Part shown: positions 1 through 64,000 of the stretch, one piece after another | Position numbering within the stretch: the stretch's first letter is position 1 | Layout: every line of letters begins with the position of its first letter | DNA from: Bacillota bacterium | Lineage (GTDB): Bacteria > Bacillota > SHA-98 > UBA4971 | NCBI GenBank assembly: GCA_030024085.1 | Contig: JASEJE010000011.1 | Coordinates: 1-64,000 of the forward strand | Length of the DNA stretch: 64,000 bases | Direction: 5' to 3' | The notes under the pieces: model-generated | The model's database searches: none | Told to the model about the DNA's origin: nothing | Seen by the model: the letters and a program-made list of their open reading frames with translations, nothing else | Translations under genes and position numbers: made by a program

Positions 1-57
1 CCGGCAACCCCAACACCCTCAGGAGAAGTGGCGCAAACTTATAGCGCCATACTTACG
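1..57. repeat. Dispersed palindromic repeat, copy R1 (cut by window edge)
   Basis: The first 57 bases match one end of the dispersed repeat family (block from CCGGCAACCCCAACACC to GCGCCATACTTACG), as in copies R2, R6 and R9. The copy lies just downstream of gapA and continues off the left edge, so its full length is unknown. Confidence 0.75.
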
Positions 58-109
58 CGCAGATGCAACCTTCGCCGCCGCTTTGGCCGACCGGTCCGCT
101 GCCGTGGTT

Positions 110-2244
<2,135 letters not shown>

Positions 2245-2257
2245 ATTATGGCAGAGG

Positions 2258-2298
2258 TATGGGACGGCGTGCGTCCCGGCGGAGCCATTGCTGTCCCA
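2258..2298 (-). promoter_or_regulatory. Probable CggR operator
   Basis: On the minus strand two GGGAC half-sites begin exactly 20 bases apart (GGGAC AGCAAT GGCTC CGCC GGGAC GCACGC CGTCC). The second half matches the CGGGAC-N6-TGTCC pattern of the B. subtilis operator almost perfectly, and the 20-base spacing agrees with what I recall of the Bacillus site. It lies 14 bases before the chosen cggR start, where CggR binding would block the operon. Confidence 0.75.
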
Positions 2299-2445
2299 CC
2301 ACGGCAAAAATAAAAGGTCTCATCTTCCTCATTAGTCTATTCTCTGCGACAAGGAAAATTCCTTCCCGCCCCGCATACCAAATCTCGAAAGGCGGGACCG
2401 GCGCGAGGCAGCTAAGCCCCCCGCAGCCAAAGCCGGGGGCCTTCG

Positions 2446-4023
2446 CTAGAACCTCCTCCGCTGCCTGGAAGCGGGTATCATGTCCTCCTCACGGTACTTC
2501 GCGACCGTGCGACGGCATATCAGGATGCCCTGGGCCCTCAAGACGTCGGCGATGGCCTGGTCGCTCAGGGGCTTCTTCGGGTCTTCGGCTTCGACGATCT
2601 CGCGGATCATCCTCTTGATGCTCTCGCTCGAGGCCGCCTCTCCGGCGGTTGTCGCGACTCCGCTCGTGAAGAAGAACCGCAGCTCGTACACGCCCCTGGG
2701 AGTCTGGACGTACTTGCCCGAGGTCGCCCTGCTGACAGTGGACTCGTGCATTCCGATCTCGTCGGCGACCTCCTTCAGCGTGAGCGGTCTCAAGTACTTG
2801 ATGCCCTTGTCGAAGAAGTCCCGCTGGAACCTGACGATGCACTCAGTGACCTTGTAGAGCGTCTGACGCCGCTGCTCGATGCTGCGTATGAGCCACATGG
2901 CCGAATTCAGCTTGGACTTCACGAACTCGACCGCGCTCGTCTCGTGCCCCGGGTTCCTCAGCATGGCGCGGTAGGCCGGGTTTATGGTCAGGCGCGGGGC
3001 TGACACATCGTTCACGACAATCACATAGTCATCGCCCGCCTTCTCCACGGTCACGTCTGGTTCTATATACCCTGCCGAGCGTGCGCCGGCGTACTCCCGC
3101 CCCGGCTTTGGATCGAGCGTCTTGATTACGTCGCATGCACTCTGGATGTCGGCCACCGACCTCTGGAGCCGCTCGGCGATCCTGGCAAGACGCCCGGCGG
3201 CCACGTCGTCTAGGTGGTCCTTAATGAGCACGGACGCAAGCTCGCGGTCACGCTCCGGGATCTCGAGCGTATCGAGCTGGATGAGGAGGCACTCCTTGAG
3301 ACTTCGCGCGCCCACTCCGACAGGCTCGAACCCCTGTATGACCTTGAGCACCCGCTCGACCCGGTCGCAGTCCACGCCAGCCATGGCCGCTATTTCGGGG
3401 ACTTCCATCCGGAGGTAGCCGTCGTCATCGATTCCCCCAATGATCAGGCTTCCGATCCTTACATCTTCCCCGGCCAAAGGCGATAGGCGCAACTGGAACA
3501 TGAGGTAGTCCTGGAAGGACTCCTGCTGCCCGACGTACGACTCATAGGAGAACTCGGGCTCACCGCGCCTCTCCTGTGGCCCGATGTACCCGAGGTCGCT
3601 CGCATCATCGAAGTAACTCTGCCAGTCGATATCCGGCCCGTCCCTGTCCGCCTCGCCACCTTCGGCAGGCCCGCCGTCGACCGCCTCGCCCATATCGGCG
3701 TCGGCGTGTTTCGCCTCGGCCTCCCGGGACGGCGCGTCCGAGGTCTGTACCTCGCCGGTGCCGGCTATGGTATCAGAGCCAGAGCCAGGGTCGGAGTCAG
3801 GGTCGGAATCGACGTCGGGATTGGAATCGGCGTCGGAATCAGAATCGGAGTCGGAGTCAGGGCCATCCTTGAGCTCCAGCACGGGGTTCTCCAGCATCTG
3901 GGTTTCGATGTATTCCTGAAGCTCCATCCAGGGCAACTGCAGGACGGTTATGGCCTGGCGAAGCTCAGGGGTTATGACGAGCTTCTGAACCTGCTTGAGG
4001 CTCATCTCATAACCCATCCTCAT
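2446..4023 (-). CDS. rpoN: RNA polymerase sigma-54 factor
   Basis: A 525-residue sigma-54 (SigL) factor that directs RNA polymerase to -24/-12 promoters and needs an activator ATPase. Region I is at the N-terminus (SLKQVQKLVITPELRQAITVLQ without its first residues), region II is an acidic Ser-Asp/Pro-Asp repeat, and the C-terminus carries the RpoN box (RRTVAKYREEDMIPASRQRR). I chose ATG 4023 because GGAGGTGAAGGGGCA precedes it and the upstream residues are not family-like. It lies upstream of cggR with a 200-base gap; no sigma-54 activator is visible in this window. Confidence 0.95.
   Translation of the reverse strand: MRMGYEMSLKQVQKLVITPELRQAITVLQLPWMELQEYIETQMLENPVLELKDGPDSDSDSDSDADSNPDVDSDPDSDPGSGSDTIAGTGEVQTSDAPSREAEAKHADADMGEAVDGGPAEGGEADRDGPDIDWQSYFDDASDLGYIGPQERRGEPEFSYESYVGQQESFQDYLMFQLRLSPLAGEDVRIGSLIIGGIDDDGYLRMEVPEIAAMAGVDCDRVERVLKVIQGFEPVGVGARSLKECLLIQLDTLEIPERDRELASVLIKDHLDDVAAGRLARIAERLQRSVADIQSACDVIKTLDPKPGREYAGARSAGYIEPDVTVEKAGDDYVIVVNDVSAPRLTINPAYRAMLRNPGHETSAVEFVKSKLNSAMWLIRSIEQRRQTLYKVTECIVRFQRDFFDKGIKYLRPLTLKEVADEIGMHESTVSRATSGKYVQTPRGVYELRFFFTSGVATTAGEAASSESIKRMIREIVEAEDPKKPLSDQAIADVLRAQGILICRRTVAKYREEDMIPASRQRRRF
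3771..3871. repeat. Hexamer-like tandem repeat encoding Ser-Asp/Pro-Asp
   Basis: Short repeats of TCGGAxTC/AGAGCC type inside rpoN encode an acidic stretch (DSDSDSDADSNPDVDSDPD and on). It occupies the variable region II, where acidic residues are common but such regular repetition is not. Confidence 0.8.
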
Positions 4024-4149
4024 TGCCCCTTCACCTCCCGCTACCTGGCATGCGCTGGCAAATCCGCGCAGGTTCACCTGAGGCCCTCGGGTTGCCCGTG
4101 ACTACGGGAAGAGGCGCCTCCGATCCGCCACGCTCGACCGCCGGGTTCA

Positions 4150-4284
4150 ACGAAGCGTGCCGCGAGCGCGCCTCGTTCGAATTTGGCGCGCGGGCCAGCC
4201 AAATTCTCGACGCCCCGTCGTGCAAGCACCGGCAACCCTGACACCCTCAAGAAAAACACCGAAAACTTCTGGCGCCATACTTAG
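4150..4284. repeat. Dispersed palindromic repeat, copy R2
   Basis: The stretch from GCGTGCCGCGAGCG through GTTCGAATTTGGCGCGC, CGTGCAAGCACCGGCAACC and GGCGCCATACTTAGG matches the reverse of R9 and R6 closely. It fills most of the 324-base gap between whiA and rpoN, which holds no gene. The preceding 4065-4149 is probably a diverged part of the same element. Confidence 0.85.
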
Positions 4285-4347
4285 GAATATTCGCGCTCAC
4301 GACAGGATTTCCTTCGTGGTCCGGCCGCGCCCGCCGCACCCGTCATG

Positions 4348-5307
4348 TCAGTTGCGCCCCGCGCGCCGCGCGAGATCCACCAGCCGCCTCATGCGGTGAT
4401 TGGCCGCGGATTTCGTTATTGGCGGCGCCAACATCTCGCCAAGCTCCTTCAGGCTGGCCTCCGGGTGCTCGAGTCGAAGCCGGGCTATCTCCTGCAAGCC
4501 CGGGGTGAGAGATGCCATGCCGATGTGGGCCATGAGCTCCCTGATCGATTCCACCTGCGCAATCCCGGCATCGATGGCCTTTGCCACGTTGGCCGTATCG
4601 CAGTTGACCGCCCGGTTGACGTCGCCGCGGACGCCACGCATCACACGCACGCTCTCGAGGGCGATGACAGATGCGTGCGCTCCCGTGACACGCAGGAGTT
4701 GGGCGACGTCGTCTCCGCCCTTGACGTACACCATGTAGCCCCTCCGGCGCCTCGACATCCTGGCCGCCACCCCGAAGGATTCGGCGATTCGCACGATGCC
4801 GCGCGCGTGTGGCTCCACGTCGGTCACTATCTCCAGGTGATAGGCTTTCCCGGGATTCTGCACATACCCCCGGGCGAGGAAAGCCCCCCGCAGGTAAGCC
4901 CTTCGGCAGCACTGCTTCGACAATAGCCCCCACGGGACCCCAGGCCTCATGGCGCCTCGCCCATCGTGCCCCTGCCTTTTCGAGACCACACCCATCTCAC
5001 CCAGAGCCGCCCTGGCCTTCTCATCATACGGCACCGAAACCACGTACAGGTTGCCCAGAGCGCCCCCCTTGCGCCGGGCGGCCTTCACCGACGGCCTCAG
5101 ATCGAAGAGATCACGCATGAACGACACTATCCTCCGGGCCAGCGCAGCGCTTTCCGTCGCCATCTCGAAACGACCCAAGCACCCCGGCCACCGGCCGCCC
5201 GCGAAACGCCCGGTCATGCGCGCGATGGCCGCGGATTCCGCCAGCATGCAGCACCTGCTCCCGGGCTCGAACCGGGCAAGCTCATCCCTGGTCGTCACGG
5301 AGAACAT
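4348..5307 (-). CDS. whiA: Sporulation/cell-division regulator WhiA
   Basis: A 319-residue DNA-binding protein with an N-terminal LAGLIDADG-like half and a C-terminal helix-turn-helix (LTPGLQEIARLRLEHPEASLKELGEML). The N-terminus MFSVTTRDELARFEP and the Cys-Cys pair after it are typical. I start at 5307, since the 19 residues before it are not conserved. In Bacillota whiA follows rapZ-yvcK; here the spmA-spmB pair, on the other strand, separates it from yvcK. Role known from relatives: sporulation in actinobacteria, division and chromosome segregation in Bacillus. Confidence 0.95.
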   Translation of the reverse strand: MFSVTTRDELARFEPGSRCCMLAESAAIARMTGRFAGGRWPGCLGRFEMATESAALARRIVSFMRDLFDLRPSVKAARRKGGALGNLYVVSVPYDEKARAALGEMGVVSKRQGHDGRGAMRPGVPWGLLSKQCCRRAYLRGAFLARGYVQNPGKAYHLEIVTDVEPHARGIVRIAESFGVAARMSRRRRGYMVYVKGGDDVAQLLRVTGAHASVIALESVRVMRGVRGDVNRAVNCDTANVAKAIDAGIAQVESIRELMAHIGMASLTPGLQEIARLRLEHPEASLKELGEMLAPPITKSAANHRMRRLVDLARRAGRN

Positions 5308-5439
5308 GCGACACGCACCACCCGTCCTTATTGTATCACACGTCTCCTGGACGTGCCGCGGCATAAACGATATACGCGTCAGAATAGCTTTACCTTGAGA
5401 TTTGCCTCGAGGCTTACCCCATCACCGGAGGTGGATGTG

Positions 5440-6030
5440 ATGGCAAACACCGTTTGGTTAGTGTTGATAGCGGCAGGGGCTGTCACAGGTCTAGCAACCG
5501 GGACGAGTGAAGCTGTGACGCGCGCAGCGCTGGAATCGGCCGGCTCCGCTGTCACCCTCTGCCTCGGCCTCATTGGAGTGATGGCCCTGTGGTGTGGTGT
5601 CATGAAAATCGCCGAGGAGGCCGGGATCGCGCGCTGGCTCGCCCGCGCGGTCGCGCCCGTCGCCCGGATGCTCTTCCCGTCGGTTCCGGCAAGCCACCCG
5701 GCGATCGCTGCCGTGACCATGAGCATCGCCGCCAATCTGCTGGGCATGGGCAACGCCGCCACTCCCCTGGGGATCAAGGCCATGGAGGAACTTGCCACGC
5801 TTTCGGACGATGGGGACGAGGCGAGCGACGCCATGTGCACCTTCGTAGCCATATGCACTGCCGGCATCACCCTCGTGCCGACGACGATAATCGCCATAAG
5901 AACCCAGTTCGGGTCGCGCAGCCCTGCTGAGATCGTGGCGCCCATCATCCTGGTGAACGTCCTTGCCACAGCGGTTGCGCTCATGGCTGACAGGTTCTTG
6001 AGGCCCGTCTCGCGCTCCAGGCGGACCTGA
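5440..6030 (+). CDS. spmA: Spore maturation protein A
   Basis: A 196-residue membrane protein, the same length as B. subtilis SpmA, with several hydrophobic helices and the nucleoside-recognition (Gate) domain motif NLLGMGNAATPLGIKAMEEL. SpmA and SpmB act in the mother cell/forespore to complete spore core dehydration. The ATG at 5440 has a GGAGGT site seven bases upstream, so the longer upstream frame is rejected. spmB follows after 152 bases on the same strand. The pair is direct evidence for an endospore-forming lineage. Confidence 0.95.
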   Translation: MANTVWLVLIAAGAVTGLATGTSEAVTRAALESAGSAVTLCLGLIGVMALWCGVMKIAEEAGIARWLARAVAPVARMLFPSVPASHPAIAAVTMSIAANLLGMGNAATPLGIKAMEELATLSDDGDEASDAMCTFVAICTAGITLVPTTIIAIRTQFGSRSPAEIVAPIILVNVLATAVALMADRFLRPVSRSRRT

Positions 6031-6182
6031 GCAGAGCGCCGGGGCACGACGCAGGGTCACGGCGTCACGGCAGGGCGCAAGGGCGAACCGCCAGGATAGG
6101 GCCCCCGGGACCCGGCCTCCGGCCGCACTCCTGCGACTCCTGCGAACCAGCGCATGACAACGGGAAGGCAACAGGGGGCGAT

Positions 6183-6731
6183 ATGATGCTGATAAGGGCG
6201 ATAACCGCCGCATCGAACGTGGTGATACCTCTCATAATCCTCGCGGTATGCCTCATCGGGCGCCTGAAGGGTGTGAGAGTGTACGAAGCGTTCGTCGAGG
6301 GGGCGAAAGAGGGCTTTGCCACGGCAGTCCGGCTCATCCCGTTCCTTGTGGCCATGTTCGTCGCCATCGGCATGTTCAGGGCATCGGGCGCGCTCAAGGT
6401 GGTAACCTCAGCCCTCTTCCCCGTCGCGCATTTCCTCGGCATGCCCGAGGAACTCCTGCCGCTCGCCCTCATCCGTCCGCTCTCGGGCAGCGGCGCGCTA
6501 GAGGTGACCACAAACCTCGTCAGGACCTTCGGCCCGGATTCGCTCGTAGGCAGGATGGCCTCGACGATGCAAGCAAGCTCGGAGACGACGCTCTACGTGA
6601 TCACGGTGTACTTCGGGGCGGTGGGGATCAAGAGGACCCGCCACACGCTTGCGGCGGGCCTCTTCGCAGACTTCATCGCATTTCTCTCGTCAGTTGCCAT
6701 ATGGCGGCTGATCCTGGGCCTTGCGCCTTGA
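6183..6731 (+). CDS. spmB: Spore maturation protein B
   Basis: A 182-residue multi-helix membrane protein with the Gate-domain signatures RPLSGSGALEV and MQASSETTLYVITVYFGAVG that are typical of SpmB. It acts with SpmA in spore core dehydration. Two ATG codons stand in tandem at the start behind GGGGGCGAT. The end overlaps the convergent yvcK by 42 bases. Confidence 0.95.
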   Translation: MMLIRAITAASNVVIPLIILAVCLIGRLKGVRVYEAFVEGAKEGFATAVRLIPFLVAMFVAIGMFRASGALKVVTSALFPVAHFLGMPEELLPLALIRPLSGSGALEVTTNLVRTFGPDSLVGRMASTMQASSETTLYVITVYFGAVGIKRTRHTLAAGLFADFIAFLSSVAIWRLILGLAP

Positions 6732-8126
6732 GGCCACCCGTCCGGCGGCCGTCGCACCATCGCGCCGACGCCCGGCCCGGGCGCTTGCGAGGTCCAGCAC
6801 GCGCCCCCTGTTGTAGTGCGAGCCCCTTGCCGAGGCTCTCGCCTCGACCACCAGACTGACGATGGCGCCGGCGAGCCTCTCCGGATCATGCCTGGCATAA
6901 TCGCTCGCCGACATCAGATCCTCCTCCACGACCGACACCCCGAGCGCCCTCAGCGTGTCGCTGTCTGGAATGACAGGGTACGCGCCCTCCTGACGGTACC
7001 TCTCGGCGAGTTTCGCCGGCACTAGGCCGGTGTTCACCAGGACAACATCCACGATGCCCCGGCCCACATGCTCGAAGATGGCTTTCAGGTGGTCCGATGC
7101 AGCAAACCCGTCGGTTTCACCAGGCTCGGTCATGACGTTGCATACGTACACTTTGAGCGCCCTGCTCCGGCGGACGGCCTCGGTAATCCCGGGCACCAGG
7201 AGGTTGGGGAGCACGCTCGTGAACAGGCTCCCGGGCCCGAGCAGTATCAGCTCCGCCCCGGCTATGGCCTCCACGGCCTCGGGAAGAGCCACGGGGTCCC
7301 TGGGCCTCAGGAATACCCGCTTTATCGGGGCGCCACACGTCGCAAGCGCTGATTCTCCCTCCACCACTGCCCCACCCTCGCACTCGGCGGCGAGGATGAC
7401 ATCCTCGAGCGTGGACGGCAGGACCCGGCCCCTCACAGCAAGCACCCGGCTGGACTCCTTCACCGCCTGCTCGAAATCACCAGTGATGGCGGACATGGTG
7501 GCTATGAAAAGGTTGCCGAACGTGTGCCCCCCGAGGCCCGTGGGATCGCCTTCGGGAAATCTGTACTGGAAGAGGCGCGCCATGAGAGGCTCCGAGTCAG
7601 CCAGGGCCACCAGGCAGTTCCGGATGTCTCCCGGCGGCAGCACTCGCATTTCCTTGCGCAGCCTTCCGGAACTCCCCCCGTCGTCTGCAACCGTGACGAT
7701 GGCAGTGACGTTGCTCGTGAACTCCTTGACGCCACGGAGAAGAGTGGAGAGGCCCGTCCCGCCGCCGACCACGACGATCCTGGGGCCCCGGCCGAGCTGT
7801 CGCTCACGCTGCACAAGCTCTGCGATGCGCGTCTCGGCGCCCGGTACGAGAGCTGCCACGATCGACCGGATGACCGCTCCGGCCGACAGCACCATTATGA
7901 GGACCCCGCTGACCGCCGCAGCCGTGCCTGCGACAGTCACAAGGCCCTGCGGAAACGGCCCGGGGTGTGGGCCTGCGAGCCACGCGAACCAGCGCTGCAA
8001 AACGTCGATGGCCCTGCCGTCGAGAAGAGTCACGCTGCCGAGCACCACGAGCGCGACCCCGACCGCGAACGAAAGGAGCCATCTTTTGACTCTCATCCCC
8101 GGATACAGCCACCGGAGGGTCTTCAC
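6690..8126 (-). CDS. yvcK: YvcK/CofD-like gluconeogenesis factor
   Basis: A 478-residue protein with a short cytosolic N-terminus (KTLRWLYPGMRVKRW), two hydrophobic segments, and a C-terminal CofD-like fold with the VVVGGGTGLSTLLRGVK motif and VTVADDGGSSGRLR loop. In Bacillus and relatives YvcK binds UDP-GlcNAc and is needed for cell shape on gluconeogenic carbon sources. GTG 8126 is chosen because the family N-terminus begins there. It lies 38 bases after rapZ, the conserved Bacillota order. The membrane-anchored form is typical of clostridial and actinobacterial members. Confidence 0.93.
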   Translation of the reverse strand: MKTLRWLYPGMRVKRWLLSFAVGVALVVLGSVTLLDGRAIDVLQRWFAWLAGPHPGPFPQGLVTVAGTAAAVSGVLIMVLSAGAVIRSIVAALVPGAETRIAELVQRERQLGRGPRIVVVGGGTGLSTLLRGVKEFTSNVTAIVTVADDGGSSGRLRKEMRVLPPGDIRNCLVALADSEPLMARLFQYRFPEGDPTGLGGHTFGNLFIATMSAITGDFEQAVKESSRVLAVRGRVLPSTLEDVILAAECEGGAVVEGESALATCGAPIKRVFLRPRDPVALPEAVEAIAGAELILLGPGSLFTSVLPNLLVPGITEAVRRSRALKVYVCNVMTEPGETDGFAASDHLKAIFEHVGRGIVDVVLVNTGLVPAKLAERYRQEGAYPVIPDSDTLRALGVSVVEEDLMSASDYARHDPERLAGAIVSLVVEARASARGSHYNRGRVLDLASARAGRRRDGATAAGRVASRRKAQDQPPYGN

Positions 8127-8164
8127 GTCTCGATCACGTCTTCCGTCTGAGTTTCGCTCCGCCC

Positions 8165-9046
8165 CTATTCCGCGAGCCTGTCCTGGACCTCCCTGTCGCG
8201 GTACTCCACCGACACGCTGTACCCCCGTTCCTTCAGGAAACCGGCAAGCCTGTCTGCGATAGCTATAGACCGGTGCCTGCCGCCGGTGCACCCTATGCCC
8301 ACCACAAGCTGGGTCTTGCCTTCCTTGACGTAGTGTGGCAACAGAAATGCCATGAAGTCGAAGAGTTTCTGAAGGAACCTTCGCGTCACCGGAGATTGGA
8401 ACACATACTCGCGGACAGGCTCCATATCGCCGGTGAGCGGCCTGAGCGACTCCACATAGTGCGGATTGGGCAGGAACCTCACGTCGAAAACGAGGTCAGC
8501 GTCCATCGGGACGCCGTGCTTGAACCCAAACGCCACCACGACCACGTCGAGCCGCTCTTTCTGAGGCGCCCGCGCGAAAGCGTTCATTATGCGCTCCCGC
8601 AGTTGCTTCGGGGGAAGGGCCGTCGTGTCGATGATCCGCGTGGCCCTGCCCCGGATCTCCTCGAGCCTGCGGCGCTCCTCCTCTATGCCATCCAGGACCC
8701 CGCCCTCTGCTGAAAGCGGGTGACGGCGACGGGTCTCCTTGAACCTGCGAACGAGCACCTCATCGGACGCCTCGAGGAACAGGATCTCGTACGTCACGCC
8801 CATCTCCTCGAGAGCGTCAAGCGTCCCGGAGAGCCTGTCGAAGAACTCCCGGCTCCTTATGTCAACCACCAGAGCTATCTTATTTATCTTGCCCTCGGAC
8901 TGTGCCACCAGCTCGGCGAACTTCGGAATGAGAGTGGGCGGAAGATTGTCCACGCAGAAAAAGCCCATGTCCTCAAAGGCCCGAACCGCCTCGCTCTTGC
9001 CGGCGCCCGAGAGCCCGGTGATAATCACGAACCGACCCTCGCTCAA
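8165..9046 (-). CDS. rapZ: RNase adapter/nucleotide-binding protein RapZ (YvcJ)
   Basis: A 293-residue P-loop protein. The Walker A motif GLSGAGKS is at the N-terminus, FCVDNLPP follows, and the C-terminal domain has the GIGCTGGRHRS signature. In enterobacteria RapZ senses glucosamine-6-phosphate and controls glmS; in Bacillus its homologue YvcJ has nucleotidase activity and affects competence. TTG 9046 is chosen from its GGGGGATGGGAC leader and conserved FVIITGLSGAGKS start. It lies between the PHP gene and yvcK in the amino-sugar run. Confidence 0.93.
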   Translation of the reverse strand: MSEGRFVIITGLSGAGKSEAVRAFEDMGFFCVDNLPPTLIPKFAELVAQSEGKINKIALVVDIRSREFFDRLSGTLDALEEMGVTYEILFLEASDEVLVRRFKETRRRHPLSAEGGVLDGIEEERRRLEEIRGRATRIIDTTALPPKQLRERIMNAFARAPQKERLDVVVVAFGFKHGVPMDADLVFDVRFLPNPHYVESLRPLTGDMEPVREYVFQSPVTRRFLQKLFDFMAFLLPHYVKEGKTQLVVGIGCTGGRHRSIAIADRLAGFLKERGYSVSVEYRDREVQDRLAE

Positions 9047-9074
9047 GTCCCATCCCCCGGTTCCCCTGTTCTCT

Positions 9075-9812
9075 TCACGCACGCACGTTGATGATCCTCT
9101 CAGGCTCGATTCCCGCCCGCATCGCCACCTCGAGGGCGCGTCCGAACTCGCCGACCTCATCGGGGCCATGGGCATCGCTGTTTATGCAGAAGCTGACCCC
9201 CTGGCGTGCCGCAACCTTCAGGAACGCCACGTCGAGGTGGGCGTGCTTCGCGTTTATCTCCAGGGCCGTCCCGACCCTGGCGCACTCGCGGGCAAGCTCC
9301 GCGGTGTCTATGGACACATGGAGGCCGGGATGTGTCACGACATCCACCCGGTTCCTCCTTATAGCTTCTACCAGCGACTTCGTGTTGTCAACCCTCGCGC
9401 GCTCCGCAAGATGTCTACTCCACCGCGCCGCGAAGTTGCGACCCGAAAGCTTCCACCAGTCCGCGAGGGTGCGCCCGCGCACAATGAGATGATGGCCTGC
9501 GAGCACGATGTCAAGGCGCTTCTGGACCTCGGCGGGAACATCGAGGCCGCCATCGGTGTCGACGATGTTCGCCTCGACTCCCATGAGCACCCTGACTCCC
9601 GGGAAGGCCTCCCTGCTCCTCTCGATCTCCTCGGCGATTTCGCCGAAGGTCGCAAGGCTCTCGACGCCCACACCGAAGAGATTGGCTGGACCGTGGTCGG
9701 TGATGGCCACGGCCTCGAGCCCCTTTCGGGCCGCCGCCCGCACGTTGTCCATGACCGTGCCTTTGCCATGGCTGAATCTCGTGTGGGTATGGTAGTCAGC
9801 GAACACCCTCAT
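9075..9812 (-). CDS. PHP-domain phosphoesterase
   Basis: A 245-residue polymerase-and-histidinol-phosphatase fold protein with metal ligands in DYHTHTRFSHG, ITDHG, GVEANI, THPGLH and INSDAHG. It most resembles YcdX-like sugar phosphatases. The ATG shares one base with the nagB stop (TGATG), so the two are probably co-translated. The substrate is unknown; a phosphosugar would fit the context. A second PHP protein occurs at 16954-17700. Confidence 0.88.
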   Translation of the reverse strand: MRVFADYHTHTRFSHGKGTVMDNVRAAARKGLEAVAITDHGPANLFGVGVESLATFGEIAEEIERSREAFPGVRVLMGVEANIVDTDGGLDVPAEVQKRLDIVLAGHHLIVRGRTLADWWKLSGRNFAARWSRHLAERARVDNTKSLVEAIRRNRVDVVTHPGLHVSIDTAELARECARVGTALEINAKHAHLDVAFLKVAARQGVSFCINSDAHGPDEVGEFGRALEVAMRAGIEPERIINVRA

Positions 9813-10594
9813 CAGTATATCATGGTCCGTGTTCCCGTGCCGGGTACGAACCCTTCCGGCGACGGCTCGAGCTGCGCTGCAGCCTCCTCGTCCACGATGA
9901 GCGTGGCGTCGGGATGAAGCTGCAGCACGGAACCTGGAACCATCTCCGTTACGGGACCGTGCACCGTCTGCGCGATTACCTGTGCCTTGGCCTTGCCGCT
10001 GGCAAGGAGAACGATGGACCTTGAGTTCATGATGGTCCGTATACCCACCGATATCGCCTGTCGGGGCACGGCGTTCTCGTCGCCGCCGAAGAACCTCGCA
10101 TTTGCCTCGATTGTACGCTTTGCGAGGAACAGCGCACGGGTGCGGGACCCGAACTCGGTCCTCGGTTCATTGAAGCCGATATGGCCGTTTCTCCCGACGC
10201 CGAGGATGGCGAGATCGATTCCTCCCGCATTTCTTATTGCCCGTTCGTAGCTGCGGCATTCCTCGCGGACATCCGGGGCGAGACCGTCAGGTATGTAAAT
10301 ACGATCCGGGCGCACGTTCACGTGGTCGAAGAACCGGGTACGCATGTAGTAATGAAAGCTTGCCGGGTGGTCCGGGCCCAGCCCGAGGTACTCGTCGAGG
10401 TTGAACGTGGTAACCTGCGAGAAATCCAGCCCCTCTTCACGATGCATTCTGACCAGCTCAGCATACAGCCCAAACTGAGTCGCGCCGGTCGCGAGGCTGA
10501 GCACGCTCGTGGGTTTCCGCCGCACCTGCTCGGCCACGACCTTCGCGGCTTCACGGCTCATCGTATCGTAGTCCTGCGCAACCACAACAACCAT
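9812..10594 (-). CDS. nagB: Glucosamine-6-phosphate deaminase
   Basis: A 260-residue cytosolic isomerase/deaminase converting glucosamine-6-phosphate to fructose-6-phosphate and ammonia. Motifs LATGATQFGLY (phosphate binding), TFNLDEYLGL (catalytic Asp) and GVGRNGHIGFNEP are intact. The short C-terminus lacks the allosteric extension of the E. coli enzyme. It follows nagA by 65 bases and overlaps the PHP gene by one base. Confidence 0.96.
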   Translation of the reverse strand: MVVVVAQDYDTMSREAAKVVAEQVRRKPTSVLSLATGATQFGLYAELVRMHREEGLDFSQVTTFNLDEYLGLGPDHPASFHYYMRTRFFDHVNVRPDRIYIPDGLAPDVREECRSYERAIRNAGGIDLAILGVGRNGHIGFNEPRTEFGSRTRALFLAKRTIEANARFFGGDENAVPRQAISVGIRTIMNSRSIVLLASGKAKAQVIAQTVHGPVTEMVPGSVLQLHPDATLIVDEEAAAQLEPSPEGFVPGTGTRTMIY

Positions 10595-10659
10595 AAACCA
10601 CGCACCCCCATATCCCTGGGCATCGAAATCACGGCCGGTAACGCCCTGGCGCGGGCACT

Positions 10660-11835
10660 TCAGGCCCGGTGCACGACAACCCCGCCGACGACTGTCGCGC
10701 GCACCTCCCCCAGCTTGTCCATGAGGACCAGGTCGGCGTCCTTGCCCTCCTCTATGCTGCCTTTGCGGTCGTGGACCCCCACCACCCTCGCGGGAACCTG
10801 CGACGCCATTGCGACCGCCTGGGCAAGCGGAACGCCCAGATCATCCATCGCCCGCCGGACCGCCCTGTCAAGCGTGAGAACGCTCCCGGCAAGGTTTCCG
10901 TCCGGGAGCCTGACCGCCCCGCCCTCATAGATGACCCGCTGCCCGCCGAGCGCGTACTCGCCCTCGGGCATGCCGGCAGCCATTGTGGCGTCAGTGATGA
11001 GGGCGAGCCTGTCCCTTCCCTTGCACCTGTATAGGACGGTCGCCACAGCGGGATGCAGGTGGAAGCCGTCCAGGATGGCCTCTGTGGTAAGGTCGTCACA
11101 TGCAAGCATCGCACCAGCCATGCCGGGGTTTCTGTGATGCAGCCCGCGCATGGCGTTGAACGCGTGTGTCACATGGGTCGCGCCCGCCTCGACCGCGCGC
11201 GCGACATCCTCGAACGATGCCATGGAGTGGCCGAGCGACACCCTCACCCCTCGCGCGACCGCCGCCTCGATGAACTCCCGGGCGCCCTCGAGCTCGGGCG
11301 CAACGGTGGTGACCCTCACGAGGCCGCCTGACTCCTCGATGAGCCTGTCCAGCTCATGGATGCTCGGAGGGCGAATCACGTCGAGCGGCTGGGCGCCGCG
11401 GCTATCCGGATTGACCCAGGGGCCCTCCAGGTGTACACCGAGAACCTCGGCTCCACCTGTTCCACGCTTCGCCGCGTCCGCCACGGCCCGCACAGCACCC
11501 GCAAGATCCTCGTGGCGCGCGGCCATCGTCGTGGGGACCATGGAGGTGGTGCCGTGACGCGCATGTGCCCGGCACATGGCGGACACAGCCTCGTACGTGC
11601 CTTCCAGGACGTCGTGGCCGCCTCCCCCGTGCACGTGGATGTCGACGAACCCGGGCGCTACCAGGAGGCCCGATGCGTCGAGGACTTCGTGGCCGGCGGT
11701 GGAATACTCCCTGAACTCACCGTGTGACCCAACCTTCGCGATCCTGCCCCCGGAGACTACGAGGAACCCCGAGACCATTATACCTTGTGGCGTCAAGATG
11801 TCAGCGTTCTTGATGATCACCTGCAGTGTCCTCAT
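10660..11835 (-). CDS. nagA: N-acetylglucosamine-6-phosphate deacetylase
   Basis: A 391-residue amidohydrolase removing acetate from GlcNAc-6-phosphate to feed NagB. Metal-binding and catalytic residues are visible in FVDIHVHGGGG, HLEGPWVNP, SLGHSMAS, HAFNAMRG and ITDATMAAG. Its length is normal. The start has GGAGCG nine bases upstream. Repeat copy R3 separates it from the kinase gene upstream. Confidence 0.96.
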   Translation of the reverse strand: MRTLQVIIKNADILTPQGIMVSGFLVVSGGRIAKVGSHGEFREYSTAGHEVLDASGLLVAPGFVDIHVHGGGGHDVLEGTYEAVSAMCRAHARHGTTSMVPTTMAARHEDLAGAVRAVADAAKRGTGGAEVLGVHLEGPWVNPDSRGAQPLDVIRPPSIHELDRLIEESGGLVRVTTVAPELEGAREFIEAAVARGVRVSLGHSMASFEDVARAVEAGATHVTHAFNAMRGLHHRNPGMAGAMLACDDLTTEAILDGFHLHPAVATVLYRCKGRDRLALITDATMAAGMPEGEYALGGQRVIYEGGAVRLPDGNLAGSVLTLDRAVRRAMDDLGVPLAQAVAMASQVPARVVGVHDRKGSIEEGKDADLVLMDKLGEVRATVVGGVVVHRA

Positions 11836-11854
11836 CCAATCGCTCCAATCGCGC

Positions 11855-12040
11855 AGAGTGAGGGTTCATTAATCCCTCCCTGCTTTCCAGCGCCTGCCGG
11901 GTTGCCGGTATTGCCCTCCGGGGACGGCGCGTGCGGTGAGATGCGTTCGAATTCGGCACTTGAAGCCAGCCGAACTCCAGGCGCCCCGCCCTGGCAGCAC
12001 CGCGAGCCCCAACACCGTCAGAAGAAGTAGCGCAGACTTA
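11855..12040. repeat. Dispersed palindromic repeat, copy R3
   Basis: A nearly full-length copy between the kinase stop and nagA. The left end AGTGAGGGTTC matches R4 and R10; the right end (CCCCAACACCGTCAG then GCGCAGACTTA) matches R6 and R9. It begins directly at the kinase stop codon, inside an otherwise tight operon. Confidence 0.88.
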
Positions 12041-13009
12041 TCAAGGGAGCGAGTCCTCGATGTTCGCAATGACCTTGCCTGTGAGCCGGCCGCCCGCCTC
12101 CTGGATGCCCAGGAGGTAAGCCCCTACGACAGGGGGGAATCGCGCCTCCACGACCTCGCATGCAGGAGCCACCTTGGCCAGCTCCTTTGCGAGGGCTCGT
12201 TTGACGGTGTCGCCTGCGGCGAACACGCCGCCCGCGGTGACGCAGAGCACGCCGTCGTTCTGCATGCCCAGGGCCTTCGCGACGCTCGCCGCGGCGAGGC
12301 CAAGCTCGGTCCCTGCGCGGCGCAGTATGCGGCGTGCAACGGTATCCCCTTTGCGGGCCGCATCCGCCACAAGCACGGCCAGCGCGGCTATACCCGTCCT
12401 TCCGAGACCCTTTCGGTACGTCAGGTCAACCAGGTCGTCCGCTGAGTCTATCCTGAAATGCTGCAGCACGGCCTCGGAGAGCGCCGTGGGCCCGCCCCGG
12501 CCGTCGCTCGCCCGGACCACCGACGCAAGGGCCTCGCGTCCGATATCGTAGGCGCTGCCTTCGTCGCCGAGAATGTATCCCCAGCCGCCCGCCCTCTTTC
12601 TCTCACCCCTGGCGTTCATTCCGAAGGCCACCGACCCGGTGCCGGCGATCACGACCACGCCCGGCTGGCCCAGGGTGCCCCCGGCGAGAGCTATCACGGC
12701 GTCGTTCTCCACCACAACCTTCGACGCGATGCCGGCGCTCTGCAGGAGGCCGGACACCGCCTCACGGTCGCCCTGCCTGTGCACCCCGGCGGCGCCGATG
12801 AAAGCGACGTCAAGAGCCTCATCGCCGGCGGGCAGCAGGTGTCGGGCTTTGCCTGCTGCGGCGAGGATCTCGGCCTTCATGCCCTCAGGGCCCGAGACCT
12901 GGTAGTTGGCCGGGCCTGCCCATGTGCGGGCGAGCACCTCACCGTGCACCGTCCCTACCAGGCAATCCGTCTTCGTGCCGCCTGCGTCTATTGCGATGAC
13001 GAGCCCCAT
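12041..13009 (-). CDS. BadF/BadG/BcrA-type amino-sugar kinase
   Basis: A 322-residue ASKHA-fold ATPase with the phosphate-1 loop AIDAGGTKTDCLVG, the adenosine motif VTAGGVFAAGD and a central VIAGTGSVAFG. This family includes GlcNAc kinase and the clostridial MurNAc/GlcNAc kinase MurK. It overlaps murQ by 22 bases, so a role in phosphorylating MurNAc or GlcNAc is likely. A second member lies at 14169-15152; which takes which sugar cannot be read from sequence. Confidence 0.88.
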   Translation of the reverse strand: MGLVIAIDAGGTKTDCLVGTVHGEVLARTWAGPANYQVSGPEGMKAEILAAAGKARHLLPAGDEALDVAFIGAAGVHRQGDREAVSGLLQSAGIASKVVVENDAVIALAGGTLGQPGVVVIAGTGSVAFGMNARGERKRAGGWGYILGDEGSAYDIGREALASVVRASDGRGGPTALSEAVLQHFRIDSADDLVDLTYRKGLGRTGIAALAVLVADAARKGDTVARRILRRAGTELGLAAASVAKALGMQNDGVLCVTAGGVFAAGDTVKRALAKELAKVAPACEVVEARFPPVVGAYLLGIQEAGGRLTGKVIANIEDSLP

Positions 13010-13950
13010 GCCGCCCCTCCTTCCGCCGCAAGCTCGAGCGCCCTTCGAACATGGCCGTCTGAGGCCTCGAGAAGCCTCTCGGCGCGCCCTCTATCTACGC
13101 CTGCCCGTTCCATCACGATGGCCACCTTCGCGTTCCCGCCCGATGCTGCGAGAAGCCGCCCGGCCTCGTCGCGGCCGACGCCCGTGGCGGCCATGATGAT
13201 CCTAGTCGCTCTGTCAACGAGCTTCCTGTTGCCGGGTCGCAGGTCAACCATGAGATTCCCGTATACCTTGCCGAGCCTCACCATGCTGGCAGTGGTGAGC
13301 ATGTTGAGCACCATCTTCTGGGCCGTGCCAGCCTTCATGCGCGTAGACCCGGTGATCACCTCGGGACCGGGGACAGGCTCGATGGCCACGTCTGCGACCG
13401 CCGCTATCGGCGATCCACTCGCGCACACGAGGGCAACGGTAGCCGCGCCGCGCGCCCGCGCCTCCTTGATGGCACCAAGCACGTAGGGCGTGCGCCCGCT
13501 TGCGGATATCCCGACCACGACGTCGCGCTCTCCGACTGCGTTTTCCGCCACATCCCTCGCGCCGAGGTCCGCATCGTCCTCGGCTCCCTCCACGGCGCTC
13601 CAGGCCGCATCGGGTCCCCCCGCGATGATGGCCTGCACAGTGTGGGGGTCCGTCCCGTAGGTGGGTGGGCACTCTGATGCATCGAGCATCCCCAGCCGCC
13701 CGCTGGAGCCGGCGCCCATGTATATGAGCCGCCCGCCCTGCCTCAGGCGAAGGACGATAAGGTCCACCGCCTCCGCAATGTGGCCGAGTTCGTCCTCGAC
13801 GGCGGAGGCGACCTTCTTGTCCTCGTCGTTGATGAGCTTCACGATGTCCCGCGTGGACAGGAGATCGATATCCGCGCTCCTGGGGTTTGACTCCTCCGTC
13901 AGCAGGCCTTCGAGATCTCTGTCGTTGTCCCTGTACATGTCCACGGGCAT
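12988..13950 (-). CDS. murQ: N-acetylmuramic acid 6-phosphate etherase
   Basis: A 320-residue SIS-domain lyase cleaving the lactyl ether of MurNAc-6-phosphate to give GlcNAc-6-phosphate and D-lactate. The signature GAGSSGRLGMLDASECPPTYG region, the EGAEDD acid motif and GSTRMKAGTAQK are intact. The start is uncertain by four codons: GGAGG abuts ATG 13950, so ATG 13938 may be used. It is flanked by two BadF-type kinases in the recycling cluster. Confidence 0.96.
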   Translation of the reverse strand: MPVDMYRDNDRDLEGLLTEESNPRSADIDLLSTRDIVKLINDEDKKVASAVEDELGHIAEAVDLIVLRLRQGGRLIYMGAGSSGRLGMLDASECPPTYGTDPHTVQAIIAGGPDAAWSAVEGAEDDADLGARDVAENAVGERDVVVGISASGRTPYVLGAIKEARARGAATVALVCASGSPIAAVADVAIEPVPGPEVITGSTRMKAGTAQKMVLNMLTTASMVRLGKVYGNLMVDLRPGNRKLVDRATRIIMAATGVGRDEAGRLLAASGGNAKVAIVMERAGVDRGRAERLLEASDGHVRRALELAAEGGAAWGSSSQ

Positions 13951-13978
13951 CCTCCAGTGGAACCCCCGCCGTTGACAT

Positions 13979-14171
13979 AAAGTGAGGGTTCGTCAGTTCC
14001 TCCCCGTTTGCCGGCGGCCGTTGGGCCCGCGGCGTTGCACTCGGGGCCGCGCCCCACGCGAGGCGCGCCTGGCCAAAACCCGGCCTGTCCAGCAAGTACC
14101 CAGATCTTGGCACCCTCGCGCGATCACCGCCGCCCCTCCCAAAGTCGGGAGCATCTGTGCATCCTCACTCA
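13979..14171. repeat. Dispersed palindromic repeat, copy R4
   Basis: A full-length copy. Left end AAAGTGAGGGTTCGTCAG and right end CATCCTCACTCAAA are imperfect inverted repeats. The interior (TTGCACTCGGGGCCGCGCCCC, CCAAAACCCGGCC, CCAAAGTCGGGAGCAT) aligns along its length with the reverse of R10. The right end supplies the stop codon of the neighbouring kinase. Confidence 0.9.
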
Positions 14172-15152
14172 AATGTACGCCTTCCACGTGCTCCAGAGTG
14201 CTTCCCGAACGCTCGACGCCGCCTCCACGCCTGCAAGGTCGAGGGCGGAGAGCACCGCGCCCAGCACGGGCGGATCCCTGAGCAGAATGAACTCGGCCCC
14301 AGGGAACTCCCTCAAGACATGTGATTCGAGCGTGTCAGTCATCACGGGGTCGTCGGCGTTTGCAAAGACCCCGCCGGAGAGCACGATCTTTACGCTGTCG
14401 CCTGGCGAGAACAGCTTCCGCAGGGCGGCGAGAATCGCTGTGGCAAGCTCTTCCCCCACCTCACGGAGGATGTCGCACGCCACCTCGTCGCCACGCTGTG
14501 CCGCCTCGAACACGAGAGGGGCCAGGAACGCCACGTGGACGTGGGACTCGGAGCCAGGGTAGAACCGTTCCACGAGGTCGTCCAGGTTCTCGAGGTGAAG
14601 CTTCCTGCATAGCATGTCATAGAGCATGGTGGGCTTGCCGCGGCCGTCGTGGCCGCGGGTTGCCATGCGAACGGCAAGCATGCCGATGTGGTTCGCCCCG
14701 GCGCCGTCCCCGAACATGTAGCCCAGCCCACCCACCTGCACCCGCTTGCCTTCGCGGTTGAACCCGATCACGTTTGTGCCGGTGCCGCAGACGGCCACCA
14801 CGCCCACACCGTCGCCGGTGGCGGCCCTGAGCGCTATCGTGGCGTCGTTCTCCAGGCCCACCCGGGGCGCCGGGTTCACCTCGGTCAGGAACTTCTCTAT
14901 AATGGCGAAGTCGGCAGGACGGTCGGCCCCGGCCATCCCGTAGAAGGCAGCCTCGAGGTCCGCCGGCGTGACACCGGCCGACTCGATGGCAAGGTCGATC
15001 GCCCTCTTGACCTGGCCCTTCGCAAGATCGACGCCGACGGCCTGAAAGTTCCCCGGGCCGGCCTTCCCCGCTCCGACCACGCGCCCGTCGAGAGCGCTCA
15101 CAAGCGCCAGGGTCTTCGTGCCGCCCGCATCGACTCCCAACACGCACTTCAT
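14169..15152 (-). CDS. BadF/BadG/BcrA-type amino-sugar kinase (second copy)
   Basis: A 327-residue ASKHA ATPase with VLGVDAGGTKTLALVS at the N-terminus, VAVCGTGTNVIGF in the middle and VLSGGVFAN toward the end. It is related to but clearly different from the kinase at 12041-13009. ATG 15152 shares its A with the stop codon of the upstream GHL10 gene (TAATG), indicating coupled translation. The stop codon lies in the terminal repeat of R4, so the last residues may have been altered by that insertion. Likely substrate: GlcNAc, MurNAc or a related sugar. Confidence 0.87.
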   Translation of the reverse strand: MKCVLGVDAGGTKTLALVSALDGRVVGAGKAGPGNFQAVGVDLAKGQVKRAIDLAIESAGVTPADLEAAFYGMAGADRPADFAIIEKFLTEVNPAPRVGLENDATIALRAATGDGVGVVAVCGTGTNVIGFNREGKRVQVGGLGYMFGDGAGANHIGMLAVRMATRGHDGRGKPTMLYDMLCRKLHLENLDDLVERFYPGSESHVHVAFLAPLVFEAAQRGDEVACDILREVGEELATAILAALRKLFSPGDSVKIVLSGGVFANADDPVMTDTLESHVLREFPGAEFILLRDPPVLGAVLSALDLAGVEAASSVREALWSTWKAYI

Positions 15153-16537
15153 TACCGCTCTGCCCCCTCTTCCGCCGCCTGGCCGCGGCCGCTCCCGCCT
15201 CCACCTCCGCGGGCAAGGGCCGGCGCCGACGCGCACGCCCTAAACGGCCCTTCGACGAGGGCTTCCCAGTACTCGGGCCGATCCCAGATGGCATCGTATG
15301 AGAACAGCACCACGCCCGCAACTCCGAGGCGCCTGGCCGCAGAGATCTTCTCGATACAGCCTGCCGGGTCCTCCAGCATGTTGTAGGCGCCCACGCCCGC
15401 CAGCACGCGTCCCCATGCAGGGGCGGCCTCCACCGCGTCGCCGACGTGCGCAGCGAAGCGCCCGGTATCGGGCGTGTACGCCATCGGAACCACGAAGTCA
15501 ACGATACCACGAGCAAGCCAGCCTTTCCAGTCCTGCAGCCTGTGCTCGGCGGCGTCCGCCGCATCGGGGAACACGGCGCATGACACCGCCACCCCCGGCT
15601 TCACCTGCTTGACATCCTCGTATACCCGGTGGACGACCTCTGTAACATGGTCACGCCGGAATGCGTCCCACTTCGCCGACAACTCCCGACGCAGCGTCTC
15701 TCCGCCCGGACCCTCGAACGCCTCGGGGCGTTTCGCGATGTCCAGAGGATCATACCCCGTGAGATCTCGAAACGCGTCCCTTGCCACCTCGCCGTATCCA
15801 AACCTCGGCGACGGGTATCTTATGTAATCGAAATGGACCCCGTCCACGTCGTAGTTGCTCACGACCTCCATGAAGACGTCATGGACATAAGTCTTCACAC
15901 CTTCTATCGCGGGATCGAGCATGGGCGAGACGATCTCGCCCCGGGCCATCTCCAGCGTATAGTCGAGGGTCGAGATACCCCGCTCATCGACGAGCGCCCA
16001 CTCAGGGTGCCGGCTGAGCACGTGCTCCGGCTGGTACTCCCGGCAGCCCAGCTTCCCCACGGTAAACGCATTGATCCATGCGTGTACCTGAAGGCCTGCC
16101 GCGTGGGCCCGCTCGATGCAGAACTCCAGTGGATCGAGGCCCTCCGCGACATCGGGCATCCGTGGCACCACGCTGCTCGTGTAATACGCCTCGCCACGCC
16201 CGTTCACCTGCACGAAAAGGGCGTTGAAGTTGTTCCTCGACGCGAGGTCCACCATCCTCTCCACCGACTCCCGGGTGGTCATACTCGTGCGAACCACCCA
16301 GAGGCCCCGCATCTCGTGTTCCGCAACCCACACCGCATCCGCCCGAGGTCTCATGAGAACGCACACCGCCCCTCCCATGACGAAGATGGCAACAGCAAGG
16401 CAGGCCCGACGGTGCTCCGGGCCTGCTTCTGCGAGCGTTGCGAAAAGCTTCCCTGCAAGTGCGAGAAAAGCGGAAAAGGCATCCAGGACGCCCCGGCCTA
16501 CCTGGAGAAGACGCGCGGGCCGACCCCCGGTTGGCAT
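15152..16537 (-). CDS. GHL10-family (DigH/YngK-like) glycoside hydrolase
   Basis: About 461 residues: an N-terminal region with one hydrophobic anchor (ACLAVAIFVMGGAVCVLM) and then a GHL10 TIM barrel (MRGLWVVRTSMTT, VQVNGRGEAYYTSSV, DGVHFDYIRYPSP, FVVPMAYTPDTG). E. coli DigH of this family cleaves denuded peptidoglycan glycans. The anchor places it outside the cytoplasmic membrane. ATG 16537 has GGGAG at good spacing; GTG 16549 is possible. Coupling to an amino-sugar kinase and proximity to murQ, nagA and nagB support a cell-wall turnover role. Confidence 0.88.
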   Translation of the reverse strand: MPTGGRPARLLQVGRGVLDAFSAFLALAGKLFATLAEAGPEHRRACLAVAIFVMGGAVCVLMRPRADAVWVAEHEMRGLWVVRTSMTTRESVERMVDLASRNNFNALFVQVNGRGEAYYTSSVVPRMPDVAEGLDPLEFCIERAHAAGLQVHAWINAFTVGKLGCREYQPEHVLSRHPEWALVDERGISTLDYTLEMARGEIVSPMLDPAIEGVKTYVHDVFMEVVSNYDVDGVHFDYIRYPSPRFGYGEVARDAFRDLTGYDPLDIAKRPEAFEGPGGETLRRELSAKWDAFRRDHVTEVVHRVYEDVKQVKPGVAVSCAVFPDAADAAEHRLQDWKGWLARGIVDFVVPMAYTPDTGRFAAHVGDAVEAAPAWGRVLAGVGAYNMLEDPAGCIEKISAARRLGVAGVVLFSYDAIWDRPEYWEALVEGPFRACASAPALARGGGGGSGRGQAAEEGAER

Positions 16538-16574
16538 ACCCTCTCCCACGGCTCACTTGCCTCCTCAAGGTCTC

Positions 16575-16700
16575 ACGTGTCAGTTAACGCAGGGCTCGCA
16601 GATTCCTGCCCGCTTTCCGGCGGCCGCCGGGTTACCGGTGTCGGACTCCGGGACGGCGCCCGAAGCGGGGTGCATCAGCGAAACCCGACCCGCCGCCCAT
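16575..16700. repeat. Dispersed palindromic repeat, fragment R5
   Basis: A diverged half element (AACGCAGGGCTCGCAGATTCC, CGGGTTACCGGTGT, CTCCGGGACGGCGCC) resembling the left half of R3, R4 and R10. Together with R6 it fills the 416-base gap between the GHL10 and PHP genes; no gene is seen there. Confidence 0.6.
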
Positions 16701-16744
16701 CGGCCGTATACCGTATGCCCGTCCGCTCGCGGACAGGCATGTAG

Positions 16745-16942
16745 CCAAGTATGGCGCCATGAGTTTGCGCCATCTTCCCTGACGGTGTTGGGGTTGGCGG
16801 TGCTTGCTAGGACGGGGCGCCTGGAATTTGGCTAGCCTTGAGCGCCAAATTCGAACGAGGCGCGCCGCGAGCGTGCCGTCCCCGGAGGGCAACACCGGCA
16901 ACCCTGGACAGGACTCACCCGCTGAGAAGTAGCGCGAGCCTG
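16745..16942. repeat. Dispersed palindromic repeat, copy R6
   Basis: A nearly complete copy in the reverse sense to R3: AAGTATGGCGCCATGAGTTT, CCTGACGGTGTTGGGGTTG, then AATTTGGCTAGCC facing GCGCCAAATTCGAACGAGG, and GGCAACACCGGCAACCCTGG near the end. The inner arms pair with each other as a long hairpin. Confidence 0.87.
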
Positions 16943-16953
16943 TGGCGATCTAC

Positions 16954-17700
16954 CTAGACCTCGGGCCTATCGAGCTCCATCCGGACCTTTCCGCGGGACC
17001 TGAGGAAGTCCATGACCCGCCCGACGCTGGTGTTGAGCACGAGGTCCTCCGGTAGACCCGCACGCTCCGCAAGCTCTATCGCTGCGTCGAACACCCCCAC
17101 CCGCGACGCATGGTGGGCATCGCTCCCGATGACCACGGCGACGCCGTACTCGGCAGCAAGCTCGGCAAAGCGAAGGCAGTTGTCGCGGCTCTCCAGCCTG
17201 ACCACGGTGAGCGACGAATTGTTGATCTCGAGGAGCTTGCCCAGGCGCTTCGCCGCCCGCACAACCTCCTCGATGTCCACTTGAAAGGCGGGGTTCCCCG
17301 GGTGAGCGATGGCGTCCACGTGGGGGTTCTCCATGGCGCCTATCATGGCCCTGGTGTTCTCCTCGACCGTCCCACCGTCGTAACCAGTGCCGGCGTGAAA
17401 TCCGGCGAGCACGAACTCCAGCTTCTTCAGGGAACGCTCGGGGAGGTCCAGATCGCCGGAGGGACTCGTTATGTTCGCCTCAACCCCCTTGAGGACCTCC
17501 ACCCCGGCGATGGTGGCCGGGACAACCCTCAGGTTACCGAAGTAGTAGCGATGCGGGCCGCCCGGGATGTTCGGGCCATGATCGGTGATGGCGATCATCT
17601 CGAGCCCGGCGTCACGGGCGGCGCGGGCCATCTCGTCGATGGTGTTGTATGCGTGTCCGCTTGCGACTGAGTGAGTGTGAAGATCTGCAACAAGCCGCAT
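16954..17700 (-). CDS. PHP-domain phosphoesterase (second copy)
   Basis: A 248-residue PHP protein with metal ligands in DLHTHSVASGHAYNT, ITDHGPN, GVEANI, AHPGNP and IGSDAHH, again YcdX-like. ATG 17700 has GGGAGG nine bases upstream. It lies 71 bases downstream of the GH57 gene and probably shares its transcript. Substrate unknown; a phosphosugar is likely. Confidence 0.88.
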   Translation of the reverse strand: MRLVADLHTHSVASGHAYNTIDEMARAARDAGLEMIAITDHGPNIPGGPHRYYFGNLRVVPATIAGVEVLKGVEANITSPSGDLDLPERSLKKLEFVLAGFHAGTGYDGGTVEENTRAMIGAMENPHVDAIAHPGNPAFQVDIEEVVRAAKRLGKLLEINNSSLTVVRLESRDNCLRFAELAAEYGVAVVIGSDAHHASRVGVFDAAIELAERAGLPEDLVLNTSVGRVMDFLRSRGKVRMELDRPEV

Positions 17701-17771
17701 TCTCAAGTCCTCCCGGGCGATCTCGGTGCCTGTATCACGGCGCCGCATGCTCGTGCGCTACAAGGAGCAAT

Positions 17772-19514
17772 TCAACGTCGGGAGGCTGATCCCTGCTTCA
17801 CAGAGAACGCGGCCGGATCGATATCGGGGAACAGGGCATCTATGGCCTCGATCTCCTCGAGATACCTCATGGCCTCAGGTGTGGCATCCCCCTGCTGGAG
17901 GGCGTCGAGAAGCCTCGTGAACCTGTGTCTGTGCTCGAGAAACCGCCTCGAGGCATAATCCGCGGCCTGATCGGTCGTGACGAGGAACGGCCAGTCGCTG
18001 CTCTGGAGGAGCAGGGCTTCGCGGGCCGCCTGCCTCAGGATCCGCTCCCTGAAGCTCCGTGGCGCGCCATCCGGCGTCCACGCGGAGAAGTCGCCGTCAG
18101 GACGCGGCGGCCGGACCGGGCCGTCATCCGCACACGCCACCATCGCCGCTATCCTCTCCATTTCGCCCTCGCTGGCGTGGACCTCGTCCCACATCCAGCC
18201 GGTAGCCTCGTTGTCCCAGATGTAGTGGCCTCCTCCCATACCCCAAGAACTCTCCACCAGGTCTATGCGGCCGGACGGGGGATGGTTCTCGAGATACCCG
18301 GCAGCCGTTGTGAGATCCACGTTCTCACTGCGGGCGAGCCCCTCGATCGCCCAGCGAAGCCAGTCCAGCCCCTCCATCCACCAGTGCCCGAAAAGCTCCA
18401 CGTCGAAAGGCGCAACGATGATGCCGTGCTTTCCCGTGTCCCTGTGGAAATCGCCGAGCAGCCTCTCCACGAGGCCGACGAAATGGTCCGCGTGCTCTCT
18501 CGCGCGGGCGAGGGCCGCCTCGTGCTGGTATACCTCCTTGGAGCCGAGGTCCACCAGCCTGCTCGTGACCTTCCAGTAACGAAACCCCGAAATCGAGTCA
18601 CGCTTATGGAACTCCCGGTAATTCCCGTCCCCGGGGTAGCCCCACTCCGACGACCATACCTGGAGAGCCGTTCGCTCGTTTCGTCCGAGGACGGCGATGC
18701 CGCTCCCGGGCAGCGAGTACGGCAGGTACGTCGTGAAGCCCGGCCGCGAGGGGACGTACCTCGGCGGAGGCTGTCGCTGCGGGAACCCTGCCCCATACAT
18801 GCCCACCGGCGTCCCGCCCTGGATGGCGTGGGCGTCCACGAAGAAGTGCCTGATCCCCATCGCCCCGAGGACACCATCCATACCGGCGCGTCCGAAGGCC
18901 GAGCCGGGCTCGCTGCGCGACGAGTCCCGGGGACGATAGCCGCACTCGGGCAGCCATATCCCCATCGGCTTCCTCCCGAAGCACCGTTCGTAGGTGTCAC
19001 ACCCCACCTTCACCTGGGCGCATACCGAGGACTCCCTTGCAAGGAGGGGCAGGTAGGCATGGGTCGCCGCGCCCGCCACCAGCTCGATGTGGCCCTCGTC
19101 CTGAAGCCGTCGGAAGGCCGAGACAAGGTCGCGCCTGTACCTTTCGTGGAAGCTCGTTCGCACCTTCTCGTACCGATCACGGTAGAACCGGGCGAGGTCG
19201 CGGAGGCGTCCCTCGCTCTCGGCCTCGAATCTCGCGATGTCCCCCTCGGCGGCGGCGATCTTCGTTTCTACGTACTCGTCGAAGCGAAACAGCATGTAGG
19301 GATCCTGAAGCTGGTCAAGAAGCACCGGCGTGAGCCCGACGGTCAGCCTCGCCGGGACGCCGCGGGCCACGAGGTCCGAGACGATGTCGAGGAGCGGGAT
19401 ATACGTCTCGGCCATGGCCTCAAACACCCACTCCTCGCCGAACGGCCACACCCCGGCCTTTCGGCAGTACGGCAGGTGGCTGTGGAGCACGAACACGAAC
19501 GACCCTGTGGACAC
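17772..19514 (-). CDS. GH57/DUF1957 alpha-glucan branching-type enzyme
   Basis: A 580-residue GH57 protein. Family motifs are seen in order: HSHLPYCRKAG (motif 1), GAATHAYLPLL, GIWLPECGYRPRD with the predicted nucleophile Glu, and APFDVELFGHWWMEG with the predicted acid Asp, followed by the C-terminal helical domain shared with GH57 branching enzymes. It would form alpha-1,6 branches on alpha-1,4-glucan in the cytosol. GTG 19514 has GAGGAGG upstream. It is divergent from the DUF4912 and second GH57 genes. Confidence 0.88.
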   Translation of the reverse strand: MSTGSFVFVLHSHLPYCRKAGVWPFGEEWVFEAMAETYIPLLDIVSDLVARGVPARLTVGLTPVLLDQLQDPYMLFRFDEYVETKIAAAEGDIARFEAESEGRLRDLARFYRDRYEKVRTSFHERYRRDLVSAFRRLQDEGHIELVAGAATHAYLPLLARESSVCAQVKVGCDTYERCFGRKPMGIWLPECGYRPRDSSRSEPGSAFGRAGMDGVLGAMGIRHFFVDAHAIQGGTPVGMYGAGFPQRQPPPRYVPSRPGFTTYLPYSLPGSGIAVLGRNERTALQVWSSEWGYPGDGNYREFHKRDSISGFRYWKVTSRLVDLGSKEVYQHEAALARAREHADHFVGLVERLLGDFHRDTGKHGIIVAPFDVELFGHWWMEGLDWLRWAIEGLARSENVDLTTAAGYLENHPPSGRIDLVESSWGMGGGHYIWDNEATGWMWDEVHASEGEMERIAAMVACADDGPVRPPRPDGDFSAWTPDGAPRSFRERILRQAAREALLLQSSDWPFLVTTDQAADYASRRFLEHRHRFTRLLDALQQGDATPEAMRYLEEIEAIDALFPDIDPAAFSVKQGSASRR

Positions 19515-19736
19515 GACAGATCCTCCTCGCTGAGGCTCTGTTTAGTATGAGCTGCGCACAGGTCCGCTATTCGGTGACACGCAGGGTCACTCCCAGGCAC
19601 GCGCAGCCGGCCCGAAAATCCGTTACCGTTTCTGGTAAATCCACGCAATGGCCCTCGAATAAACGCGCAGGGCGCAAGGGATATTATTACAGAGACGTGC
19701 CGGGGGACGCGCTCGAGCACGTCTGGTAGTTGTTGC
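19515..19736. other. Divergent intergenic region
   Basis: 222 bases between the divergent GH57 and DUF4912 genes. It is relatively AT-rich around 19650-19690 and may hold promoters for both directions, but I could not assign clear -35/-10 pairs. Copy R7 follows it. Confidence 0.4.
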
Positions 19737-19924
19737 TAAGCGTGAGTCCAGAAATCCATGCCGGTTTGGGAGGAGCTTCTGGGTCGCCGGTGCTTGCACG
19801 ACGGGGCGCTCTCGATTTGGCGAGCCTGAATACCAAACCCAACGAGGCTCACCGCACGCGCCGTCCCCGGGGTGCAACACCGGCAACCCCTGGAAAAGTG
19901 GTGGTGGTTTCTGGACCCGCACTT
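19737..19924. repeat. Dispersed palindromic repeat, copy R7
   Basis: A full-length copy with about 20-bp imperfect terminal inverted repeats: TAAGCGTGAGTCCAGAAA at one end and TTTCTGGACCCGCACTTGA at the other. The interior carries CGGTGCTTGCACGACGGGGC and GGGTGCAACACCGGCAACCCC as in other copies. It lies in the leader of the DUF4912 gene. Confidence 0.9.
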
Positions 19925-19975
19925 GACGATGGCGTTGGATGTAATGATGGCCGGGGGGTAGCCGGTGTGGCAATC

Positions 19976-21034
19976 ATGAACGAGACGAGCGCAACGAAAG
20001 GGATGGGAGCGCCGGAGATGGCAGAAGGAGTGGGGCAATTGGGGGAAGCGATGGAAACCGGAGGCGGGCCTTCGCTGGGCCAGGGAACGGAAGAGACCAC
20101 TTCATCCGGGGAAGTAGAGGAGATCCGCCTCCCTGAAAGCGTATCGGAGCTTCGCATCGTGGAGACGAGGGAGATCAACCTCGCCGAGGATGTGGTCCAC
20201 GGAGCGGCTTATCCCACATATATAGGACAGCCCGAGACAGGCTATGAGCTTCCGCAGGGGTACGGCACCACGAGGGTGGTCCTCATGGTGCGTGACCCGT
20301 TCTGGGTCCATGCCTACTGGGAGATCGCACAGGACGTGTCGGAGACCGTGACCGCGGCGCTTGGCCCTGATGGCTGGCACGTCGGCCGGAAGACCCTCCG
20401 CGTGCACGATGTGACCGGTGTCGACTTCGACGGCACCAACGCCCATCGCACCCTCGACATCGACATCAGCAGCGGCGCCAACAACTGGTATGTCAACGTG
20501 GAGCGCCCCAACCGATCCTACTGCGCTGAACTGGGCCTGGTCGGGCCCGACGGGCGGTTCGTCCTGCTCTCCAGGTCCAACGTCGTCAGAACGCCCCGGG
20601 CCGGCCCGTCGGAGGTCATCGACGAGGAATGGATGTCCATCTCCGCCATAGAACGGTACTACCCTCACCCGGGACGGACTCCGTCGTCGCCGGAGATGGT
20701 ATCGCGCGGGCTTGAACACATGGCAGTGGAGATGGGGTCAGGGTTCGTGGCAGCCATCTCGAGCCCGGGGGCAGGGGCGGGGGCTGGGGCAGTGGCCCCC
20801 GAACGGAAGGCGTTCTGGCTGAACGCATCGGTGGACGTCATCATCCACGGCGCCACCGAGCCAGGATCCGCCGTGCTGGTACAGGGGTCCCCCGTAAACC
20901 TGCACGCAGACGGCACTTTCTCCACCAGGTGCCACCTGCCCGACGGCCAGCAGGTCGTGCCCATCGAGGCCATATCCAGAGACGGCGGCATGAGACGGTC
21001 CGTCACCGTCAGCCTGATCCGGCAAACCTGGTAA
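19976..21034 (+). CDS. DUF4912 domain protein
   Basis: About 352 residues. The central part (TRVVLMVRDPFWVHAYWEIA to about SRSNVVRTPRAGPS) is a DUF4912 domain; the rest is low in clear motifs, with a Gly/Ala-rich linker and a C-terminal beta-rich stretch (VLVQGSPVNLHADGTFSTRCHLPDG). No signal peptide, so probably cytosolic. I start at ATG 19976, since the reading frame before it runs through repeat R7. It is 30 bases upstream of a GH57 gene, an association that suggests a role in alpha-glucan metabolism or glucan binding, but the function is unknown. Confidence 0.8.
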   Translation: MNETSATKGMGAPEMAEGVGQLGEAMETGGGPSLGQGTEETTSSGEVEEIRLPESVSELRIVETREINLAEDVVHGAAYPTYIGQPETGYELPQGYGTTRVVLMVRDPFWVHAYWEIAQDVSETVTAALGPDGWHVGRKTLRVHDVTGVDFDGTNAHRTLDIDISSGANNWYVNVERPNRSYCAELGLVGPDGRFVLLSRSNVVRTPRAGPSEVIDEEWMSISAIERYYPHPGRTPSSPEMVSRGLEHMAVEMGSGFVAAISSPGAGAGAGAVAPERKAFWLNASVDVIIHGATEPGSAVLVQGSPVNLHADGTFSTRCHLPDGQQVVPIEAISRDGGMRRSVTVSLIRQTW

Positions 21035-21064
21035 GTTCGTGAGGCAGGGAGATGAGAACGGAAC

Positions 21065-22738
21065 ATGGGTTGTGAAAAGGGTTATCTCGCGCTTGTGCTT
21101 CACGCACACCTGCCATACGTAAGGCACCCGGAGTACCCCGACTTCCTCGAGGAGACGTGGCTCTTCGAGGCCATAACGGAGACATACATCCCGCTCATCA
21201 AGGTGTTCTCGGGCCTCGTGCGTGACGGCGTGGGCTTCCGGATCACCATGTCCATCACGCCGCCGCTTGCATCCATGCTCCTCGACCCGCTCCTGCAGGA
21301 GAGGTACCTGCGGCACATCCGAAAGCTCATCGAGCTTGCGGAGAAGGAAGTGGAGCGCACGAGGTGGCTCCCGGAGTTCAACGAAAACGCCCGGATGTAC
21401 AGGGACCGGTTTCACGAGGCGCGCCACATCTTCGAGGACGTGTACGGACGCAACATCCCGAGCGCGTTCGAGGAGTTCGAAGCCCAGGGGAGGCTCGAGA
21501 TCATCACTTCGGCGGCGACCCACGGGTACCTGCCGCTAATGGAGATCTGCCGGGAGGCCGTGTGCGCCCAGATCAGGGTCGCGACGGACTTCCACAGGCG
21601 GGTCATGGGGAGGAAGCCGATCGGCTTTTGGCTTCCAGAGTGTGGGTACAACCCGGGCGATGACTGGCTCCTGAGGGAGGAGGGCATCAGGTACTTCATA
21701 ACCGATGCCCATGGCGTGCTCTTCGCGTCACCAAGGCCCAAGTATGGAGTGTTCGCTCCGATATACTGCAGGTCGGGGGTAGCCGCCTTCGGGCGGGACA
21801 TGGAGTCGTCGAAACAGGTATGGAGCGCGCGCGAGGGATATCCGGGGGACTACGACTACCGGGAGTTTTACAGGGACATAGGCTACGACCTGGACTACGA
21901 ATACATCCGCCCGTACATACACCCGGGCGGAACGCGCATCAACACGGGGATAAAGTACTACAGGATCACCGGCAAAACCCACGACAAGCAGCCTTACAGT
22001 AGACAGCGGGCCGTGGAGAAGGCCGCCCTCCACGCCGGGAATTTCATGTTCAACAGGGAGAAGCAGGTCGAGTACCTTGCCTCCGTCATGGACCGCAAGC
22101 CCATCGTCGTGGCCCCGTACGACGCAGAGCTCTTCGGCCACTGGTGGTTCGAGGGACCTGAATGGCTGGACTTTCTCATAAGGAAGATCGCATACGATCA
22201 GAAGACCATCACCCTCATCACGCCCGGCGATTACCTGGACATGTACAAGCGCAACCAGGTGTCGACCCCGTCTCTTTCGAGCTGGGGATACAAGGGCTAC
22301 AGCGAGGTGTGGCTCGAGGGGTCCAACGACTGGATTTACCGGCACCTTCACACGGCCGCGGAGAGGATGGTGGAGCTGGCGCGCACCTATCCGGAGGCAG
22401 ACGGCCTCTTGCGGCGCGCCCTGAACCAGGCCGCACGGGAACTCATCCTCGCCCAGAGCAGCGACTGGGCGTTCATCATGAAGACCGGGACGATGGTGTC
22501 GTACGCGGTGCGGCGGACGAAGGAGCACGTGTGGCGGTTCACCAGGCTCTATCACGAAATACGGAGCGGCGCCATCGACGAAGGGTGGCTCACGGACGTC
22601 GAGCACCGGGACAACATCTTCCCAGACATCGACTACCGGGTTTACGCTGGCGAGGTGCATGCCCCGGGCACCGCGGGCGCCGCACCAGCGGCGGCGACGG
22701 CATCAACAGCGGCAGCGATAGCAGCGTCAGACGGGTGA
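21065..22738 (+). CDS. GH57/DUF1957 alpha-glucan branching-type enzyme (second copy)
   Basis: A 557-residue GH57 protein with HAHLPYVRHPEYP, SAATHGYLPLM, GFWLPECGYNPGD and APYDAELFGHWWFEG, so the predicted nucleophile Glu and acid Asp are present. It shares the C-terminal DUF1957-type helical region, and its last 25 residues are an Ala/Gly/Thr-rich tail. It is clearly a diverged paralogue of the gene at 17772-19514. It forms a two-gene unit with the DUF4912 gene. Confidence 0.88.
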   Translation: MGCEKGYLALVLHAHLPYVRHPEYPDFLEETWLFEAITETYIPLIKVFSGLVRDGVGFRITMSITPPLASMLLDPLLQERYLRHIRKLIELAEKEVERTRWLPEFNENARMYRDRFHEARHIFEDVYGRNIPSAFEEFEAQGRLEIITSAATHGYLPLMEICREAVCAQIRVATDFHRRVMGRKPIGFWLPECGYNPGDDWLLREEGIRYFITDAHGVLFASPRPKYGVFAPIYCRSGVAAFGRDMESSKQVWSAREGYPGDYDYREFYRDIGYDLDYEYIRPYIHPGGTRINTGIKYYRITGKTHDKQPYSRQRAVEKAALHAGNFMFNREKQVEYLASVMDRKPIVVAPYDAELFGHWWFEGPEWLDFLIRKIAYDQKTITLITPGDYLDMYKRNQVSTPSLSSWGYKGYSEVWLEGSNDWIYRHLHTAAERMVELARTYPEADGLLRRALNQAARELILAQSSDWAFIMKTGTMVSYAVRRTKEHVWRFTRLYHEIRSGAIDEGWLTDVEHRDNIFPDIDYRVYAGEVHAPGTAGAAPAAATASTAAAIAASDG

Positions 22739-22750
22739 CCCAAGATGGGC

Positions 22751-25231
22751 CTATGTGGCCCTGATCTCACTGATCCTGGTCATGTACATCTCGCGCAGGG
22801 CCTCTGCGTCGGCGGGCGTGGAGGCCTCGCTGTACACGTGGAAGAGCGGCTCCTCCGAGTCCGGCAGGATGAGCGCCCATCCCGTGTCGTGGTATACCTT
22901 GATCCCGTCGATGAGCTCCACCTTCTCGCTGCGTGTTTCCTCGATGAGCGTGCGCATGACTCTCCCCTTGTCTTCCCACGGGCACTCCACCGTGCGTTTG
23001 CTCATGTAGAACTGCGGCACCATCGAGAGCAGCGACGAAAGGCGCACGTTCTCCGTGGCCATGACCTCGAGTATCTTTGCCAGGGATAGCAGCGCATCGA
23101 AGGCCGGCTGGAACCCAGGAAGCTCTCTCACGCCGATGAGGATCTTCTCCTCGATCACCTTCTCCATCACCGACCTCGGATTGGCGCGGGTGCGGATGAC
23201 GCGGCCACGGTAGGTTCTCGCCAGTTCCTCGATGATCCTGGGGGCCGTCACCGGCACCGCCACAGTAGCCCCTTCCCTGGACTTGAGGATGAGGAGGGAC
23301 ATGAGGGCACAGAACATCTCCTCCGAGACGCCCCTTCCTTGCTCGTCTACGAGAAGAAGCCTCTCGGCGTTGGTGTCCACAGCGATGCCGAGGTCCGCCC
23401 GGCTTGAAACCACGGCCCTGGAAAGAAGAGCGAGGGAGTCGAGCATTTCGAAGTGTTGTCGGGGCCGGGCGGCGACGACGCTGTCCGGGTTCAGCGCCAG
23501 CACCTGGCACCCGAGGGCGTCCAGGAGCGTCGGGAGCAAGAGCGACAGATTGCCCGGGTCGAAGTCCACGACAACCTTGAAGCGCCGGGCACGCACCGAC
23601 GCGACGGACACGGCCTTGAGGAGCCCGTCCAGATACTGCTCCACCACCCGCGTGAGGAACGCCACCTCACCGATGTCCTCGGTGTCCACGCGCCTGAAGT
23701 CCTCGCTGAAGAAAGCGTTCTCGATCTTGCGCTCCATGGACCTGTCTATGTTGATGCCCTTTTCGTCCAGGAACTCGATAAGCCCGATGTTCGGATCGTA
23801 AGGCGAGAGCCTCACGTGCAGGCCGCCTGCAACCCCCAGGGCCGCGACGGCGTACCGGGTGACAGGGGTTGTCATACGCCCGAGGTCGTACACGTTGGTG
23901 CCGCTGGAGAGGAGGCCCGCCGTTATGGCGCGCTTCAGCATCCGCGACGGCTTGTATGCGTCTGAACTCACCACGATGGCCCGCTTCTCGCCGACACAGG
24001 CGCCATAGGCAGCGCCCAGCTTCGCGGCGAATTCGGGGGTAATCTCAACATTGAGAAGGCCGGACACGCCGTACGACCCGAACAGCCTCCTCGACCATTT
24101 CGCGCCCCAGACGAGGCTGGTGGTGATGGTGGTGCCGGCGTCGATGACCTTGTCAGGCCATATCTTCACGCCGGGTTTGATGATGCTCCGCTCGCCCACC
24201 GAGCAGTCGGCCCCGACTACGGACCCCTCGAATAGAGCGGTCTTCGCCTTGATGCTGGTCCTCGAACACACTATGGCCCCGCGCAGTTCGGCCTCTTTGC
24301 CCACGTATGAATTGTTCCAGATGACGCTCCTCTTCACAGACGCACCTTCGTTGAGAAGGTTCTGGCATCCGATGACGCTTGCGTCTCCCACCTCGGCGTT
24401 GCGCTTCACGCGGCTAAAGTCACCGATCACGGCGGGTGGTATGAGGCGGGCGTTCGGGTGGATCTCCGCACCCGCCCCAATGTATACGCCCCTCTCCACC
24501 TCCTGGCCGGGTATGTCCACCTTGGCCCGGCCCTCCAGGATGTCGTAGTGGGTCTGGCGGTACTGGTCGATGGTCCCGATGTCGCTCCAGTAGCCGCTTG
24601 CGACGTACCCGAACAGCGGCATCTTCCTCTTGAGGATGAGAGGGAACAGGTTCTTGCTGAAGTCGAACTCCTGCCCGAAGTCGAAGAACCCCAGCACCTC
24701 CGGCTCGAGCACGTAGATGCCGGTGTTGACGGTGTCGCTGAACACCTCGCCCCAGCTCGGCTTCTCCAGGAAGCGCGAAATGCGTCCGTCGTCATCGGTT
24801 ATCACGACGCCGTATTCGAGAGGTGTGGGCACCCGGGTAAGGACGATGGTCGCGATGGCGCCTCTTGCCCGGTGGAATTCCACCGCCTCGGCGAGGTCGA
24901 AGTCGGTCAGGGCATCGCCGCTTATGACGAGGAAGGTGGAGGCGAGGTGCTCTTCGCAAGCCTTGACGCTGCCGGCGGTGCCAAGGGGCGTGTCCTCCAC
25001 GGCGTACCTCATGCTGACCCCGAAGGCCTCGCCCGTGCCGAAGTGCTCCTCGATCACTTCCGGCATATAGTGCAGCGTAGCATAGATGTCAGTAAACCCA
25101 TGCTTCCGGAGGAGGCGCACGATGTGCTCCAGGATGGGCCGGCCCACCACCGGCACCATGGGTTTGGGCTTGTCGCACGTAAGCGGGCGCAGGCGCGTGC
25201 CCTTCCCGCCCGCCATTACCACGGCCTTCAT
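22751..25231 (-). CDS. Nucleotidyltransferase / left-handed beta helix / degenerate phosphosugar mutase fusion
   Basis: An 826-residue fusion. The N-terminal 240 residues are a sugar-1-phosphate nucleotidyltransferase (MAGGKGTRLRPLT, then LEKPSWGE and a GYWSDIGT motif), followed by hexapeptide repeats (residues about 250-360), then a phosphomannomutase-like domain. In that domain the metal loop DGDxDR is replaced by DTNAER, and the serine loop reads RLSPYDP rather than TASHNP, so mutase activity is doubtful. Such proteins are often annotated mannose-1-phosphate guanylyltransferase. It follows the GT4 gene by 30 bases, suggesting NDP-sugar supply. Confidence 0.9.
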   Translation of the reverse strand: MKAVVMAGGKGTRLRPLTCDKPKPMVPVVGRPILEHIVRLLRKHGFTDIYATLHYMPEVIEEHFGTGEAFGVSMRYAVEDTPLGTAGSVKACEEHLASTFLVISGDALTDFDLAEAVEFHRARGAIATIVLTRVPTPLEYGVVITDDDGRISRFLEKPSWGEVFSDTVNTGIYVLEPEVLGFFDFGQEFDFSKNLFPLILKRKMPLFGYVASGYWSDIGTIDQYRQTHYDILEGRAKVDIPGQEVERGVYIGAGAEIHPNARLIPPAVIGDFSRVKRNAEVGDASVIGCQNLLNEGASVKRSVIWNNSYVGKEAELRGAIVCSRTSIKAKTALFEGSVVGADCSVGERSIIKPGVKIWPDKVIDAGTTITTSLVWGAKWSRRLFGSYGVSGLLNVEITPEFAAKLGAAYGACVGEKRAIVVSSDAYKPSRMLKRAITAGLLSSGTNVYDLGRMTTPVTRYAVAALGVAGGLHVRLSPYDPNIGLIEFLDEKGINIDRSMERKIENAFFSEDFRRVDTEDIGEVAFLTRVVEQYLDGLLKAVSVASVRARRFKVVVDFDPGNLSLLLPTLLDALGCQVLALNPDSVVAARPRQHFEMLDSLALLSRAVVSSRADLGIAVDTNAERLLLVDEQGRGVSEEMFCALMSLLILKSREGATVAVPVTAPRIIEELARTYRGRVIRTRANPRSVMEKVIEEKILIGVRELPGFQPAFDALLSLAKILEVMATENVRLSSLLSMVPQFYMSKRTVECPWEDKGRVMRTLIEETRSEKVELIDGIKVYHDTGWALILPDSEEPLFHVYSEASTPADAEALREMYMTRISEIRAT

Positions 25232-25261
25232 TTCGTTCCGGACCTCCCAACCAGCCAGCGG

Positions 25262-26545
25262 TCAGTGAACACCTTCCGGCACCAGGTAGCGCGAGTAATC
25301 CGGCGGCGCCTCGGCGGCAGCCTGAGCCCGGGTTGCAAACCAGCGCGGTCCTGCCACGGCCCAGGGACTTGCGCGGTAGGCGGCGAGGACATCTTCATAC
25401 ACCGCCCTCGTAGTATCTGCGATTTTGTCCCAGTTGAACCGCTCCCGGATCTCCCGATAGGCGGCGGTCTGGAGGCGCTCGCGCAGGCTGTCGTCGCCGA
25501 GGAGCGTCAGTATGTTGTCCGCGAGCGAGCCCGGGTTTGACACATAGGCTTTCATGCCGGTGATGCCGTGGCGCACGACCTCCCCGAGCCCGCCTGTGTC
25601 TGAAACGACCACCGGCACGCGGCACGCCATGGCTTCCAGCGCAGTAATGCCGAAGGGTTCGTAGAGACTGGGCACCACGGCGATGTCGGCGCACCTGTAC
25701 AGGCGGTTGCGCGTCGCGTCATCCACAAACCCTGCGAAGTAGATACGATGCTGTATTCCGAGGGATCCGGCGAGGTGCCGAAGGTGGGAGTCTGCCGGCC
25801 CCTTGCCGGCAATGACAAGTTTGGCCTTGTCGTTGTATGCAAGCACCTTGGCGAAGGCCTCGATGAGGACGTGAGTCCCCTTCTCGTGTACGAGCCTTCC
25901 GATGAAGAAGATCATCTTCTCGTCGGGCGCGGCCCACCTCGACCGGAACCCGGCAAGGTCGTCGCCTTCGGCAACCGCGAACCTCCCCGGGTCCACCCCG
26001 TTCGGGATCACGCGCATCTTGTCCGCGGGGAACTGAAACACCCATGAAAGCTCACCCCGCATGTACTCGCTGCAGCATATGACCTGCCACGACTCGAAGC
26101 CGAGCCACCACTCGACGCTGCTGATGTACCGCTGGAGATCGTTGTGAAGCCCCCAGTTGCGGCCGTACTCGGTCGCGTGGATGGTGGCGATGAGCGGAAT
26201 CCTGAAAGCGTGCTTCAGGGTCTTGGCGGCGTAGGCCACGAGCCAGTCGTGAGCGTGCACGAGGTCGGCCCCTTCCGCCGCCAGCGGGACGGCGCGCTCG
26301 AGGAGGTTCAGGTTCATCTGCATGACCCACGTGACGAAATCGGGCGGCGGCGGGCTGCCGAAGGGCACCCTGAAGACCTTTACTCCCGCGTCGTCCTGGG
26401 CCTTGTCGGCGCCGTCCGCGGCGCAGGTGACCACGTCCACGTGCACGCCCTGTCTTACGAGAGCCTTCGAGAGGTCCTCAACGTGCCGCGCGATCCCCCC
26501 GACTATCCTCGGCGGGTATTCCCACGAAAGCATAAGAACACGCAT
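25262..26545 (-). CDS. GT4-family glycosyltransferase, glycogen-synthase-like
   Basis: A 427-residue GT-B enzyme beginning MRVLMLSWEYPPRIVGGIA, with HATEYGRNWGLHNDLQRYI, the nucleotide-sugar region FIGRLVHEKGTHVLIEAF and the acceptor motif VPSLYEPFGITALEAMA. This pattern is typical of GT4 glycogen synthases of thermophilic bacteria. ATG 26545 has GGGAGGGG upstream. With the downstream nucleotidyltransferase and the nearby GH57 enzymes it makes a plausible alpha-glucan synthesis set; the exact donor is uncertain. Confidence 0.85.
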   Translation of the reverse strand: MRVLMLSWEYPPRIVGGIARHVEDLSKALVRQGVHVDVVTCAADGADKAQDDAGVKVFRVPFGSPPPPDFVTWVMQMNLNLLERAVPLAAEGADLVHAHDWLVAYAAKTLKHAFRIPLIATIHATEYGRNWGLHNDLQRYISSVEWWLGFESWQVICCSEYMRGELSWVFQFPADKMRVIPNGVDPGRFAVAEGDDLAGFRSRWAAPDEKMIFFIGRLVHEKGTHVLIEAFAKVLAYNDKAKLVIAGKGPADSHLRHLAGSLGIQHRIYFAGFVDDATRNRLYRCADIAVVPSLYEPFGITALEAMACRVPVVVSDTGGLGEVVRHGITGMKAYVSNPGSLADNILTLLGDDSLRERLQTAAYREIRERFNWDKIADTTRAVYEDVLAAYRASPWAVAGPRWFATRAQAAAEAPPDYSRYLVPEGVH

Positions 26546-26666
26546 CTCGTCCCCTCCCGTGCCTTGCTCTGGGAAGTTGTGCCATGTTCTTATGATTCGC
26601 GGCTTGAGCCGGATTATTCGTGTCCGGCGCACACGAGTTCACAAGAGCGAACCGCCCACGGATGTC

Positions 26667-28178
26667 TTACCCCGCAGCGCCCATAGCGCGAGTCAGCCTG
26701 GATCGTGCCATGAAGCAAGCCGCCGTCGCGTCCGCAAGCTCAACCTCGGCATCGTGGACGGCAGCGATGGCCGTCGCCACATCCTGGTGCGTTGCCGCCC
26801 CGAGTCGGTACTGCTCCTGGACGGTGTCGAGAGCAAGCCGGGCGCGCTCGAGGCCTGACTTCGCCAGCGAGAGCGTCGCCTCTGCCTCGAGTAGGCCGTA
26901 ATACGCCTCTGTGACCTCGACCACCACGGCCGTCTTCGTGCTTTCCAGACGCTCACGCGCGGACACAACGGCGTCGTCGGCGGCCTTTACGACGGCCTCG
27001 GCGCCGAGGTCACGGGTGAGAGTCTTCGTGAGCTGTACGCCTATACTCCATGAGCCGTCGTCTTTTGCGCCCCCAACCAGCGCAACCGACGGGAGAAGCT
27101 CTTTCCGCGCCGATGCGAGTTCGGCCTCCTGATCGCTGACATCTTGCGCCGCCAGGGCAAGCTCCTTGCGACGTTCGAGGGCCGTTTTCACGCATGTTTC
27201 GACCCCGGGGAGCTTCCCGGGCACGTATTCGCCGACGGGTGCCAGGCTGACAGGCGTCTCGAGGCTGCGGCCCGTGACCCTGTTGACGCTCATGTCTGAT
27301 AGCACGACCGCGTGTCTTGCCGCATCCAGCGCAACCTCCGCCGCCGCCACGCGCTGCCTTGCGTCGAGCACGTCGAGGCCGCTTGCATTTCCCTGCTCGA
27401 ACCTGGCCTCGGTGACTGCCAGGTGCTGCTTCACCCTCTCAAGGTTCATCTCCGCCGCCTCGAGCTTGCGCCGATCCCGCAGGGCCGCATGGTATGCCGC
27501 CTCCAGCGAGGCGCGGGCTTTCTCGCGCGCCTGCTCCAGAGCGAACGACGCGCTCCTCACCGCCGCGGTCGCCGCACGCACCTGGGAGTCGACCGGTCCG
27601 GTGCCGGCCCGCCCGGCGCTCGCGGCGCTGCCCGGCAGAGACGACCCCGGCCCCAGAAGGGGGTGAGACACGCTAAGGCTCCAGCCGAGGTCGGTATCCG
27701 GCTCCACGGATGACCCCGACAGATAGGTCCCGTCGATGGAGAGCGTGATCTGCATCTCGCTGATGGGCACGCAAACGTCGAGGCCTGCCGATGAGAGCAA
27801 CCGTATGCCCTCTGGCTCCGGCGTCGGCGCCGGTGCAAGGGGAGCAGGCATGAGCGAGGCCCTGTCTTGAGGGCGCGAGATCTGCGCCGGCCAGGCCCGA
27901 AGGCTTATCGTCGGGCGGCGCAGGGCCTCGGCGGCCGAAAGACGCATCTGCGCCAGCTCGAGAGATCTCTCGGCGGCGGCAACCTCGGGGCTTGAGGCAA
28001 GCGCGAGGGTGATCGCCTCGTCGAGGGTTAGTGTTCCTTCAGGCTGCTTGCTCACCGCGGGTCCCGCCCCACTGGCGGCAACAGGCGCAAGGTAGCAGCA
28101 CGCTGTGATTACAAGTGTGGCGACGCGCGCGAGAGTGCGCCACCACGCCCTATATGTTATGTCTCGTGGAACTCGCAT
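26667..28178 (-). CDS. TolC-family outer membrane protein
   Basis: A 503-residue secreted protein with an N-terminal signal peptide (hydrophobic TLVITACCYLAPVAASGAG), then two TolC repeats rich in long coiled-coil helices (LTLDEAITLALASSPEVAAAE, and LDVLDARQRVAAAEVALDAA). TolC proteins form outer-membrane channels for efflux or secretion. It lies 11 bases after the other TolC gene; no RND, ABC or adaptor partner is adjacent. Confidence 0.88.
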   Translation of the reverse strand: MRVPRDITYRAWWRTLARVATLVITACCYLAPVAASGAGPAVSKQPEGTLTLDEAITLALASSPEVAAAERSLELAQMRLSAAEALRRPTISLRAWPAQISRPQDRASLMPAPLAPAPTPEPEGIRLLSSAGLDVCVPISEMQITLSIDGTYLSGSSVEPDTDLGWSLSVSHPLLGPGSSLPGSAASAGRAGTGPVDSQVRAATAAVRSASFALEQAREKARASLEAAYHAALRDRRKLEAAEMNLERVKQHLAVTEARFEQGNASGLDVLDARQRVAAAEVALDAARHAVVLSDMSVNRVTGRSLETPVSLAPVGEYVPGKLPGVETCVKTALERRKELALAAQDVSDQEAELASARKELLPSVALVGGAKDDGSWSIGVQLTKTLTRDLGAEAVVKAADDAVVSARERLESTKTAVVVEVTEAYYGLLEAEATLSLAKSGLERARLALDTVQEQYRLGAATHQDVATAIAAVHDAEVELADATAACFMARSRLTRAMGAAG

Positions 28179-28189
28179 TCCCGGCCCCC

Positions 28190-29278
28190 CTATTCGGCCC
28201 CGTCGGCGGGATAGCCCACGTAGTTCTCGTAGCGCAGGCGGGCGGTATTGTAGTTCATGATGGCCTGGAGCGCCCCCAACTTCGCCTCGGTCAGGTCGAC
28301 CTGCGCCCCCAGGAGGGAGTTGGCTATCTCCATCCCGTACTCATAGCGCAGCTTCATCACCCTGTAGTTCTCCTCGGCCTGTCCCGCCGCCGCACTGGCG
28401 ATCTTCATCGCCTCCTCCGCCCCGCGCACGGCAAGGTAAAGCCGCCTCGTCTCGACATAGACAGCTCGTCTGACCTCTTCAAGCTGTATCCGCGCCTTCT
28501 CGAGGTTGTTCCGGTTGAGGCGCTTCGTGAGATCGGGCGTATAGTCGTTATCCGAGAACTTCACCTCGAGCTCCGCAATCTCCAGCGCCTCGCGCGCCTG
28601 CACGATCTCCGGCCTGTTCGCGAGCGCCGGCGCCAGGCCTTCCTCGAAGTCCACGTCTCCCTTCAGAGGAACCGCGGAGTCCAGCGCGATCACGCGGGTC
28701 GCGAGGTCCACGCCGATCATCTGCTTGAGCCCGAGTTCCGCCATCTCGAGGTCGTTCCGGGCCGAGCACACTTCGGACGAGGCGCGCGCAAGTTGGATCT
28801 CTGCAGCCAGGACCTCGAGCTTACTTGCAAGCCCGGAGTCGAATTTCAACTTCACGATGCGGAGGTTCTCCTTAGCCTGCTCCTCCGCCTTCTGCCGGAT
28901 GGCAAGCTTCTCCCGGGCAGCCACCAGAGCGTAGTAGGCGCTATCAACGTCGAGCATGAGATCTTGCCGTTTTGCAACAAGAGCCCTTGCAGCGTTCTTC
29001 CTCGCATTCTCCGCCCTCTTCGCGGCCACCACCGAGGGTCTCACAAGCCCCTCGGCGCGCGTTATGTCAAGCTGTATCTTGGCGGCTTCGAAGTCCAGCC
29101 TCGCCGCTGCGTAAGACCCATTGTGCTCAATCGCCAGCTTGCGCGCGTCCTCGATGCTGAGCTTGAGCTCGTCGTCGGCAGCGGCGACCATGTGCGGCGC
29201 CACACCCACGTAGAGCACAGCCGCCATGGCCACAAGGCATGCTAGCGTTCTTCGTCTCGTCCGTATCCTTCTATCCAA
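28190..29278 (-). CDS. TolC-family outer membrane protein (shorter paralogue)
   Basis: A 362-residue protein with a signal peptide (ACLVAMAAVLYVGVAPHMVAAA), then two helical-hairpin halves (LSIEDARKLAIEHNGSYAAA; DSGLASKLEVLAAEIQLARA), shorter than most TolC proteins (400-500 residues). TTG 29278 is preceded by GGGAGGGACGAAGG. It is the first gene of a TolC pair and divergent from the 29440 unit. Confidence 0.85.
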   Translation of the reverse strand: MDRRIRTRRRTLACLVAMAAVLYVGVAPHMVAAADDELKLSIEDARKLAIEHNGSYAAARLDFEAAKIQLDITRAEGLVRPSVVAAKRAENARKNAARALVAKRQDLMLDVDSAYYALVAAREKLAIRQKAEEQAKENLRIVKLKFDSGLASKLEVLAAEIQLARASSEVCSARNDLEMAELGLKQMIGVDLATRVIALDSAVPLKGDVDFEEGLAPALANRPEIVQAREALEIAELEVKFSDNDYTPDLTKRLNRNNLEKARIQLEEVRRAVYVETRRLYLAVRGAEEAMKIASAAAGQAEENYRVMKLRYEYGMEIANSLLGAQVDLTEAKLGALQAIMNYNTARLRYENYVGYPADGAE

Positions 29279-29368
29279 CCTTCGTCCCTCCCAATCGTGC
29301 CTGCGTCTGCAGGTGCATGCAGGGTTCGTTCTCCATGAGTATTAGACGAGGAGGTGGGGCAAAACCTT

Positions 29369-29380
29369 TCACCCGGGTGA
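29369..29380. promoter_or_regulatory. 12-bp perfect palindrome between divergent genes
   Basis: TCACCCGGGTGA, a perfect dyad in the 161-base divergent region between the tolC pair and the 29440 unit. It could be an operator for either side; the binding protein is unknown. Confidence 0.4.
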
Positions 29381-29439
29381 GAATAATCGTTTGTGACGGC
29401 GCAGGGCTCGGGATATAACGGTAGGAGAGGGAGGAAGGC

Positions 29440-29628
29440 ATGTCTATCGACCCGATCCTCGACGAGAACGCCCAGTGTGTGCTGAGATCCCTGGCCGCAG
29501 CAGCAATGGTGACTGGTGGCGCCCTCACCCCCCCGGAGGTTGAGGCATTCCTCCGGGAGCAGGTGCGCGAATTCGTCGATCGCCAGACGAGTCCGAGTGA
29601 ACATAGGGAAGGTCCCGGAAGCAGATGA
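29440..29628 (+). CDS. Small protein of unknown function
   Basis: A 62-residue protein preceded by a strong AGGAGAGGGAGGAAGGC site and a TATAAC-like -10 box, so it is probably translated. It has an Ala-rich hydrophobic helix (VLRSLAAAAMVTGGAL) and a charged helix after it (PPEVEAFLREQVREFVDRQ). The stop overlaps the next start by four bases (ATGA). I do not recognise the family. Confidence 0.6.
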   Translation: MSIDPILDENAQCVLRSLAAAAMVTGGALTPPEVEAFLREQVREFVDRQTSPSEHREGPGSR

Positions 29629-29951
29629 GACTGCCCGATTCATTAGCAGGCCTATTCCGGAATTACGGTTTCGACGCGCTGGACGACGAACGCCACCGTG
29701 GCCTTATCGTGCGTACCGTCCTTGCGCGCGGCACGTGGGAACAGATCCTGTGGCTGTTCCGCCGTTACGGACGAGACGGGGTGAGAGAGGTATTCGTAGA
29801 GGACTACTACGGCCCACGGACCCTGCCTGATACCACACGAAGGCTCTGGGAACTCATGTTCATTGAGCAGCCTCTGCCCGAGGACCCGCACCCGGCCGGC
29901 CGCTGGCGTTGCCGCCGGGCCGTGGTGACGAATCGCGGACCAGAGCGCTAA
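29625..29951 (+). CDS. DUF6922-like small protein
   Basis: A 108-residue protein. The first 80 residues (LPDSLAGLFRNYGFDALDDE, HRGLIVRTVLARGTWEQI, RRYGRDGVREVFVEDYYGPR, RRLWELMF) match the pattern of DUF6922 proteins, which often precede AbiEii-type nucleotidyltransferase toxins. Here no toxin gene follows: the convergent transporter ATPase gene overlaps its last four bases. The tail after residue 90 is not family-like and may be read-through into unrelated sequence. Confidence 0.7.
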   Translation: MRLPDSLAGLFRNYGFDALDDERHRGLIVRTVLARGTWEQILWLFRRYGRDGVREVFVEDYYGPRTLPDTTRRLWELMFIEQPLPEDPHPAGRWRCRRAVVTNRGPER

Positions 29952-31177
29952 TCGCGGCGTGCGTGGCACCGCACGAGGCGGCGGCCGTCAACGGCCACAA
30001 GCTCGGGCTGAGAGATATCACAGCAAGGTCTGCGCACATCGCAGCGGGGAGCGAAGCTGCACCCGGGCCCAAGGGCAGCGAGGTCGGGAACCTCACCCAT
30101 GATCGGCGTGAGAGGCTTCCTTTCGCCGAGGCGCGGGATGGAGCGCAGAAGGCCCCGCGTGTAGGGGTGTACCGGATCCTCGAGCACCGCGTCGATGGGC
30201 CCCTGCTCCACGATCTGCCCGGCGTACATGACCGCAACCTCACGGCAAAACTCAGCGGCAATCGCCAGGTCGTGCGTGACCAGCACGATCGCGGTGCCGG
30301 TGGTCTCATTGATCTCTCTCATGAGGTCCAACACCTGGGCCTGAATGGTCACGTCCAGCGCAGTAGTGGGCTCATCTGCCAGCAGAATCTTCGGCCTGCA
30401 CGCAAGCGCTGTCGCTATGAGGACGCGTTGCTGCATCCCCCCGCTGAACTGGTGCGGATACTCGAGGTGCCTGGTTTCAGGCGACGGAATCCCAACCTGC
30501 CGCATGAGCTCGATGACCATCTCCCGCTGCCGCACGCGGCTGCGGCGCGTAAGGCTCGCCGGGAGACCCGGCAGGAACCCGTGAACCCGAAGGGACTCGG
30601 CTATCTGGTCTCCCACCCGGAACGCGGGGTTGAGCGTGGTCATGGGGTCCTGGAACACCATGGCGATGTCCCTGCCCCGCACCTCCCGCATCTCCCTCGC
30701 GCTGAGGCTCATGAGATCGCGTCCCACAAACATGATACTTCCCGCGACTATCCGCCCCGGGTGCGGCACAAGCCGCATTATCGAAAGGAGGCAGGCGCTC
30801 TTCCCGCAACCCGACTCTCCGACGATGGCGAGAACGTCGCCCTCCCCGAGCGTCAGGTCCACGCCGCGCACTGCCTGAACATCGCCCCGGGTGGTGGGGT
30901 ACACCGTGGACAGGCCGGACACCTGCAGCACAGCACAGGCCCTTTCGTCAGCGGGGCGAACGGCGTCTGCTGCGACCCGTGCAGGAGCCCAGCCTGCCGC
31001 CACGCCCGACTCGCGCACTGGCTCAATGCCTGCGGTGTAGCCTGCGGATTGGCTACGAGCGTTGTTTACGGTCCCACCCTGCTTACGCGGGATATCCGGG
31101 CCCGGAGCGCAGTCTGCGGATCGCCCAGGGGCGCGGCGTCCGCATGGGCCTGGGATGGTCCCCGTCTCCAATGCCAA
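29948..31177 (-). CDS. dppD: Peptide/nickel-type ABC transporter ATPase (DppD/OppD-like)
   Basis: A 409-residue ATPase. After a non-conserved 80-residue N-terminal extension come Walker A GESGCGKSA, the Q-loop VFQDPMTTLNP, signature QFSGGMQQRV, Walker B ILLADEPTTALDV and the C-terminal oligopeptide-type region (HPYTRGLLRSIP, CSFAPRCDVRRPCC) with cysteines. TTG 31177 is chosen because AAGGAGGGG stands six bases upstream; an internal start cannot be excluded. It is the last gene of the operon; the usual DppF partner is absent here but a candidate lies at 44892-45908. Confidence 0.92.
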   Translation of the reverse strand: MALETGTIPGPCGRRAPGRSADCAPGPDIPRKQGGTVNNARSQSAGYTAGIEPVRESGVAAGWAPARVAADAVRPADERACAVLQVSGLSTVYPTTRGDVQAVRGVDLTLGEGDVLAIVGESGCGKSACLLSIMRLVPHPGRIVAGSIMFVGRDLMSLSAREMREVRGRDIAMVFQDPMTTLNPAFRVGDQIAESLRVHGFLPGLPASLTRRSRVRQREMVIELMRQVGIPSPETRHLEYPHQFSGGMQQRVLIATALACRPKILLADEPTTALDVTIQAQVLDLMREINETTGTAIVLVTHDLAIAAEFCREVAVMYAGQIVEQGPIDAVLEDPVHPYTRGLLRSIPRLGERKPLTPIMGEVPDLAALGPGCSFAPRCDVRRPCCDISQPELVAVDGRRLVRCHARRD

Positions 31178-31180
31178 CGC

Positions 31181-32203
31181 CTACCCCTCCTTCAGCCTGG
31201 GGTCGAGGACGTCGCGGAGCGCCTCCCCGACGAGGTTTATCGCCAGGACCAGCCCCACGAGGGCGAGCCCCGGCAGCGTGGCAACCCACCACGCCGTGAG
31301 CATGTAGCGGCGCCCGTCGTTCACCATGGACCCCCACGCCGGGATGCGCGGCGGTATCCCGAGGCCCAGGAAGCTCAGGGACGACTCCAGGACGATCATG
31401 TTCCCCATCCGGAGGGTCCCCAGGACCAGTATCGAGTGGACGACGTTGGGCAGGATCTCCGAGCAGATTATGGCGGCGTGTGACCGCCCGAGCGCCCTTG
31501 CCGCCTCCACGTACTCCCGCGTCTTCTCCGACATGACCTCGGCCCTCGCAAGCCGGTAGAACTCAACCCAGCCCTTGAAACTCAGGGCCCAGATGAGGTT
31601 CCAGAACCCCGGCCCGAGGACGGCCATGGCCCCGATCACGAAAATCAGGTATGGGAACGCAAGCAGCAGGTCTGTGAACCTCGACACGATCCTGTCGAAG
31701 GAACCGCGGAAATAGCCTGCCACCACCCCAAGGCCCACGCCGACCGTGACCGAGATGGCGATGGTGAGGACTCCCACCAGGATCGAAACCCGCGCGCCGT
31801 AGATTATCCGGGACAGGATGTCCCGCCCGAGCTGATCGGTGCCCAGGGGGAACTCACCTATCCAGGATGGCGGCGCAAGGCGTTCGGAAAGGGCCACCTG
31901 GTCGGGGGCGCAAGGCGCCACCCATGGCGCAAAGATCGCCACCGCGACGTACAGCAGGATCACCACGCCGCCGATGACCGCGGCCGGATTTCCCGCCATC
32001 TGCCTCGCGAAGCTCAGGAAGTTCCTCACCGCAAGGCCCAGCGGCCCGGTGCCCCACGACCCGCGCGTCCGGGCCGCCCGCACCTCGTAGGCCTCCTGGA
32101 AATCGTAAGGTCGCCTGACCTCCCGGCCAGGCGCCGCACGGCGCCCCTCGTCTATCGCTTCGATTCCTTCCAGGCATATGGGCGAGTCTCGCAAGGCTCT
32201 CAC
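31181..32203 (-). CDS. dppC: Peptide/nickel-type ABC transporter permease (DppC-like)
   Basis: A 340-residue inner-membrane permease with about six helices, the LGTDQLGRDILSRIIYGARVS motif after the first periplasmic loop, and the EAA loop (EYVEAARALGRSHAAIICSEILPN without its ends). It pairs with DppB as the channel of the importer. GTG 32203 has GAGG at five bases. It is three bases from dppD. Confidence 0.93.
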   Translation of the reverse strand: MRALRDSPICLEGIEAIDEGRRAAPGREVRRPYDFQEAYEVRAARTRGSWGTGPLGLAVRNFLSFARQMAGNPAAVIGGVVILLYVAVAIFAPWVAPCAPDQVALSERLAPPSWIGEFPLGTDQLGRDILSRIIYGARVSILVGVLTIAISVTVGVGLGVVAGYFRGSFDRIVSRFTDLLLAFPYLIFVIGAMAVLGPGFWNLIWALSFKGWVEFYRLARAEVMSEKTREYVEAARALGRSHAAIICSEILPNVVHSILVLGTLRMGNMIVLESSLSFLGLGIPPRIPAWGSMVNDGRRYMLTAWWVATLPGLALVGLVLAINLVGEALRDVLDPRLKEG

Positions 32204-32234
32204 CCCTTCCTCTCATCTTTGGAGCGTCGCATCG

Positions 32235-33251
32235 CTAAAGCGTCATCTTCGGGTTGAGGTACGTATACAGGACGTCGGTCGCCAGGTTCACGACAACGAA
32301 TGTCAGCGCATACACCATGACAGCCGCCTGCACCAGGGGATAGTCCCTCGAGAAGATGGCGTCCACGACCACGCGGCCGAGGCCGGGCCACCCGAAGATG
32401 GACTCCACGATCATGTTCCCGCCGAGGAGCGTGCCAACCTGGAGGCCGACCACCGTGACCGTGGGGATGAGCGCGTTGCGCAGCGCGTGGCGGATGGTCA
32501 CCGCTCGCTCGACGACACCCTTCGCTCTCGCGAAGAGGACATAGTCCGCGCGCAGCACTTCCAGCATGCTCGACCGCACGACCCTGGCCACCACCGCAGC
32601 CACGCCGGCGCCCAGCGTGGCGGCGGGGAGGGCGAGGTGCTTCAGGGCGTCCCACAGGGCCGGCATGTTGCCCGTCAGAAGGGCGTCCACCGTGAAGAGC
32701 CCTGTGATCGTCGCAGGCTCAAACCCATAGGTGATCCGTCCCGAGGTTGGCAGCCACCGCAGGTGCAGCGAGAACACGATGATCCCGAGTATCCCCAGCC
32801 AGAACGCGGGCATTGATATCCCGAGAAACGACGCGGCCATGCTGGTCCGGTCGATGAACGACCGTTGCCGGACCGCAGATACAACGCCGATGGGCACGGC
32901 AATCACGAGCGCGAAGAGCAGCGAACACAGGGCAAGCTCCATGGTGGCCGGCAGCGCCTCCAGGATCACCACCGCCACCGGACGCGAGCTTGGAATGGAG
33001 TACCCGAGGTCGCCTCGGACAAGCCCGGCGAGGTATCTCCCAAGCTGGACGGGAAGGGATTGGTCCAGGCCAAGCTCGGTCTTGAGGGCGTGGATGTCCT
33101 CCTGGGTGACGCCGCCGGCCTCGCCGATCATGATGTCAACCGGGTCACCCGGCATGAGCCGCATGAAGATGAACACGGCGATGGCGACGCCAAGGGCTAT
33201 GGGTATCGTCGCAAGCACCCGTTCGAGAATCTGCACGTGTGTTCGTCGCAT
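32235..33251 (-). CDS. dppB: Peptide/nickel-type ABC transporter permease (DppB-like)
   Basis: A 338-residue permease with an N-terminal helix (RVLATIPIALGVAIAVFIFMR), the MPGDPVDIMIG loop and an EAA motif (YVLFARAKGVVERAVTIRHALRN without its ends), as in DppB. ATG 33251 sits seven bases after GGGGGG; a TTG two codons earlier abuts that site. It follows the binding-protein gene by about 100 bases. Confidence 0.93.
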   Translation of the reverse strand: MRRTHVQILERVLATIPIALGVAIAVFIFMRLMPGDPVDIMIGEAGGVTQEDIHALKTELGLDQSLPVQLGRYLAGLVRGDLGYSIPSSRPVAVVILEALPATMELALCSLLFALVIAVPIGVVSAVRQRSFIDRTSMAASFLGISMPAFWLGILGIIVFSLHLRWLPTSGRITYGFEPATITGLFTVDALLTGNMPALWDALKHLALPAATLGAGVAAVVARVVRSSMLEVLRADYVLFARAKGVVERAVTIRHALRNALIPTVTVVGLQVGTLLGGNMIVESIFGWPGLGRVVVDAIFSRDYPLVQAAVMVYALTFVVVNLATDVLYTYLNPKMTL

Positions 33252-33313
33252 ACGCAACCCCCCACGGTTCCCGGCGTCGCCTTCATCCGCCCCGGGGATG
33301 TCCGCGGCCGCCG

Positions 33314-33364
33314 CGCTACTTCGCCATTTCCGCTGCCTCGCTACCTCCGCAACCTCGCTATTTC
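33314..33364. repeat. Degenerate 17-bp x 3 tandem repeat at a stop codon
   Basis: Three units of about 17 bp, each an 8+9 pair of CGCTAxxT-type words, end inside the last codons of the binding-protein gene; the TAG stop lies in the last unit. A similar 8-bp array lies over the stop codon of another binding-protein gene at 51772-51811. Confidence 0.6.
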
Positions 33365-34935
33365 ACAGAATAGCCCGCTTCCTTCAGCAGCTCCTTCGCC
33401 CTCGCCGGATCATACGGATAGGGTTTGAGATCGGGGTTGAACCCGAACCCACTCGGCAGGAACGCCGTGGCCAGGTGGGTGGCAGTGCCCCCATAGATGG
33501 TCTCCAGGATCCTGTCCCAGTTGACTGCGTAGTTCATCGCCCTCCGCACCCTGGCATCGTTGAAGGGCGGCTTTGCGCAGTTCAGCTCCACGCAGTAGAC
33601 GCGGGTCCCCTCGACGCTCTTCACCTGCACGTTCTTGTCCCTTTTGAGGCTGGCAGCGATGTCGGGCGGCACCTGCTGCACGATCTGCACCTCGCCTGCC
33701 TTGAGCGCGGCGATGCGCACCGTGGGGTCAGGCATCATCCTGAAGATGGCCCGTTTCACCTTCGCCGGCCCCATGGGCGGCAGGTCTGGCGATCCGCCGT
33801 AGTAGTCGTCGAACCTCTCCATCACGATCTGGTCGTCGAGCCTGCCCCCGACGAACTTGAACGGACCGCAGCCCACGGGCTTCCTGGCAAACTCGTCGTC
33901 GCCGACCTTTTGTATGTAGTCCTTCGGCACCACCTGAATGTGCACCAGGCCCTGCAGGAACACGGGGAAGGGGCTGGCCAGGGTAAACCTGACCGTGTAC
34001 TGGTCAACCTTCTCCACCTTCTCCAGCGGGCCGAGAAGCCCCTTTCGAGGCGACGACCGGCCGCCGATGGCGCCTTCCTTCAGAACGCGCTCGAAGCTAT
34101 ACACCACGTCGTCCGCATCGAGAGCCTCGCCGCTATGGAACTTGATGCCCTTGCGGATTTTAAAGACGTATACGTTGTCCGCGGGCGTCGTCCACGACTC
34201 GGCGATCTCCGGCACCACCTTGCCGTCCCAGGTGCGGGTCACAAGCCCGTCGAACATGTTGCGAAGCACGGTCTCAGTGTCCCTCTCACGGTGCATCGCC
34301 GGGTCCAGGGACACCGCCTTGTCGGTCTTCATGCCCACGACTATGGTATCGCCGCGCGTAAGCCCGACATCGTGAAGGTTGATGCGGGAGTCCATGGCCG
34401 GTTGCCAGTTCTGCACCTCGGCCCTGGCGGCTTCGGTCTCGCTGAGGTAATACCCGAAGATCCAGGGCGCGTCCTCATACAGGATCGACTGGGCCTCGTA
34501 ATAGGCCTTTCGCCGGACCTCCGGATCGATGGTGGTGAGCGCCTTGTCGACGGCACGGTCGAACGCCGGGTTGCTGTAGTGCGAGTAGTTGCCTCGGTCC
34601 CCCGTGCGCAGCTTTGGCAGTGCGAGGTCGAAGGGATCGAAGTATGCGCTGCCCCAGTCGGTCAGATACATCTGCCGCTCGCCTTTGACTGCGCTGTCTT
34701 TGAGTGCGCTCCACTCCCAGATTCGCGCGTCAGCCTGAACGCCGATGGCCCGCAGGTCGGCTGCGATTGCCTCAGCCTCGTCAGCCCTGTTCGCCTCGGC
34801 ATCGATGACGACGGTCAAGGTTTTCCCGGCCGCCTTGAGCGGTGCACCACTCAGAAACCCCATTGAGAGCAACGCAAGAGCTACCACGGCGCCCGCAACC
34901 AAAGAAACCTTTCCACGGACCAGACTTGCTCTCAT
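33358..34935 (-). CDS. SBP_bac_5 peptide-type solute-binding protein, apparently circularly permuted
   Basis: A 525-residue extracytoplasmic binding protein with a signal peptide (VAGAVVALALLSMGFLSGAPLKAA without ends) and no lipobox Cys. Residues 38-192 (KTLTVVIDAEANRADEAEAI, MYLTDWGSAYFDPFDLALP, NYSHYSNPAFDRAVDKAL, YYEAQSILYEDAPWIFGYYL) look like the usual C-terminal segment of SBP_bac_5 proteins. Residues 197-525 look like the usual N-terminal segment (VSLDPAMHRERDTETVLRNM, KIRKGIKFHSGEALDADDVV, KPVGCGPFKF) and stop at YDPARAKELLKEAGYSVK, exactly where the other part normally follows. AAGGAGG precedes the start. It heads the dpp-like operon. Confidence 0.88.
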   Translation of the reverse strand: MRASLVRGKVSLVAGAVVALALLSMGFLSGAPLKAAGKTLTVVIDAEANRADEAEAIAADLRAIGVQADARIWEWSALKDSAVKGERQMYLTDWGSAYFDPFDLALPKLRTGDRGNYSHYSNPAFDRAVDKALTTIDPEVRRKAYYEAQSILYEDAPWIFGYYLSETEAARAEVQNWQPAMDSRINLHDVGLTRGDTIVVGMKTDKAVSLDPAMHRERDTETVLRNMFDGLVTRTWDGKVVPEIAESWTTPADNVYVFKIRKGIKFHSGEALDADDVVYSFERVLKEGAIGGRSSPRKGLLGPLEKVEKVDQYTVRFTLASPFPVFLQGLVHIQVVPKDYIQKVGDDEFARKPVGCGPFKFVGGRLDDQIVMERFDDYYGGSPDLPPMGPAKVKRAIFRMMPDPTVRIAALKAGEVQIVQQVPPDIAASLKRDKNVQVKSVEGTRVYCVELNCAKPPFNDARVRRAMNYAVNWDRILETIYGGTATHLATAFLPSGFGFNPDLKPYPYDPARAKELLKEAGYSVK

Positions 34936-35046
34936 CCCGCACGCCTCCTTATCATGTTATGGCAGGTTCAGATGCGCCTTCCCGCAGCAACATGGCGTGG
35001 GCCTGGAAGGGACGCTGCTTCACGGGAGTCGTCGTTGCCGCTGCGC

Positions 35047-35169
35047 AGGTGCGGGTTCAGGAATCACTGCCACTTTGCCAGGAGCTGCCTTTTCAACGCC
35101 CCATCGCGCAAGCGCCGACAACCCACAGGCTTCCGCCAAACCGGCACGGACTCCCGAACTCATACTCAG
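35047..35169. repeat. Dispersed palindromic repeat, internally deleted copy R8
   Basis: AGGTGCGGGTTCAGGAATCA and CGCCCCATCGCGCAAGCG then CCAAACCGGCACGGACTCCC match the two ends of R7 read in reverse, with the middle of the element missing. It lies between the riboswitch and the binding-protein gene. Confidence 0.65.
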
Positions 35170-35203
35170 CTTCCGCAGCCCACTCTCGCTCTCCGCGGCA
35201 CCA

Positions 35204-35320
35204 CTTAAGTATGGCGCCATAAGTTTGTGCCATTTTCCCTGACGGTGTTGGGGTTGCCGGTGCTTGCACGAGGGGGCGTCGAGAATTTGGCTAGCCCGCG
35301 CGCCAAATTCGCAAGAGGCT
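35204..35320. repeat. Dispersed palindromic repeat, truncated copy R9
   Basis: TTAAGTATGGCGCCATAAG through GACGGTGTTGGGGTTGCCGG, GAATTTGGCTAGCC and GCGCCAAATTCGCAAGAGGC match about 115 bases of R6 and R2. The other third is missing; the match stops right at the terminator of the c-di-AMP leader. Confidence 0.88.
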
Positions 35321-35353
35321 AAAGACAACAATCGCCCAGGGGCAGCCCTGGGC
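35321..35353 (-). terminator. Intrinsic terminator of the riboswitch leader
   Basis: On the minus strand GCCCAGGG-CTGC-CCCTGGGC forms an 8-bp stem and is followed by GATTGTTGTCTTT. It stands about ten bases after the aptamer and is the likely expression platform. Confidence 0.8.
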
Positions 35354-35362
35354 AATACAGAG

Positions 35363-35508
35363 GCGTCCCCCTTACGACGCTTGCGAGGTTAGCTGACGGG
35401 CTCGGACCGAAGGAGCTGGCCCTACCTGCGTTCTCCCGCAGGACTCGCCCCGGACACCTGGGACTTTGGTTCCCCCGCTCTTCCCGAAGGAAGACTCAGC
35501 GGCCGCAC
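35363..35508 (-). ncRNA. c-di-AMP riboswitch (ydaO/yuaA class)
   Basis: The minus strand reads GCCGCTGAGTC, GCGGGGGAACC, GGGGCGAGTCCTG, GGTAGGGCCAGCTCC and the hallmark GAGCCCGTCAGCTAACCTCG followed by CAAGCGTCGTAAGGGGGACG. The order and sequence match B. subtilis ydaO almost base for base in the conserved core. Ligand binding usually turns expression off through a terminator, which is present at 35321-35353. The next gene on this strand is the peptide-type binding protein, 428 bases beyond the aptamer. Confidence 0.93.
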
Positions 35509-35554
35509 GCGGTTTTGCTGCGGCAAAAACCGACGCATCTATTCTGTTGTTCTA

Positions 35555-35584
35555 ATATTACCACCCACACCCCGGTTATGTCAA
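35555..35584 (-). promoter_or_regulatory. Sigma-A promoter of the riboswitch leader
   Basis: On the minus strand a perfect TTGACA (35579-35584) and TAATAT (35555-35560) are separated by 18 bases. Transcription would start near 35548, about 40 bases before the aptamer. Confidence 0.8.
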
Positions 35585-35633
35585 CCCGAACCCAAACTGG
35601 CTGTCGAGCCCAGACTCGCCCGAACTGGCTCGT

Positions 35634-35654
35634 GTGCGACAGAGCGTGTCGCAC
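35634..35654. repeat. Perfect inverted repeat
   Basis: GTGCGACA-GAGCG-TGTCGCAC, an 8-bp stem with a 5-base loop, between the riboswitch promoter and the glycosidase relic. It could be an operator or an RNA hairpin; no T-tract follows on either strand. Confidence 0.5.
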
Positions 35655-35794
35655 CTGGCGAGCCAAGGCGGACAAACCTTCAGCCGCTACTCTGTGCCGC
35701 TGGAGGAAAGAGCGCACACGCGACGAACTGCTCTTCTCGGGCGGTCAAGAGTCGTGGGGGCGGAGCAGCGGACCAGACGAACGGGGTGGGGCAG

Positions 35795-36036
35795 ATGAGC
35801 GCGGGGCGCAAAGACGAGTCGACGCGGATAATGACCGTGCCGGACGAGATAACGGAGCACGAGTTCGTGACGGTGACGGGCAACGACTTCGTGTCGCTGC
35901 CTGAAATCGATGCCTGGGGTCGAGTCCTGAGCGCTACTTTTCTGCACGCTGGCTGCGGCGTGTGACGTAACCGGGCGCTGCGACCTCGGTGTTGTAAAGA
36001 GCGCTGTTGAACTACTGACCTCAGCGCCGATGGATT
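35795..36036 (+). pseudogene. Collapsed relic of the six-hairpin glycosidase gene
   Basis: A 56-codon frame starting at ATG 35795 (GGGGTGGGGCAG upstream) encodes EITEHEFVTVTGNDFVSLPE and on to TFLHAGC, nearly the same as residues 18-55 of the glycosidase at 42529-44862. It stops at 35965. Directly after it, 35969-36036 (CCGGGCGCTGCGACCTCGGT, GAGCGCTGTTGAACT, CAGCGCCGATGGATT) matches 44634-44700, near the 3' end of that same gene. About 1.94 kb in between is missing, so this is an internally deleted duplicate. Confidence 0.9.
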
Positions 36037-36114
36037 GTCGAGGCGGCTCTCAGGCGAAGGCAAGATGGGAGCAACACGACCAGACGTTCGGAAGGAATTC
36101 ACGCGGTCGTATAG

Positions 36115-36141
36115 AAAAACGTTTTTGCAAAACCGATTTTG
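36115..36141. promoter_or_regulatory. Tandem LacI-type operator-like palindromes
   Basis: AAAAACGTTTTT (36115-36126, perfect) is followed by CAAAACCGATTTTG (36128-36141, near-perfect), both with a central CG as in LacI-family operators. Their centres are 14 bp apart. They lie about 215 bases upstream of the LacI gene at 36355; autoregulation is likely. The rest of 36037-36354 shows no gene. Confidence 0.6.
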
Positions 36142-36354
36142 GAAAGGCGGCCTCTCCGAAGCGACATCCAATCGCGTCACCGACCGTGGCCACCTCGCTC
36201 CGCAGATCCACAACGTCTGGGACTCTGCACCATCGACACCCATGCCGAGGGGCGGCACCAAGAGACGGGTTTGCGGGAGGGCATCGAGGGTGGGCAGGAG
36301 AGAGGGCAGTAGAGAAGGCATCGAAACACTGCAGCGAAGGACGGCGATAACGGT

Positions 36355-37398
36355 ATGCCGACGATCAGGGACGTGGCGAGACTGGCTGGGGTCGCGCCAT
36401 GCACGGTCTCGAACACGCTGAACGGCACCGGCTATGTGGCCAAGACGACCCGGGAAAGAGTGCTGGCCGCCGTGCGCGAGCTTGGCTATCAACCGAGCGC
36501 AATCGCACGCGGATTGAAGCTTGGACGCACAAACATGATTGCGCTGATCATTCCCACCATATCAACCCCGATGTTCTCGGAGATGATCGAGGGGATCGAA
36601 GAGGTGGCCGCCGCAACAAACTACAACCTGATCCTCTGCCGCTCAGCTCGCGACCCAAAACGGGAGCTCACATACCTCAACCTCTTCAGAGATGGGCGAG
36701 TGGATGGCATCATCCTGGCGGCTCCGAAGGTGGATGACCCCTGTTTCGCAGAGGTCAGTGCCACTACGCTGCCAGTCGTCGTTGTTGGCGGCGAGTCTCC
36801 GGGCCAGGATGTGCCATCAGTGGTGGTTGACAACCGCAAGGGAGCTTCTGAGGCCATAAGGTACCTTCTCCAGCTGGGGCACCAGCGGGTCGGCTTCATC
36901 AACGGACCCCTCACGGTCTTCGACAGCCGCGAGCGCTTTGAAGCGGTCAAGGACGCTCTCAGGAAAGCAGGTGTCCCGTTCGACGAACATCATCTCTACG
37001 TTGAAGGCGATTTCACGCGGTCCTCAGGCTATGCTGCCGCCAGGGAGATCATGTCTGGACCGCTCAGACCGACGGCACTCTTCGTGGGCGGCGACACCAT
37101 GGCGATGGGCGCCATGCAGGCCCTGAAGGACCTGGGGTTTCGCATACCAGACGATGTAGCGGTGGTTGGGTTCGACGACATCAAGTACGCCCAGTACTTC
37201 GAGCCGCCGCTGACCACCGTGCGTCAGCCGGCTTACCAGGTGGGGTCGCGCGCGACGAAGATGCTTCTCAGCTTGATAGAGGGGAAGCCGTTGCGACGGA
37301 AGCACCTGGTAATGGATGTCAAACTCGTCATTCGCGGTTCCTCAGAACGAAGGAGGCAGCCTGGGGGCGCACGCGGCACGAGTCGTCATGAAGGGTAG
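36355..37398 (+). CDS. LacI-family transcriptional regulator
   Basis: A 347-residue regulator. The helix-turn-helix and hinge are at residues 1-56 (TIRDVARLAGVAPCTVSNTL, ARGLKLGRTNMIALIIPTIS), followed by a periplasmic-binding-protein-like sensor domain. The effector is probably a sugar taken up by the neighbouring transporter. It is the first gene of the 36-45 kb locus. The 16 residues after SSERR are a non-conserved tail. Confidence 0.93.
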   Translation: MPTIRDVARLAGVAPCTVSNTLNGTGYVAKTTRERVLAAVRELGYQPSAIARGLKLGRTNMIALIIPTISTPMFSEMIEGIEEVAAATNYNLILCRSARDPKRELTYLNLFRDGRVDGIILAAPKVDDPCFAEVSATTLPVVVVGGESPGQDVPSVVVDNRKGASEAIRYLLQLGHQRVGFINGPLTVFDSRERFEAVKDALRKAGVPFDEHHLYVEGDFTRSSGYAAAREIMSGPLRPTALFVGGDTMAMGAMQALKDLGFRIPDDVAVVGFDDIKYAQYFEPPLTTVRQPAYQVGSRATKMLLSLIEGKPLRRKHLVMDVKLVIRGSSERRRQPGGARGTSRHEG

Positions 37399-37481
37399 CC
37401 GAGGGCGAACGTGGTGAGGGTACCACCTAAACTGGCAGAACCGATGGCAGCCGATCGCCACGACTCATACGCTCCCCCACT

Positions 37482-37519
37482 TCTCTCAGGTACCCGCCGG
37501 AAAGCGAAAACCTGAGAGA
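37482..37519. repeat. Inverted repeat in the leader of the importer genes
   Basis: TCTCTCAGGT (37482-37491) and ACCTGAGAGA (37510-37519) are perfect inverted arms with an 18-base loop; weaker pairing extends outward on both sides. There is no T-tract, so it is more likely an operator or leader structure than a terminator. Confidence 0.5.
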
Positions 37520-37684
37520 GCGGGAGAGATCTAAAGTACCAACGCAAAACAAAGAGATAGGGGGGTGAGAGGGGGAACAAGCTGCAAGCGGTTTGGGAGT
37601 CATGTGAGGGGAATGTGAGAGGTGAGAGGCAAAAGGGTGGAGTTGGCGCGATCCAGATAATCTTCAGTGGAAGGAAGTGTTACT

Positions 37685-38959
37685 GTGGCAAGGACACAGA
37701 TTCGTCGTCTTACGTCAAGAGCGCTTGTGTGTGCGCTAGTACTTACACTGGTTGGATTTGCAGCGGGGGTCGGGGCCCCGGCTGCTACGAAGACAACGAT
37801 CGTCCACTGGCAGCACCACCATGAGGCGAGGACGCCGGTGCTGCAGGAAATGGCGCGCGAGTTCGAGAAGACTCATCCCAACGTCGAGATCAAGTTCGAG
37901 CCCATTCCCTATGACTCGTACTTCGACAAGCTCATAACGTCGCTGAGTTCCGGGACGGGTCCTGACGTTTTCCAGATCCCGATGTCAATGGGGCAGCAAA
38001 TGGCGCGTTCCGGCATGCTGGTTCCCGTGCCGAAGGAAGTGCTGACCACCGAGCAGATCGAGAGAGACTACCTGCCGTGGACGACCTCCCAGCTGAAGTA
38101 CAAGGGACAGTATTATGGACTGCCGACAGACGTGCAGACGCTTGTGTTGTTCATCAACAACAAGCTGTACCGCGAGGCAGGGTTTGATCCTGCGAAACCC
38201 CCGAAGACGTGGGCGGAATTCGAGGCCCAGGCAGTGAAGGGCACGAAGAAAGACGCGTCCGGCCGCCTTGCCCAGGCCGGCCTTGATACTCGTTACAAGT
38301 GGGCTGTGTATCAGTTGTTTATGTACCAGAAGGTAAAGGGCGACGTCGTGGACGTTGAGGCGAAGAGAGTACGCTACGACGGCGATGAGGGTCTCGCAGC
38401 ATGGCAGTTTGTCGCGGACCTCATGGTGAAACACGGTGTCGACTCCCCCGAATTCCTGACCGGTCAGAAGAAGTTCGAGCAGGGACGCGCGATGTTCTAC
38501 ATCAACCATCCCGTGACGCGAGGCCGCCTTTCGCTCGAGTGCCCTGACATTGAGTACACGATAGCTCCTGTCCCGTCCCCGGACGGCAAGCCGCTCACGG
38601 TCGGGCACCATTGGGCATATGTCGTATCGAAACGCGCTTCCAACCAGAAGCTGGCCTGGGAGTGGGTGCAGTTCCTCGCCGGGAAGGACGGGCAGATGGC
38701 CTGGTGCGTGAAGGCGGGCGATCTTCCTTCGCTCAAGGGACTGGTTGGCTTGCCCGAGTTGACGCCCGACGAGAACGCTCGCGTGTGCATGGACTCTCTG
38801 CTCTATGCCCGTCCCTGTCAGCAGGTGACGAGGAGCGAGGTGGACGCCATTCACGCCACAATCTGGGATAGCATCGTGTTGGGCAAAGCCTCGGTGGAGC
38901 GGGCCGTCAGAGACGGGGCTGCCAGAGAGAACGAGGTGCTTGCTCGGGTGCTCAAGTAA
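37685..38959 (+). CDS. Carbohydrate ABC transporter solute-binding protein
   Basis: About 424 residues. The signal peptide (ALVCALVLTLVGFAAGVGAPAA) lacks a lipobox Cys, so the protein is probably free in the periplasm. The SBP_bac_1 fold is shown by ATKTTIVHWQHHHEARTPVL, LITSLSSGTGPDVFQIP and KPPKTWAEFEAQAVKGT. GTG 37685 has GGAAGGAAG upstream; GTG 37667 is an alternative. Permease genes follow after 548 bases, an unusually long gap holding a hairpin and repeat R10. Confidence 0.92.
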   Translation: MARTQIRRLTSRALVCALVLTLVGFAAGVGAPAATKTTIVHWQHHHEARTPVLQEMAREFEKTHPNVEIKFEPIPYDSYFDKLITSLSSGTGPDVFQIPMSMGQQMARSGMLVPVPKEVLTTEQIERDYLPWTTSQLKYKGQYYGLPTDVQTLVLFINNKLYREAGFDPAKPPKTWAEFEAQAVKGTKKDASGRLAQAGLDTRYKWAVYQLFMYQKVKGDVVDVEAKRVRYDGDEGLAAWQFVADLMVKHGVDSPEFLTGQKKFEQGRAMFYINHPVTRGRLSLECPDIEYTIAPVPSPDGKPLTVGHHWAYVVSKRASNQKLAWEWVQFLAGKDGQMAWCVKAGDLPSLKGLVGLPELTPDENARVCMDSLLYARPCQQVTRSEVDAIHATIWDSIVLGKASVERAVRDGAARENEVLARVLK

Positions 38960-39011
38960 AGTAGACCAAGAGACGTTCCAGGGGCGACGAGGTGGTTCCG
39001 CTGGTTTCCGT

Positions 39012-39043
39012 GACCCGGCGGCTCCGCGCCGAGCCGCCGGGTC
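39012..39043. repeat. Strong hairpin after the binding-protein gene
   Basis: GACCCGGCGGCTC-CGCGCC-GAGCCGCCGGGTC, a perfect 13-bp stem with a 6-base loop and no T-tract. Hairpins of this kind after binding-protein genes often stabilise the upstream mRNA and lower permease expression. Confidence 0.6.
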
Positions 39044-39186
39044 GCATGACCCGGGAATCGGCCTCCCATGACGAGGCGACGCGCAAGACGGCCGTCCGTG
39101 GGTTCCTTGTCGTGACGAGAAGGTGGCTGCTTGTGCTGATCTCCGGACCGAGAGGCAGGATAGGGCGTCGGGACCGCGAAGTACAT

Positions 39187-39382
39187 TAAGTGAGGGTGCA
39201 GAAATGCTCCCGACTTTGGCAGGGGTTGCCGGTGATTGCACGAGGGGTGTCAAGATCCGGCCACTGGCCCGACGGGCCGGATTTTGGCGAAGCGCGCCCC
39301 GCTTGGGGCGCCGTCCCCGAGTGCAACACCGGCAACCCGCCAGATGCTGGCAAACTGGGAGGAACTAACGAACCCTCACTTA
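39187..39382. mobile_element. MITE-like palindromic repeat, best-preserved copy R10
   Basis: A 196-bp element bounded by TAAGTGAGGGT and its exact inverse ACCCTCACTTA (11-bp terminal inverted repeats). Internal arms also pair: GGGGTTGCCGGTGATTGCA with GAGTGCAACACCGGCAACCC, and ATCCGGCCACTGGCC with GGGCCGGAT. The TA at both ends is what a Tc1/IS630-type target duplication would give. It carries no open reading frame of its own and sits between the binding-protein and permease genes. Confidence 0.85.
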
Positions 39383-39507
39383 GAGCGGATGAAGCCCCTG
39401 GTTGAGCTGGTAGGGTTGGCTTCAATCGACCTGAGAGGGCCGAATGCCGAATGGGCCGATGGGAAAGGGCGTGGCGTTCGCTCTCTCAAGAGGAATGGTG
39501 ATCAACA

Positions 39508-40419
39508 TTGCGTAGCATCTCGCATGAACGGCGTAGGCAGGTGGTCTGGGGTTATATCTTTCTTGCGCCGGCCCTTGCTTTGTTTGCTGTGATTCTAGTC
39601 TACCCACTTCTGTACGCGCTGTGGCTCGGATTCTATGACTGGCCCGTCTTTGGGGAGAAAACCTTTGTGGGGCTTGGCAACTACGCGCGCATGCTTTCTG
39701 ATCCCCTTTTCCGCAAATCCCTCGTAAACACCGTATGCTGGACCTGCTGCGTGGTGCCGGCTACCGTGGTGATATCGCTTGCTGTTGCGCTGCTGCTGGA
39801 GGCGAAGTTTCTCAAGGGGCGGGGCTTGTTTCGGACCATCTACTTTATACCAGTGGTGACATCGGTGGTGGGGGCGGCGTTTGCATGGAAATGGCTCTTT
39901 GAGCCCACGTTCGGCGTCATCAACTGGCTTCTGGGTCTAGTCGGGATTCGAGGGCCAGGCTGGCTCGCGAGCACAACATGGGCCTTGCCTGCGATGATGG
40001 CCGTGGGTGTCTGGAAGCAGGTCGGCTTTGCCATGGTGATATTCCTTGCAGGCCTGCAGACGATACCGAAGGAACTGAAGGAGGCAGCAACGGTGGACGG
40101 TGCCAGCTCCAGCCAGCAGTTTTTCAGGGTCATCCTGCCGCTCCTGAACCCCACCGTGGTCTTGGTGCTGGTCATGCTGGTAATTAATGCTTTCCGCGTG
40201 TTCACGATCCCGTACGTCATGAGCGCAGGCGGTTTTACCTGGGCAACGCCGGGAGGCCCGCTGGACAGTACGAGGGTGTTAGTGCTTCACATCTACGACT
40301 TGGCCTTCAGCAAGTTCCAGGTGGGTTACGCATCCGCGACCGCGTTTGTGCTCCTCGTCATCATCATGATGGTGACGATCATCCAGATCAAGCTGGTGCA
40401 AAGACCCTTCGAGTATTAG
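39508..40419 (+). CDS. Carbohydrate ABC transporter permease (MalF/UgpA-type)
   Basis: A 303-residue inner-membrane protein with six predicted helices, the family N-terminus VWGYIFLAPALALFAVILVY, and the EAA loop (ELKEAATVDGASSSQQFFRV). It forms the channel with the next gene. TTG 39508 follows an AGAGGAATGGTG leader. Confidence 0.93.
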   Translation: MRSISHERRRQVVWGYIFLAPALALFAVILVYPLLYALWLGFYDWPVFGEKTFVGLGNYARMLSDPLFRKSLVNTVCWTCCVVPATVVISLAVALLLEAKFLKGRGLFRTIYFIPVVTSVVGAAFAWKWLFEPTFGVINWLLGLVGIRGPGWLASTTWALPAMMAVGVWKQVGFAMVIFLAGLQTIPKELKEAATVDGASSSQQFFRVILPLLNPTVVLVLVMLVINAFRVFTIPYVMSAGGFTWATPGGPLDSTRVLVLHIYDLAFSKFQVGYASATAFVLLVIIMMVTIIQIKLVQRPFEY

Positions 40420-40540
40420 GTCGCTCCGCATGCCGGCGAAGGGCGCTGCTCCGGCGCTCCGGGATTTGTACAGCCCGCGAAGCATCGCAGCTCACACGAG
40501 CGAGTGCTTTTGCATCTGCTGTTTGAGGAGAGATAGGATA

Positions 40541-41434
40541 ATGAGCCCTGACATCTTTTCTGGTATGACAGTAAAGGCGCCAGCTTGCACCGGGATGCCT
40601 GGCTCGAAGAGAAGACCTCTGGCCCTGCTGCACTTGTTAACATACGTCGCATTGCTTGCGGGCGCCGTCTGGACGCTCCTGCCGCTGGCGTGGATGGTCA
40701 GCGCCTCTCTGAAACCTCTGTCGGAGGTGATGAGAATCCCACCAACGTGGGTTCCCCTCCAACCGACGCTCGACAACTTCCGCCAGGTCTTCGTTCAGTT
40801 CCCGTTCGGCCGCTACCTGCTCAACAGCGTCATCGTTGCTGCGGTGGTCGTTGTGAGCGTGCTTCTCACGAGCTCCCTTGCTGGATACAGCCTGGCGAAG
40901 TTCAACGTGCCCGGTAGGACGTTCATCTTCTTCCTTATCCTGTCGAGTCTGATGGTTCCGTTTCAGACGCGCATGATTCCGCTGTACAGGATGGCGGTTG
41001 CGTTCCGACTCATTGACACCCGTCTTGGAGTCATGTTCCCGTGGCTCATAGACGCGTTCGGGATCTTTCTTATGAGACAGTTCATCGCCACGATTCCGAC
41101 GGAACTCATCGAAGCAGCCAGGATCGATGGAGCGTCGGAGCCGTTTATTTTCGTGCGCATAATCCTGCCGCTGACCAAGCAGGCCCTGTCGGCGCTTGCC
41201 GTTTTCACTCTCACAGCCAACTGGGAGGAGTTCCTGTGGCCTCTCATCGTCTCGACCTCAGAGGCCAGCCGGACCCTGCCTGTGGGCCTGCAGGGTTTCG
41301 CGGAGCAGTATGGCACCAACATCCACTGGCAGATGGCCGGGTCGGTGATAGCCGTGGCCCCACTGATCATCGCGTTCCTGGTCCTGCAGCGGCAGTTTGT
41401 CGAGGGTATAGCGATGACCGGGCTGAAGGGGTAG
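40541..41434 (+). CDS. Carbohydrate ABC transporter permease (MalG/UgpE-type)
   Basis: A 297-residue permease with WTLLPLAWMVSASLKPLSEV near the N-terminus, the EAA loop ELIEAARIDGASEPFIFVRI and the C-terminal QRQFVEGIAMTGLKG. ATG 40541 has GAGGAGAGATAGGATA upstream; the frame before it is not conserved. No ATPase gene lies in this locus, so it probably uses a shared MsmK-type ATPase such as 53648-54868. Confidence 0.93.
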   Translation: MSPDIFSGMTVKAPACTGMPGSKRRPLALLHLLTYVALLAGAVWTLLPLAWMVSASLKPLSEVMRIPPTWVPLQPTLDNFRQVFVQFPFGRYLLNSVIVAAVVVVSVLLTSSLAGYSLAKFNVPGRTFIFFLILSSLMVPFQTRMIPLYRMAVAFRLIDTRLGVMFPWLIDAFGIFLMRQFIATIPTELIEAARIDGASEPFIFVRIILPLTKQALSALAVFTLTANWEEFLWPLIVSTSEASRTLPVGLQGFAEQYGTNIHWQMAGSVIAVAPLIIAFLVLQRQFVEGIAMTGLKG

Positions 41435-41501
41435 CGCACGGGACGCTGTGAGGCATGTGCCACGGATGCGGGAGGACAGTGTGAAGGGTGAGGTGAGGGG
41501 C

Positions 41502-42524
41502 ATGATTCCAGACGCTGATGCAGGCCGCGAATCCCAGTCGACAGAGGGGGCTTTCGGTGGGTACCGCAGGCCTTCCTTTCCTGTGTTCGACTTCCACGCG
41601 CACTTTCCCGTTGAGGAGGACTTTGCCAAGAAGGACGAGTACATCCGCAGGTTCGGCCGGGAAAAATGGGAGAAGATCGCCCGCGAGGCTGATAGGCTGC
41701 AAGAGGACTGGCGGCAGGCGTGGAGCTTCCTGAGGCCGGACACAGAGCGAGAGCCGCTGGAGGCGCTCATGGCCCGCTGGGCCGCTGAGGTGGACCGCTA
41801 TGGCCTGGACGGGATCGCATTCGTTACGGGCGGCGGCAACGACCTTCTGGCACGCATTCTGGGGAGCGAGCCCCGGCGGTTCGTGGGGTTCGCGCACCAC
41901 AGCCCGGAGAAGCCGGACGCCGCGGAGGAACTGCGGCGGGCCGTGACCGAGCTCGGGCTGCGGGGCTACAAGATCCTGGCGCCGCTTCTAGAGGGGTCTC
42001 TTGCGGACGAGAGGCTCTACCCTGTGTGGCAGGCCGCGGAAGACCTCGAGGTGCCGATCCTCATACACTTTGGCATCCTTGGTGGGGGCGGAGGCATTGG
42101 GAATGCGCCCAACATCGATCCACTGGTCATCCACGATGTCGCGAAGGCTTTCCCTGACGTCACGTTCGTCATCCCCCACTTCGGGTGCGGATACACCCGG
42201 GAGCTTCTGCAACTCGCGTGGGCTTGTCCGAACGTGTCGGTGGACACGTCCGGCAACAACGAATGGGTGCACTGGTTTCCATATGAGCTTGACCTGAAGA
42301 AGCTGTTCTGGCTGTTTTACGAGACTGTGGGGCCGCGCAGGATCATCTTCGGAAGCGACTCAAGCTGGTTTCCGAGAGGCTTTGCCCACCGTTACCTGCT
42401 TGACCAGATCAGAGCGTGCAGGGAACTGAGGATCGGGGAAGACGACATGGCCTTGATATTCGGAGGCAACGCCAAGAGACTCTTGAAGCTGGATGATCGA
42501 GCGGTGCCAGGCGAGCGAGGTTGA
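41502..42524 (+). CDS. Amidohydrolase-2 family (TIM-barrel) hydrolase
   Basis: About 340 residues. Metal-ligand motifs FDFHAHFP, ILIHFGI, VIPHFGCG and FGSDSSWFPR fit the amidohydrolase_2 (ACMSD-like) family. The start is uncertain: ATG 41502 has GGTGAGGTGAGG upstream, with GTG 41481 or 41448 also possible. It lies between the transporter and the glycosidase, four bases before the latter. The substrate is unknown; it could act on a carboxylated or lactone-type sugar derivative. Confidence 0.8.
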   Translation: MIPDADAGRESQSTEGAFGGYRRPSFPVFDFHAHFPVEEDFAKKDEYIRRFGREKWEKIAREADRLQEDWRQAWSFLRPDTEREPLEALMARWAAEVDRYGLDGIAFVTGGGNDLLARILGSEPRRFVGFAHHSPEKPDAAEELRRAVTELGLRGYKILAPLLEGSLADERLYPVWQAAEDLEVPILIHFGILGGGGGIGNAPNIDPLVIHDVAKAFPDVTFVIPHFGCGYTRELLQLAWACPNVSVDTSGNNEWVHWFPYELDLKKLFWLFYETVGPRRIIFGSDSSWFPRGFAHRYLLDQIRACRELRIGEDDMALIFGGNAKRLLKLDDRAVPGERG

Positions 42525-42528
42525 GGGA

Positions 42529-44862
42529 ATGGGCGTTCAGTTAAGTGACGATTGTACGCGTATCGTGACTGTTCCCGATGAGATAACGGAGGACCGGTTT
42601 GTCACGGTGACCGGCAACGACTTCGTGTCGCTGCCGGAGATCGATGCCTGGGGCCGGATAGCGGGCGTGACCTTCTTGCATGCGGGGTGCGCGGGCCTGA
42701 TTGAAGTGAGGGGAGGCCGGCACGGGACTGGCGGGGCCGGGGCTGCAAGCCGCGCCACCGCCGGAGGCGACCAGGCGGACAACAGGGACGCCCCGCCGTT
42801 TGTTGCGCCCGTGTTTGTGTGGAACGGTGCGGCCGTAGATCTTGCCGGCGCGGTGCCTGAGTTCGCGCTGGAAGAGGACTGGATCCCGACCTTCTCCTGG
42901 ACGGGCGGGAATGGGCCCGGGTCAGGGGGTGTCGAGTGGAGGCTCTCCGCACGCATAGTGGCGCCGCCGGACGAAAAGGGTTTCTGTTACATACTTGAGC
43001 TTCAGCGCCTTGGCCTTGAGCGGCATGAGGGTGGCGAGGCGGCCGAGGACGGTTGCGCGGAGCACAACCCAGAAGCTGCGGGGACCATCCGGGCGGAACT
43101 TGGAGTGCATCTCGCCTGGGGTTATAGCGGCATCCGCGTATTCACATCGCGCGAGCTTCCGCTCGTTCGCACGTGCAGGTACGACCGATGGACCCATGGC
43201 GTCGTCGCGGAGGCCCTGGGTCCTGTTCCGGTGTTCGGATTTGCATTGAACGCGTCCGGAGACTTCGATCGACTGGAGGTAGCGGGGTCGGCGGGTGATG
43301 TGGCGGCGAGCGCAGGCGGGTGGGACTGTGCCGCTCCGGCGGGCGGTGCGATCCCAGCCCCAGGTTCGCCAGACGGCGTCGGCACGTCGGGCGTTGTCGT
43401 CCGTGCCACGAAGTTTGTCACCCTTACCTCGGGCGAGCGCGCCACGGTGGCCTTCTACGTGGCTTTCAACAGGGAGGCGGATGGCGCTCGCACCACCGGC
43501 GTCCACTTGAGACGGCTGGGCTGGCAGGCGCTCGAGGCGGAGACCCGGAGATGGCTTACCGACCGGCGGATCCCGGTTCCCGGCCAGCCCCGGGAGGAAG
43601 CAGTCCTCAATAGAAACCTGCTCTTTTGCCGCTTCTTCGCGACAGGACGGGCTCTGGACTCGGAGGAGGTCGTGGCAGTGACCTCCCGCAGCCCGCGTTA
43701 CTACGTGAGTGCCGCCTTTTGGGCACGGGACGTGCTTCTGTGGTCGCTGCCAGGGCTCATGCTGGTGGACCGCGCTCGGGGCCGCGAGGTGCTGCTCCGT
43801 GCGTTCTCCGTGGGGACCAGGCACGTGGGTGACCACGCGGAGTATATCGACGGCCGGGGGCTCTACCCCGGGTTTGAGCTTGACGAGGCTGCAGCTTTTC
43901 TCGTGGGTCTCGGCACCTACCTTGACGCGACTTCCGACTTCGACATCATCCGGGAACCTCAGGTTCTGGAGGGGGTAAGGCGGGTCCTGGCTGAGATCGA
44001 GAGATGGACGGTGCGCACCGCGGACGGAAAGCCTGTCCTCTGCCGGACCTTCCTCGACCCGTCGGATGACCCGGTGAGGCTGCCTTTCCTGACCTACAAC
44101 AACGTGCTGGTGAGAAAGGGGTGGCTTGTTGCTGCGGACGTGCTCGAGCGCATCGCGGCTGATGGTGACGACGACCAGGCTTGCCATGTTCTGAGGCAAC
44201 AGGCCCGTGAACTCCGGGAGGCGGCAGAGACGCTGGGTGAGGCGATCCGCCGTTACTGCGTTGTGGACGGGCCGTTTGGCCCTATGTATGCGTGGGCCGT
44301 GGGCGTCACGCCGCACGAACCGTCCGGAGTCGAAGGGGAGCCTGGGGCTATACAGGCCGTCGAGGTAAGCGCATCCTACCGAGGGTCACGTCGCGCCGGA
44401 GCCGAGTTGTACGACGACCCGCCAGGGAGCCTCGAACTGCTGGGCCATTACGGCTACTGCCGGGACGGGGACGGCGCGTCCATCCTGGCCAACACCAGAC
44501 GCTGGATACGCTCGCTCCACAACCCTTACTTCGTCGAGGGCCGCTTCGCGGCCCCAGGCTCGGCGCACTCGCCGCATCCGTGGCCGATGGCCGTGGCCAG
44601 CTCCGTCCTGGCCGAAGCTGCGGCGCAGGACGCAACCGGGCGCTGCGACCTCGGTATCGTGAGGAGCGCTGTTGAACTCTTGACCGCAGCGCCGATGGAT
44701 TCCGGGCTCGCCTGCGAGAGCATAGACGCGGAAACCGGGATGGTGAAAACCGGCGCCGCCTTTGCAAGCGCGGCGGGGTTCCTGGGTTACAGCCTGTGGC
44801 GGGGCCTCGGCCTGCTGGGATTGCGTGCCGCACGCAAGGCATGCGGCACGGGGCCGAGGTGA
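42529..44862 (+). CDS. Six-hairpin glycosidase-like protein (GH125-like?)
   Basis: A 777-residue cytosolic protein without signal peptide. An N-terminal beta domain (to about residue 330) is followed by an (alpha/alpha)6 catalytic-type domain: SPRYYVSAAFWARDVLLWSL, YIDGRGLYPGFELDEAAAFL, LPFLTYNNVLVRKGW, ELYDDPPGSLELLGHYGYC, HSPHPWPMAVASS and ACESIDAETGMVKTGAAFAS. The pattern recalls proteins annotated GH125 (alpha-mannosidase), but I am not certain. ATG 42529 follows GAGGTTGAGGGA. A relic of a paralogue lies at 35795-36036. Confidence 0.78.
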   Translation: MGVQLSDDCTRIVTVPDEITEDRFVTVTGNDFVSLPEIDAWGRIAGVTFLHAGCAGLIEVRGGRHGTGGAGAASRATAGGDQADNRDAPPFVAPVFVWNGAAVDLAGAVPEFALEEDWIPTFSWTGGNGPGSGGVEWRLSARIVAPPDEKGFCYILELQRLGLERHEGGEAAEDGCAEHNPEAAGTIRAELGVHLAWGYSGIRVFTSRELPLVRTCRYDRWTHGVVAEALGPVPVFGFALNASGDFDRLEVAGSAGDVAASAGGWDCAAPAGGAIPAPGSPDGVGTSGVVVRATKFVTLTSGERATVAFYVAFNREADGARTTGVHLRRLGWQALEAETRRWLTDRRIPVPGQPREEAVLNRNLLFCRFFATGRALDSEEVVAVTSRSPRYYVSAAFWARDVLLWSLPGLMLVDRARGREVLLRAFSVGTRHVGDHAEYIDGRGLYPGFELDEAAAFLVGLGTYLDATSDFDIIREPQVLEGVRRVLAEIERWTVRTADGKPVLCRTFLDPSDDPVRLPFLTYNNVLVRKGWLVAADVLERIAADGDDDQACHVLRQQARELREAAETLGEAIRRYCVVDGPFGPMYAWAVGVTPHEPSGVEGEPGAIQAVEVSASYRGSRRAGAELYDDPPGSLELLGHYGYCRDGDGASILANTRRWIRSLHNPYFVEGRFAAPGSAHSPHPWPMAVASSVLAEAAAQDATGRCDLGIVRSAVELLTAAPMDSGLACESIDAETGMVKTGAAFASAAGFLGYSLWRGLGLLGLRAARKACGTGPR

Positions 44863-44891
44863 GGGCATCATGCCAGCGACTCGCCGTCGTG

Positions 44892-45908
44892 TCAATGCGA
44901 CGCCGCCAAGTGGCAGCGCACGAGGTGACTCCGGGACCCTGGTCCTTCGGCGACCTGCTCCAGCTCCGGAGGATCCTCCTCGCATCGGTGGGCGCGCCGT
45001 GGGCATCGCGGATGGAAGCGGCAGCCCAAGGGCGGGTCGATGGGCGTAGGCACAGTCCCGTCCAGTATGATCCTCCGCCGCCGGCGATGCCGCTCGATGC
45101 TGGGGATCGCCGATAGGAGCGCCTGCGTGTATGGATGGAGCGGGTTCTCGAACAGCTCGTCCGTGGGAGCGACCTCGACCACCTGCCCAAGGTACATCAC
45201 GGCTACGCGATGGCTGATATGGTACACGACCCGCAGGTCGTGGGTGATGAAGAGGTACGCGAGACCAAGGTCCTCTTGAAGCTCCTGGAGCAGGTTGATG
45301 ATCTGCGCCTGCACCGATACGTCCAGGGAAGAGAGCGGCTCGTCAGCCACCACGAATCTCGGGCGCGTGGCGAGCGCGCGGGCAACGCCTATGCGCTGAC
45401 GCTGGCCGCCGCTGAACTGATGCGGGTACCTGTCTATGTGCTCCACGCTCAGGCCGACCCGGCGAAGCAGGGCGATGGTCTCCGCCCCCCGCTCCCTGGT
45501 GGGGACGCCCCGCGCAGCGAGCGCCACACCAAGTATCTGGCGAACGGTATGACGCGGGTTGAGCGAGCTATACGGATTCTGAAAGATGATCTGCGCCTGG
45601 CGCCTGAGGCTCGCTCGCGGCAGGGCGTCCGGTCCCGAGAGGGGCCGCCCGTCGAACATGACCTGCCCCGAGGTGGGTTCGTAAAGCCCCACGATCGTCC
45701 GCCCGAGCGTGCTCTTGCCGCAGCCCGACTCCCCCACGAGGCTGAGCGTCTCGCCCGGGTAAACGTCGAGGCTGACGCCGTCCACCGCTCTGACCGCGCG
45801 ATCCTTTGCCCCGGCCAGGTATCGCGCGAGGAGCGTCTCGTGAAGCACGAAGTGTTTCGAGATGCCCCGCGCCGAGACAAGAGGAGTGGCACCGGACGCC
45901 CCACTCAT
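44892..45908 (-). CDS. Peptide/nickel-type ABC transporter ATPase (DppF/OppF-like)
   Basis: About 338 residues: Walker A GESGCGKSTLGR, Q-loop IFQNPYSSLNPRHTV, signature QFSGGQRQRIGV, Walker B FVVADEPLSSLDV, and the oligopeptide-type C-terminus (HPYTQALLSAIPSIERHRRR, GCRFHPRCPRRAHRC). It normally sits beside DppD, but here the dpp-like operon is 10-15 kb away. ATG 45908 is chosen since family similarity starts there (weak GGA site). It may complete the transporter encoded at 29948-34935. Confidence 0.9.
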   Translation of the reverse strand: MSGASGATPLVSARGISKHFVLHETLLARYLAGAKDRAVRAVDGVSLDVYPGETLSLVGESGCGKSTLGRTIVGLYEPTSGQVMFDGRPLSGPDALPRASLRRQAQIIFQNPYSSLNPRHTVRQILGVALAARGVPTRERGAETIALLRRVGLSVEHIDRYPHQFSGGQRQRIGVARALATRPRFVVADEPLSSLDVSVQAQIINLLQELQEDLGLAYLFITHDLRVVYHISHRVAVMYLGQVVEVAPTDELFENPLHPYTQALLSAIPSIERHRRRRRIILDGTVPTPIDPPLGCRFHPRCPRRAHRCEEDPPELEQVAEGPGSRSHLVRCHLAASH

Positions 45909-46324
45909 TCCGCTGTAGTTGGCCTCTGCTAGCACCTGCCACCATTCCCCCTTACCGGCGCGACTTGCGCGTCGCCGATGTCGATATGTCGGCCCCGGTC
46001 GCTCCTGTCGGACCAGGTCGCCGCGGTGCCTGACAGTCTCCGGCCTACCGACGGTAAGCTCCGCTGCCAGCAACTGTACTGTCACCATAAGTGTACCACA
46101 CTCAGGTTTGGTCGGCAACCGCGTCACCGGCGGCCCCGCGGACGGCCAGGAGGAGGTGGTGCCGCACGGACCAGGAACAGTGGCACGCCGGCCGAGATGG
46201 CACCAGGCTCTATGCCAGGAGCACCGTTTCGAGAGGTTCGTCGGCCAAGTGGCGGCAGTCCTGAGCGGCCGGCCGTAGCCCACCTCGCACGCCACCGGCC
46301 CACGCGCACGGGGGGGTGAAATGA
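45909..46324. other. Gene-free stretch
   Basis: 416 bases between the DNA methyltransferase stop and the OppF-like start. The frames crossing it show no conserved motif or good ribosome-binding site. No member of the palindromic repeat family is seen here. It may hold the oppF-like promoter, but I could not identify one. Confidence 0.5.
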
Positions 46325-47233
46325 TCAAGATTGCAACTGCAGAGCACGACGTGCCTCCCCTGCTTCCGCCTTCACCCTCCGCACAGCCTCATCGAAGTAC
46401 GCCTTGTCTATCTCAAACCCCACGAACGACGCTTTGAGCCTGACGCACGCGATGGCGGTATTGCCGATGCCGAGGAACGGGTCGAGCACAAGGCGGCACC
46501 GGTCCACGCCGTGTAGCTTTATGCACATCTCGGGCAGGCGCGGCGGAAACGTCGCCGGGTGTGGCCGGTCAGTCTCGCGCCGCTTGATGGTCTCGTACGG
46601 GATGAACCAGGTGTTCCCGCGGCACCGCAGCCCGGCACCCGCACCCTTCCACCGCCCCACGTTGGACTTGTCCTGGTATGGCACGCCGATGGCGAGCCTG
46701 TCGAGAGGCACGTTCCCTGACTTCGTGAAATGAAAGATGTATTCGTGGCAGTCGTTGAGGAACCTTTCGCCCTTGATGGGCTTATAATGCCCCACCGCGA
46801 TGTCGGATGTCACTGCGCCGTAGTCTCCCACATCCGCCTTCGAGATGGCGATGGACTTGACCCAGTGGATCACGTTCTGAAGGTGGAAAAGCCGCCGCAG
46901 CACCGCGGCCACCTCGAACGGAACCCACGGATCCGTGGGTTTGGACCCCACGTTGAGGAAGAACGAGGCGTCGTCCGACATGGCGTCCTTCACGGCCGCC
47001 GCCCACCTCGCCGTCCAGGCCAGGTATTCGCTCCTCTCAATCGTGTCGTCGTACGCCCCGTACTCGACGCCCAGGTTGTAAGGGGGCGACGTGACGACCA
47101 CGTCGACGCTCCCCGGCGCAAGACGGCTCTCCATACCGGATATGCAGTCCTCCAGGTAGAAATCCCACCGCGCCTCCACCGCGCCACGGTGCACTATGCT
47201 TTCCTCGCGCACATTCACCTTCCGGTCGTCCAT
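46325..47233 (-). CDS. Orphan DNA methyltransferase (N6-adenine or N4-cytosine)
   Basis: A 302-residue methyltransferase with catalytic motif TSPPYN (residues 48-53) before the AdoMet-binding motif DPFLGIGNT (residues 251-259), the beta-class order. ATG 47233 has GAGG upstream. No restriction endonuclease or specificity gene is adjacent, so it is either solitary (regulatory) or the remnant of a restriction-modification system. The target sequence cannot be inferred. Confidence 0.9.
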
Positions 47234-47354
47234 GATGCACCTCGTTCCCACAATGATCCGGCGCCTACCGGGCTTGTCATGCCTCGTCGCCAGACACGAA
47301 GCCTGTATCTCGCGCCACACACGTGCGCCAACCCCCCGGCGCCCCATCCCGTCC

Positions 47355-49652
47355 TCAGAAGCTCATGTCGAAAGCTTCCGCGGTTGCGAGGATCTCCACC
47401 GGGTAGTCGTTCTCACCGAGCAGCCTCCCGTCGCTCGACCGCAGCACCAGCTTCAAGGTGTATCGGCCAGGCGCGAGGGCGCCGCTTACCATCCACGCCT
47501 CGCTCTTCGGCCAGGCGTTGAAGACCAGGGCGGCCTGGTTTTCCGGGACATCAACGACAAACGTCTCCGCGAGGCAGGCCTCGCCGTGCTGGTCCTCCAG
47601 CGTAACCTCGAGACGAGCCCCGGGGAACGTCTCCGGAAGGTCGTTCACCACCCGGAGTTCCTTGAAGATGAGCTGGCCTGTAACGAGTCGCTCCCGGTCC
47701 CTGACGGCACACGGCAGAACTGGCTGGAAGGCCCGGCCCAGGGCGAAGTACCCCTGTTTAGGCTGCCTATAGTAGTCCACGACCGACCACGTGATGGACG
47801 GCCAGCAATCCACGAACATGAACTGGAAGAGGCAGGCGATCTTGCGGAACTTCGCCAGGCGATAGCTCTCGGTCGCCGCCTTGAGGAGCGCGGCCTGGTA
47901 GGATTGGCTATTCCGGATGAACTCGTCGATGGACCCGCCCATCTGGATCCCGGCCACGTTGAAGGTCTGGTCGTACTGAAAGTCGTGGTAGGCCCACTTC
48001 CGCCAATCGGGGGGCCACAGGCCGCCGTCCCTGAACATGGCCTCCATGGCATCGCGCCCCGGCAGCGCCTGGGCGCCGTACTCGCTGATGACCGGCCCGC
48101 GCGGCGCCTGCACGTACTCGGCCACATGGCCGGTATACCATCCGTAGTAGGGGTGCTCCTCGAAGTCTGAGTGGGACTTCACCACGCGAGAGGCGTCGAG
48201 GGCGCTCACGACGTCGAAAAGGATCCTGTCGAGGGTGCCCTGGTTGATGCTGGGTTCGTTGTGGCAGCACCAGATGCATATGGACGGATGGTTGTATAGA
48301 TGCGTCACCATGTCCGCTATCTGCGAGGCGGCACTGTCCACGAGGTCCGGCGTCTCGTCGTAGCTCCACTGCAGCGCGAAGTCCTGCCACACGAGGATCC
48401 CCGCCTCGTCGCACGCCTCGTAGAACTCACGCCGGTTGACGTGCGCGTGGACGCGGACGCCGTTGATGTTCGCCCCCTTGAGGAGGGCGATGTCCCGCGC
48501 GATCATGTCGCGGTCGTATTCGGAGAGCCACTGCGTCGGGATGATGTTGGTTCCACGTATGAAGATGCGCCGCCCGTTCAGGCTGAAGTTGCCGTCTGCG
48601 TCAACCGCGAAGCGCCGCAATCCGAATCTGGCCTGCGACACGTCCCCACCTCGCTCCGTGGTGACGGCGACCTCGGCTCGGTAGAGGTCGGGCCGGCCGT
48701 GGTCCCAGGTCCACCAGAGATGAGGGTCGGCGATGGCCTCGACGAGAGTCAGCCTGCTCGTGCCGGGCTGGAGCCATACATGGCGCGACCCACAGTCGAG
48801 GCGTGCCCCCTCGAAATTGTCGGGGACGAGCGCGACTCCCACCTCGCCCTCCGTCGGGACCCCAGAGTAGTTTGCGACCTCCAGCGAGAGCCTGACTCGC
48901 GCCGTGCCGTCATCTAGCAGTGTCGGCGTGACGCGTACGCTCGTGATGCGGACATCGCCGGAGGCCACGATCTCGACGTCGTTCCAGATGCCCCCTGTGC
49001 CGAGGCTCTGGCCTGTCGCAGGGTCCCATGATCCGGGGCGCGTGTCGTGGTGCGAGAAGATGCCTTTGATGAGGCGCTTACTATCCGGCCACCTCACGCC
49101 CGGCTCCTCCATAGGCGCATCCACGCGGACCACGAGGACGTTTAGGCGGTCCCGGAGGATGGCGTGGTCCGCCGGAAACTCAAACGGCTGGAAGTACCCC
49201 TCGTGTTCGCCAAGGAGACACCCGTTGAGCCAGACTTTCGCCAGGTAATCGACCCCGGAGAAACGCACGAAGACGTAGCTGTCCCTGCATGCCTCCGGGA
49301 GCGTGAACGTGCGACGAAACCAGGCCTTGCCGCAGTAATCGTCCACGCCGCGAATCTGCCAGTTGCCCGGGATCTCCATGCCGGCCCAGCCGGAGTCGTC
49401 GGTCGCGGGGTCGTGTAGCCGCAGGATCTCGCCCCGGTCCTCCCTGTCAAGCATGTACCTCCATTCGCCGTTCAAAGAAATCACTGCGTGTGTACCGTGC
49501 GTACCAATCCCATCCACTACGTATAGCCCCCCTGTGTTGTATAGCCCCGGCCCATCCCCCGGACCCCCCACCGGCCGGTCCACTGGTCGCAAGTCACAGG
49601 CCTCCGCCCGCAGGCCGCATGCCTCAAGGCGTCGCTCGGACCGGGTCTTCAT
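47355..49652 (-). CDS. GH2 glycoside hydrolase, beta-mannosidase-like
   Basis: A 765-residue cytosolic enzyme: sugar-binding jelly roll ([20 protein letters not shown]), immunoglobulin-like domain, and TIM barrel with acid/base Glu466 in CCHNEPS and nucleophile Glu524 in VISEYGAQ. Overall layout suits beta-mannosidase or related GH2. The start is ATG 49652, two bases after the permease stop with GAAAGG before it; the open frame extending to 50354 only overlaps the permease gene. It is the last gene of its importer operon and probably hydrolyses the imported oligosaccharide. Confidence 0.9.
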
Positions 49653-49654
49653 GG

Positions 49655-50521
49655 TCAGCCTTTCGCTGAGAAGCCCATGGACATGCCCCGGCGGATCTTG
49701 TCCGAAAAGATGGCATAGAGGATGATAGTTGGAATCGCGGACAAGATGACAGCCGCGTTGAGCGGGCCGAATGACGTGATGAACGTCCCTTTGAACGTGA
49801 CGAGCGCGCGCGGCAAGGTGAAGAGTTCCGGCGCTCTCACGAACACGAGAGCGAAGAGGAACTCGTTCCAGATGTACACCGTCTGCAGGATGATCACGGT
49901 GTAAAGGGCCGGGAGCGCCATCGGAAGCATCACGATCCAGTACGTCTGCCACCTGGTCAGCCCATCCACCATCGTTGCGTCGTCGATGGATTTCGGGATC
50001 CCAATGAAGAATGAACGCATTATGAAGACGGAAAGCGGTAGTCCGTAAGCCACGTTCGGGAGGATGAGCGCGAAGTACGAGTTGACGAGGTCGAGATTGC
50101 GCAGCAGTTTGAGGAGGGGTATCAGGCCTGTTATCGGCGCGATGAACATGCCGCTCAGGAGGAGATAGAAGACGGTTTTCTGGCCGGCGAACCTGAGCCT
50201 CGCGAGGGCATAGCCTGCCATCGGCGAGACCAGGGCCAGGATGACCACGGAAAGGCCCGTCACGATCACGCTGTTCTTGAAGGCCATGCCGATCCGGCCG
50301 TCGGACCATGCTTCGCGGAAGTTCGCCCACAAGGGATGTGACGGGAGGCCCCACGGGTTCGTGAATATCTCCTGGTTGTCCTTGAGCGAGTTCACGGCCA
50401 CCCAGAAGAGGGGGTAGAGGATGACGAGCGCGTAGGCGGACAGCGCCACATAGAGCGCGACGCGGCCAGCCTGTTGCTTCCGGCGCTTCCTTCTCTCGAG
50501 CGAGTAGAGATCACCCGCCAT
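49655..50521 (-). CDS. Carbohydrate ABC transporter permease (MalG/UgpE-type)
   Basis: A 288-residue permease with six helices, YPLFWVAVNSLKDNQEIFTN at the N-terminal end and an EAA loop (SIDDATMVDGLTRWQTYWIV). ATG 50521 is two bases after the upstream permease stop; residues before it in the longer frame are unrelated. It partners 50524-51627. Confidence 0.93.
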   Translation of the reverse strand: MAGDLYSLERRKRRKQQAGRVALYVALSAYALVILYPLFWVAVNSLKDNQEIFTNPWGLPSHPLWANFREAWSDGRIGMAFKNSVIVTGLSVVILALVSPMAGYALARLRFAGQKTVFYLLLSGMFIAPITGLIPLLKLLRNLDLVNSYFALILPNVAYGLPLSVFIMRSFFIGIPKSIDDATMVDGLTRWQTYWIVMLPMALPALYTVIILQTVYIWNEFLFALVFVRAPELFTLPRALVTFKGTFITSFGPLNAAVILSAIPTIILYAIFSDKIRRGMSMGFSAKG

Positions 50522-50523
50522 GG

Positions 50524-51627
50524 CTATGCCTCCTCCCCGCCGCCGGCCGGCCGGACCCGCATCATCCTCAACTGGACGACCGTGATGACGAGACAGATGA
50601 GGAAGATCGACACGCCGATGGCCGAGGCGTAACCGGATTGCATGTAACGAAAAGCCTTCCTGTAGAGGTAAGTCGTGGCGATCTCCGTGGCGTTGACCGG
50701 TCCGCCCCCGGTCATGGACCAGATGAGGTCGAACGACTTGAACGAACCTGAGATGCTCATGACCACCAGGACGGCGATGACCTCCTTGAGAAGCGGCGCC
50801 GTGACCTTTAGCGTGGTCCAAAACTCCGACAGGCCGTCCACCTTGGCGGAATCGAAGACGCTCTGCGGTATGCTCTTCAGGCCCGAAAGGAAGATGACCA
50901 CGTACAGCCCGATGTATATCCAGTTGATCGTGATGAGCACGGCTATGAGGGCAGTCGCGGGGTCGCCGAGCCATGCGGGCTGGAAGGAATGCAGCCCCAG
51001 CCGGTCGATGAGGAGGTTGATGGTCCCCATGGTCGGATCGTACATCCATGTCCAGACCATGCCCACGGCAACCAGGGATATGACCATCGGCAGGAAGAAC
51101 ACGGTCGCGAAGAAGTTGCCTCCGCGCATCTTGCGGTTCAAGGCCACGGCCACGGCGAGGGCGACAGGTATCTGGATGAGGACCGATTGCGCGGCAACGA
51201 TCATTGTGTTGAGGATCGCCTTCGCGAAGACCGGGTCCTCCGAGAAGAGCTGGCGGTAGTTCTGCAGCCCTATGAAGGCTTTCTGGGGCGAGATGCCCGC
51301 CCAGTTGAAGAGGCTGAGGTACACGACCTCGAGGTTGGGGTACACGAAGAAGACCCCGAAGATGACGAGCGCTGGCAACAGGAGGGCGTAGGCAACCCTG
51401 TTGTCGTTCATCCTCCTCTCCACGGCGTCTCCGCGGGGCCCACCGGCCCAGCCGGTCCTATCGGTATCGATCCTACCGGTCCTGGCCGTTGTGCCGCCCT
51501 CGCGGGGCTTGGCGGCCTCGCCGGACTTGCTGGCGCTGGCGCCCCCGGCGGGCCGTGTGGGTGCGGCGGACTCGCTGGACCGCATGGCTCCGGCAGACCC
51601 ATTGGGCGTGGTGATTCCTGCAAACAT
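50524..51627 (-). CDS. Carbohydrate ABC transporter permease (MalF/UgpA-type)
   Basis: The family domain begins at about residue 73 (MNDNRVAYALLLPALVIFGV) and has six helices and an EAA loop (SVFDSAKVDGLSEFWTTLKV). The first 72 residues are a low-complexity Ala/Gly/Thr/Arg stretch unusual for the family. The start may be ATG 51411 (AGGAGG close before it) or 51627 (GGGGGATGCACG). Confidence 0.9.
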   Translation of the reverse strand: MFAGITTPNGSAGAMRSSESAAPTRPAGGASASKSGEAAKPREGGTTARTGRIDTDRTGWAGGPRGDAVERRMNDNRVAYALLLPALVIFGVFFVYPNLEVVYLSLFNWAGISPQKAFIGLQNYRQLFSEDPVFAKAILNTMIVAAQSVLIQIPVALAVAVALNRKMRGGNFFATVFFLPMVISLVAVGMVWTWMYDPTMGTINLLIDRLGLHSFQPAWLGDPATALIAVLITINWIYIGLYVVIFLSGLKSIPQSVFDSAKVDGLSEFWTTLKVTAPLLKEVIAVLVVMSISGSFKSFDLIWSMTGGGPVNATEIATTYLYRKAFRYMQSGYASAIGVSIFLICLVITVVQLRMMRVRPAGGGEEA

Positions 51628-51703
51628 CGTGCATCCCCCAGACAGGCCGCACCTGCGCGGCCTTCCGCACTATCCCGCCTCAAACTGGCAAAACCCCGAA
51701 GAA

Positions 51704-51766
51704 CGCCGGCGCCCCTGGATCACGGACCCGACCCGCCGCGGCTTGCGTCCTGCGCGGGCGCCGGCG
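51704..51766. repeat. Inverted repeat between binding-protein and permease genes
   Basis: CGCCGGCGCCC (51704-51714) and GGGCGCCGGCG (51756-51766), 11-bp perfect arms with a 41-base loop. As at 39012-39043, it lies just downstream of a binding-protein gene and may stabilise its mRNA. Confidence 0.55.
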
Positions 51767-51771
51767 ACTCC

Positions 51772-51811
51772 CGCTACGTCGCTACGTCGCTACATCGCTA
51801 CATCGCTACAT
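51772..51811. repeat. 8-bp x 5 tandem repeat over a stop codon
   Basis: Five perfect-length units, CGCTACGT twice and CGCTACAT three times. On the minus strand the binding-protein gene ends within it (GCTTCCGATGTAG), so the repeats supply the stop and the 3' end. Confidence 0.9.
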
Positions 51812-53110
51812 CGGAAGCACGCCCTGGGCCTTGAGCTCGTTCGCGGTCGCCTCCTGTCTCTTGGCCATCTCTTCGGGCGTTATCTTGCCTGCAAAGAGCG
51901 CCGCCAGCCCCTCAAGATGGGCGGCTGCGAATTGCGGAGGCGAGTACTGATCCCACGCCATCTGAAGGTGGCTCGCCTTGCCGACCTGGCCGATGACCTT
52001 CTGGATGACCGGATCGTACGCCCCTTCCGGGAGCGGAACGTTGAACACGATGAGGTCGCCCACGTTCTTCACGAAATCGTAGATGACCTCGTCGCGTGCG
52101 AGGTATTCAACCAGCTTCATCGCGGCGGCTTTCTCCTCGGGTTTCACCTTCTCAGAGACGCAGTGCACCGTCTGGGGCGCACCCAGCACCATCGTGGGAT
52201 CTCCCTTGCCCCCGGGCACCGTGGGGAACCTTATTATGTCGAGGTTGAAGTTGGGAACCTGCTTGCGCAGATCAGCTATTACCCAGGTACCCATGAGGTA
52301 CATCGCGGCCTTGCCTGAGAAGAAGTAGCGCTGCGCATCGCTGTATCCCATGCCGAGGAAGCCCTTCTCGAACGCGCCCGCGGATACCAACTCCTGGCAC
52401 CTCTTGCCTGCCTCCACGAAGGCCTGGCTCTCGAAGCTAAACCCGGGAGCACGGTTGAGGGTCTTCGCGAATAGCTCTGATCCGCCGATGCGGTCCACGA
52501 GATACATGTAGTAGAACGAAAGCTCCCAGTTCTCCTTGCCGCCAACGGCGATCGGGATGATATCGTGGTCCTTGAACTTCTTGATGGCGTCCAGGAATTC
52601 ATCCCATGTCCACGTCTCGTTCTTCGCCGCGTCCGGCACCTTCACCCCGGCCTTCTCGAACAGGTCGCGGTTTATGTAGATGTGCCCTGCCCAGGTTGTG
52701 TAAGGGAGACCGTAGTTCTTTCCGCCCCACGTGCTCGTGGAGAGCGCGCCGGCGGGGACCTTTCCGCCCAGCTTCTTGATGATGGGGGTCAGGTCCGCAA
52801 CCTGGCCCTCATCGACGTAGGACTTCAGGACGCCGCCGCCCCATGAGCGCCAGAAAGCGGGCGGCATTCCCGCGGCCATCGACGACTTGAGGCCTATCTT
52901 GAGATCCTCATCCTGCATGTCGATGCGCACGACCTGGATGTCGGGGTTCTCCTTCATGAAGCCCTCGATGACGCGGTCCATCCACGCGCAGATGGTCTTC
53001 TCGCCGCCGTCCGCCGTCCACCACTCGATCTTGGTCTTCGCAAGCGCCGTGCCGGATACGAGGGCAAAGACCAGGATCACCGTGACCAGGAAACCCATTC
53101 TCCGCTTCAT
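51806..53110 (-). CDS. Carbohydrate ABC transporter solute-binding protein
   Basis: A 434-residue SBP_bac_1 protein with signal peptide MKRRMGFLVTVILVFALVSG then TALA-KTK and no lipobox Cys. Fold motifs include IEWWTADGGEKTICAWMDRV and AGMPPAFWRSWGGGVLKSYV. ATG 53110 has AGGAGG at seven bases. It precedes the MalF/MalG-type permeases and GH2 enzyme on the same strand. Confidence 0.93.
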   Translation of the reverse strand: MKRRMGFLVTVILVFALVSGTALAKTKIEWWTADGGEKTICAWMDRVIEGFMKENPDIQVVRIDMQDEDLKIGLKSSMAAGMPPAFWRSWGGGVLKSYVDEGQVADLTPIIKKLGGKVPAGALSTSTWGGKNYGLPYTTWAGHIYINRDLFEKAGVKVPDAAKNETWTWDEFLDAIKKFKDHDIIPIAVGGKENWELSFYYMYLVDRIGGSELFAKTLNRAPGFSFESQAFVEAGKRCQELVSAGAFEKGFLGMGYSDAQRYFFSGKAAMYLMGTWVIADLRKQVPNFNLDIIRFPTVPGGKGDPTMVLGAPQTVHCVSEKVKPEEKAAAMKLVEYLARDEVIYDFVKNVGDLIVFNVPLPEGAYDPVIQKVIGQVGKASHLQMAWDQYSPPQFAAAHLEGLAALFAGKITPEEMAKRQEATANELKAQGVLPM

Positions 53111-53647
53111 GGCCATCCTCCTCATCTTTGACATAGTCCGGATGATCTCCCGCGAAACGTGCCTCCATCAACCATCGTGACTTCATGACTTGCCGGTGCT
53201 CCACCCGGTTGCCCAACCAACGCCTCCCAGAACGACCTCCGGAACGCCTGCAAGACCGCGTACCAAAGGGCCTGCCAGAACGGCTCTGCCTGCCGGGGCA
53301 CCCGTCCGGACGTCCGCCAGACGGCGCTGCCGTCGGCTGCCAGCCTCCCGGCTGCCGGTCTGCAGATCACCGGTGGACGCACAGTGGCAAGCGGCCCCGC
53401 CCCGGGTTTCCTCCAGCCGCCCCTGGATCTGGCGCCTTCCCGCCCCCCTTCGTCCTCACTTCTCCTGCGCGCCGTGCTGCACAGTGCCACGTCCTGTCGC
53501 GCCCGCGCGCCTTGCAGCACCTGTGCACCATGTCCCTGTCGCGCCCCGCGGCGCCCGGTCAGATCCTGCAATCCTCCCGCGCGCCACCCCTGCGACTACC
53601 CGAGAGCTCGACCGCGGGCCCTTTCCTCGCAGCCGCGCAGCCCGGTT
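53111..53647. other. Gene-free stretch
   Basis: 537 C/T-rich bases (plus strand) between the MsmK-type ATPase and the binding-protein gene. Open frames exist on both strands but none has a family resemblance, and they are rich in Arg/Ala/Gly as expected for random GC-rich sequence. The promoter of the binding-protein operon is probably here but is not clear. Confidence 0.5.
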
Positions 53648-54868
53648 TCAACGCGAACGCGGCCCGCACGTCAGCAGCGACATGCCGCTTGCTGGATCGA
53701 ACAGATGAATATGAGCGCGATCCAGCCGGAACTCCACCTGCTCGCCTGCCCGAGCCTCGCGGTCCTCATCCCAGCGCGCGACCAGCACCGTGGTTCCAGG
53801 GCGGTCGGCACCCACGCCGGCACCGGCGCCATCACCGGCGGTGTCGCGCACGCCCCCGTCGCTTGCGCCACCTGGGCCGTCCATCCCTGCCCCGGTCTTG
53901 CCGGTTTCGACATGCACATAGTTGACTTCGCCCAGGCGTTCGAAAAACGTCACTTCGCCGGCCCCGTCAGCGTCCTCGAGCTCGCGCCCGACCTTCACAT
54001 TCCTCGGCCTGACGCCCAGCACCACCCTAGCTGGCAGGTCGCCCCGCCCGGCGACGCGCGTCATGACGTCTGCGGGAAGCTTCAGGCGCAGGCCTTCACC
54101 GAGGAGCCACGCATCCCCATCGGCTGATTCCACGCGGCAGTCGGCGAGGTTCATCTCAGGGCTACCGATGAACCTCGCCACAAACACGTTTCTGGGATTC
54201 TCGTAGACGTCCTCGGGAGAGCCGATCTGCAGGACGCGGCCGTCCGCAAGGATCACGATCCTGTCGGCAAGCACCATCGCCTCTTCCTGGTCGTGAGTAA
54301 CGTAGATGGTGGTCGTCCCAAGCCTGGTATGAAGCTTCTTGATCTCGGACCGCATGGTCAGGCGCAGCTTGGCGTCAAGGTTGGAGAGGGGTTCGTCCAT
54401 GAGGAAGAGGCGGGGGTTTCGCACTATGGCGCGCCCGAGGGCTACGCGCTGCTGCTGGCCGCCGCTCATGGCGCGGGGCCTGCGGCTGAGGAGGTGCTCG
54501 ATGTTGAGCAGCCTCGCCACCTCATGGACGCGGCGGTCTATCTCGTCCTTTGGGACTCTGTCCACTCTCAGGTTCAGGGCGATGTTGTCGTAGACCCGCA
54601 TGTGCGGATAGAGCGCATAGTCCTGGAAGACCATGGCGACGTTGCGCTCCTTCGGGGAAAGCGCGTTCACGACCTTGCCATCGAGGATGATCTCGCCCCG
54701 AGTGGGCGATTCCAGTCCCGCTATGAGGCGGAGCGTGGTCGTCTTGCCACATCCCGACGGCCCCAGCAGCACTATGAACTCGCCTTTGCGTATCTCGAGG
54801 TCGTCGATCTCAACGGCTACGTTATCGTTAAACTTCTTCATGACTCGACTCAGCACGAGATCTCCCAC
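53648..54868 (-). CDS. ugpC: Carbohydrate ABC transporter ATPase (UgpC/MsmK-type)
   Basis: A 406-residue ATPase: Walker A GPSGCGKTTTLR, Q-loop MVFQDYALYPHM, signature AMSGGQQQRVALG, Walker B LFLMDEPLSNLDAKLR, then OB-type regulatory domains. GTG 54868 has GGGGGT seven bases upstream. In Bacillota one such ATPase often energises many sugar importers; it is the only one here, while three binding-protein/permease sets are present. A Gly/Ala/Asp-rich insert (GKTGAGMDGPGGASDGG and on) lies in the C-terminal domain. Confidence 0.95.
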   Translation of the reverse strand: MGDLVLSRVMKKFNDNVAVEIDDLEIRKGEFIVLLGPSGCGKTTTLRLIAGLESPTRGEIILDGKVVNALSPKERNVAMVFQDYALYPHMRVYDNIALNLRVDRVPKDEIDRRVHEVARLLNIEHLLSRRPRAMSGGQQQRVALGRAIVRNPRLFLMDEPLSNLDAKLRLTMRSEIKKLHTRLGTTTIYVTHDQEEAMVLADRIVILADGRVLQIGSPEDVYENPRNVFVARFIGSPEMNLADCRVESADGDAWLLGEGLRLKLPADVMTRVAGRGDLPARVVLGVRPRNVKVGRELEDADGAGEVTFFERLGEVNYVHVETGKTGAGMDGPGGASDGGVRDTAGDGAGAGVGADRPGTTVLVARWDEDREARAGEQVEFRLDRAHIHLFDPASGMSLLTCGPRSR

Positions 54869-55078
54869 GAGAATACCCCCCACGCGCCGTCGCCGGACGC
54901 TGCACCACACTGTACACTGTAGATGACCTACCTAAAAGTTGAAACTCAAGAGGTCGTTCGATTTTCCGTTGCCGCATCTGCAACACCCGAATCCTCGGCG
55001 CCCGATCGTTGCCCGATCGTTCATCCGCCGGCAACCCTGCAGCTTCTATCGGATTGCCACGGCCTCGCGAAGCCACGT

Positions 55079-56074
55079 CTAGACGCTTCCACGCAGGACA
55101 AGCCTGGGTTTCAGGACAATCCGCCTCTCAGGCGGGTGATTCTCTATACAATCGATGAGAAGCTCAGCCGCCACCTGGCCAGCCTGCTGCTTCGGAAGGT
55201 GCATCGTTGTGAGGCCGGGCTCCACCAGGTCGGTCATGGCGATGTCGTCGACCCCAACGAGCGCGATGTCATGAGGCACGCGCAGCCCCTCCTCCTTGAT
55301 GGCCTTGAGGGCCGCGAGGGCTGCGATGTCGTTGTATGCCATGATGGCCGTAAACCTGCGTGGGCTTGCCACAAGGAGTTTCATCTTGCGGTAGGCCATG
55401 TCGCCATCTACCTGGAAGTTCACGATGTTCTCGGGGCGAGGCTCGAGGCCATGGGCCCGTAGGGCGGCGCAGAAGCCCTCGAAGCGGTCATCGTATGTCG
55501 AGTCGCCCGGGTAGCCCCCGAAGAACAGGATCTTGCTGTGTCCCTTGCTGATGAGCAGCTCGCCGAGGGTCCGGCCCACCTCGTGGTCGTCGTACCCCAC
55601 CCAGTTGGCCTGGATGTCCTTACAGTAGTGGCTCGCCAGGACGAACGGAAAATCTTTTTCTTTCAGCAGCCTGACGTGTGACTCCCCGCAGTTCGGGATG
55701 GGGTCTATGATGATCCCCCTGGCCCGGTACGAGAACATGAGCCTGATGGCCTGCTCTTCTTTGGCGTGGTCGCCTTGAGTATTGTAGATGAGGATCTGGT
55801 AACCCCGGAGCTTGCACCCTGCCTCGATACCCTTCAGCACCTCGGCGTAGAATGGGTTGGAGTTATCGATAATGATAACGCCCACCGTGCGATTCTGGCG
55901 TGTACGCAGGTGAGATGCGAGGACGTTCCGCTCGTAGCCGATCTGCCCTGCTATCTTCCTTATCTTGGCCGTGGTCTCCTGGCTCACGCCAGACTCACCT
56001 CGCAGGGCCCGGGAGACAGTGTTCGCAGACACTCCGGCGATGGACGCGATCTCCTTGATGGTCGGGTAGCGCAT
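55079..56074 (-). CDS. LacI-family transcriptional regulator
   Basis: A 331-residue regulator with helix-turn-helix and hinge at residues 1-60 (TIKEIASIAGVSANTVSRAL, ASHLRTRQNRTVGVIIIDNS) and a sugar-sensor domain. ATG 56074 follows GAGGTTGAGCT. It lies between the ATPase gene and the GH66 locus, both on the same strand, and could control either or both. Confidence 0.93.
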   Translation of the reverse strand: MRYPTIKEIASIAGVSANTVSRALRGESGVSQETTAKIRKIAGQIGYERNVLASHLRTRQNRTVGVIIIDNSNPFYAEVLKGIEAGCKLRGYQILIYNTQGDHAKEEQAIRLMFSYRARGIIIDPIPNCGESHVRLLKEKDFPFVLASHYCKDIQANWVGYDDHEVGRTLGELLISKGHSKILFFGGYPGDSTYDDRFEGFCAALRAHGLEPRPENIVNFQVDGDMAYRKMKLLVASPRRFTAIMAYNDIAALAALKAIKEEGLRVPHDIALVGVDDIAMTDLVEPGLTTMHLPKQQAGQVAAELLIDCIENHPPERRIVLKPRLVLRGSV

Positions 56075-56086
56075 AGCTCAACCTCG

Positions 56087-56100
56087 CGTTAACGTTAATG
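56087..56100. promoter_or_regulatory. LacI-type operator upstream of the 55079 regulator
   Basis: TTAACGTTAA, a perfect palindrome with central CG, flanked by a C/G pair, 13 bases upstream of the LacI start codon. This is the form expected for an autoregulatory LacI-family site. Confidence 0.6.
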
Positions 56101-56281
56101 TCATGGTCCGCAAAAAAACCCACGGCGGTATCATGTTTTAGTTTGTAGGTTCGCCGTTCCGCCGCAAAGTCCTTCTTGTTGTGGGGGAAATTGCGAGCAC
56201 GGAAAAGCTATGGGGGCAGGGTTCCAATTGTGGTTATGATCGCATGGCTCCTTCATCAAACGGTCCGCCGCCGACGGCTGG

Positions 56282-58060
56282 TCACTCCCGTCCCTCGAAC
56301 ATCGCCACTGTGCTCCAGTACTCCAGGTATGGGACGGTAAACTCATAGGTGTTCCTAGCTCCATCCCCGACTCTGGTCAGCTGCGTCCTCTCCATCCTGC
56401 CGCCGTGGTATTCAGGCGAAGCAAACAGGACCTCCCCAACAGGCCGGTCAAGGCGGGCGCGGAACCGCACGTCCCGCAGCACTGGCGGCGGGGGCTGCTC
56501 AATGCGCCACGTCGGGTCTGTGACTCGCAGAAGGTTGACGAAGTTCACCAGGATAAGGCCATCCTTGCGCCTCGGGATGACCCAGATCTCCTCGGCGGCG
56601 GAGTCGCCCGACGTGGATGGATAGTCCAGCGCAGCCAGCTCCAGGTCGGCACCCGGGCTGAAGTCTGGTCCGGCGGCGTCCCGGAACAGGAGATCGGCGT
56701 ACCTCGTGCAGAAGTCGTAGTAGTGTCGAAGGCTTGTCGCAAGATGCTCAGGGATCCGCTCGTACCGGGGAAAGTACGGGTCAGCGAGCATGTTCGCGCC
56801 TTCGCCCAACTCCATATGCGAACCTCCCGCTGAGAATATGACTGCATCAAGGTACCTTACCGAGGCCTCAAGCGCAGGTGAGAGATAGGCCGCCAACACC
56901 ACTGCCTTTCCGCCACTCAGCCTTCGCCCCTCGAAGATGAGATCGACTATGTCTGCATACGTGTCGTGGGGCGGCCAGATCTCAATGTACACGATATCCG
57001 CGTCTGATGGGGCGATAGTCTCGATGGGCCAGTTGTTGACGCAGTTGAACGCGACGAAGGCCCCTGGGCGAACCGCCGTCACGGCACGCTTGGCGTCGTT
57101 TGCGAAGTCCGCAAACGCCCTATCAACGCGGAGAACGCTCCCGCTCTCACATTCAGGAGTCGTGAAGGCGCGCTTTGGATAACCATACTGGTCGATGTGG
57201 ATCCCGTCAAACCCCATATGAGACACGACCTTCTGATACTCATCCATCATCCTTGTGTGCCAGGGCGAAGTTCGTGAAGGGTTCATCAGGTAGAGGTATC
57301 CGCCGCCCAGCGTGTAGGGGACATTGACTCCTTCCCAGAGAGCCCACTCGCGATGCGCCTCAAAGAACTGCCTCGACGCAGCGTATACCGTGGCGTACGC
57401 CATCGCCGCCATTCCGCGCTCCTGCACGGCGCGGAGTTTGTCGGCCACCGTCCGGATCGATAGATGGCGCCCCATGCTGTCCACGAACTCCTCGTGCTCC
57501 GGCAAGAGAGTGTCATGGCGGTACATCCAGTCATAGAACTGAACGGCGTTGATGTGGTAACGGTTCATGAGGTCCGCTCGCTCGTGGGCATCAGAGACAT
57601 CGCCATCGCCGGGCTGAAAGTCGCACATGAATCCGTACTTGGGGACCTCCGTCCATGAATCCGCCACATTGAAGGCCGTCGATGCGTGCAGCAACTCGCC
57701 GCCTGCGTCAAGCTCGACCTCGACGCCATACCCGGCTGTCTCCTCCGGCGGAAACCACGAGAATAGACGCACGAGAGTCGAGTCCGCCTGCACCTTGATG
57801 ACATCGCGAATGACGTGAACCTCATCAGCCAACCTCCTGAAAGAGACTGTCAGCCGCCCGCTCACCGCGTCCGCGCGCGAGTTTGAGACCGCCACCTCGA
57901 TTGAAACGGGCTCACCCGGTTTGAAATAGCACCTGGTGGGGCACGCGTCGATTGACAGGCCGGCGTGCCTCGCCCGCGCATGTTCGTCGCCGAACAAGGG
58001 CGTCGACGCCATGAATGTGAAAAGCATCAATGTTATCACCGCCCTGGTACGAGCCACCAT
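56282..58060 (-). CDS. GH66 dextranase-like glycoside hydrolase
   Basis: A 592-residue protein with an N-terminal signal peptide (ITLMLFTFMASTPLFGDEHA), an immunoglobulin-like domain, and the GH66 barrel: YHINAVQFYDWMYRHDTLLP, nucleophile candidate Asp290 in FDGIHIDQYGYPKR, acid candidate Glu360 in DIVYIEIWPP, and a C-terminal beta domain. GH66 enzymes cut alpha-1,6-glucan (dextran) internally or form cyclic isomaltooligosaccharides. The signal peptide makes it extracellular or periplasmic. It follows two permease genes by 11 bases. Confidence 0.9.
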   Translation of the reverse strand: MVARTRAVITLMLFTFMASTPLFGDEHARARHAGLSIDACPTRCYFKPGEPVSIEVAVSNSRADAVSGRLTVSFRRLADEVHVIRDVIKVQADSTLVRLFSWFPPEETAGYGVEVELDAGGELLHASTAFNVADSWTEVPKYGFMCDFQPGDGDVSDAHERADLMNRYHINAVQFYDWMYRHDTLLPEHEEFVDSMGRHLSIRTVADKLRAVQERGMAAMAYATVYAASRQFFEAHREWALWEGVNVPYTLGGGYLYLMNPSRTSPWHTRMMDEYQKVVSHMGFDGIHIDQYGYPKRAFTTPECESGSVLRVDRAFADFANDAKRAVTAVRPGAFVAFNCVNNWPIETIAPSDADIVYIEIWPPHDTYADIVDLIFEGRRLSGGKAVVLAAYLSPALEASVRYLDAVIFSAGGSHMELGEGANMLADPYFPRYERIPEHLATSLRHYYDFCTRYADLLFRDAAGPDFSPGADLELAALDYPSTSGDSAAEEIWVIPRRKDGLILVNFVNLLRVTDPTWRIEQPPPPVLRDVRFRARLDRPVGEVLFASPEYHGGRMERTQLTRVGDGARNTYEFTVPYLEYWSTVAMFEGRE

Positions 58061-58071
58061 CGTAAGCCCGC

Positions 58072-58953
58072 CTATCCTTTCATACCTGTCAAAGTGACCC
58101 CCTCGATGAAGTACCGCTGGGCCAGGAAGAACACGACGAGAATGGGCAGCGAAAAGACGATGGAGGCAGCCATAAGGAGGCTGTACTCGGTGCTATGAAG
58201 GCTCTGGAAGAGGCGAAGACCTAACGCGAGGGTGTACTTCTCCTGGTCGCTCAGGTATATCAAGGGCGAGAAGAAGTCGGTCCAGTTCGCAACGAAGATG
58301 AACACGCCGACAGCGGTGAGGGCCGGCTTGCTCAGAGGCGCTACGATCCGCACTAGGATTCCGAGGTTGCTGCACCCATCTATCTTCGCCGCATCGCAAA
58401 GCTCGTTCGGTATGGTCATGTAGAACTGGCGTAGCAGGAATATGTTGAACGCGCCGCCCCCAAGAAACGCCGGGATTATGAGCGCCTTGAGGTTGTTGTA
58501 CCATCCGAGCCTCTGAAACAGCACGAAAACGGGGATCATCGTCACCTGCCCAGGGAGCATCATCGAAGCAAGGAGGACTCCGAACAGCGCAGTTCGCCCG
58601 GGCGCCCTGAGCTTGGCAAACCCGTATGCCACGACGGCGCTTGCTGATAGTGCCCCTATGAGGCACATGGAAGTCACCAGGACGGTGTTACCAAGGTAAC
58701 GCCAGAACGGGATGAACTCAAGTGCTCTGGTATAGTTGCTCCAGACCACCGGCTTCGGAATCCACGTGAACTTCGACGCCACAACCTGGTCGTACCCTTT
58801 GAGCGACGTGGACACCATCCAGAGGAACGGCGTCAGAAGAGCGCTCGAGCCTACGAGCAGGACGAGGTAGACAAGGGTTTTGACGAGGATTGCCCTCATC
58901 CTTCGCGTCCTCCGGGACGCGGACTGCCGGGGGATGCCGACACGTCCAACCAT
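58072..58953 (-). CDS. Carbohydrate ABC transporter permease (MalG/UgpE-type)
   Basis: A 293-residue permease with six helices, SSALLTPFLWMVSTSLKGYD, the EAA loop ELCDAAKIDGCSNLGILVRI and C-terminal QRYFIEGVTLTGMKG. It lies nine bases after its MalF-type partner and 11 bases before the GH66 gene. It probably imports isomaltooligosaccharides. Confidence 0.93.
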   Translation of the reverse strand: MVGRVGIPRQSASRRTRRMRAILVKTLVYLVLLVGSSALLTPFLWMVSTSLKGYDQVVASKFTWIPKPVVWSNYTRALEFIPFWRYLGNTVLVTSMCLIGALSASAVVAYGFAKLRAPGRTALFGVLLASMMLPGQVTMIPVFVLFQRLGWYNNLKALIIPAFLGGGAFNIFLLRQFYMTIPNELCDAAKIDGCSNLGILVRIVAPLSKPALTAVGVFIFVANWTDFFSPLIYLSDQEKYTLALGLRLFQSLHSTEYSLLMAASIVFSLPILVVFFLAQRYFIEGVTLTGMKG

Positions 58954-58962
58954 AGTGGCGCC

Positions 58963-59913
58963 CTACCTCCTGAGGTCCCCCTCATAGTAAACCCACCGAC
59001 GGGACAACCTGAGTTGGAGACCTGTGAAAGTCACAAGAATCACGAAGAGAATCCATGCCAGAGCCGAGGCGTACCCCATCTGGAAGAACTCGAAAGCCAC
59101 CCTGTAGAGATAAAGCACGTAGAACAGGGTCGAATTCAACGGGCCACCCTGAGTCATTACGTATGACTGGGTGAAGACCTGGAACGACCCGATGATCCCC
59201 ATCACGAACGAGAAGAACACCGTCGGGGATAGCATCGGAAGGGTCACGTGCAGGAACTGCTGCCAAGTGGTCGCCCCGTCGACAACCGCCGCTTCGTACA
59301 GATGCCTGGGGACACCTTGCAGGCCGGCAAGGAAGATGACCGTACCTCCCCCGACTCCCCACAGTCCCATCAAGATCAGGGCCGGCTTCGACCAGACCGG
59401 GTCGGCCAGCCATAATGGTCCCTTGATGCCAACCAAAGACAGAGCCCGGTTCACAAGTCCGTACTGGGGGTTGAAGAGCCATATCCACAGGATCGACGAG
59501 GCGACCGCCGGCATTATGGAAGGCATGTAGAATATGGTCCGGAACACCCGCACTCCGCGAACCGCCTGGTTCAGAAGAAGAGCAAGCGCGAGGCTGCCCG
59601 CGACCCCGAGTGGCACCGAGAAGAAGGTGTAGTAGGCCGTGTTATAGAGGGCGGTCCAGAAGAGGGGATCGTCGGTGAAGATGGACACGTAGTTCGCAAG
59701 GCCTACCCAGGTGGGGGGCTGAAGTATATTGTACTCGCAGAGGCTGTAATAGAAGGACACCAGCATCGGACCAAGTGTGAGCCCGGAGAAACCCACAAGC
59801 CAGGGGAGGATACATAGATAGAAGTCCCGCGCCTCCCTCACGGCGTTGCGGCTCAGGCCCCGACGCCCGGAGTCAGCCTTCCCCGGACTCGTGCAGTCGA
59901 TTTCCCGCGTCAT
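58963..59913 (-). CDS. Carbohydrate ABC transporter permease (MalF/UgpA-type)
   Basis: A 316-residue permease with six helices, FYLCILPWLVGFSGLTLGPM and the EAA loop HLYEAAVVDGATTWQQFLHV. ATG 59913 has GGAGGGAGAGGGACA upstream, so the ten residues before it are left out. It partners 58072-58953. Confidence 0.93.
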   Translation of the reverse strand: MTREIDCTSPGKADSGRRGLSRNAVREARDFYLCILPWLVGFSGLTLGPMLVSFYYSLCEYNILQPPTWVGLANYVSIFTDDPLFWTALYNTAYYTFFSVPLGVAGSLALALLLNQAVRGVRVFRTIFYMPSIMPAVASSILWIWLFNPQYGLVNRALSLVGIKGPLWLADPVWSKPALILMGLWGVGGGTVIFLAGLQGVPRHLYEAAVVDGATTWQQFLHVTLPMLSPTVFFSFVMGIIGSFQVFTQSYVMTQGGPLNSTLFYVLYLYRVAFEFFQMGYASALAWILFVILVTFTGLQLRLSRRWVYYEGDLRR

Positions 59914-60032
59914 TGTCCCTCTCCCTCCACCCTGGAGTGCCATATCACCCTTTGTCTCCGTGCAGTACCGCCCTCTACCGCACGATGCCGATTGTTGCCG
60001 GTGATCTGTGTGTTCTCACGCATTGCCGATCG

Positions 60033-61325
60033 TTACCGGCGAAGGTGCCTGTTGTACCTGTCAAGCACCTTTTGGGCCCTGCCTGCAGCCCACTCTAGAG
60101 CGGCCTCCGGTGACATCTCCCCGTGGACGGCTTTGTCGACCGCCTGGTAGATATACGATTCGACCTCCGGAAACGCGGGGTGCACCGGCCTGTAGCGCGC
60201 GTGCTCCATGGCGTCGATGAACGGCTTGAGAAGAGGGTCGCCGGCGACTTGCGGGTCAAGGGCGGCAGCCTTGAGAGCAGGGATGGTGCCCGCCTTGCGG
60301 GCGAAAAGAATCTGCGCATCTTTGCTTACGGCGAACTTGATGAATTCCCATGCGGCGTCGCTATGGGCGGCTCCCTTTGGGATCACCAGCGAGAACCCCC
60401 CGGCTATGGTTGCCCGGACCTTTCCCCTGGGGAGCGGGGCGACTCCCAGATCATTGGCAACGAGGTTCGGCGCATACCTCCGCATGTCGCTCAGCATCCA
60501 GCACCCCTCGGATTTCATGGCCACCTTGCCCGTGTAGAACGGATCGGACAGGTGGCTACCGAAACCCGCCGCCAGGCTCACTAGGTTGTCGTACCCGTAG
60601 TAATTGACCAGGGATACAACCCACTCAAGAGCCTCTACGCCCTCGGGCCCGTTGAACGTAACCCTGGTGGCATCGGCGTTGAATGCATCGCCTCCGCACT
60701 GCCACAGGTAGTGGACAAGGGAGACCCCGTTCCATATGGGCACAAACCCGACCTGCACGAGCCGGCCTTTTTCGTCCCGTTTCGTAAGCGCGTGGGAGTA
60801 GCGTACAAGATCGTCCCACGTCTCCGGCGGCTTCGAGGGATCCAGTCCTGCCTCTTTGAATAACCGCTTGTTATACATGAGCACACGCGAGTTGGTTTCG
60901 AAAGGAATGCTATAGACTTTGCCCCGGTACACCGTCTCGTTCCAGCAAGCCTCGAAGAACGCACCAGGGTCCATCTTGTCCCTGGCAATGTAGGTGTCAA
61001 GGGGAGTGAGCGCATCACGAGACGCGTATTGGCCGGTCATGTACCTGTCGAAGAGAACCACATCAGGCGGGACTCTCCCGGCTACGGACGCGAGCAGCTT
61101 AGTTCCGAGATCGGGTGTCACAGTCGCCTTGACAACGATGTTCGACTGGGACTTGTTGAAGGCATCGACCACTGCGACGACACCATCTCCCCCTTCTCCG
61201 GTCCAATCATGCCAAAGTGCGATCTCGACGGGGGCGCGGCTCGCTACGGCCGCCTGAGCCGTCGTGATCGTCGCGAGAAGGCTCAAGCACAAGGCGAGAG
61301 CCAAAAGGCGAAGCACCTGTCTCAC
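60033..61325 (-). CDS. Carbohydrate ABC transporter solute-binding protein
   Basis: A 430-residue SBP_bac_1 protein with signal peptide MRQVLRLLALALCLSLLATI then TTAQA-AVAS, without a lipobox. Fold motifs: PVEIALWHDWTGEGGDGVVA, LLASVAGRVPPDVVLFDRY, DPSKPPETWDDLVRYSHAL. GTG 61325 follows GGGAGGGGAATTGTC. It heads the permease genes of the GH66 locus and probably binds alpha-1,6-gluco-oligosaccharides. Confidence 0.92.
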   Translation of the reverse strand: MRQVLRLLALALCLSLLATITTAQAAVASRAPVEIALWHDWTGEGGDGVVAVVDAFNKSQSNIVVKATVTPDLGTKLLASVAGRVPPDVVLFDRYMTGQYASRDALTPLDTYIARDKMDPGAFFEACWNETVYRGKVYSIPFETNSRVLMYNKRLFKEAGLDPSKPPETWDDLVRYSHALTKRDEKGRLVQVGFVPIWNGVSLVHYLWQCGGDAFNADATRVTFNGPEGVEALEWVVSLVNYYGYDNLVSLAAGFGSHLSDPFYTGKVAMKSEGCWMLSDMRRYAPNLVANDLGVAPLPRGKVRATIAGGFSLVIPKGAAHSDAAWEFIKFAVSKDAQILFARKAGTIPALKAAALDPQVAGDPLLKPFIDAMEHARYRPVHPAFPEVESYIYQAVDKAVHGEMSPEAALEWAAGRAQKVLDRYNRHLRR

Positions 61326-61349
61326 GACAATTCCCCTCCCATCGGGAAC

Positions 61350-61988
61350 CTATCCCTCAACCGATTGCAGAGTGATGGCGAATATCCTCACAGCCGGCTC
61401 CTCGGGTAGCGTCAAAGAGGCGATCTCCCTTGCCGGGTCGACCTTGAACGAGAGGACATACAGTCTCCCTCCCGGCGCTTCATCCCCTTCTGAGGAGTGC
61501 TTGTGGTCGGTCTCCACACCAACGTACCTGCCGAACCCGGGAGCGCCCTTCATGTCAGGGATACGCTGCGACAAGACCGAACTCGACCCGTCGGAGTAGG
61601 TGACGGTGAACGTGGCCCTTCTGGTCCCGGACACCGACGTGGCAAGCATGTGAAGCGCCACGCAATGGGTCCTCGGGAACTTCACGACCTGGTTGTAGCA
61701 AACGATGTTGTTGTCTCGTCCGTCATCCGTCGGCGGAAAGACGAAGTATACGTCGCAGAGACTCGCCGCTTCGCCTGCCTGCGGAAGTTGCTCCGCTGGA
61801 AACGATGTCCGGCTGAAGTCCAGATCGCCATCAAGGGGATCGTGATCCCACGAGATGCCATCGTTGTTGAAGTAGTTGCCGAGGTTCACAAGCACGTAGG
61901 TCGTGCCCGTCTGGGCAGCCTGCGCTGTGGCACATGGGGCCGCAAGCAGCAACAGAGCACAGACAGCATGTAGGAGAACCGTTCTCAC
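61350..61988 (-). CDS. Secreted putative carbohydrate-binding protein
   Basis: A 212-residue protein with a signal peptide (VLLHAVCALLLLAAPCATAQ then AAQ). The mature part is one beta-rich domain with LGNYFNNDGISWDHDPLDGD, SFPAEQLPQAG, YCNQVVKFPR-like and VTYSDGSSSV stretches, a pattern I associate with small jelly-roll domains beside glycosidases. GTG 61988 has GGAGGTGATCCTGA upstream. It lies 24 bases before the binding-protein gene. Function inferred from context only. Confidence 0.65.
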   Translation of the reverse strand: MRTVLLHAVCALLLLAAPCATAQAAQTGTTYVLVNLGNYFNNDGISWDHDPLDGDLDFSRTSFPAEQLPQAGEAASLCDVYFVFPPTDDGRDNNIVCYNQVVKFPRTHCVALHMLATSVSGTRRATFTVTYSDGSSSVLSQRIPDMKGAPGFGRYVGVETDHKHSSEGDEAPGGRLYVLSFKVDPAREIASLTLPEEPAVRIFAITLQSVEG

Positions 61989-62150
61989 TCAGGATCACCT
62001 CCGTTCTGCTGTGTGCGCAGGCGCCGTACCCCGCCAGCGGTGAGGGCAGCGGCGCCAGCGGGAGAAGGCGAGGTAGGCGCTCCACGCCGTTCCTCTTCCG
62101 GTCGGGCTTGCCGCGGCCGCCCACCCCGCTCGCCTCCTCGAGCAACAGGA

Positions 62151-62942
62151 TCACCGGTAAACATGAGAGACGATCGCGAACGTGTCCTTCTCCTTGCTGT
62201 AAGACCCCAGTATCGCCTTCTGGTCCGCCCCGGGCTCGGTCAGCATGTCCAGGACGTTCGGGTGGTACCCGCTCTCGTCGCTGCCCCCGAACTGCCACTC
62301 CGTCCTCTCGCGGAGGACCCGCCGAACCTTGATCCCATCCATTACGTCCTTGCTGCCTTCCTGCCCCATGAGCAGCACCTGGTATCCCCAGCCCGGAGAC
62401 GGTGTCCCCAGCCACGAGACGGGAACCCAGATTCTGATGGTACGCCCAGTGACGCTCGCCTTTTTCGCCACGTGGATGCAGGATCGCATGTCGTCGTCCA
62501 CAAGCCCCGCCATGATGTCCTCGACCTCGGTGCCCCATCCGCCCTCACAGATTATGGCTTTGTCCCAGCGGGAGTCGTCCGCGAACGCCACATTTGCTCC
62601 GGGTATACATTCGGCAAATCCCGATGACCTCTCGCTGTCTACATAGATTTGGAACATCTGGACGCTGATACCGTTCGGACCGCCCCACGGGTTGGCGATG
62701 GACTCAGCGAGCGTGATCTCGAACCGCGCCTCGTCGGCTTCCTTGTACACCTCGAACTTCGCAATGTCGAAGGCCCCCGGAGAGAAAACGGAGTTCGTCG
62801 GGTAGACGTATGTCCCTGGCCCATAATCATCACCCGCCGGATCGGCAAGCGATACAACCGGCGTCTCGGCGCCCTGCGCGCCGGATATGGCCAGGAATAC
62901 AATCAGCGCGATGAAAACCACGCTACTCAACCTCTGCCGCAT
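62151..62942 (-). CDS. Secreted glucodextranase C-domain-like protein
   Basis: A 263-residue protein with signal peptide MRQRLSSVVFIALIVFLAIS then GAQGA. The mature part begins SLADPAGDDYGPGTYVYPTN, SVFSPGAFDIAKFEVYKE and continues as a DOMON-like beta sandwich, the pattern of the C-terminal domain of Arthrobacter glucodextranase (Glucodextran_C). Here it is a stand-alone gene, next to a GH15 enzyme gene. It probably binds alpha-glucan at the cell surface or in the periplasm. GGAGG precedes ATG 62942. Confidence 0.78.
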   Translation of the reverse strand: MRQRLSSVVFIALIVFLAISGAQGAETPVVSLADPAGDDYGPGTYVYPTNSVFSPGAFDIAKFEVYKEADEARFEITLAESIANPWGGPNGISVQMFQIYVDSERSSGFAECIPGANVAFADDSRWDKAIICEGGWGTEVEDIMAGLVDDDMRSCIHVAKKASVTGRTIRIWVPVSWLGTPSPGWGYQVLLMGQEGSKDVMDGIKVRRVLRERTEWQFGGSDESGYHPNVLDMLTEPGADQKAILGSYSKEKDTFAIVSHVYR

Positions 62943-63094
62943 GGCCTCCTATCCCTCCCTCAAGTAACAGTATGTCTTCGGTCCGCGTTGCCCGTCCTCC
63001 TGCATTGCCCTTCCTTTCGCTCACCCCCCTGATGCAGGCCTGAAGCGCCGTACCTCACATCGGCCTCGCGTTGTCTGTCCGGTCACCCTTTGCT

Positions 63095-64000
63095 TTATAC
63101 AGAGGCGTGTGTCGCTTCTACGTGTGCTTTTGCCAATTCATCCAATAGCACGAGGTACATGGCGTGCGACCAGAGGAGAGGAGTCGCCACTGGACCCCAG
63201 CGGTCGTGCCACACCGGCAGGAAGGCCGGGTCGTTCACGTGGTCGCTCACCTGCTCTGGGAGCTCGCCGCGTTCGTTGGCGCAGCGTTCGACCCAGTCCA
63301 GGATCGGCGCGGCGGAGGCCGGACGCCCGGCACGGCAGTAATACCACCCCAGCCAGCACGCAAGGAGCGGCCACTCGCCGCCGCCGTAGTATGTATCCTC
63401 CGGGTAGCGGTGGACACCGGAGTGATAGAGGCGTCGCTCAAGCTCCTCCACAGTGGACAACATCAAGGGGTCGGATGGCTCCACGACCGCGAACGGCACG
63501 GCCAGCCAGAGGAGGCTTGCATCTATGCTGGGGTTTCCGAGGGACTTCACGAACCGTCCCTGGGCGACTCCGTGGTCGAGTATGTATTCACGGATGCTCT
63601 CGGCGAGGCCGGCAATACCGCTGGCGTTGGGATCGTTGGAGGCGCCCGGGGCGCCGAGGGCGCGAGCGGCGTGCGCAGCATGCCCAGCGTATGAGGAGGG
63701 TGCCGCGTGTACGGCGCGGTCAACGTGTGCAGCCCAAGCGACGTCGACAGCGCAAGTGGCACAAGTGGCCTGGGTAGCGTGGATGGCCTCGGCGGCTTCC
63801 ACGGCTTCAGCGACATCGGCACACCGGCTGGACTCGACAGCACATAGGGCCGGCCCGGTATGGGCCGTGCAGGCGGTCCGGGGGGTCTTTGGGACCTCAG
63901 AAACCCCGACGACCTGTGCGGCCGCGCCACCGCATGCAAGCAGGCGGCCTGCGGCAGCGAGGCCTCCGTATAGGCAGGCCAGAGTGGCAGGATGGAGCCT
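63095..64000 (-). CDS. GH15 glucoamylase/glucodextranase-like enzyme (5' part beyond the window)
   Basis: The frame is open to the right edge (first codons read RLHPATLACLYGGLAAAGRL), so only the last 301 residues are seen. GH15 features: EYILDHGVAQGRFVKSLGNP, SIDASLLWLAVPFAV, YYGGGEWPLLACWLGWYYCR and RGELPEQVSDHVNDP with the catalytic-base Glu, ending GPVATPLLWSHAMYLVLLDE. Between the first helix and REYIL there are about 110 residues of Ala/Thr/His/Val-rich low-complexity sequence not usual in the family. It probably releases glucose from alpha-glucan ends. Confidence 0.85.
   Translation of the reverse strand, partial: RLHPATLACLYGGLAAAGRLLACGGAAAQVVGVSEVPKTPRTACTAHTGPALCAVESSRCADVAEAVEAAEAIHATQATCATCAVDVAWAAHVDRAVHAAPSSYAGHAAHAARALGAPGASNDPNASGIAGLAESIREYILDHGVAQGRFVKSLGNPSIDASLLWLAVPFAVVEPSDPLMLSTVEELERRLYHSGVHRYPEDTYYGGGEWPLLACWLGWYYCRAGRPASAAPILDWVERCANERGELPEQVSDHVNDPAFLPVWHDRWGPVATPLLWSHAMYLVLLDELAKAHVEATHASV

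Follow-up and report, generated by a model that had tools for sequence, protein, structure and literature searches.

Natural circular permutation of proteins is uncommon, and cases in which one family has been permuted more than once at the same loop are even rarer. Among the two-lobed binding proteins of ABC transporters, a natural circular permutation has been described in Tp0684/TpMglB-2 of Treponema pallidum, classified as 'Type Ic' or 'Cluster Bc' (PMC4990184). Glucose binding by TpMglB-2 was established by crystal structure and binding assays, a fourth lobe crossing was reported, and permuted relatives were found in Gram-positive bacteria (PMC4990184). For the SBP_bac_5 family, no report of circular permutation was found in the open-access PMC literature, as the earlier note on this DNA had supposed; in PMC2588589, SBP_bac_5 appears solely as a table entry. 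The closest known case to the protein described here is thus Treponema MglB-2, which belongs to another class of solute-binding proteins (SBPs).

The protein P0001, encoded in the window (the whole stretch of 64,000 nucleotides analysed), is an SBP_bac_5 protein in circularly permuted order. It represents the same kind of event as TpMglB-2, with a chain order permuted relative to its own class, whereas TpMglB-2 is a sugar-binding protein of type I/cluster B with a different cut site. P0001 has no type I/cluster B sugar-binding match: PF00496 is the sole Pfam family found by hmmscan, in two stretches, with 300 bits for the whole protein. Like DppA, OppA, NikA, GsiB, HbpA and SatA, P0001 matches PF00496 above the cut-off in both parts and lies in an Opp-type operon; unlike them, it has these parts swapped, with the new chain ends in the loop past the AKxLLxEAG helix. 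The coordinates of the locus and of the other permuted proteins are collected in Table 1.

Table 1. Features of the permuted locus in the window, and members of the other permuted clades (L011 is a normal-order relative)
Feature	Position	Strand	Basis or remark
Clade A protein P0001, circularly permuted SBP_bac_5 solute-binding protein, 525 aa	33358..34935	minus	PF00496 order, orthologues, AlphaFold2, dN/dS
Signal peptide, residues 1 to ~37, without lipobox in P0001	34825..34935	minus	sequence inspection; residues 1-35 of low confidence in the model
Moved segment (C-terminal in normal-order proteins), residues 38-192	34360..34824	minus	model positions 361/368-527; L011 371-529, 55% identity
Linker TRGDT, residues 193-197, from old C-terminus to old N-terminus	34345..34359	minus	2-residue gap between HMM matches
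Normally N-terminal segment, residues 198-525, ending directly past the AKELLKEAGY helix	33361..34344	minus	model 42-367; L011 49-375, 57% identity
OppB/DppB-type permease	32235..33257	minus	PF00528 + PF19300; 52-64% identical to the permease adjoining normal-order relatives
OppC/DppC-type permease	31181..32203	minus	PF00528 + PF12911; synteny
OppD/DppD-type ATPase	29948..31177	minus	PF00005 + PF08352; NCBIfam DppD/OppD-like
Clade B protein P0002, OppA-like, in the same genome as P0001	G000:C3:33097-34770 (= L056:7098-8774)	plus	upstream of its own oppBCDF
Clade C members	L090:6840-8546, L091:6644-8332, L145-L149		cut site a few residues beyond that of A and B
Clade D members	L089:6649-8349; relatives L092, L093, L097, L098, L101-L114, L116, L117

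The swapped order was seen with two profiles. A profile search of the genome contigs placed PF00496 model positions 290-362 at C2:34606-34824 (33.2 bits) and positions 1-281 at C2:33361-34221 (269.6 bits), the latter lying downstream of the former in the gene; both pieces exceed the cut-off of 32.4 bits. They lie in a single open frame without stops, read from an ATG on the minus strand. Since the collinear order is absent, with 290-362 preceding 1-281, P0001 is classed as a permuted variant and not as an ordinary member of the family. A custom HMM, whose 17 source proteins all have the normal order and include DppA, GsiB and NikA of E. coli, aligned residues 33-192 with its positions 361-527 and residues 195-523 with its positions 42-367. 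This division agrees with the one proposed in the earlier note (residues 38-192 as the C-terminal part and 197-525 as the N-terminal part), and neither profile gave a single collinear match. The short linker described there was likewise borne out: the two HMM matches lie 2 residues apart at TRGDT, and the junction reads LHDVGL-TR-GDTIVVGM, with a linker of ~2-4 residues. Inspection of the N-terminus is also consistent with a signal peptide preceding the transposed part, a hydrophobic signal-like stretch being followed directly by the moved segment.

When the same order test was applied to 210 SBP open reading frames, 71 were permuted, a count that does not represent a frequency, given that the set was gathered with permuted queries. 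The other 139 were unflagged, among them E. coli DppA, GsiB and NikA, and also L009, L071 and L153, three copies of the permuted protein that are broken or truncated at contig ends.

Homologues with the same order were found in related genomes of several families. Full-length permuted clade A orthologues are present in genomes of the source family, the copy in G002 being split by a contig end, and in G023, G069, G107, G193, G200, G221, G160, G186, G234 and G241. Five families other than the source family are represented in the phylum. A further orthologue lies on CP062796.1 of Ca. Fermentithermobacillus carboniphilus, a chromosome described as complete. A join of two gene fragments during assembly or binning was considered, given that the window was drawn from a 65-contig assembly and that many orthologues come from metagenome-assembled genomes. 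However, the same order and junction recur in independent assemblies of several families, including G023, G069 and G200 (1 contig each), G107 (2 contigs), G193 (3 contigs) and CP062796.1. Because full-length orthologues of the same order are present in several families, near-closed genomes of 1-3 contigs among them, P0001 is not an assembly error, and the chance of such an artefact is close to negligible.

Selection on the two halves points the same way. Against genus orthologues, dN/dS is 0.04-0.11 for the whole protein, the moved part and the unmoved part. Neither half thus has a value much above 0.1, and both are under purifying selection as judged from these sequence comparisons. These values also lead to rejection of the reading that P0001 is decaying and has lost its function. 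One orthologue, L153 (G241:C44:5387-6904), does carry a TAG inside the matched stretch, and is either a pseudogene or affected by a sequencing error; nevertheless, clade A proteins from different families share 57-90% identity and many invariant positions, the operon is intact, and a signal peptide or lipobox is retained, so that decay is extremely unlikely. The lipobox was identified by inspection and pattern in orthologues L008, L072, L154 and L156-L158.

Three minus-strand genes lie downstream of P0001, encoding an OppB-type permease, an OppC-type permease and an OppD-type ATPase. No second ATPase (OppF) was recognised beside this operon, a single ATPase adjoining P0001. The layout SBP-permease-permease-ATPase is common to permuted and normal-order relatives, the permeases being 50-64% identical between them; the normal-order loci with this layout, where a second ATPase is present, belong to Bacillota, Chloroflexota and Alphaproteobacteria. 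Normal-order clade A orthologues (L011-L042, L159 and L160, from Chloroflexota, Paracoccaceae and other Bacillota) occupy the same operon position with the same permeases, and share 32-57% identity with the permuted form over each half. Because the same layout and related permeases are found at normal-order loci, the permutation most likely took place in situ, in an otherwise ordinary importer.

Some of the normal-order clade A orthologues differ in carrying a C45/AAT-like gene after the ATPases, which is absent at that place in the permuted operon L008. This acyltransferase-like gene follows the second ATPase in L023 (11431-12543) and L014 (11937-13013), and could be a substrate clue there, but only as a hint. 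In L008, the sole permuted operon examined at this position, the corresponding gene is beta-lactamase-like. Downstream of the transporter operon of the window, two genes of the TolC family of outer-membrane efflux proteins lie on the minus strand (28190-29278 and 26667-28178), which suggests that this member of the Bacillota has an outer membrane.

Permuted SBP_bac_5 proteins are not confined to the orthologues of P0001. Searches with PF00496 over the source family, and with P0001-P0004 over 249 genomes of the phylum, revealed four permuted clades, A to D, among the genomes searched. Clade B is also represented in G001-G004 and G200, the last of which is a single contig. Clade C occurs in G001 and G005, and permuted proteins 29-33% identical to it are found in G020, G034 and G066. 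The cut falls within the same loop after the AKxLLxEAG helix in clades A, B and C (model ~367-380). Clade D proteins, of ~570 aa, have a different cut, after an NPxYW motif, and run from model position 234 to 516 and then from 42 to 235; they are widespread in the phylum, with members in families f1, f9, f38, f63, f73, f78 and f105. The permuted clades start with a signal-like sequence, in some cases with a lipobox.

At least 30 of the 249 phylum genomes, from 13 families, carry at least one permuted SBP_bac_5 protein, although the sample contains close relatives of the window and this proportion is not an unbiased rate. PF00496 searches over 18 further genome handles detected no permuted pair besides clade D in G068 and G092. 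When genome contigs across phyla were scanned with P0001, that is, with a clade A query, permuted forms appeared in Bacillota only. Whether these genomes permute their binding proteins in general was also considered; against this, PF01547 (SBP_bac_1) searches over G000, G200, G069 and G160 gave no swapped pair.

With several SBP_bac_5 genes per genome in the source family, the permuted order might have come from the fusion of fragments of two different SBP_bac_5 genes and not from the permutation of a single protein. For P0001, both halves have the same closest full-length normal-order matches: L011 (55% identity in the moved half and 57% in the other), L159 (51% and 57%) and L160 (46% and 56%). 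In L011, a protein of 533 aa, the matched stretches 49-375 and 371-529 span the mature protein in normal order. P0001 is not a chimera because its two halves share these three closest relatives, and the earlier note's alternative that the two parts match different families fails on the same result. The same holds for clade B, where L123, L124 and L127 are within the top six matches for both halves. Moreover, in clades A and B the extreme termini of the normal protein meet at the junction, separated by 0-7 residues. A fusion of two paralogues is rejected for clades A and B on their shared relatives, and it is very unlikely as an explanation of P0001; the relatives of clades C and D are too distant to exclude a chimera firmly in those two clades.

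The number of permutation events was addressed with trees built after the segments had been put back in normal order by HMM before alignment. In an 89-row tree, A, B, C and D form four groups among normal-order proteins, with a support of 79 for B. AU tests, run on a quick 38-row tree, rejected a single origin for A+B (p 1e-56), A+C (p 7e-5) and B+C (p 3e-4), but not for C+D (p 0.125), so that a common first event is possible for clades C and D. One ancient permuted gene behind A, B and C, their separate origins being a tree error, would fit with their cut in the same loop within one phylum, and the lack of distinction between C and D points in the same direction. However, this reading is rejected by the AU tests, and A and B lie deep inside different normal-order clades, with 44-57% identity to their relatives there; it is therefore considered quite unlikely. 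At least three separate origins of the permutation are supported, and four are likely according to the trees.

The structure prediction, which the earlier note had named as a check, gave a confident fold for P0001 (AlphaFold2; pLDDT 85.1, pTM 0.82), and clade D was modelled with a pLDDT of 91.0 and a pTM of 0.86, from shallow alignments of 19-21 sequences comprising the proteins of the window and of the related loci. The best Foldseek matches were SBP_bac_5 structures for both clade A (~340-380 columns) and clade D (~290-340 columns). Their TM-scores are partial (0.4-0.6) because the order of the segments differs and the aligner is order-dependent. By sequence and by fold, the best PDB matches of P0001 were HbpA, DppA and SatA, and each of the best two PDB alignments was split into two swapped pieces. 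According to the model, P0001 most likely folds into an ordinary two-lobed binding protein. Taken together, P0001 very probably serves an Opp/Dpp-type ABC importer as a binding protein in which natural circular permutation has altered the order of the chain, and it would most likely deliver its putative ligand to the adjacent permeases as the normal-order orthologues do.

In DppA and OppA, the N- and C-termini are both in the same lobe, which fits the joining of the old ends. In the proposed arrangement, the old C-terminal strand would run straight into the old N-terminal strand through the 2-5-residue linker, the new chain ends would have been opened in a surface loop past the AKxLLxEAG helix, and the export signal would have been placed before the new N-terminus. 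The simplest route would be a tandem duplication fused in frame, after which the first copy would lose its first part except for the signal peptide and the second copy would lose its end. No fused tandem intermediate was seen, the relatives showing separate tandem copies only. Such tandem normal-order SBP_bac_5 genes are present at G133:C1:778135-781364, G238:C5:56303-59570 and G070:C1:799188-804613; the G133 copies, at C1:778135 and 780225, are among the nearest relatives of clade B. A permutation by duplication could plausibly start from such tandem normal-order copies.

Candidate short repeats are also found at the breakpoints. In P0001, LKAAG at residues 33-37 resembles LKEAG at 517-521, and in clade D the ends read YWRLNPPK and KWEPWGPR; both pairs are unconserved. 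They are suggestive of a scar left by tandem duplication and were kept out of the evidence.

The permuted set constitutes a natural test of how freely the start and the end of a protein can move. Because permuted and normal-order orthologues occur in the same operon at 46-57% identity, the two forms can be compared directly in how they fold, bind ligand, close their lobes and couple to the permeases. For protein engineering, as in biosensor design, the cut sites mark positions at which an SBP_bac_5 scaffold accepts new termini, and the permutation explains why these genes come out of profile searches as two separate pieces. The repeated origin adds to the interest of the permuted SBP_bac_5 proteins. 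In this part of the Bacillota, SBP_bac_5 would have been permuted repeatedly, at least three and probably four times with two breakpoints, and SBP_bac_1 showed no such case in four of the same genomes. Possibly, as a tentative reading, a specific, selectable advantage or a duplication mechanism that acts recurrently lies behind this pattern in the family and lineage; such an advantage might come, for example, from where the chain end or the lipid anchor is placed with respect to the lobes as they move.

Follow-up and report, generated by a model that had tools for sequence, protein, structure and literature searches.

Analysis of a 64-kb stretch of Bacillota DNA (hereafter the window) indicates that a terminating c-di-AMP riboswitch very probably controls, as an OFF switch, an ABC importer operon coding for a circularly permuted solute-binding protein (SBP), DppB- and DppC-type permeases and a DppD-type ATPase, and that two repeat copies in the leader of this operon are very probably passengers. 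The features are listed in Table 1. The surprise lies in the conserved unusual target, the permuted SBP, and not in the riboswitch itself, which by its sequence is an ordinary new member of the known RF00379 class and as such is predicted to bind its ligand.

Table 1. The riboswitch, its leader and the importer operon, in the order of minus-strand transcription.
Feature	Coordinates	Strand	Basis
Promoter TTGACA-N18-TAATAT, TG before -10	35555..35584	minus	Pattern count relative to shuffles
P0 helix 5' arm GCGU, encloses aptamer; partner 35363-35366	35533..35536	minus	Fold of 18-leader alignment
c-di-AMP riboswitch aptamer RF00379	35363..35511	minus	Covariance match
Candidate antiterminator 5' strand AAGGGGGAC, overlaps P0 3' arm	35365..35373	minus	Inferred switch
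Intrinsic terminator: hairpin 35356-35331 and U-rich tail 35330-35321	35321..35356	minus	18/18 leaders
Candidate antiterminator partner GCCCCU, inside terminator	35338-35343	minus	Predicted duplex
R8, 3' portion of ~209-nt dispersed element with terminal inverted repeats, 5'-truncated	35206..35319	minus	Copy alignment
R9, degenerate copy of R8 family, inverted relative to R8	~35049..35169	plus	Alignment
Leader remainder, Shine-Dalgarno AAGGAGG at 34944-34950	34936..35048	minus	Last ~45 nt match repeat-free relative
Circularly permuted family-5 (DppA-like) solute-binding protein	33358..34935	minus	Pfam, structure-chain alignment
DppB-type permease	32235..33257	minus	Homology
DppC-type permease	31181..32203	minus	Homology
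DppD-type ATPase	29948..31177	minus	Homology

The initial annotation described a promoter, a near-canonical ydaO/yuaA aptamer and a terminator on the minus strand, and staked this description on a covariance search returning a ydaO match. The search returns one, and all three parts are present. The RF00379 aptamer scores 78.1 bits relative to a gathering score of 38 (window-wide E = 1.9e-16) with the model covered over its full length (1-134), and is the sole Rfam match at the gathering threshold within the window; the leader has no second Rfam element at this threshold. The promoter-like site is observed once relative to 0.2 expected from shuffles, and inspection by eye shows that a TTGAC -35 and a TA-rich -10 also precede the aptamer in genomes G001, G003-G006 and G009-G012. 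No comparable -35/-10 pair is visible by eye before the aptamer in G007 and G008, and the upstream sequence of G002 is masked. An intrinsic terminator adjoins the aptamer, as expected for the expression platform of an RF00379 member. Its U-tract is weak (tail TGTTGTCTTT), and finding terminator-like sites in such number is not unusual by chance (3 observed versus 1.7 expected). However, a terminator hairpin with a T-rich tail is kept in all 18 related leaders, and it is on this conservation, not on rarity, that our trust in the window hairpin rests. The fold of aptamer plus terminator is likewise no more stable than that of shuffled sequences (z -0.95, 35 of 200 as good), and the evidence for the aptamer, as far as sequence informs it, is the covariance score together with conservation and not folding energy. 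Finally, the genome that contains the window (G000) has two diadenylate cyclase DAC (PF02457) matches above cut-off, indicating that the ligand c-di-AMP is made by the cell.

The region upstream of the riboswitch has undergone a local rearrangement. In the window, a LacI-type regulator and an SBP_bac_1 gene occupy 36355-38959 (plus strand), whereas a DppF-type-looking ATPase gene is found on the opposite strand at the same place in G001, G004, G005, G006 and G012; its DTU025 counterpart has ABC_tran and oligo_HPY Pfam matches. Just upstream of the promoter, positions 35813-36036 contain debris that is 77% and 87% similar to 42547-42691 and 44617-44701, respectively. These stretches lie inside a 789-residue ORF (42493-44862), and the debris is probably a pseudogene fragment.

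Two readings of this locus had been proposed in the initial annotation, namely that a c-di-AMP riboswitch stands before an importer with a repeat-loaded leader, or that the repeats displaced or replaced the original target gene. The next minus-strand gene after the aptamer is indeed the permuted SBP gene, as had been noted. We searched for RF00379 in 61 genomes, 45 of which have a match, and in 13 of the 13 genomes of family f1 an orthologue of the permuted SBP is the next large gene after the aptamer and is on the same strand (in G002 a contig end splits this gene, both pieces of which were found). The four other genomes of the class contain no close orthologue of the permuted SBP. Scanning public genomes yielded 20 loci, eight of which come from genomes already counted and 11 of which are new; the weak match L132, which does not have the full permuted order, was dropped. 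An aptamer is present upstream of the permuted SBP in five of the 11 new loci (L114 and L120-L123, 63-74% identity), with a D-Ala-D-Ala ligase-type gene standing between switch and binding protein in L114. Because the permuted gene follows the aptamer in every f1 genome, a displaced or replaced target gene is unsupported and was rejected, and the importer reading, which is supported by these 13 genomes and the five further loci, is favoured. This shared neighborhood also indicates that the pairing of aptamer and SBP is old in this Bacillota lineage.

The linkage has boundaries. No aptamer was detected in the examined upstream DNA, up to 6 kb, of L124-L127 and L130 (50-57% identity), indicating that a permuted SBP can work without such control, and none was detected within the ~550 bases of upstream DNA examined at L131 (60% identity). 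When we began instead with 30 riboswitch loci from relatives, with flanks of at most 1.5 kb, four matched the permuted SBP and all four belong to family f1.

The permuted gene codes for a protein of 525 residues that matches SBP_bac_5 (PF00496) with 300 bits in two stretches. Alignment with the E. coli DppA chain 8z1z_F shows that its halves are swapped, with residues 238-522 aligning to chain positions 72-368 and residues 50-177 aligning to positions 389-519, so that the canonical order of DppA/OppA-type parts is not found in this product. An AlphaFold2 model built from 19 relatives has a mean pLDDT of 86.7 and a pTM of 0.83. Over residues 192-525 this model can be superposed on the N-terminal two thirds of DppA-type structures (e.g. 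1dpp_A, Z 26.2, rmsd 3.4, 321 aligned). Note that the structure-search rows span residues 192-525 only, and that the N-terminal part (residues 38-190) was placed by sequence. The protein is 90-91% identical to its two closest orthologues.

Homologues of the cognate DppB and DppC permeases and of the DppD ATPase follow the SBP gene in order, and these genes are presumably co-transcribed with it; no DppF-like gene was recognized in the window. In its SBP_bac_5 match and in this gene order the operon is like the DppABCDF and OppABCDF importers. It is unlike them in that the binding protein is circularly permuted and reaches no NCBIfam equivalog cut-off; none is reached by the permeases or the ATPase either. 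A natural circularly permuted ABC-type binding protein is also described in Treponema pallidum, where Tp0684/MglB-2 is reported to still bind ligand despite its permutation (PMC4990184), although as described there it belongs to another family (a sugar-binding Type I fold) and has another permutation. At a locus from an unclassified bacterium (L125:5980-11658), the permuted SBP makes up the N-terminal part of a hybrid kinase of 1892 residues that has SBP_bac_5, SBP_bac_3, PAS, HisKA, HATPase and receiver domains.

How the switch might operate is suggested by the alignment of 18 leaders. In the alignment fold, a P0 helix (GCGU:ACGC, columns 16-19/215-218) encloses the aptamer; its four pairs are individually retained in 16-18 of the 18 leaders, and one pair varies among U-A, U-G and C-G. 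Partly overlapping the 3' arm of this helix is the segment AAGGGGGAC(G), which, in folds computed with the terminator forbidden, pairs with the terminator loop and 3' arm in most of the 18 sequences. This candidate antiterminator duplex is predicted in 18/18 sequences at -12 to -21 kcal/mol. Cognate strands pair better than the mean over all combinations, with 99 of 10000 permutations as good in a comparison that ignores the relatedness of the leaders, and the pairing is kept where GGGAC:GUCCC in most of one genus becomes GGGGC:GCCCC in the other genus. In the window the partner strand has GCCCC in place of the GUCCC of most sisters, and thus one of its antiterminator pairs is weaker. In all 18 sequences the terminated state is favored over the antiterminated state by ~1-7 kcal/mol, from which it follows that antitermination would have to be kinetic.

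On this basis we propose that transcription begins just past 35555 and runs through the aptamer. When c-di-AMP is bound, the aptamer and P0 would hold the segment that precedes the terminator, the terminator would form and the transcript would end near 35321. When there is little c-di-AMP, the freed segment would pair with the terminator loop and 3' arm, permitting read-through into the repeat-laden leader and synthesis of the importer. High c-di-AMP would in this way lead to reduced importer expression. In the sense that we envisage, c-di-AMP would be high when osmolytes are not in short supply in the cell, and as peptide import raises internal osmolarity, the role of the switch would be to restrain the import of peptides or similar solutes that are osmotically active.

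The sequence itself does not fix the sign of this response, and the aptamer and terminator do not directly overlap, which leaves room for the opposite arrangement in which c-di-AMP binding favors read-through. We regard such an ON switch as very unlikely, since the candidate antiterminator shares bases with the aptamer-closing P0 helix, which predicts an OFF switch, and since two c-di-AMP riboswitches of like design are reported to be OFF switches (PMC6488665 and PMC9337991). Specifically, OFF control by the kdpFABC c-di-AMP riboswitch of Bacillus thuringiensis is reported from reporter and in vitro assays (PMC6488665). As described there, this system has the same aptamer family, an intrinsic terminator, a leader of more than 100 nt and a transporter operon as its target; it differs in that the target is a K+ pump and in that OFF control is demonstrated, whereas it is proposed here. 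The Dehalobacter tandem Na+/c-di-AMP riboswitch (PMC9337991) is reported to be similar in having a c-di-AMP aptamer followed by its own terminator and an osmotic-stress theme. In contrast to that tandem the window has a single aptamer and another target gene, and no Na+ riboswitch was found in the window at the Rfam gathering threshold.

Between the terminator and the start codon of the permuted SBP gene the window has ~385 bases of leader. The initial annotation described two repeat copies filling this interval; both copies are present, but together they cover only ~235 bases of it. As measured from the aptamer end to the start codon, the distance is 427 nt in the window, 248 nt in G003, 263 nt in G005 and 324-551 nt in the other ten f1 genomes. 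The comparison with a repeat-free relative that had been suggested is provided by the sister species G003, whose 248-nt leader keeps the aptamer before the permuted gene and can be aligned to that of the window at its two ends, among them the ~45 bases that lead up to the start codon, leaving the repeats as extra sequence in the window. The G004 leader has a different insertion that is absent from G003. Judged from these alignments, R8 and R9 are insertions located behind the terminator, between it and the ribosome-binding site. The differing insertions further indicate that leaders have been entered more than once behind the terminator (in the window and in G004) and that the linkage of aptamer and gene survived this.

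R8 belongs to a MITE-like element, ~209 nt long in genus g1, that was defined from aligned copies at 29 loci plus the window. The element has sharp ends, and its terminal inverted repeats match at 21 of 26 bases in the consensus, as counted by eye; the leader copy R8 does not have the left end. There are at least 40 copies in G000 (42 matches, with 40 of 390 first-look candidates scored), similar numbers in G001-G004 and four in G005. A 110-nt core (element positions 54-163) is also found by itself in G013 and G015, members of another family of the class, and has a branched fold in which 98.9% of cells are paired and 5 of 37 pairs show double changes among 25 copies. Further copies of this dispersed structured repeat are present in the window at 16747-16957 and 4170-4283 and elsewhere at L137-L156, and the repeat has no Rfam match in the window at the gathering threshold. 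A REP/RAYT origin was considered and rejected as Y1_Tnp (PF01797), the sole transposase family searched, is absent from G000; another transposase may be the source.

In the predicted mRNA fold, R8 pairs with R9 over ~30 complementary bases to give a long hairpin (z -3.0, with 0 of 100 shuffles as good). This strong predicted hairpin, together with the ~180 nt that the repeats add over the shortest sister leader, could mean that the repeats uncoupled the switch, with the aptamer RNA terminating at 35321 and the importer expressed from a promoter that the repeats brought or created. We consider this decidedly unlikely. On the minus strand, the stretch from 35320 to 34936 contains no further promoter-like or terminator-like site, the promoter, aptamer and terminator are all intact, some relatives have leaders that are about as long or longer (412-551 nt), and the SBP is conserved at the level of identity to its closest orthologues given above. 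The same complementarity, and the fact that the core of the element is a conserved structured unit with double changes at five pairs, might instead indicate that the hairpin is a regulatory leader element, for example an RNase site, an mRNA stabilizer or a translational control element. However, it is absent from G003, the insertion in G004 is a different one and its position relative to the gene is not conserved, which makes a regulatory role highly unlikely. We thus retain the reading in which the repeats would be passengers between terminator and ribosome-binding site that do not touch the switch.

The same interval carries a different feature in genus g2, where a small ORF of 61-75 codons is located between the terminator and the permuted SBP gene in six of seven leaders (L068, L071, L072, L074, L076 and L077; not G007). 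It is preceded by an AGGAGG or GGAGG Shine-Dalgarno sequence, contains a conserved RCPHERLE-like stretch and has a dN/dS of 0.11-0.57 in the 10 of 15 pairs for which this ratio was computable, and it is possibly a leader-encoded small protein.

The riboswitch-linked SBP is not the only permuted one, as low-identity full-length matches in G001, G005 and G016 are also permuted. There are two further permuted family-5 SBP kinds in the class, both with a cut point at roughly the loop that is cut in the riboswitch-linked protein. One is an OppA-like kind found at G000:C3:33097-34770 (L160), G001:C2 (L159) and G016:C3 (L097), and the other is a third kind found at G001:C35 (L157) and G005:C8 (L158). 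An OppA-like query had no full-length single match in 79 of 81 genomes, and beyond G000 and G001 its best matches are proteins of canonical order that align in two pieces (up to 47%).

We built a tree of the shared part with 34 rows. It omits L160_1, L100_0, L100_1 and L168_0 (ORFs with no match), L166 (no 400-residue ORF in the stretch used) and 8 of the 19 rows of A5, which are close relatives of rows kept. The tree needs four changes of part order, and no branch separates the permuted rows from all the others. Placing the 16 permuted rows in one clade is rejected (AU p 1.7e-38), a test in which L096 and L172, whose order is unassigned as they have no second-part match, were counted among the 18 other rows. 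With one clade rejected, independent permutations are the plain reading, and such SBPs have probably been permuted more than once at about the same loop. One old permutation followed by several reversions is formally possible.

Other c-di-AMP aptamers in the lineage precede different genes. Downstream of a second aptamer in G000 (C17:6891-7115, L078) are genes for an octopine-dehydrogenase-like protein and a B12-binding protein, and this second type (L078 and L079-L082) is present in five of the six genomes of the genus, with Pfam run on the G000 copy only. Another aptamer is located at L069, L073 and L075 in genus g2. From the look of their sequences, the genes that follow it at all three loci are presumably Mrp/Mnh-type Na+/H+ antiporter subunits, and at L069 and L073 we also take one to be a SulP-like transporter, which is not seen in L075. 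These neighborhoods allow a broader joint reading, in which at least three hinge-loop permutations, one of which gave the DppA-like target of the riboswitch, are combined with c-di-AMP gating of an importer for a peptide- or opine-like osmolyte and of opine synthesis as well. Repeated permutation, the part of this reading that has tree support, is graded above; the reading as a whole we consider unlikely. The idea of a shared-solute regulon, in which c-di-AMP would set both uptake and synthesis of one solute, is speculation.

Mutations in Opp are reported among the suppressors of lost c-di-AMP synthesis (dacA) in Listeria and Group B Streptococcus (PMC5836111, PMC5919688), which connects c-di-AMP with peptide import through suppressor genetics and speaks for the control proposed here. 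Searches of titles and abstracts returned no report of a c-di-AMP riboswitch on a Dpp or Opp operon, of a c-di-AMP riboswitch on an opine dehydrogenase gene or of a permuted family-5 binding protein, and for none of these do we claim absence from print. A conserved c-di-AMP riboswitch before a DppA-type importer would link c-di-AMP and peptide import directly at the level of the gene. The leader exemplifies how small dispersed repeats can enter a riboswitch operon past the terminator with the linkage unbroken. Finally, permuted SBPs that were seemingly made repeatedly are useful for understanding how and why proteins of this type become re-ordered.

Follow-up and report, generated by a model that had tools for sequence, protein, structure and literature searches.

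Among the closest described systems, the isomaltose glucohydrolase KfIG of Kribbella flavida (EC 3.2.1.205; PDB 5z3a-f, 7c24-27) is a short, one-domain enzyme of family GH15; the glucodextranase AgGD of Arthrobacter globiformis (EC 3.2.1.70; PDB 1ulv/1ug9) is one exported multidomain chain. Family GH66 includes the dextranase 5axg, which we take to be TpDex of Thermoanaerobacter pseudethanolicus, and the CITases 3wnk and 5x7g, whose catalytic domain is interrupted by an inserted CBM35 binding module. AziU2 of Streptomyces sahachiroi (7wuw, 8gs1) is, as its entry titles also indicate, a subunit in azinomycin biosynthesis; with AziU3 it serves aziridine formation, and it is no known sugar binder. 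At the level of whole loci, two reports describe the Bacteroidota locus FjDexUL, in which GH66 is accompanied by the separate small glycan-binding proteins FjDusD and FjDusE, by SusC/D-type uptake and by GH31/GH97/GH65 (PMC10316084), and the TdCIBP importer of Tepidibacillus decaturensis, in which import dependent on a solute-binding protein (SBP) is linked to a CITase-type gene, with an isomaltose glucohydrolase in the genome (PMC13084667).

The window, a stretch of 64,000 nucleotides from contig JASEJE010000011.1 of a Bacillota bacterium, contains a locus for the use of alpha-1,6-glucan. It is of a known kind and includes an uncommon pair of accessory proteins, the small GluC and p212. The genes, their order, conservation and families, the kept catalytic residues and the lack of a C-terminal anchor are observed; we infer the substrate, compartments and regulation of the locus, and give a probability of about 0.7 to its being a dextran and isomalto-oligosaccharide utilisation set in a diderm Bacillota. 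As in FjDexUL, GH66 is found together with small proteins, but here they are joined by an ABC importer and GH15, while the accessible part of the T. decaturensis report mentions neither GluC nor p212. The features are as follows, together with a neighbouring regulator gene.

55079-56074, minus strand: LacI-family regulator downstream of GH66 (PF00356 and PF13377)
56282-58060, minus strand: GH66 (PF13199, 416.4 bits)
58072-58953, minus strand: ABC sugar permease 2 (PF00528, 62.1 bits)
58963-59943, minus strand: ABC sugar permease 1 (PF00528, 61.5 bits)
60033-61325, minus strand: SBP, 430 aa (PF13416, 151.1 bits; also PF01547)
61350-61988, minus strand: p212, small exported beta-sandwich protein (AziU2 profile match)
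62151-62942, minus strand: GluC, exported Glucodextran_C protein encoded on its own, 263 aa (PF09985, 204.6 bits)
63095-64000, continuing to contig 64507, minus strand: GH15, isomaltose-glucohydrolase-like (PF00723, 76.9 bits)

A sequence-only reading of the window had proposed a dextran or alpha-1,6-glucan locus in which a secreted GH66, a sugar importer, a GH15 enzyme, a Glucodextran_C protein and a small secreted protein are clustered. All of these are present with strong family matches, save that p212 has none in Pfam, and the grouping of GH66 with this type of GH15, the SBP and permeases supports the proposed substrate. The order and sequence of the block are kept in three of the six genomes of the genus, flanked by the same neighbours, so the block is not a chance arrangement; in three of the six, GH66 and p212 were not found. 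Among 398 genomes of the phylum, 11 GH66 loci were found (in genomes with matches above 60 bits; seven more of the 18 genomes above the cut-off gave weak, partial matches and were dropped). In 10 of the 11, GH66 is accompanied by the same short type of GH15, by an SBP and by one or more permeases. Intact GluC and p212 genes occur in four of the 11 loci, while no intact copy of either adjoins the other seven, which indicates that the pair is dispensable for the pathway. One locus, in the Limnochordales genome Bu89, has GluC, p212, SBP and GH66 in the same order as the window. No permeases adjoin this set and the GH15 search there came back empty (an answer of little weight, as that genome gave no positive), so that the pathway is incomplete there as seen. 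An Rfam search of 54000-64000 gave no matches.

GH66 comprises 592 aa with an N-terminal hydrophobic leader, recognised by eye, and is predicted to be an exported enzyme of the endo-dextranase type. Its best NCBIfam match is the endo-dextranase model NF052487 (225.6 bits, below the cut-off of that model). The family and the aligned catalytic Asp and Glu are shared with dextranase 5axg and with the CITases: D290 corresponds to an Asp in 3wnk whose place is taken by Ala in 3wnl, and E360 is aligned with a Glu, making them the putative nucleophile and acid/base, respectively, if the Ala of 3wnl is taken to mark a nucleophile mutant. The scores against PDB chains are higher for the CITases 5x7g and 3wnk (250 and 244 bits) than for 5axg (209 bits), so a transglycosylase product of GH66 is possible. 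The whole set could then serve to make or take up cyclic isomalto-oligosaccharides, with a CITase-like GH66 and an importer specific for the cyclic sugars as in T. decaturensis, for which an SBP, GH66 and isomaltose glucohydrolase are reported together (PMC13084667). We regard this as improbable, since GH66 aligns with 5axg in one stretch (36-585) but with the CITases in two, leaving out about 120 chain residues between them (about 408-526 of 3wnk), and since the best NCBIfam match, although below its cut-off, is an endo-dextranase. By alignment, the inserted module of CITase type, of CBM35 size, is absent from GH66.

The assignment of GH15 bears on another claim of the sequence-only reading, namely a glucodextranase split between GH15 and GluC, with a catalytic domain and a C domain encoded apart and cooperating outside the membrane. 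The GH15 frame runs on beyond the window to contig 64507 (L004:3095-4507), giving a whole gene of 470 aa, but its stop codon lies at 63095, inside the window, so a C domain of its own beyond the window, which would have refuted that claim, is excluded. PF00723 begins at residue 14 of 470 and is the sole Pfam domain of the protein; the C domain family PF09985 is absent from the chain and is found in the next gene, and the glucodextranase N-terminal beta-sandwich domain is likewise absent by Pfam and alignment. When the 470-aa sequence was read by eye, no hydrophobic leader or signal peptide was visible. The best PDB match is the Kribbella isomaltose glucohydrolase 5z3d (265 bits), followed by a glucoamylase (23.9 bits) and dextran dextrinase (22.5 bits), and no glucodextranase chain is among the matches at E 0.001. 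Like KfIG, the enzyme is a short, one-domain GH15; the alignment of the two covers the full catalytic length, and the catalytic and neighbouring residues are kept. It differs from KfIG in an insert of low complexity, about 105 aa long. The insert is absent from the orthologue in genome G005, which aligns to 5z3a-f over 40-398 of 405 residues and, as given, has only five residues before the KfIG-aligned part. Glu178 is presumably the acid residue of KfIG. With this residue, those named for KfIG in PMC12446779 (Tyr48, Asp56, Pro334, Glu335, Gln336, Trp350 and Ala358) are present in the window GH15 in eight of eight cases, KfIG numbering being carried over from the alignment. Trp350, the putative specificity residue, was rejected as an indicator of a preference for alpha-1,6 linkages, since the long GH15 enzymes encoded close to other GluC genes also have an aligned Trp. 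In a tree of 16 GH15s, built without KfIG, the window enzyme and 12 other short GH15s are separated from three long ones with a support of 100/100. The full-length relation to KfIG suggests that GH15 is of the isomaltose-glucohydrolase kind (EC 3.2.1.205), a putative activity predicted from sequence.

A split glucodextranase is thus very improbable, and we rejected it on the GH15 subfamily, the lack of a visible leader and of the other domains, and the comparison of loci. It drew its appeal from GluC being encoded next to GH15 and matching domain C of Arthrobacter glucodextranase 1ug9, the same family and substrate linkage, and similar neighbourhoods do occur: a stand-alone GluC gene stands directly before a 649-aa GH15 gene in two other genomes (L105, L110), and a GluC scrap directly before GH15 in a third locus (L151). 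However, the window GH15 belongs to a subfamily other than that of AgGD, with neither its N domain nor a visible leader, and matches an isomaltose glucohydrolase instead. This GH15 type occurs without intact GluC in the seven GH66 loci mentioned above, GluC of Bu89 comes without a GH15 match, and in the source genome the GluC domain is also fused to GH57. From the predicted compartments, GluC and GH15 would not even sit on the same side of the membrane. The attractive split-enzyme reading is thereby corrected, and GH15 gains a testable function.

The identity of GluC itself, proposed to match Glucodextran_C and to stand alone with a second small secreted protein adjoining, was borne out. PF09985 spans residues 29-258 of 263 and profile positions 1-226 of 228, far above the cut-off of 22 bits, and phmmer matches GluC to residues 777-926 of glucodextranase 1ug9 (E 3e-22). 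By hydropathy, no C-terminal membrane anchor was found, and the predicted structure is poor (mean pLDDT 46.3, two-row model). PF09985 is carried by 97 of the 398 sampled genomes, with 117 hits in total, 99 of them in frames below 450 aa. Stand-alone Glucodextran_C proteins are therefore common in the phylum; literature searches on the family and enzyme names, covering titles, found none on such forms, and their frequency is shown here. The closer comparison drew on 14 neighbourhoods of GluC genes and on 15 GluC proteins of the stand-alone form (L105-L118), a non-random choice from the 97 genomes made for family variety.

For the second member of the pair, p212, neither Pfam nor NCBIfam yields a match at E 0.001. 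Instead, its profile matches the AziU2 chains 8gs1_A / 7wuw_A (52 bits, E 6e-13, 182 residues), and its model resembles AziU2 in Foldseek (E 6e-9) and VIA (Z 15.1, 165 residues, 3.1 A); the mean pLDDT of the model is only 61.9, yet the sequence profile supports the same match. The profile and the predicted fold thus place p212 as a beta-sandwich relative of the AziU2 fold or superfamily, differing from AziU2 in being exported and encoded in a sugar locus. CBM-like folds follow AziU2 in the fold search at Z <7, within the range of a common arrangement, so that a CBM family for p212 was dropped. Similar domains are found fused in GH38 mannosidases and in other glycan enzymes, and p212-like genes gave 13 hits from nine of the 398 genomes, six of the nine lying outside the genus.

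The SBP (best PDB match 4r9f, 189 bits) has a Sec leader that, read by eye, lacks a lipobox, and p212 is tied to one SBP subfamily. At five loci in the 398 genomes, an SBP of at least 44% identity is preceded immediately by a p212-like gene in five of five cases, scored among the best four candidates per genome with E limited to 1e-60. In the window, the p212 gene lies 24 bp upstream of the SBP gene, and the gaps are short and conserved (24, 27, 26 and 21 bp in G000, G002, G005 and Bu89, respectively). With the same candidates and E limit, the subfamily SBP is absent from five of the six p212-positive genomes outside the genus. Sugar uptake genes are thereby linked to an orphan family of beta-sandwich proteins, for which the one clear relative of solved structure here belongs to an antibiotic pathway.

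It is most likely that GluC and p212 are putative exported glycan-binding accessory proteins, any glycan binding by the two being the weakest step of our explanation. Alternatively, the pair, and above all p212, could be partners for assembly or specificity of the SBP, forming a receptor complex that passes ligand to the permeases without itself binding free sugar. The strict pairing and short gaps favour such a role, as does the complex of AziU2 with AziU3 in PDB entry titles. We consider it possible but unlikely, because the pairing is known from two lineages only, its count rests on those best four candidates per genome, and the domains fused to GH38 fit a general glycan role equally well. 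That GluC, p212 and the subfamily SBP make up a periplasmic glycan-capture complex for the ABC importer is more doubtful. If true, it would be a diderm-Bacillota counterpart of the Bacteroidota surface glycan-binding proteins, for which the C-domain of an enzyme and a beta-sandwich of AziU2 type had been recruited, and no member of the AziU2 family before p212 would have been shown to act in sugar uptake.

The source genome encodes BamA, and the same stretch holds frames that by eye resemble Skp and LpxD; the cell is diderm, and the exported parts are thus probably periplasmic. Here, the exported GH66 would cut dextran to isomalto-oligosaccharides, with GluC and p212, as accessory proteins, likely acting as soluble glycan binders that concentrate alpha-1,6-glucan fragments near GH66 and the SBP. 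The SBP and the two permeases would import the isomalto-oligosaccharides into the cytoplasm, where GH15 would release glucose. No importer ATPase gene was found in the cluster, so the ATPase is assumed to be encoded elsewhere, for example by one of the genes recognised by eye as MsmK-type, which lie at 53648-54910 and on contig C16.

Of the two regulators, LacI 55079-56074 belongs to the locus only uncertainly and may instead serve a neighbouring GH2 locus; where the block ends in G002 and in G005, no orthologue was found, the only matches having 23-29% identity. A divergent LacI regulator lies just beyond the window (contig 64756-65880) and would control the gene set through a palindromic operator, for which there is a candidate at contig 64581-64596. 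Before the LacI relative of G092, no good operator match was found, the best having four mismatches. Among 161 loci, the motif GTTKACCGGTMAAC occurs at four distinct sites, all in GH66 loci, and with one mismatch at a fifth GH66 locus, and LacI relatives at 69-72% identity are encoded in three further loci.

The window covers bases 1-64000 of a contig that is 95,020 bases long and belongs to a draft genome of 3.1 Mb. The gene content between 64507 and 56282 bears out the coordinates and family assignments of the sequence-only reading, which had proposed a dextran locus there. The components are as follows.

64756-65880, orientation opposite to the GH15-GH66 block: LacI-family gene
63095-64507, minus: GH15 gene
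62151-62942, minus: GluC, a stand-alone exported Glucodextran_C (PF09985) protein
61350-61988, minus: p212, a small exported protein (212 aa)
60033-61325, minus: solute-binding protein (SBP)
58963-59943, minus: permease
58072-58953, minus: permease
56282-58060, minus: GH66 enzyme

The block order is kept in G002 and G005, and hence in three of the six genus genomes including the source genome, G000; thrB/thrC-like genes (named by eye) adjoin the block in all three. Alongside is a GH2 locus (47355-54910) that has an SBP of its own, a pair of permeases and an ATPase of MsmK type (named by eye), and 51772-51813 is an array of 5.2 copies of the 8-bp unit CGCTACAT.

Across the phylum sample, GH66 was found at >60 bits in 11 of 398 genomes. 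In ten of these 11 loci (the three of the genus and all seven others fetched), the stretch contains the short GH15 together with an SBP and one or more permease genes, while a search of the eleventh genome, G271 (taken as Limnochordales Bu89), found no GH15. As described in PMC13084667, Tepidibacillus has SBP genes beside CITase genes together with an isomaltose glucohydrolase, a precedent for a pathway of GH66, importer and isomaltose glucohydrolase, which is thus of a known kind. The palindrome GGTTGACCGGTCAACC (contig 64581-64596) lies near promoter-like sites and probably serves the divergent LacI protein as its operator. Among 161 loci, GTTKACCGGTMAAC was found at four separate sites, every one in GH66 loci, and with one mismatch in a fifth.

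The top PDB match of the GH15 protein is the Kribbella flavida isomaltose glucohydrolase (265 bits; all others weak), whose acid catalyst we take to be Glu178. The full gene encodes 470 aa with PF00723 starting at residue 14 and no leader visible in the sequence. An insert of about 105 aa of low complexity is missing from the G005 orthologue, of which residues 6-366 of 374 align to 40-398 of 405 in the K. flavida enzyme. Residues named for that enzyme in PMC12446779 are present in the GH15 alignment. In a tree of 16 proteins, the window GH15 groups with 12 other short GH15s, separate from three long ones that come from sites near stand-alone GluC genes. Judged by its PDB matches, lack of a visible leader, domain start and tree placement, the protein is very probably not half of a split glucodextranase, contrary to what had been suggested. 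A second isomaltose-glucohydrolase-like GH15 (L121:9210-10427, G000 contig C15; 52% identity to the G005 gene) has permease and SBP genes close by. Low-complexity inserts also lie within conserved homoserine-kinase-like, MurJ-like and glycosyltransferase-like genes (named by eye) at L004 6042-7232, 11401-13509 and 18686-19789, some overlying tandem arrays of 9 or 15 bp, and may be a lineage-wide habit.

What sets the locus apart from the known kind is an unusual accessory pair, GluC and p212, intact and adjacent in four of the 11 GH66 loci (G000, G002, G005 and G271). In the GH66 locus of G182, a 21-residue in-frame scrap with the GluC signature (L151:7587-7649) stands immediately before GH15, perhaps as a deletion scar, and therefore GluC may once have stood there too. 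PF09985 is present in 16 of 17 genomes of the class and 97 of 398 of the phylum sample, where 99 of its 117 matches fall in frames <450 aa and the other 18 in frames no shorter than 899 aa; the single long frame scanned against Pfam, from G000 itself, is a GH57 fusion. The stand-alone protein is thus the normal form. Because a C-terminal hydrophobic segment (hydropathy at least 1.65) occurs in 13 of 15 other stand-alone GluC proteins (14 genomes, chosen rather than random; absent in two) and is absent from those of the window and Bu89, the locus GluC appears to be a soluble form of a protein that is usually anchored. Adjoining the GH57-GluC fusion is a 743-aa exported protein (L005:9769-12000, G000 contig C22) that has two starch-binding modules of the AMPK1_CBM/CBM48 type and whose strand-rich C-terminus ends in Phe; it is possibly an outer-membrane barrel that bears these modules.

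For p212, neither Pfam nor NCBIfam gave a match at E 0.001. A four-sequence profile matches AziU2 (52 bits, E 6e-13), and a predicted model of modest confidence (pLDDT 61.9) points to the same AziU2 entries (Foldseek E 6e-9; Z 15.1, next-best structure 6.9). Related stretches occur in 16 records (15 Streptomyces plasmid, one Frondihabitans), with SGNH hydrolase, lectin, GH20 or GH92 features where annotated, and within GH38 mannosidases in three of six phylum proteins scanned. Bu89 has a version with two such domains, flanked immediately by a GH38 gene on one side and by an SBP of 44% identity on the other. Since a p212-like gene stands immediately upstream of all five SBPs with at least 44% identity in the 398 genomes, p212 is linked more firmly to the SBP than to GH15 or GH66. 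A lone p212-like protein on an Endomicrobium contig (L066:9971-10696) has aminotransferase-like, radical-SAM-like, ligase-like and decarboxylase-like neighbours (named by eye), a setting reminiscent of a biosynthetic cluster like that of AziU2.

On strong homology, alpha-1,6-glucan would most likely be cut by GH66 outside the inner membrane, its fragments imported by the SBP and permeases and finished by GH15 in the cytoplasm; we infer that GluC and p212 most likely hold the glycan in the periplasm. G000 encodes BamA (Omp85, 182 bits), adjoining Skp-like and LpxD-like frames (both by eye), and its match to Bu89 suggests kinship with Limnochordia, in which an outer membrane is reported in PMC11456536. 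The leaders of the exported locus proteins have no lipobox by eye, which would fit soluble periplasmic proteins.
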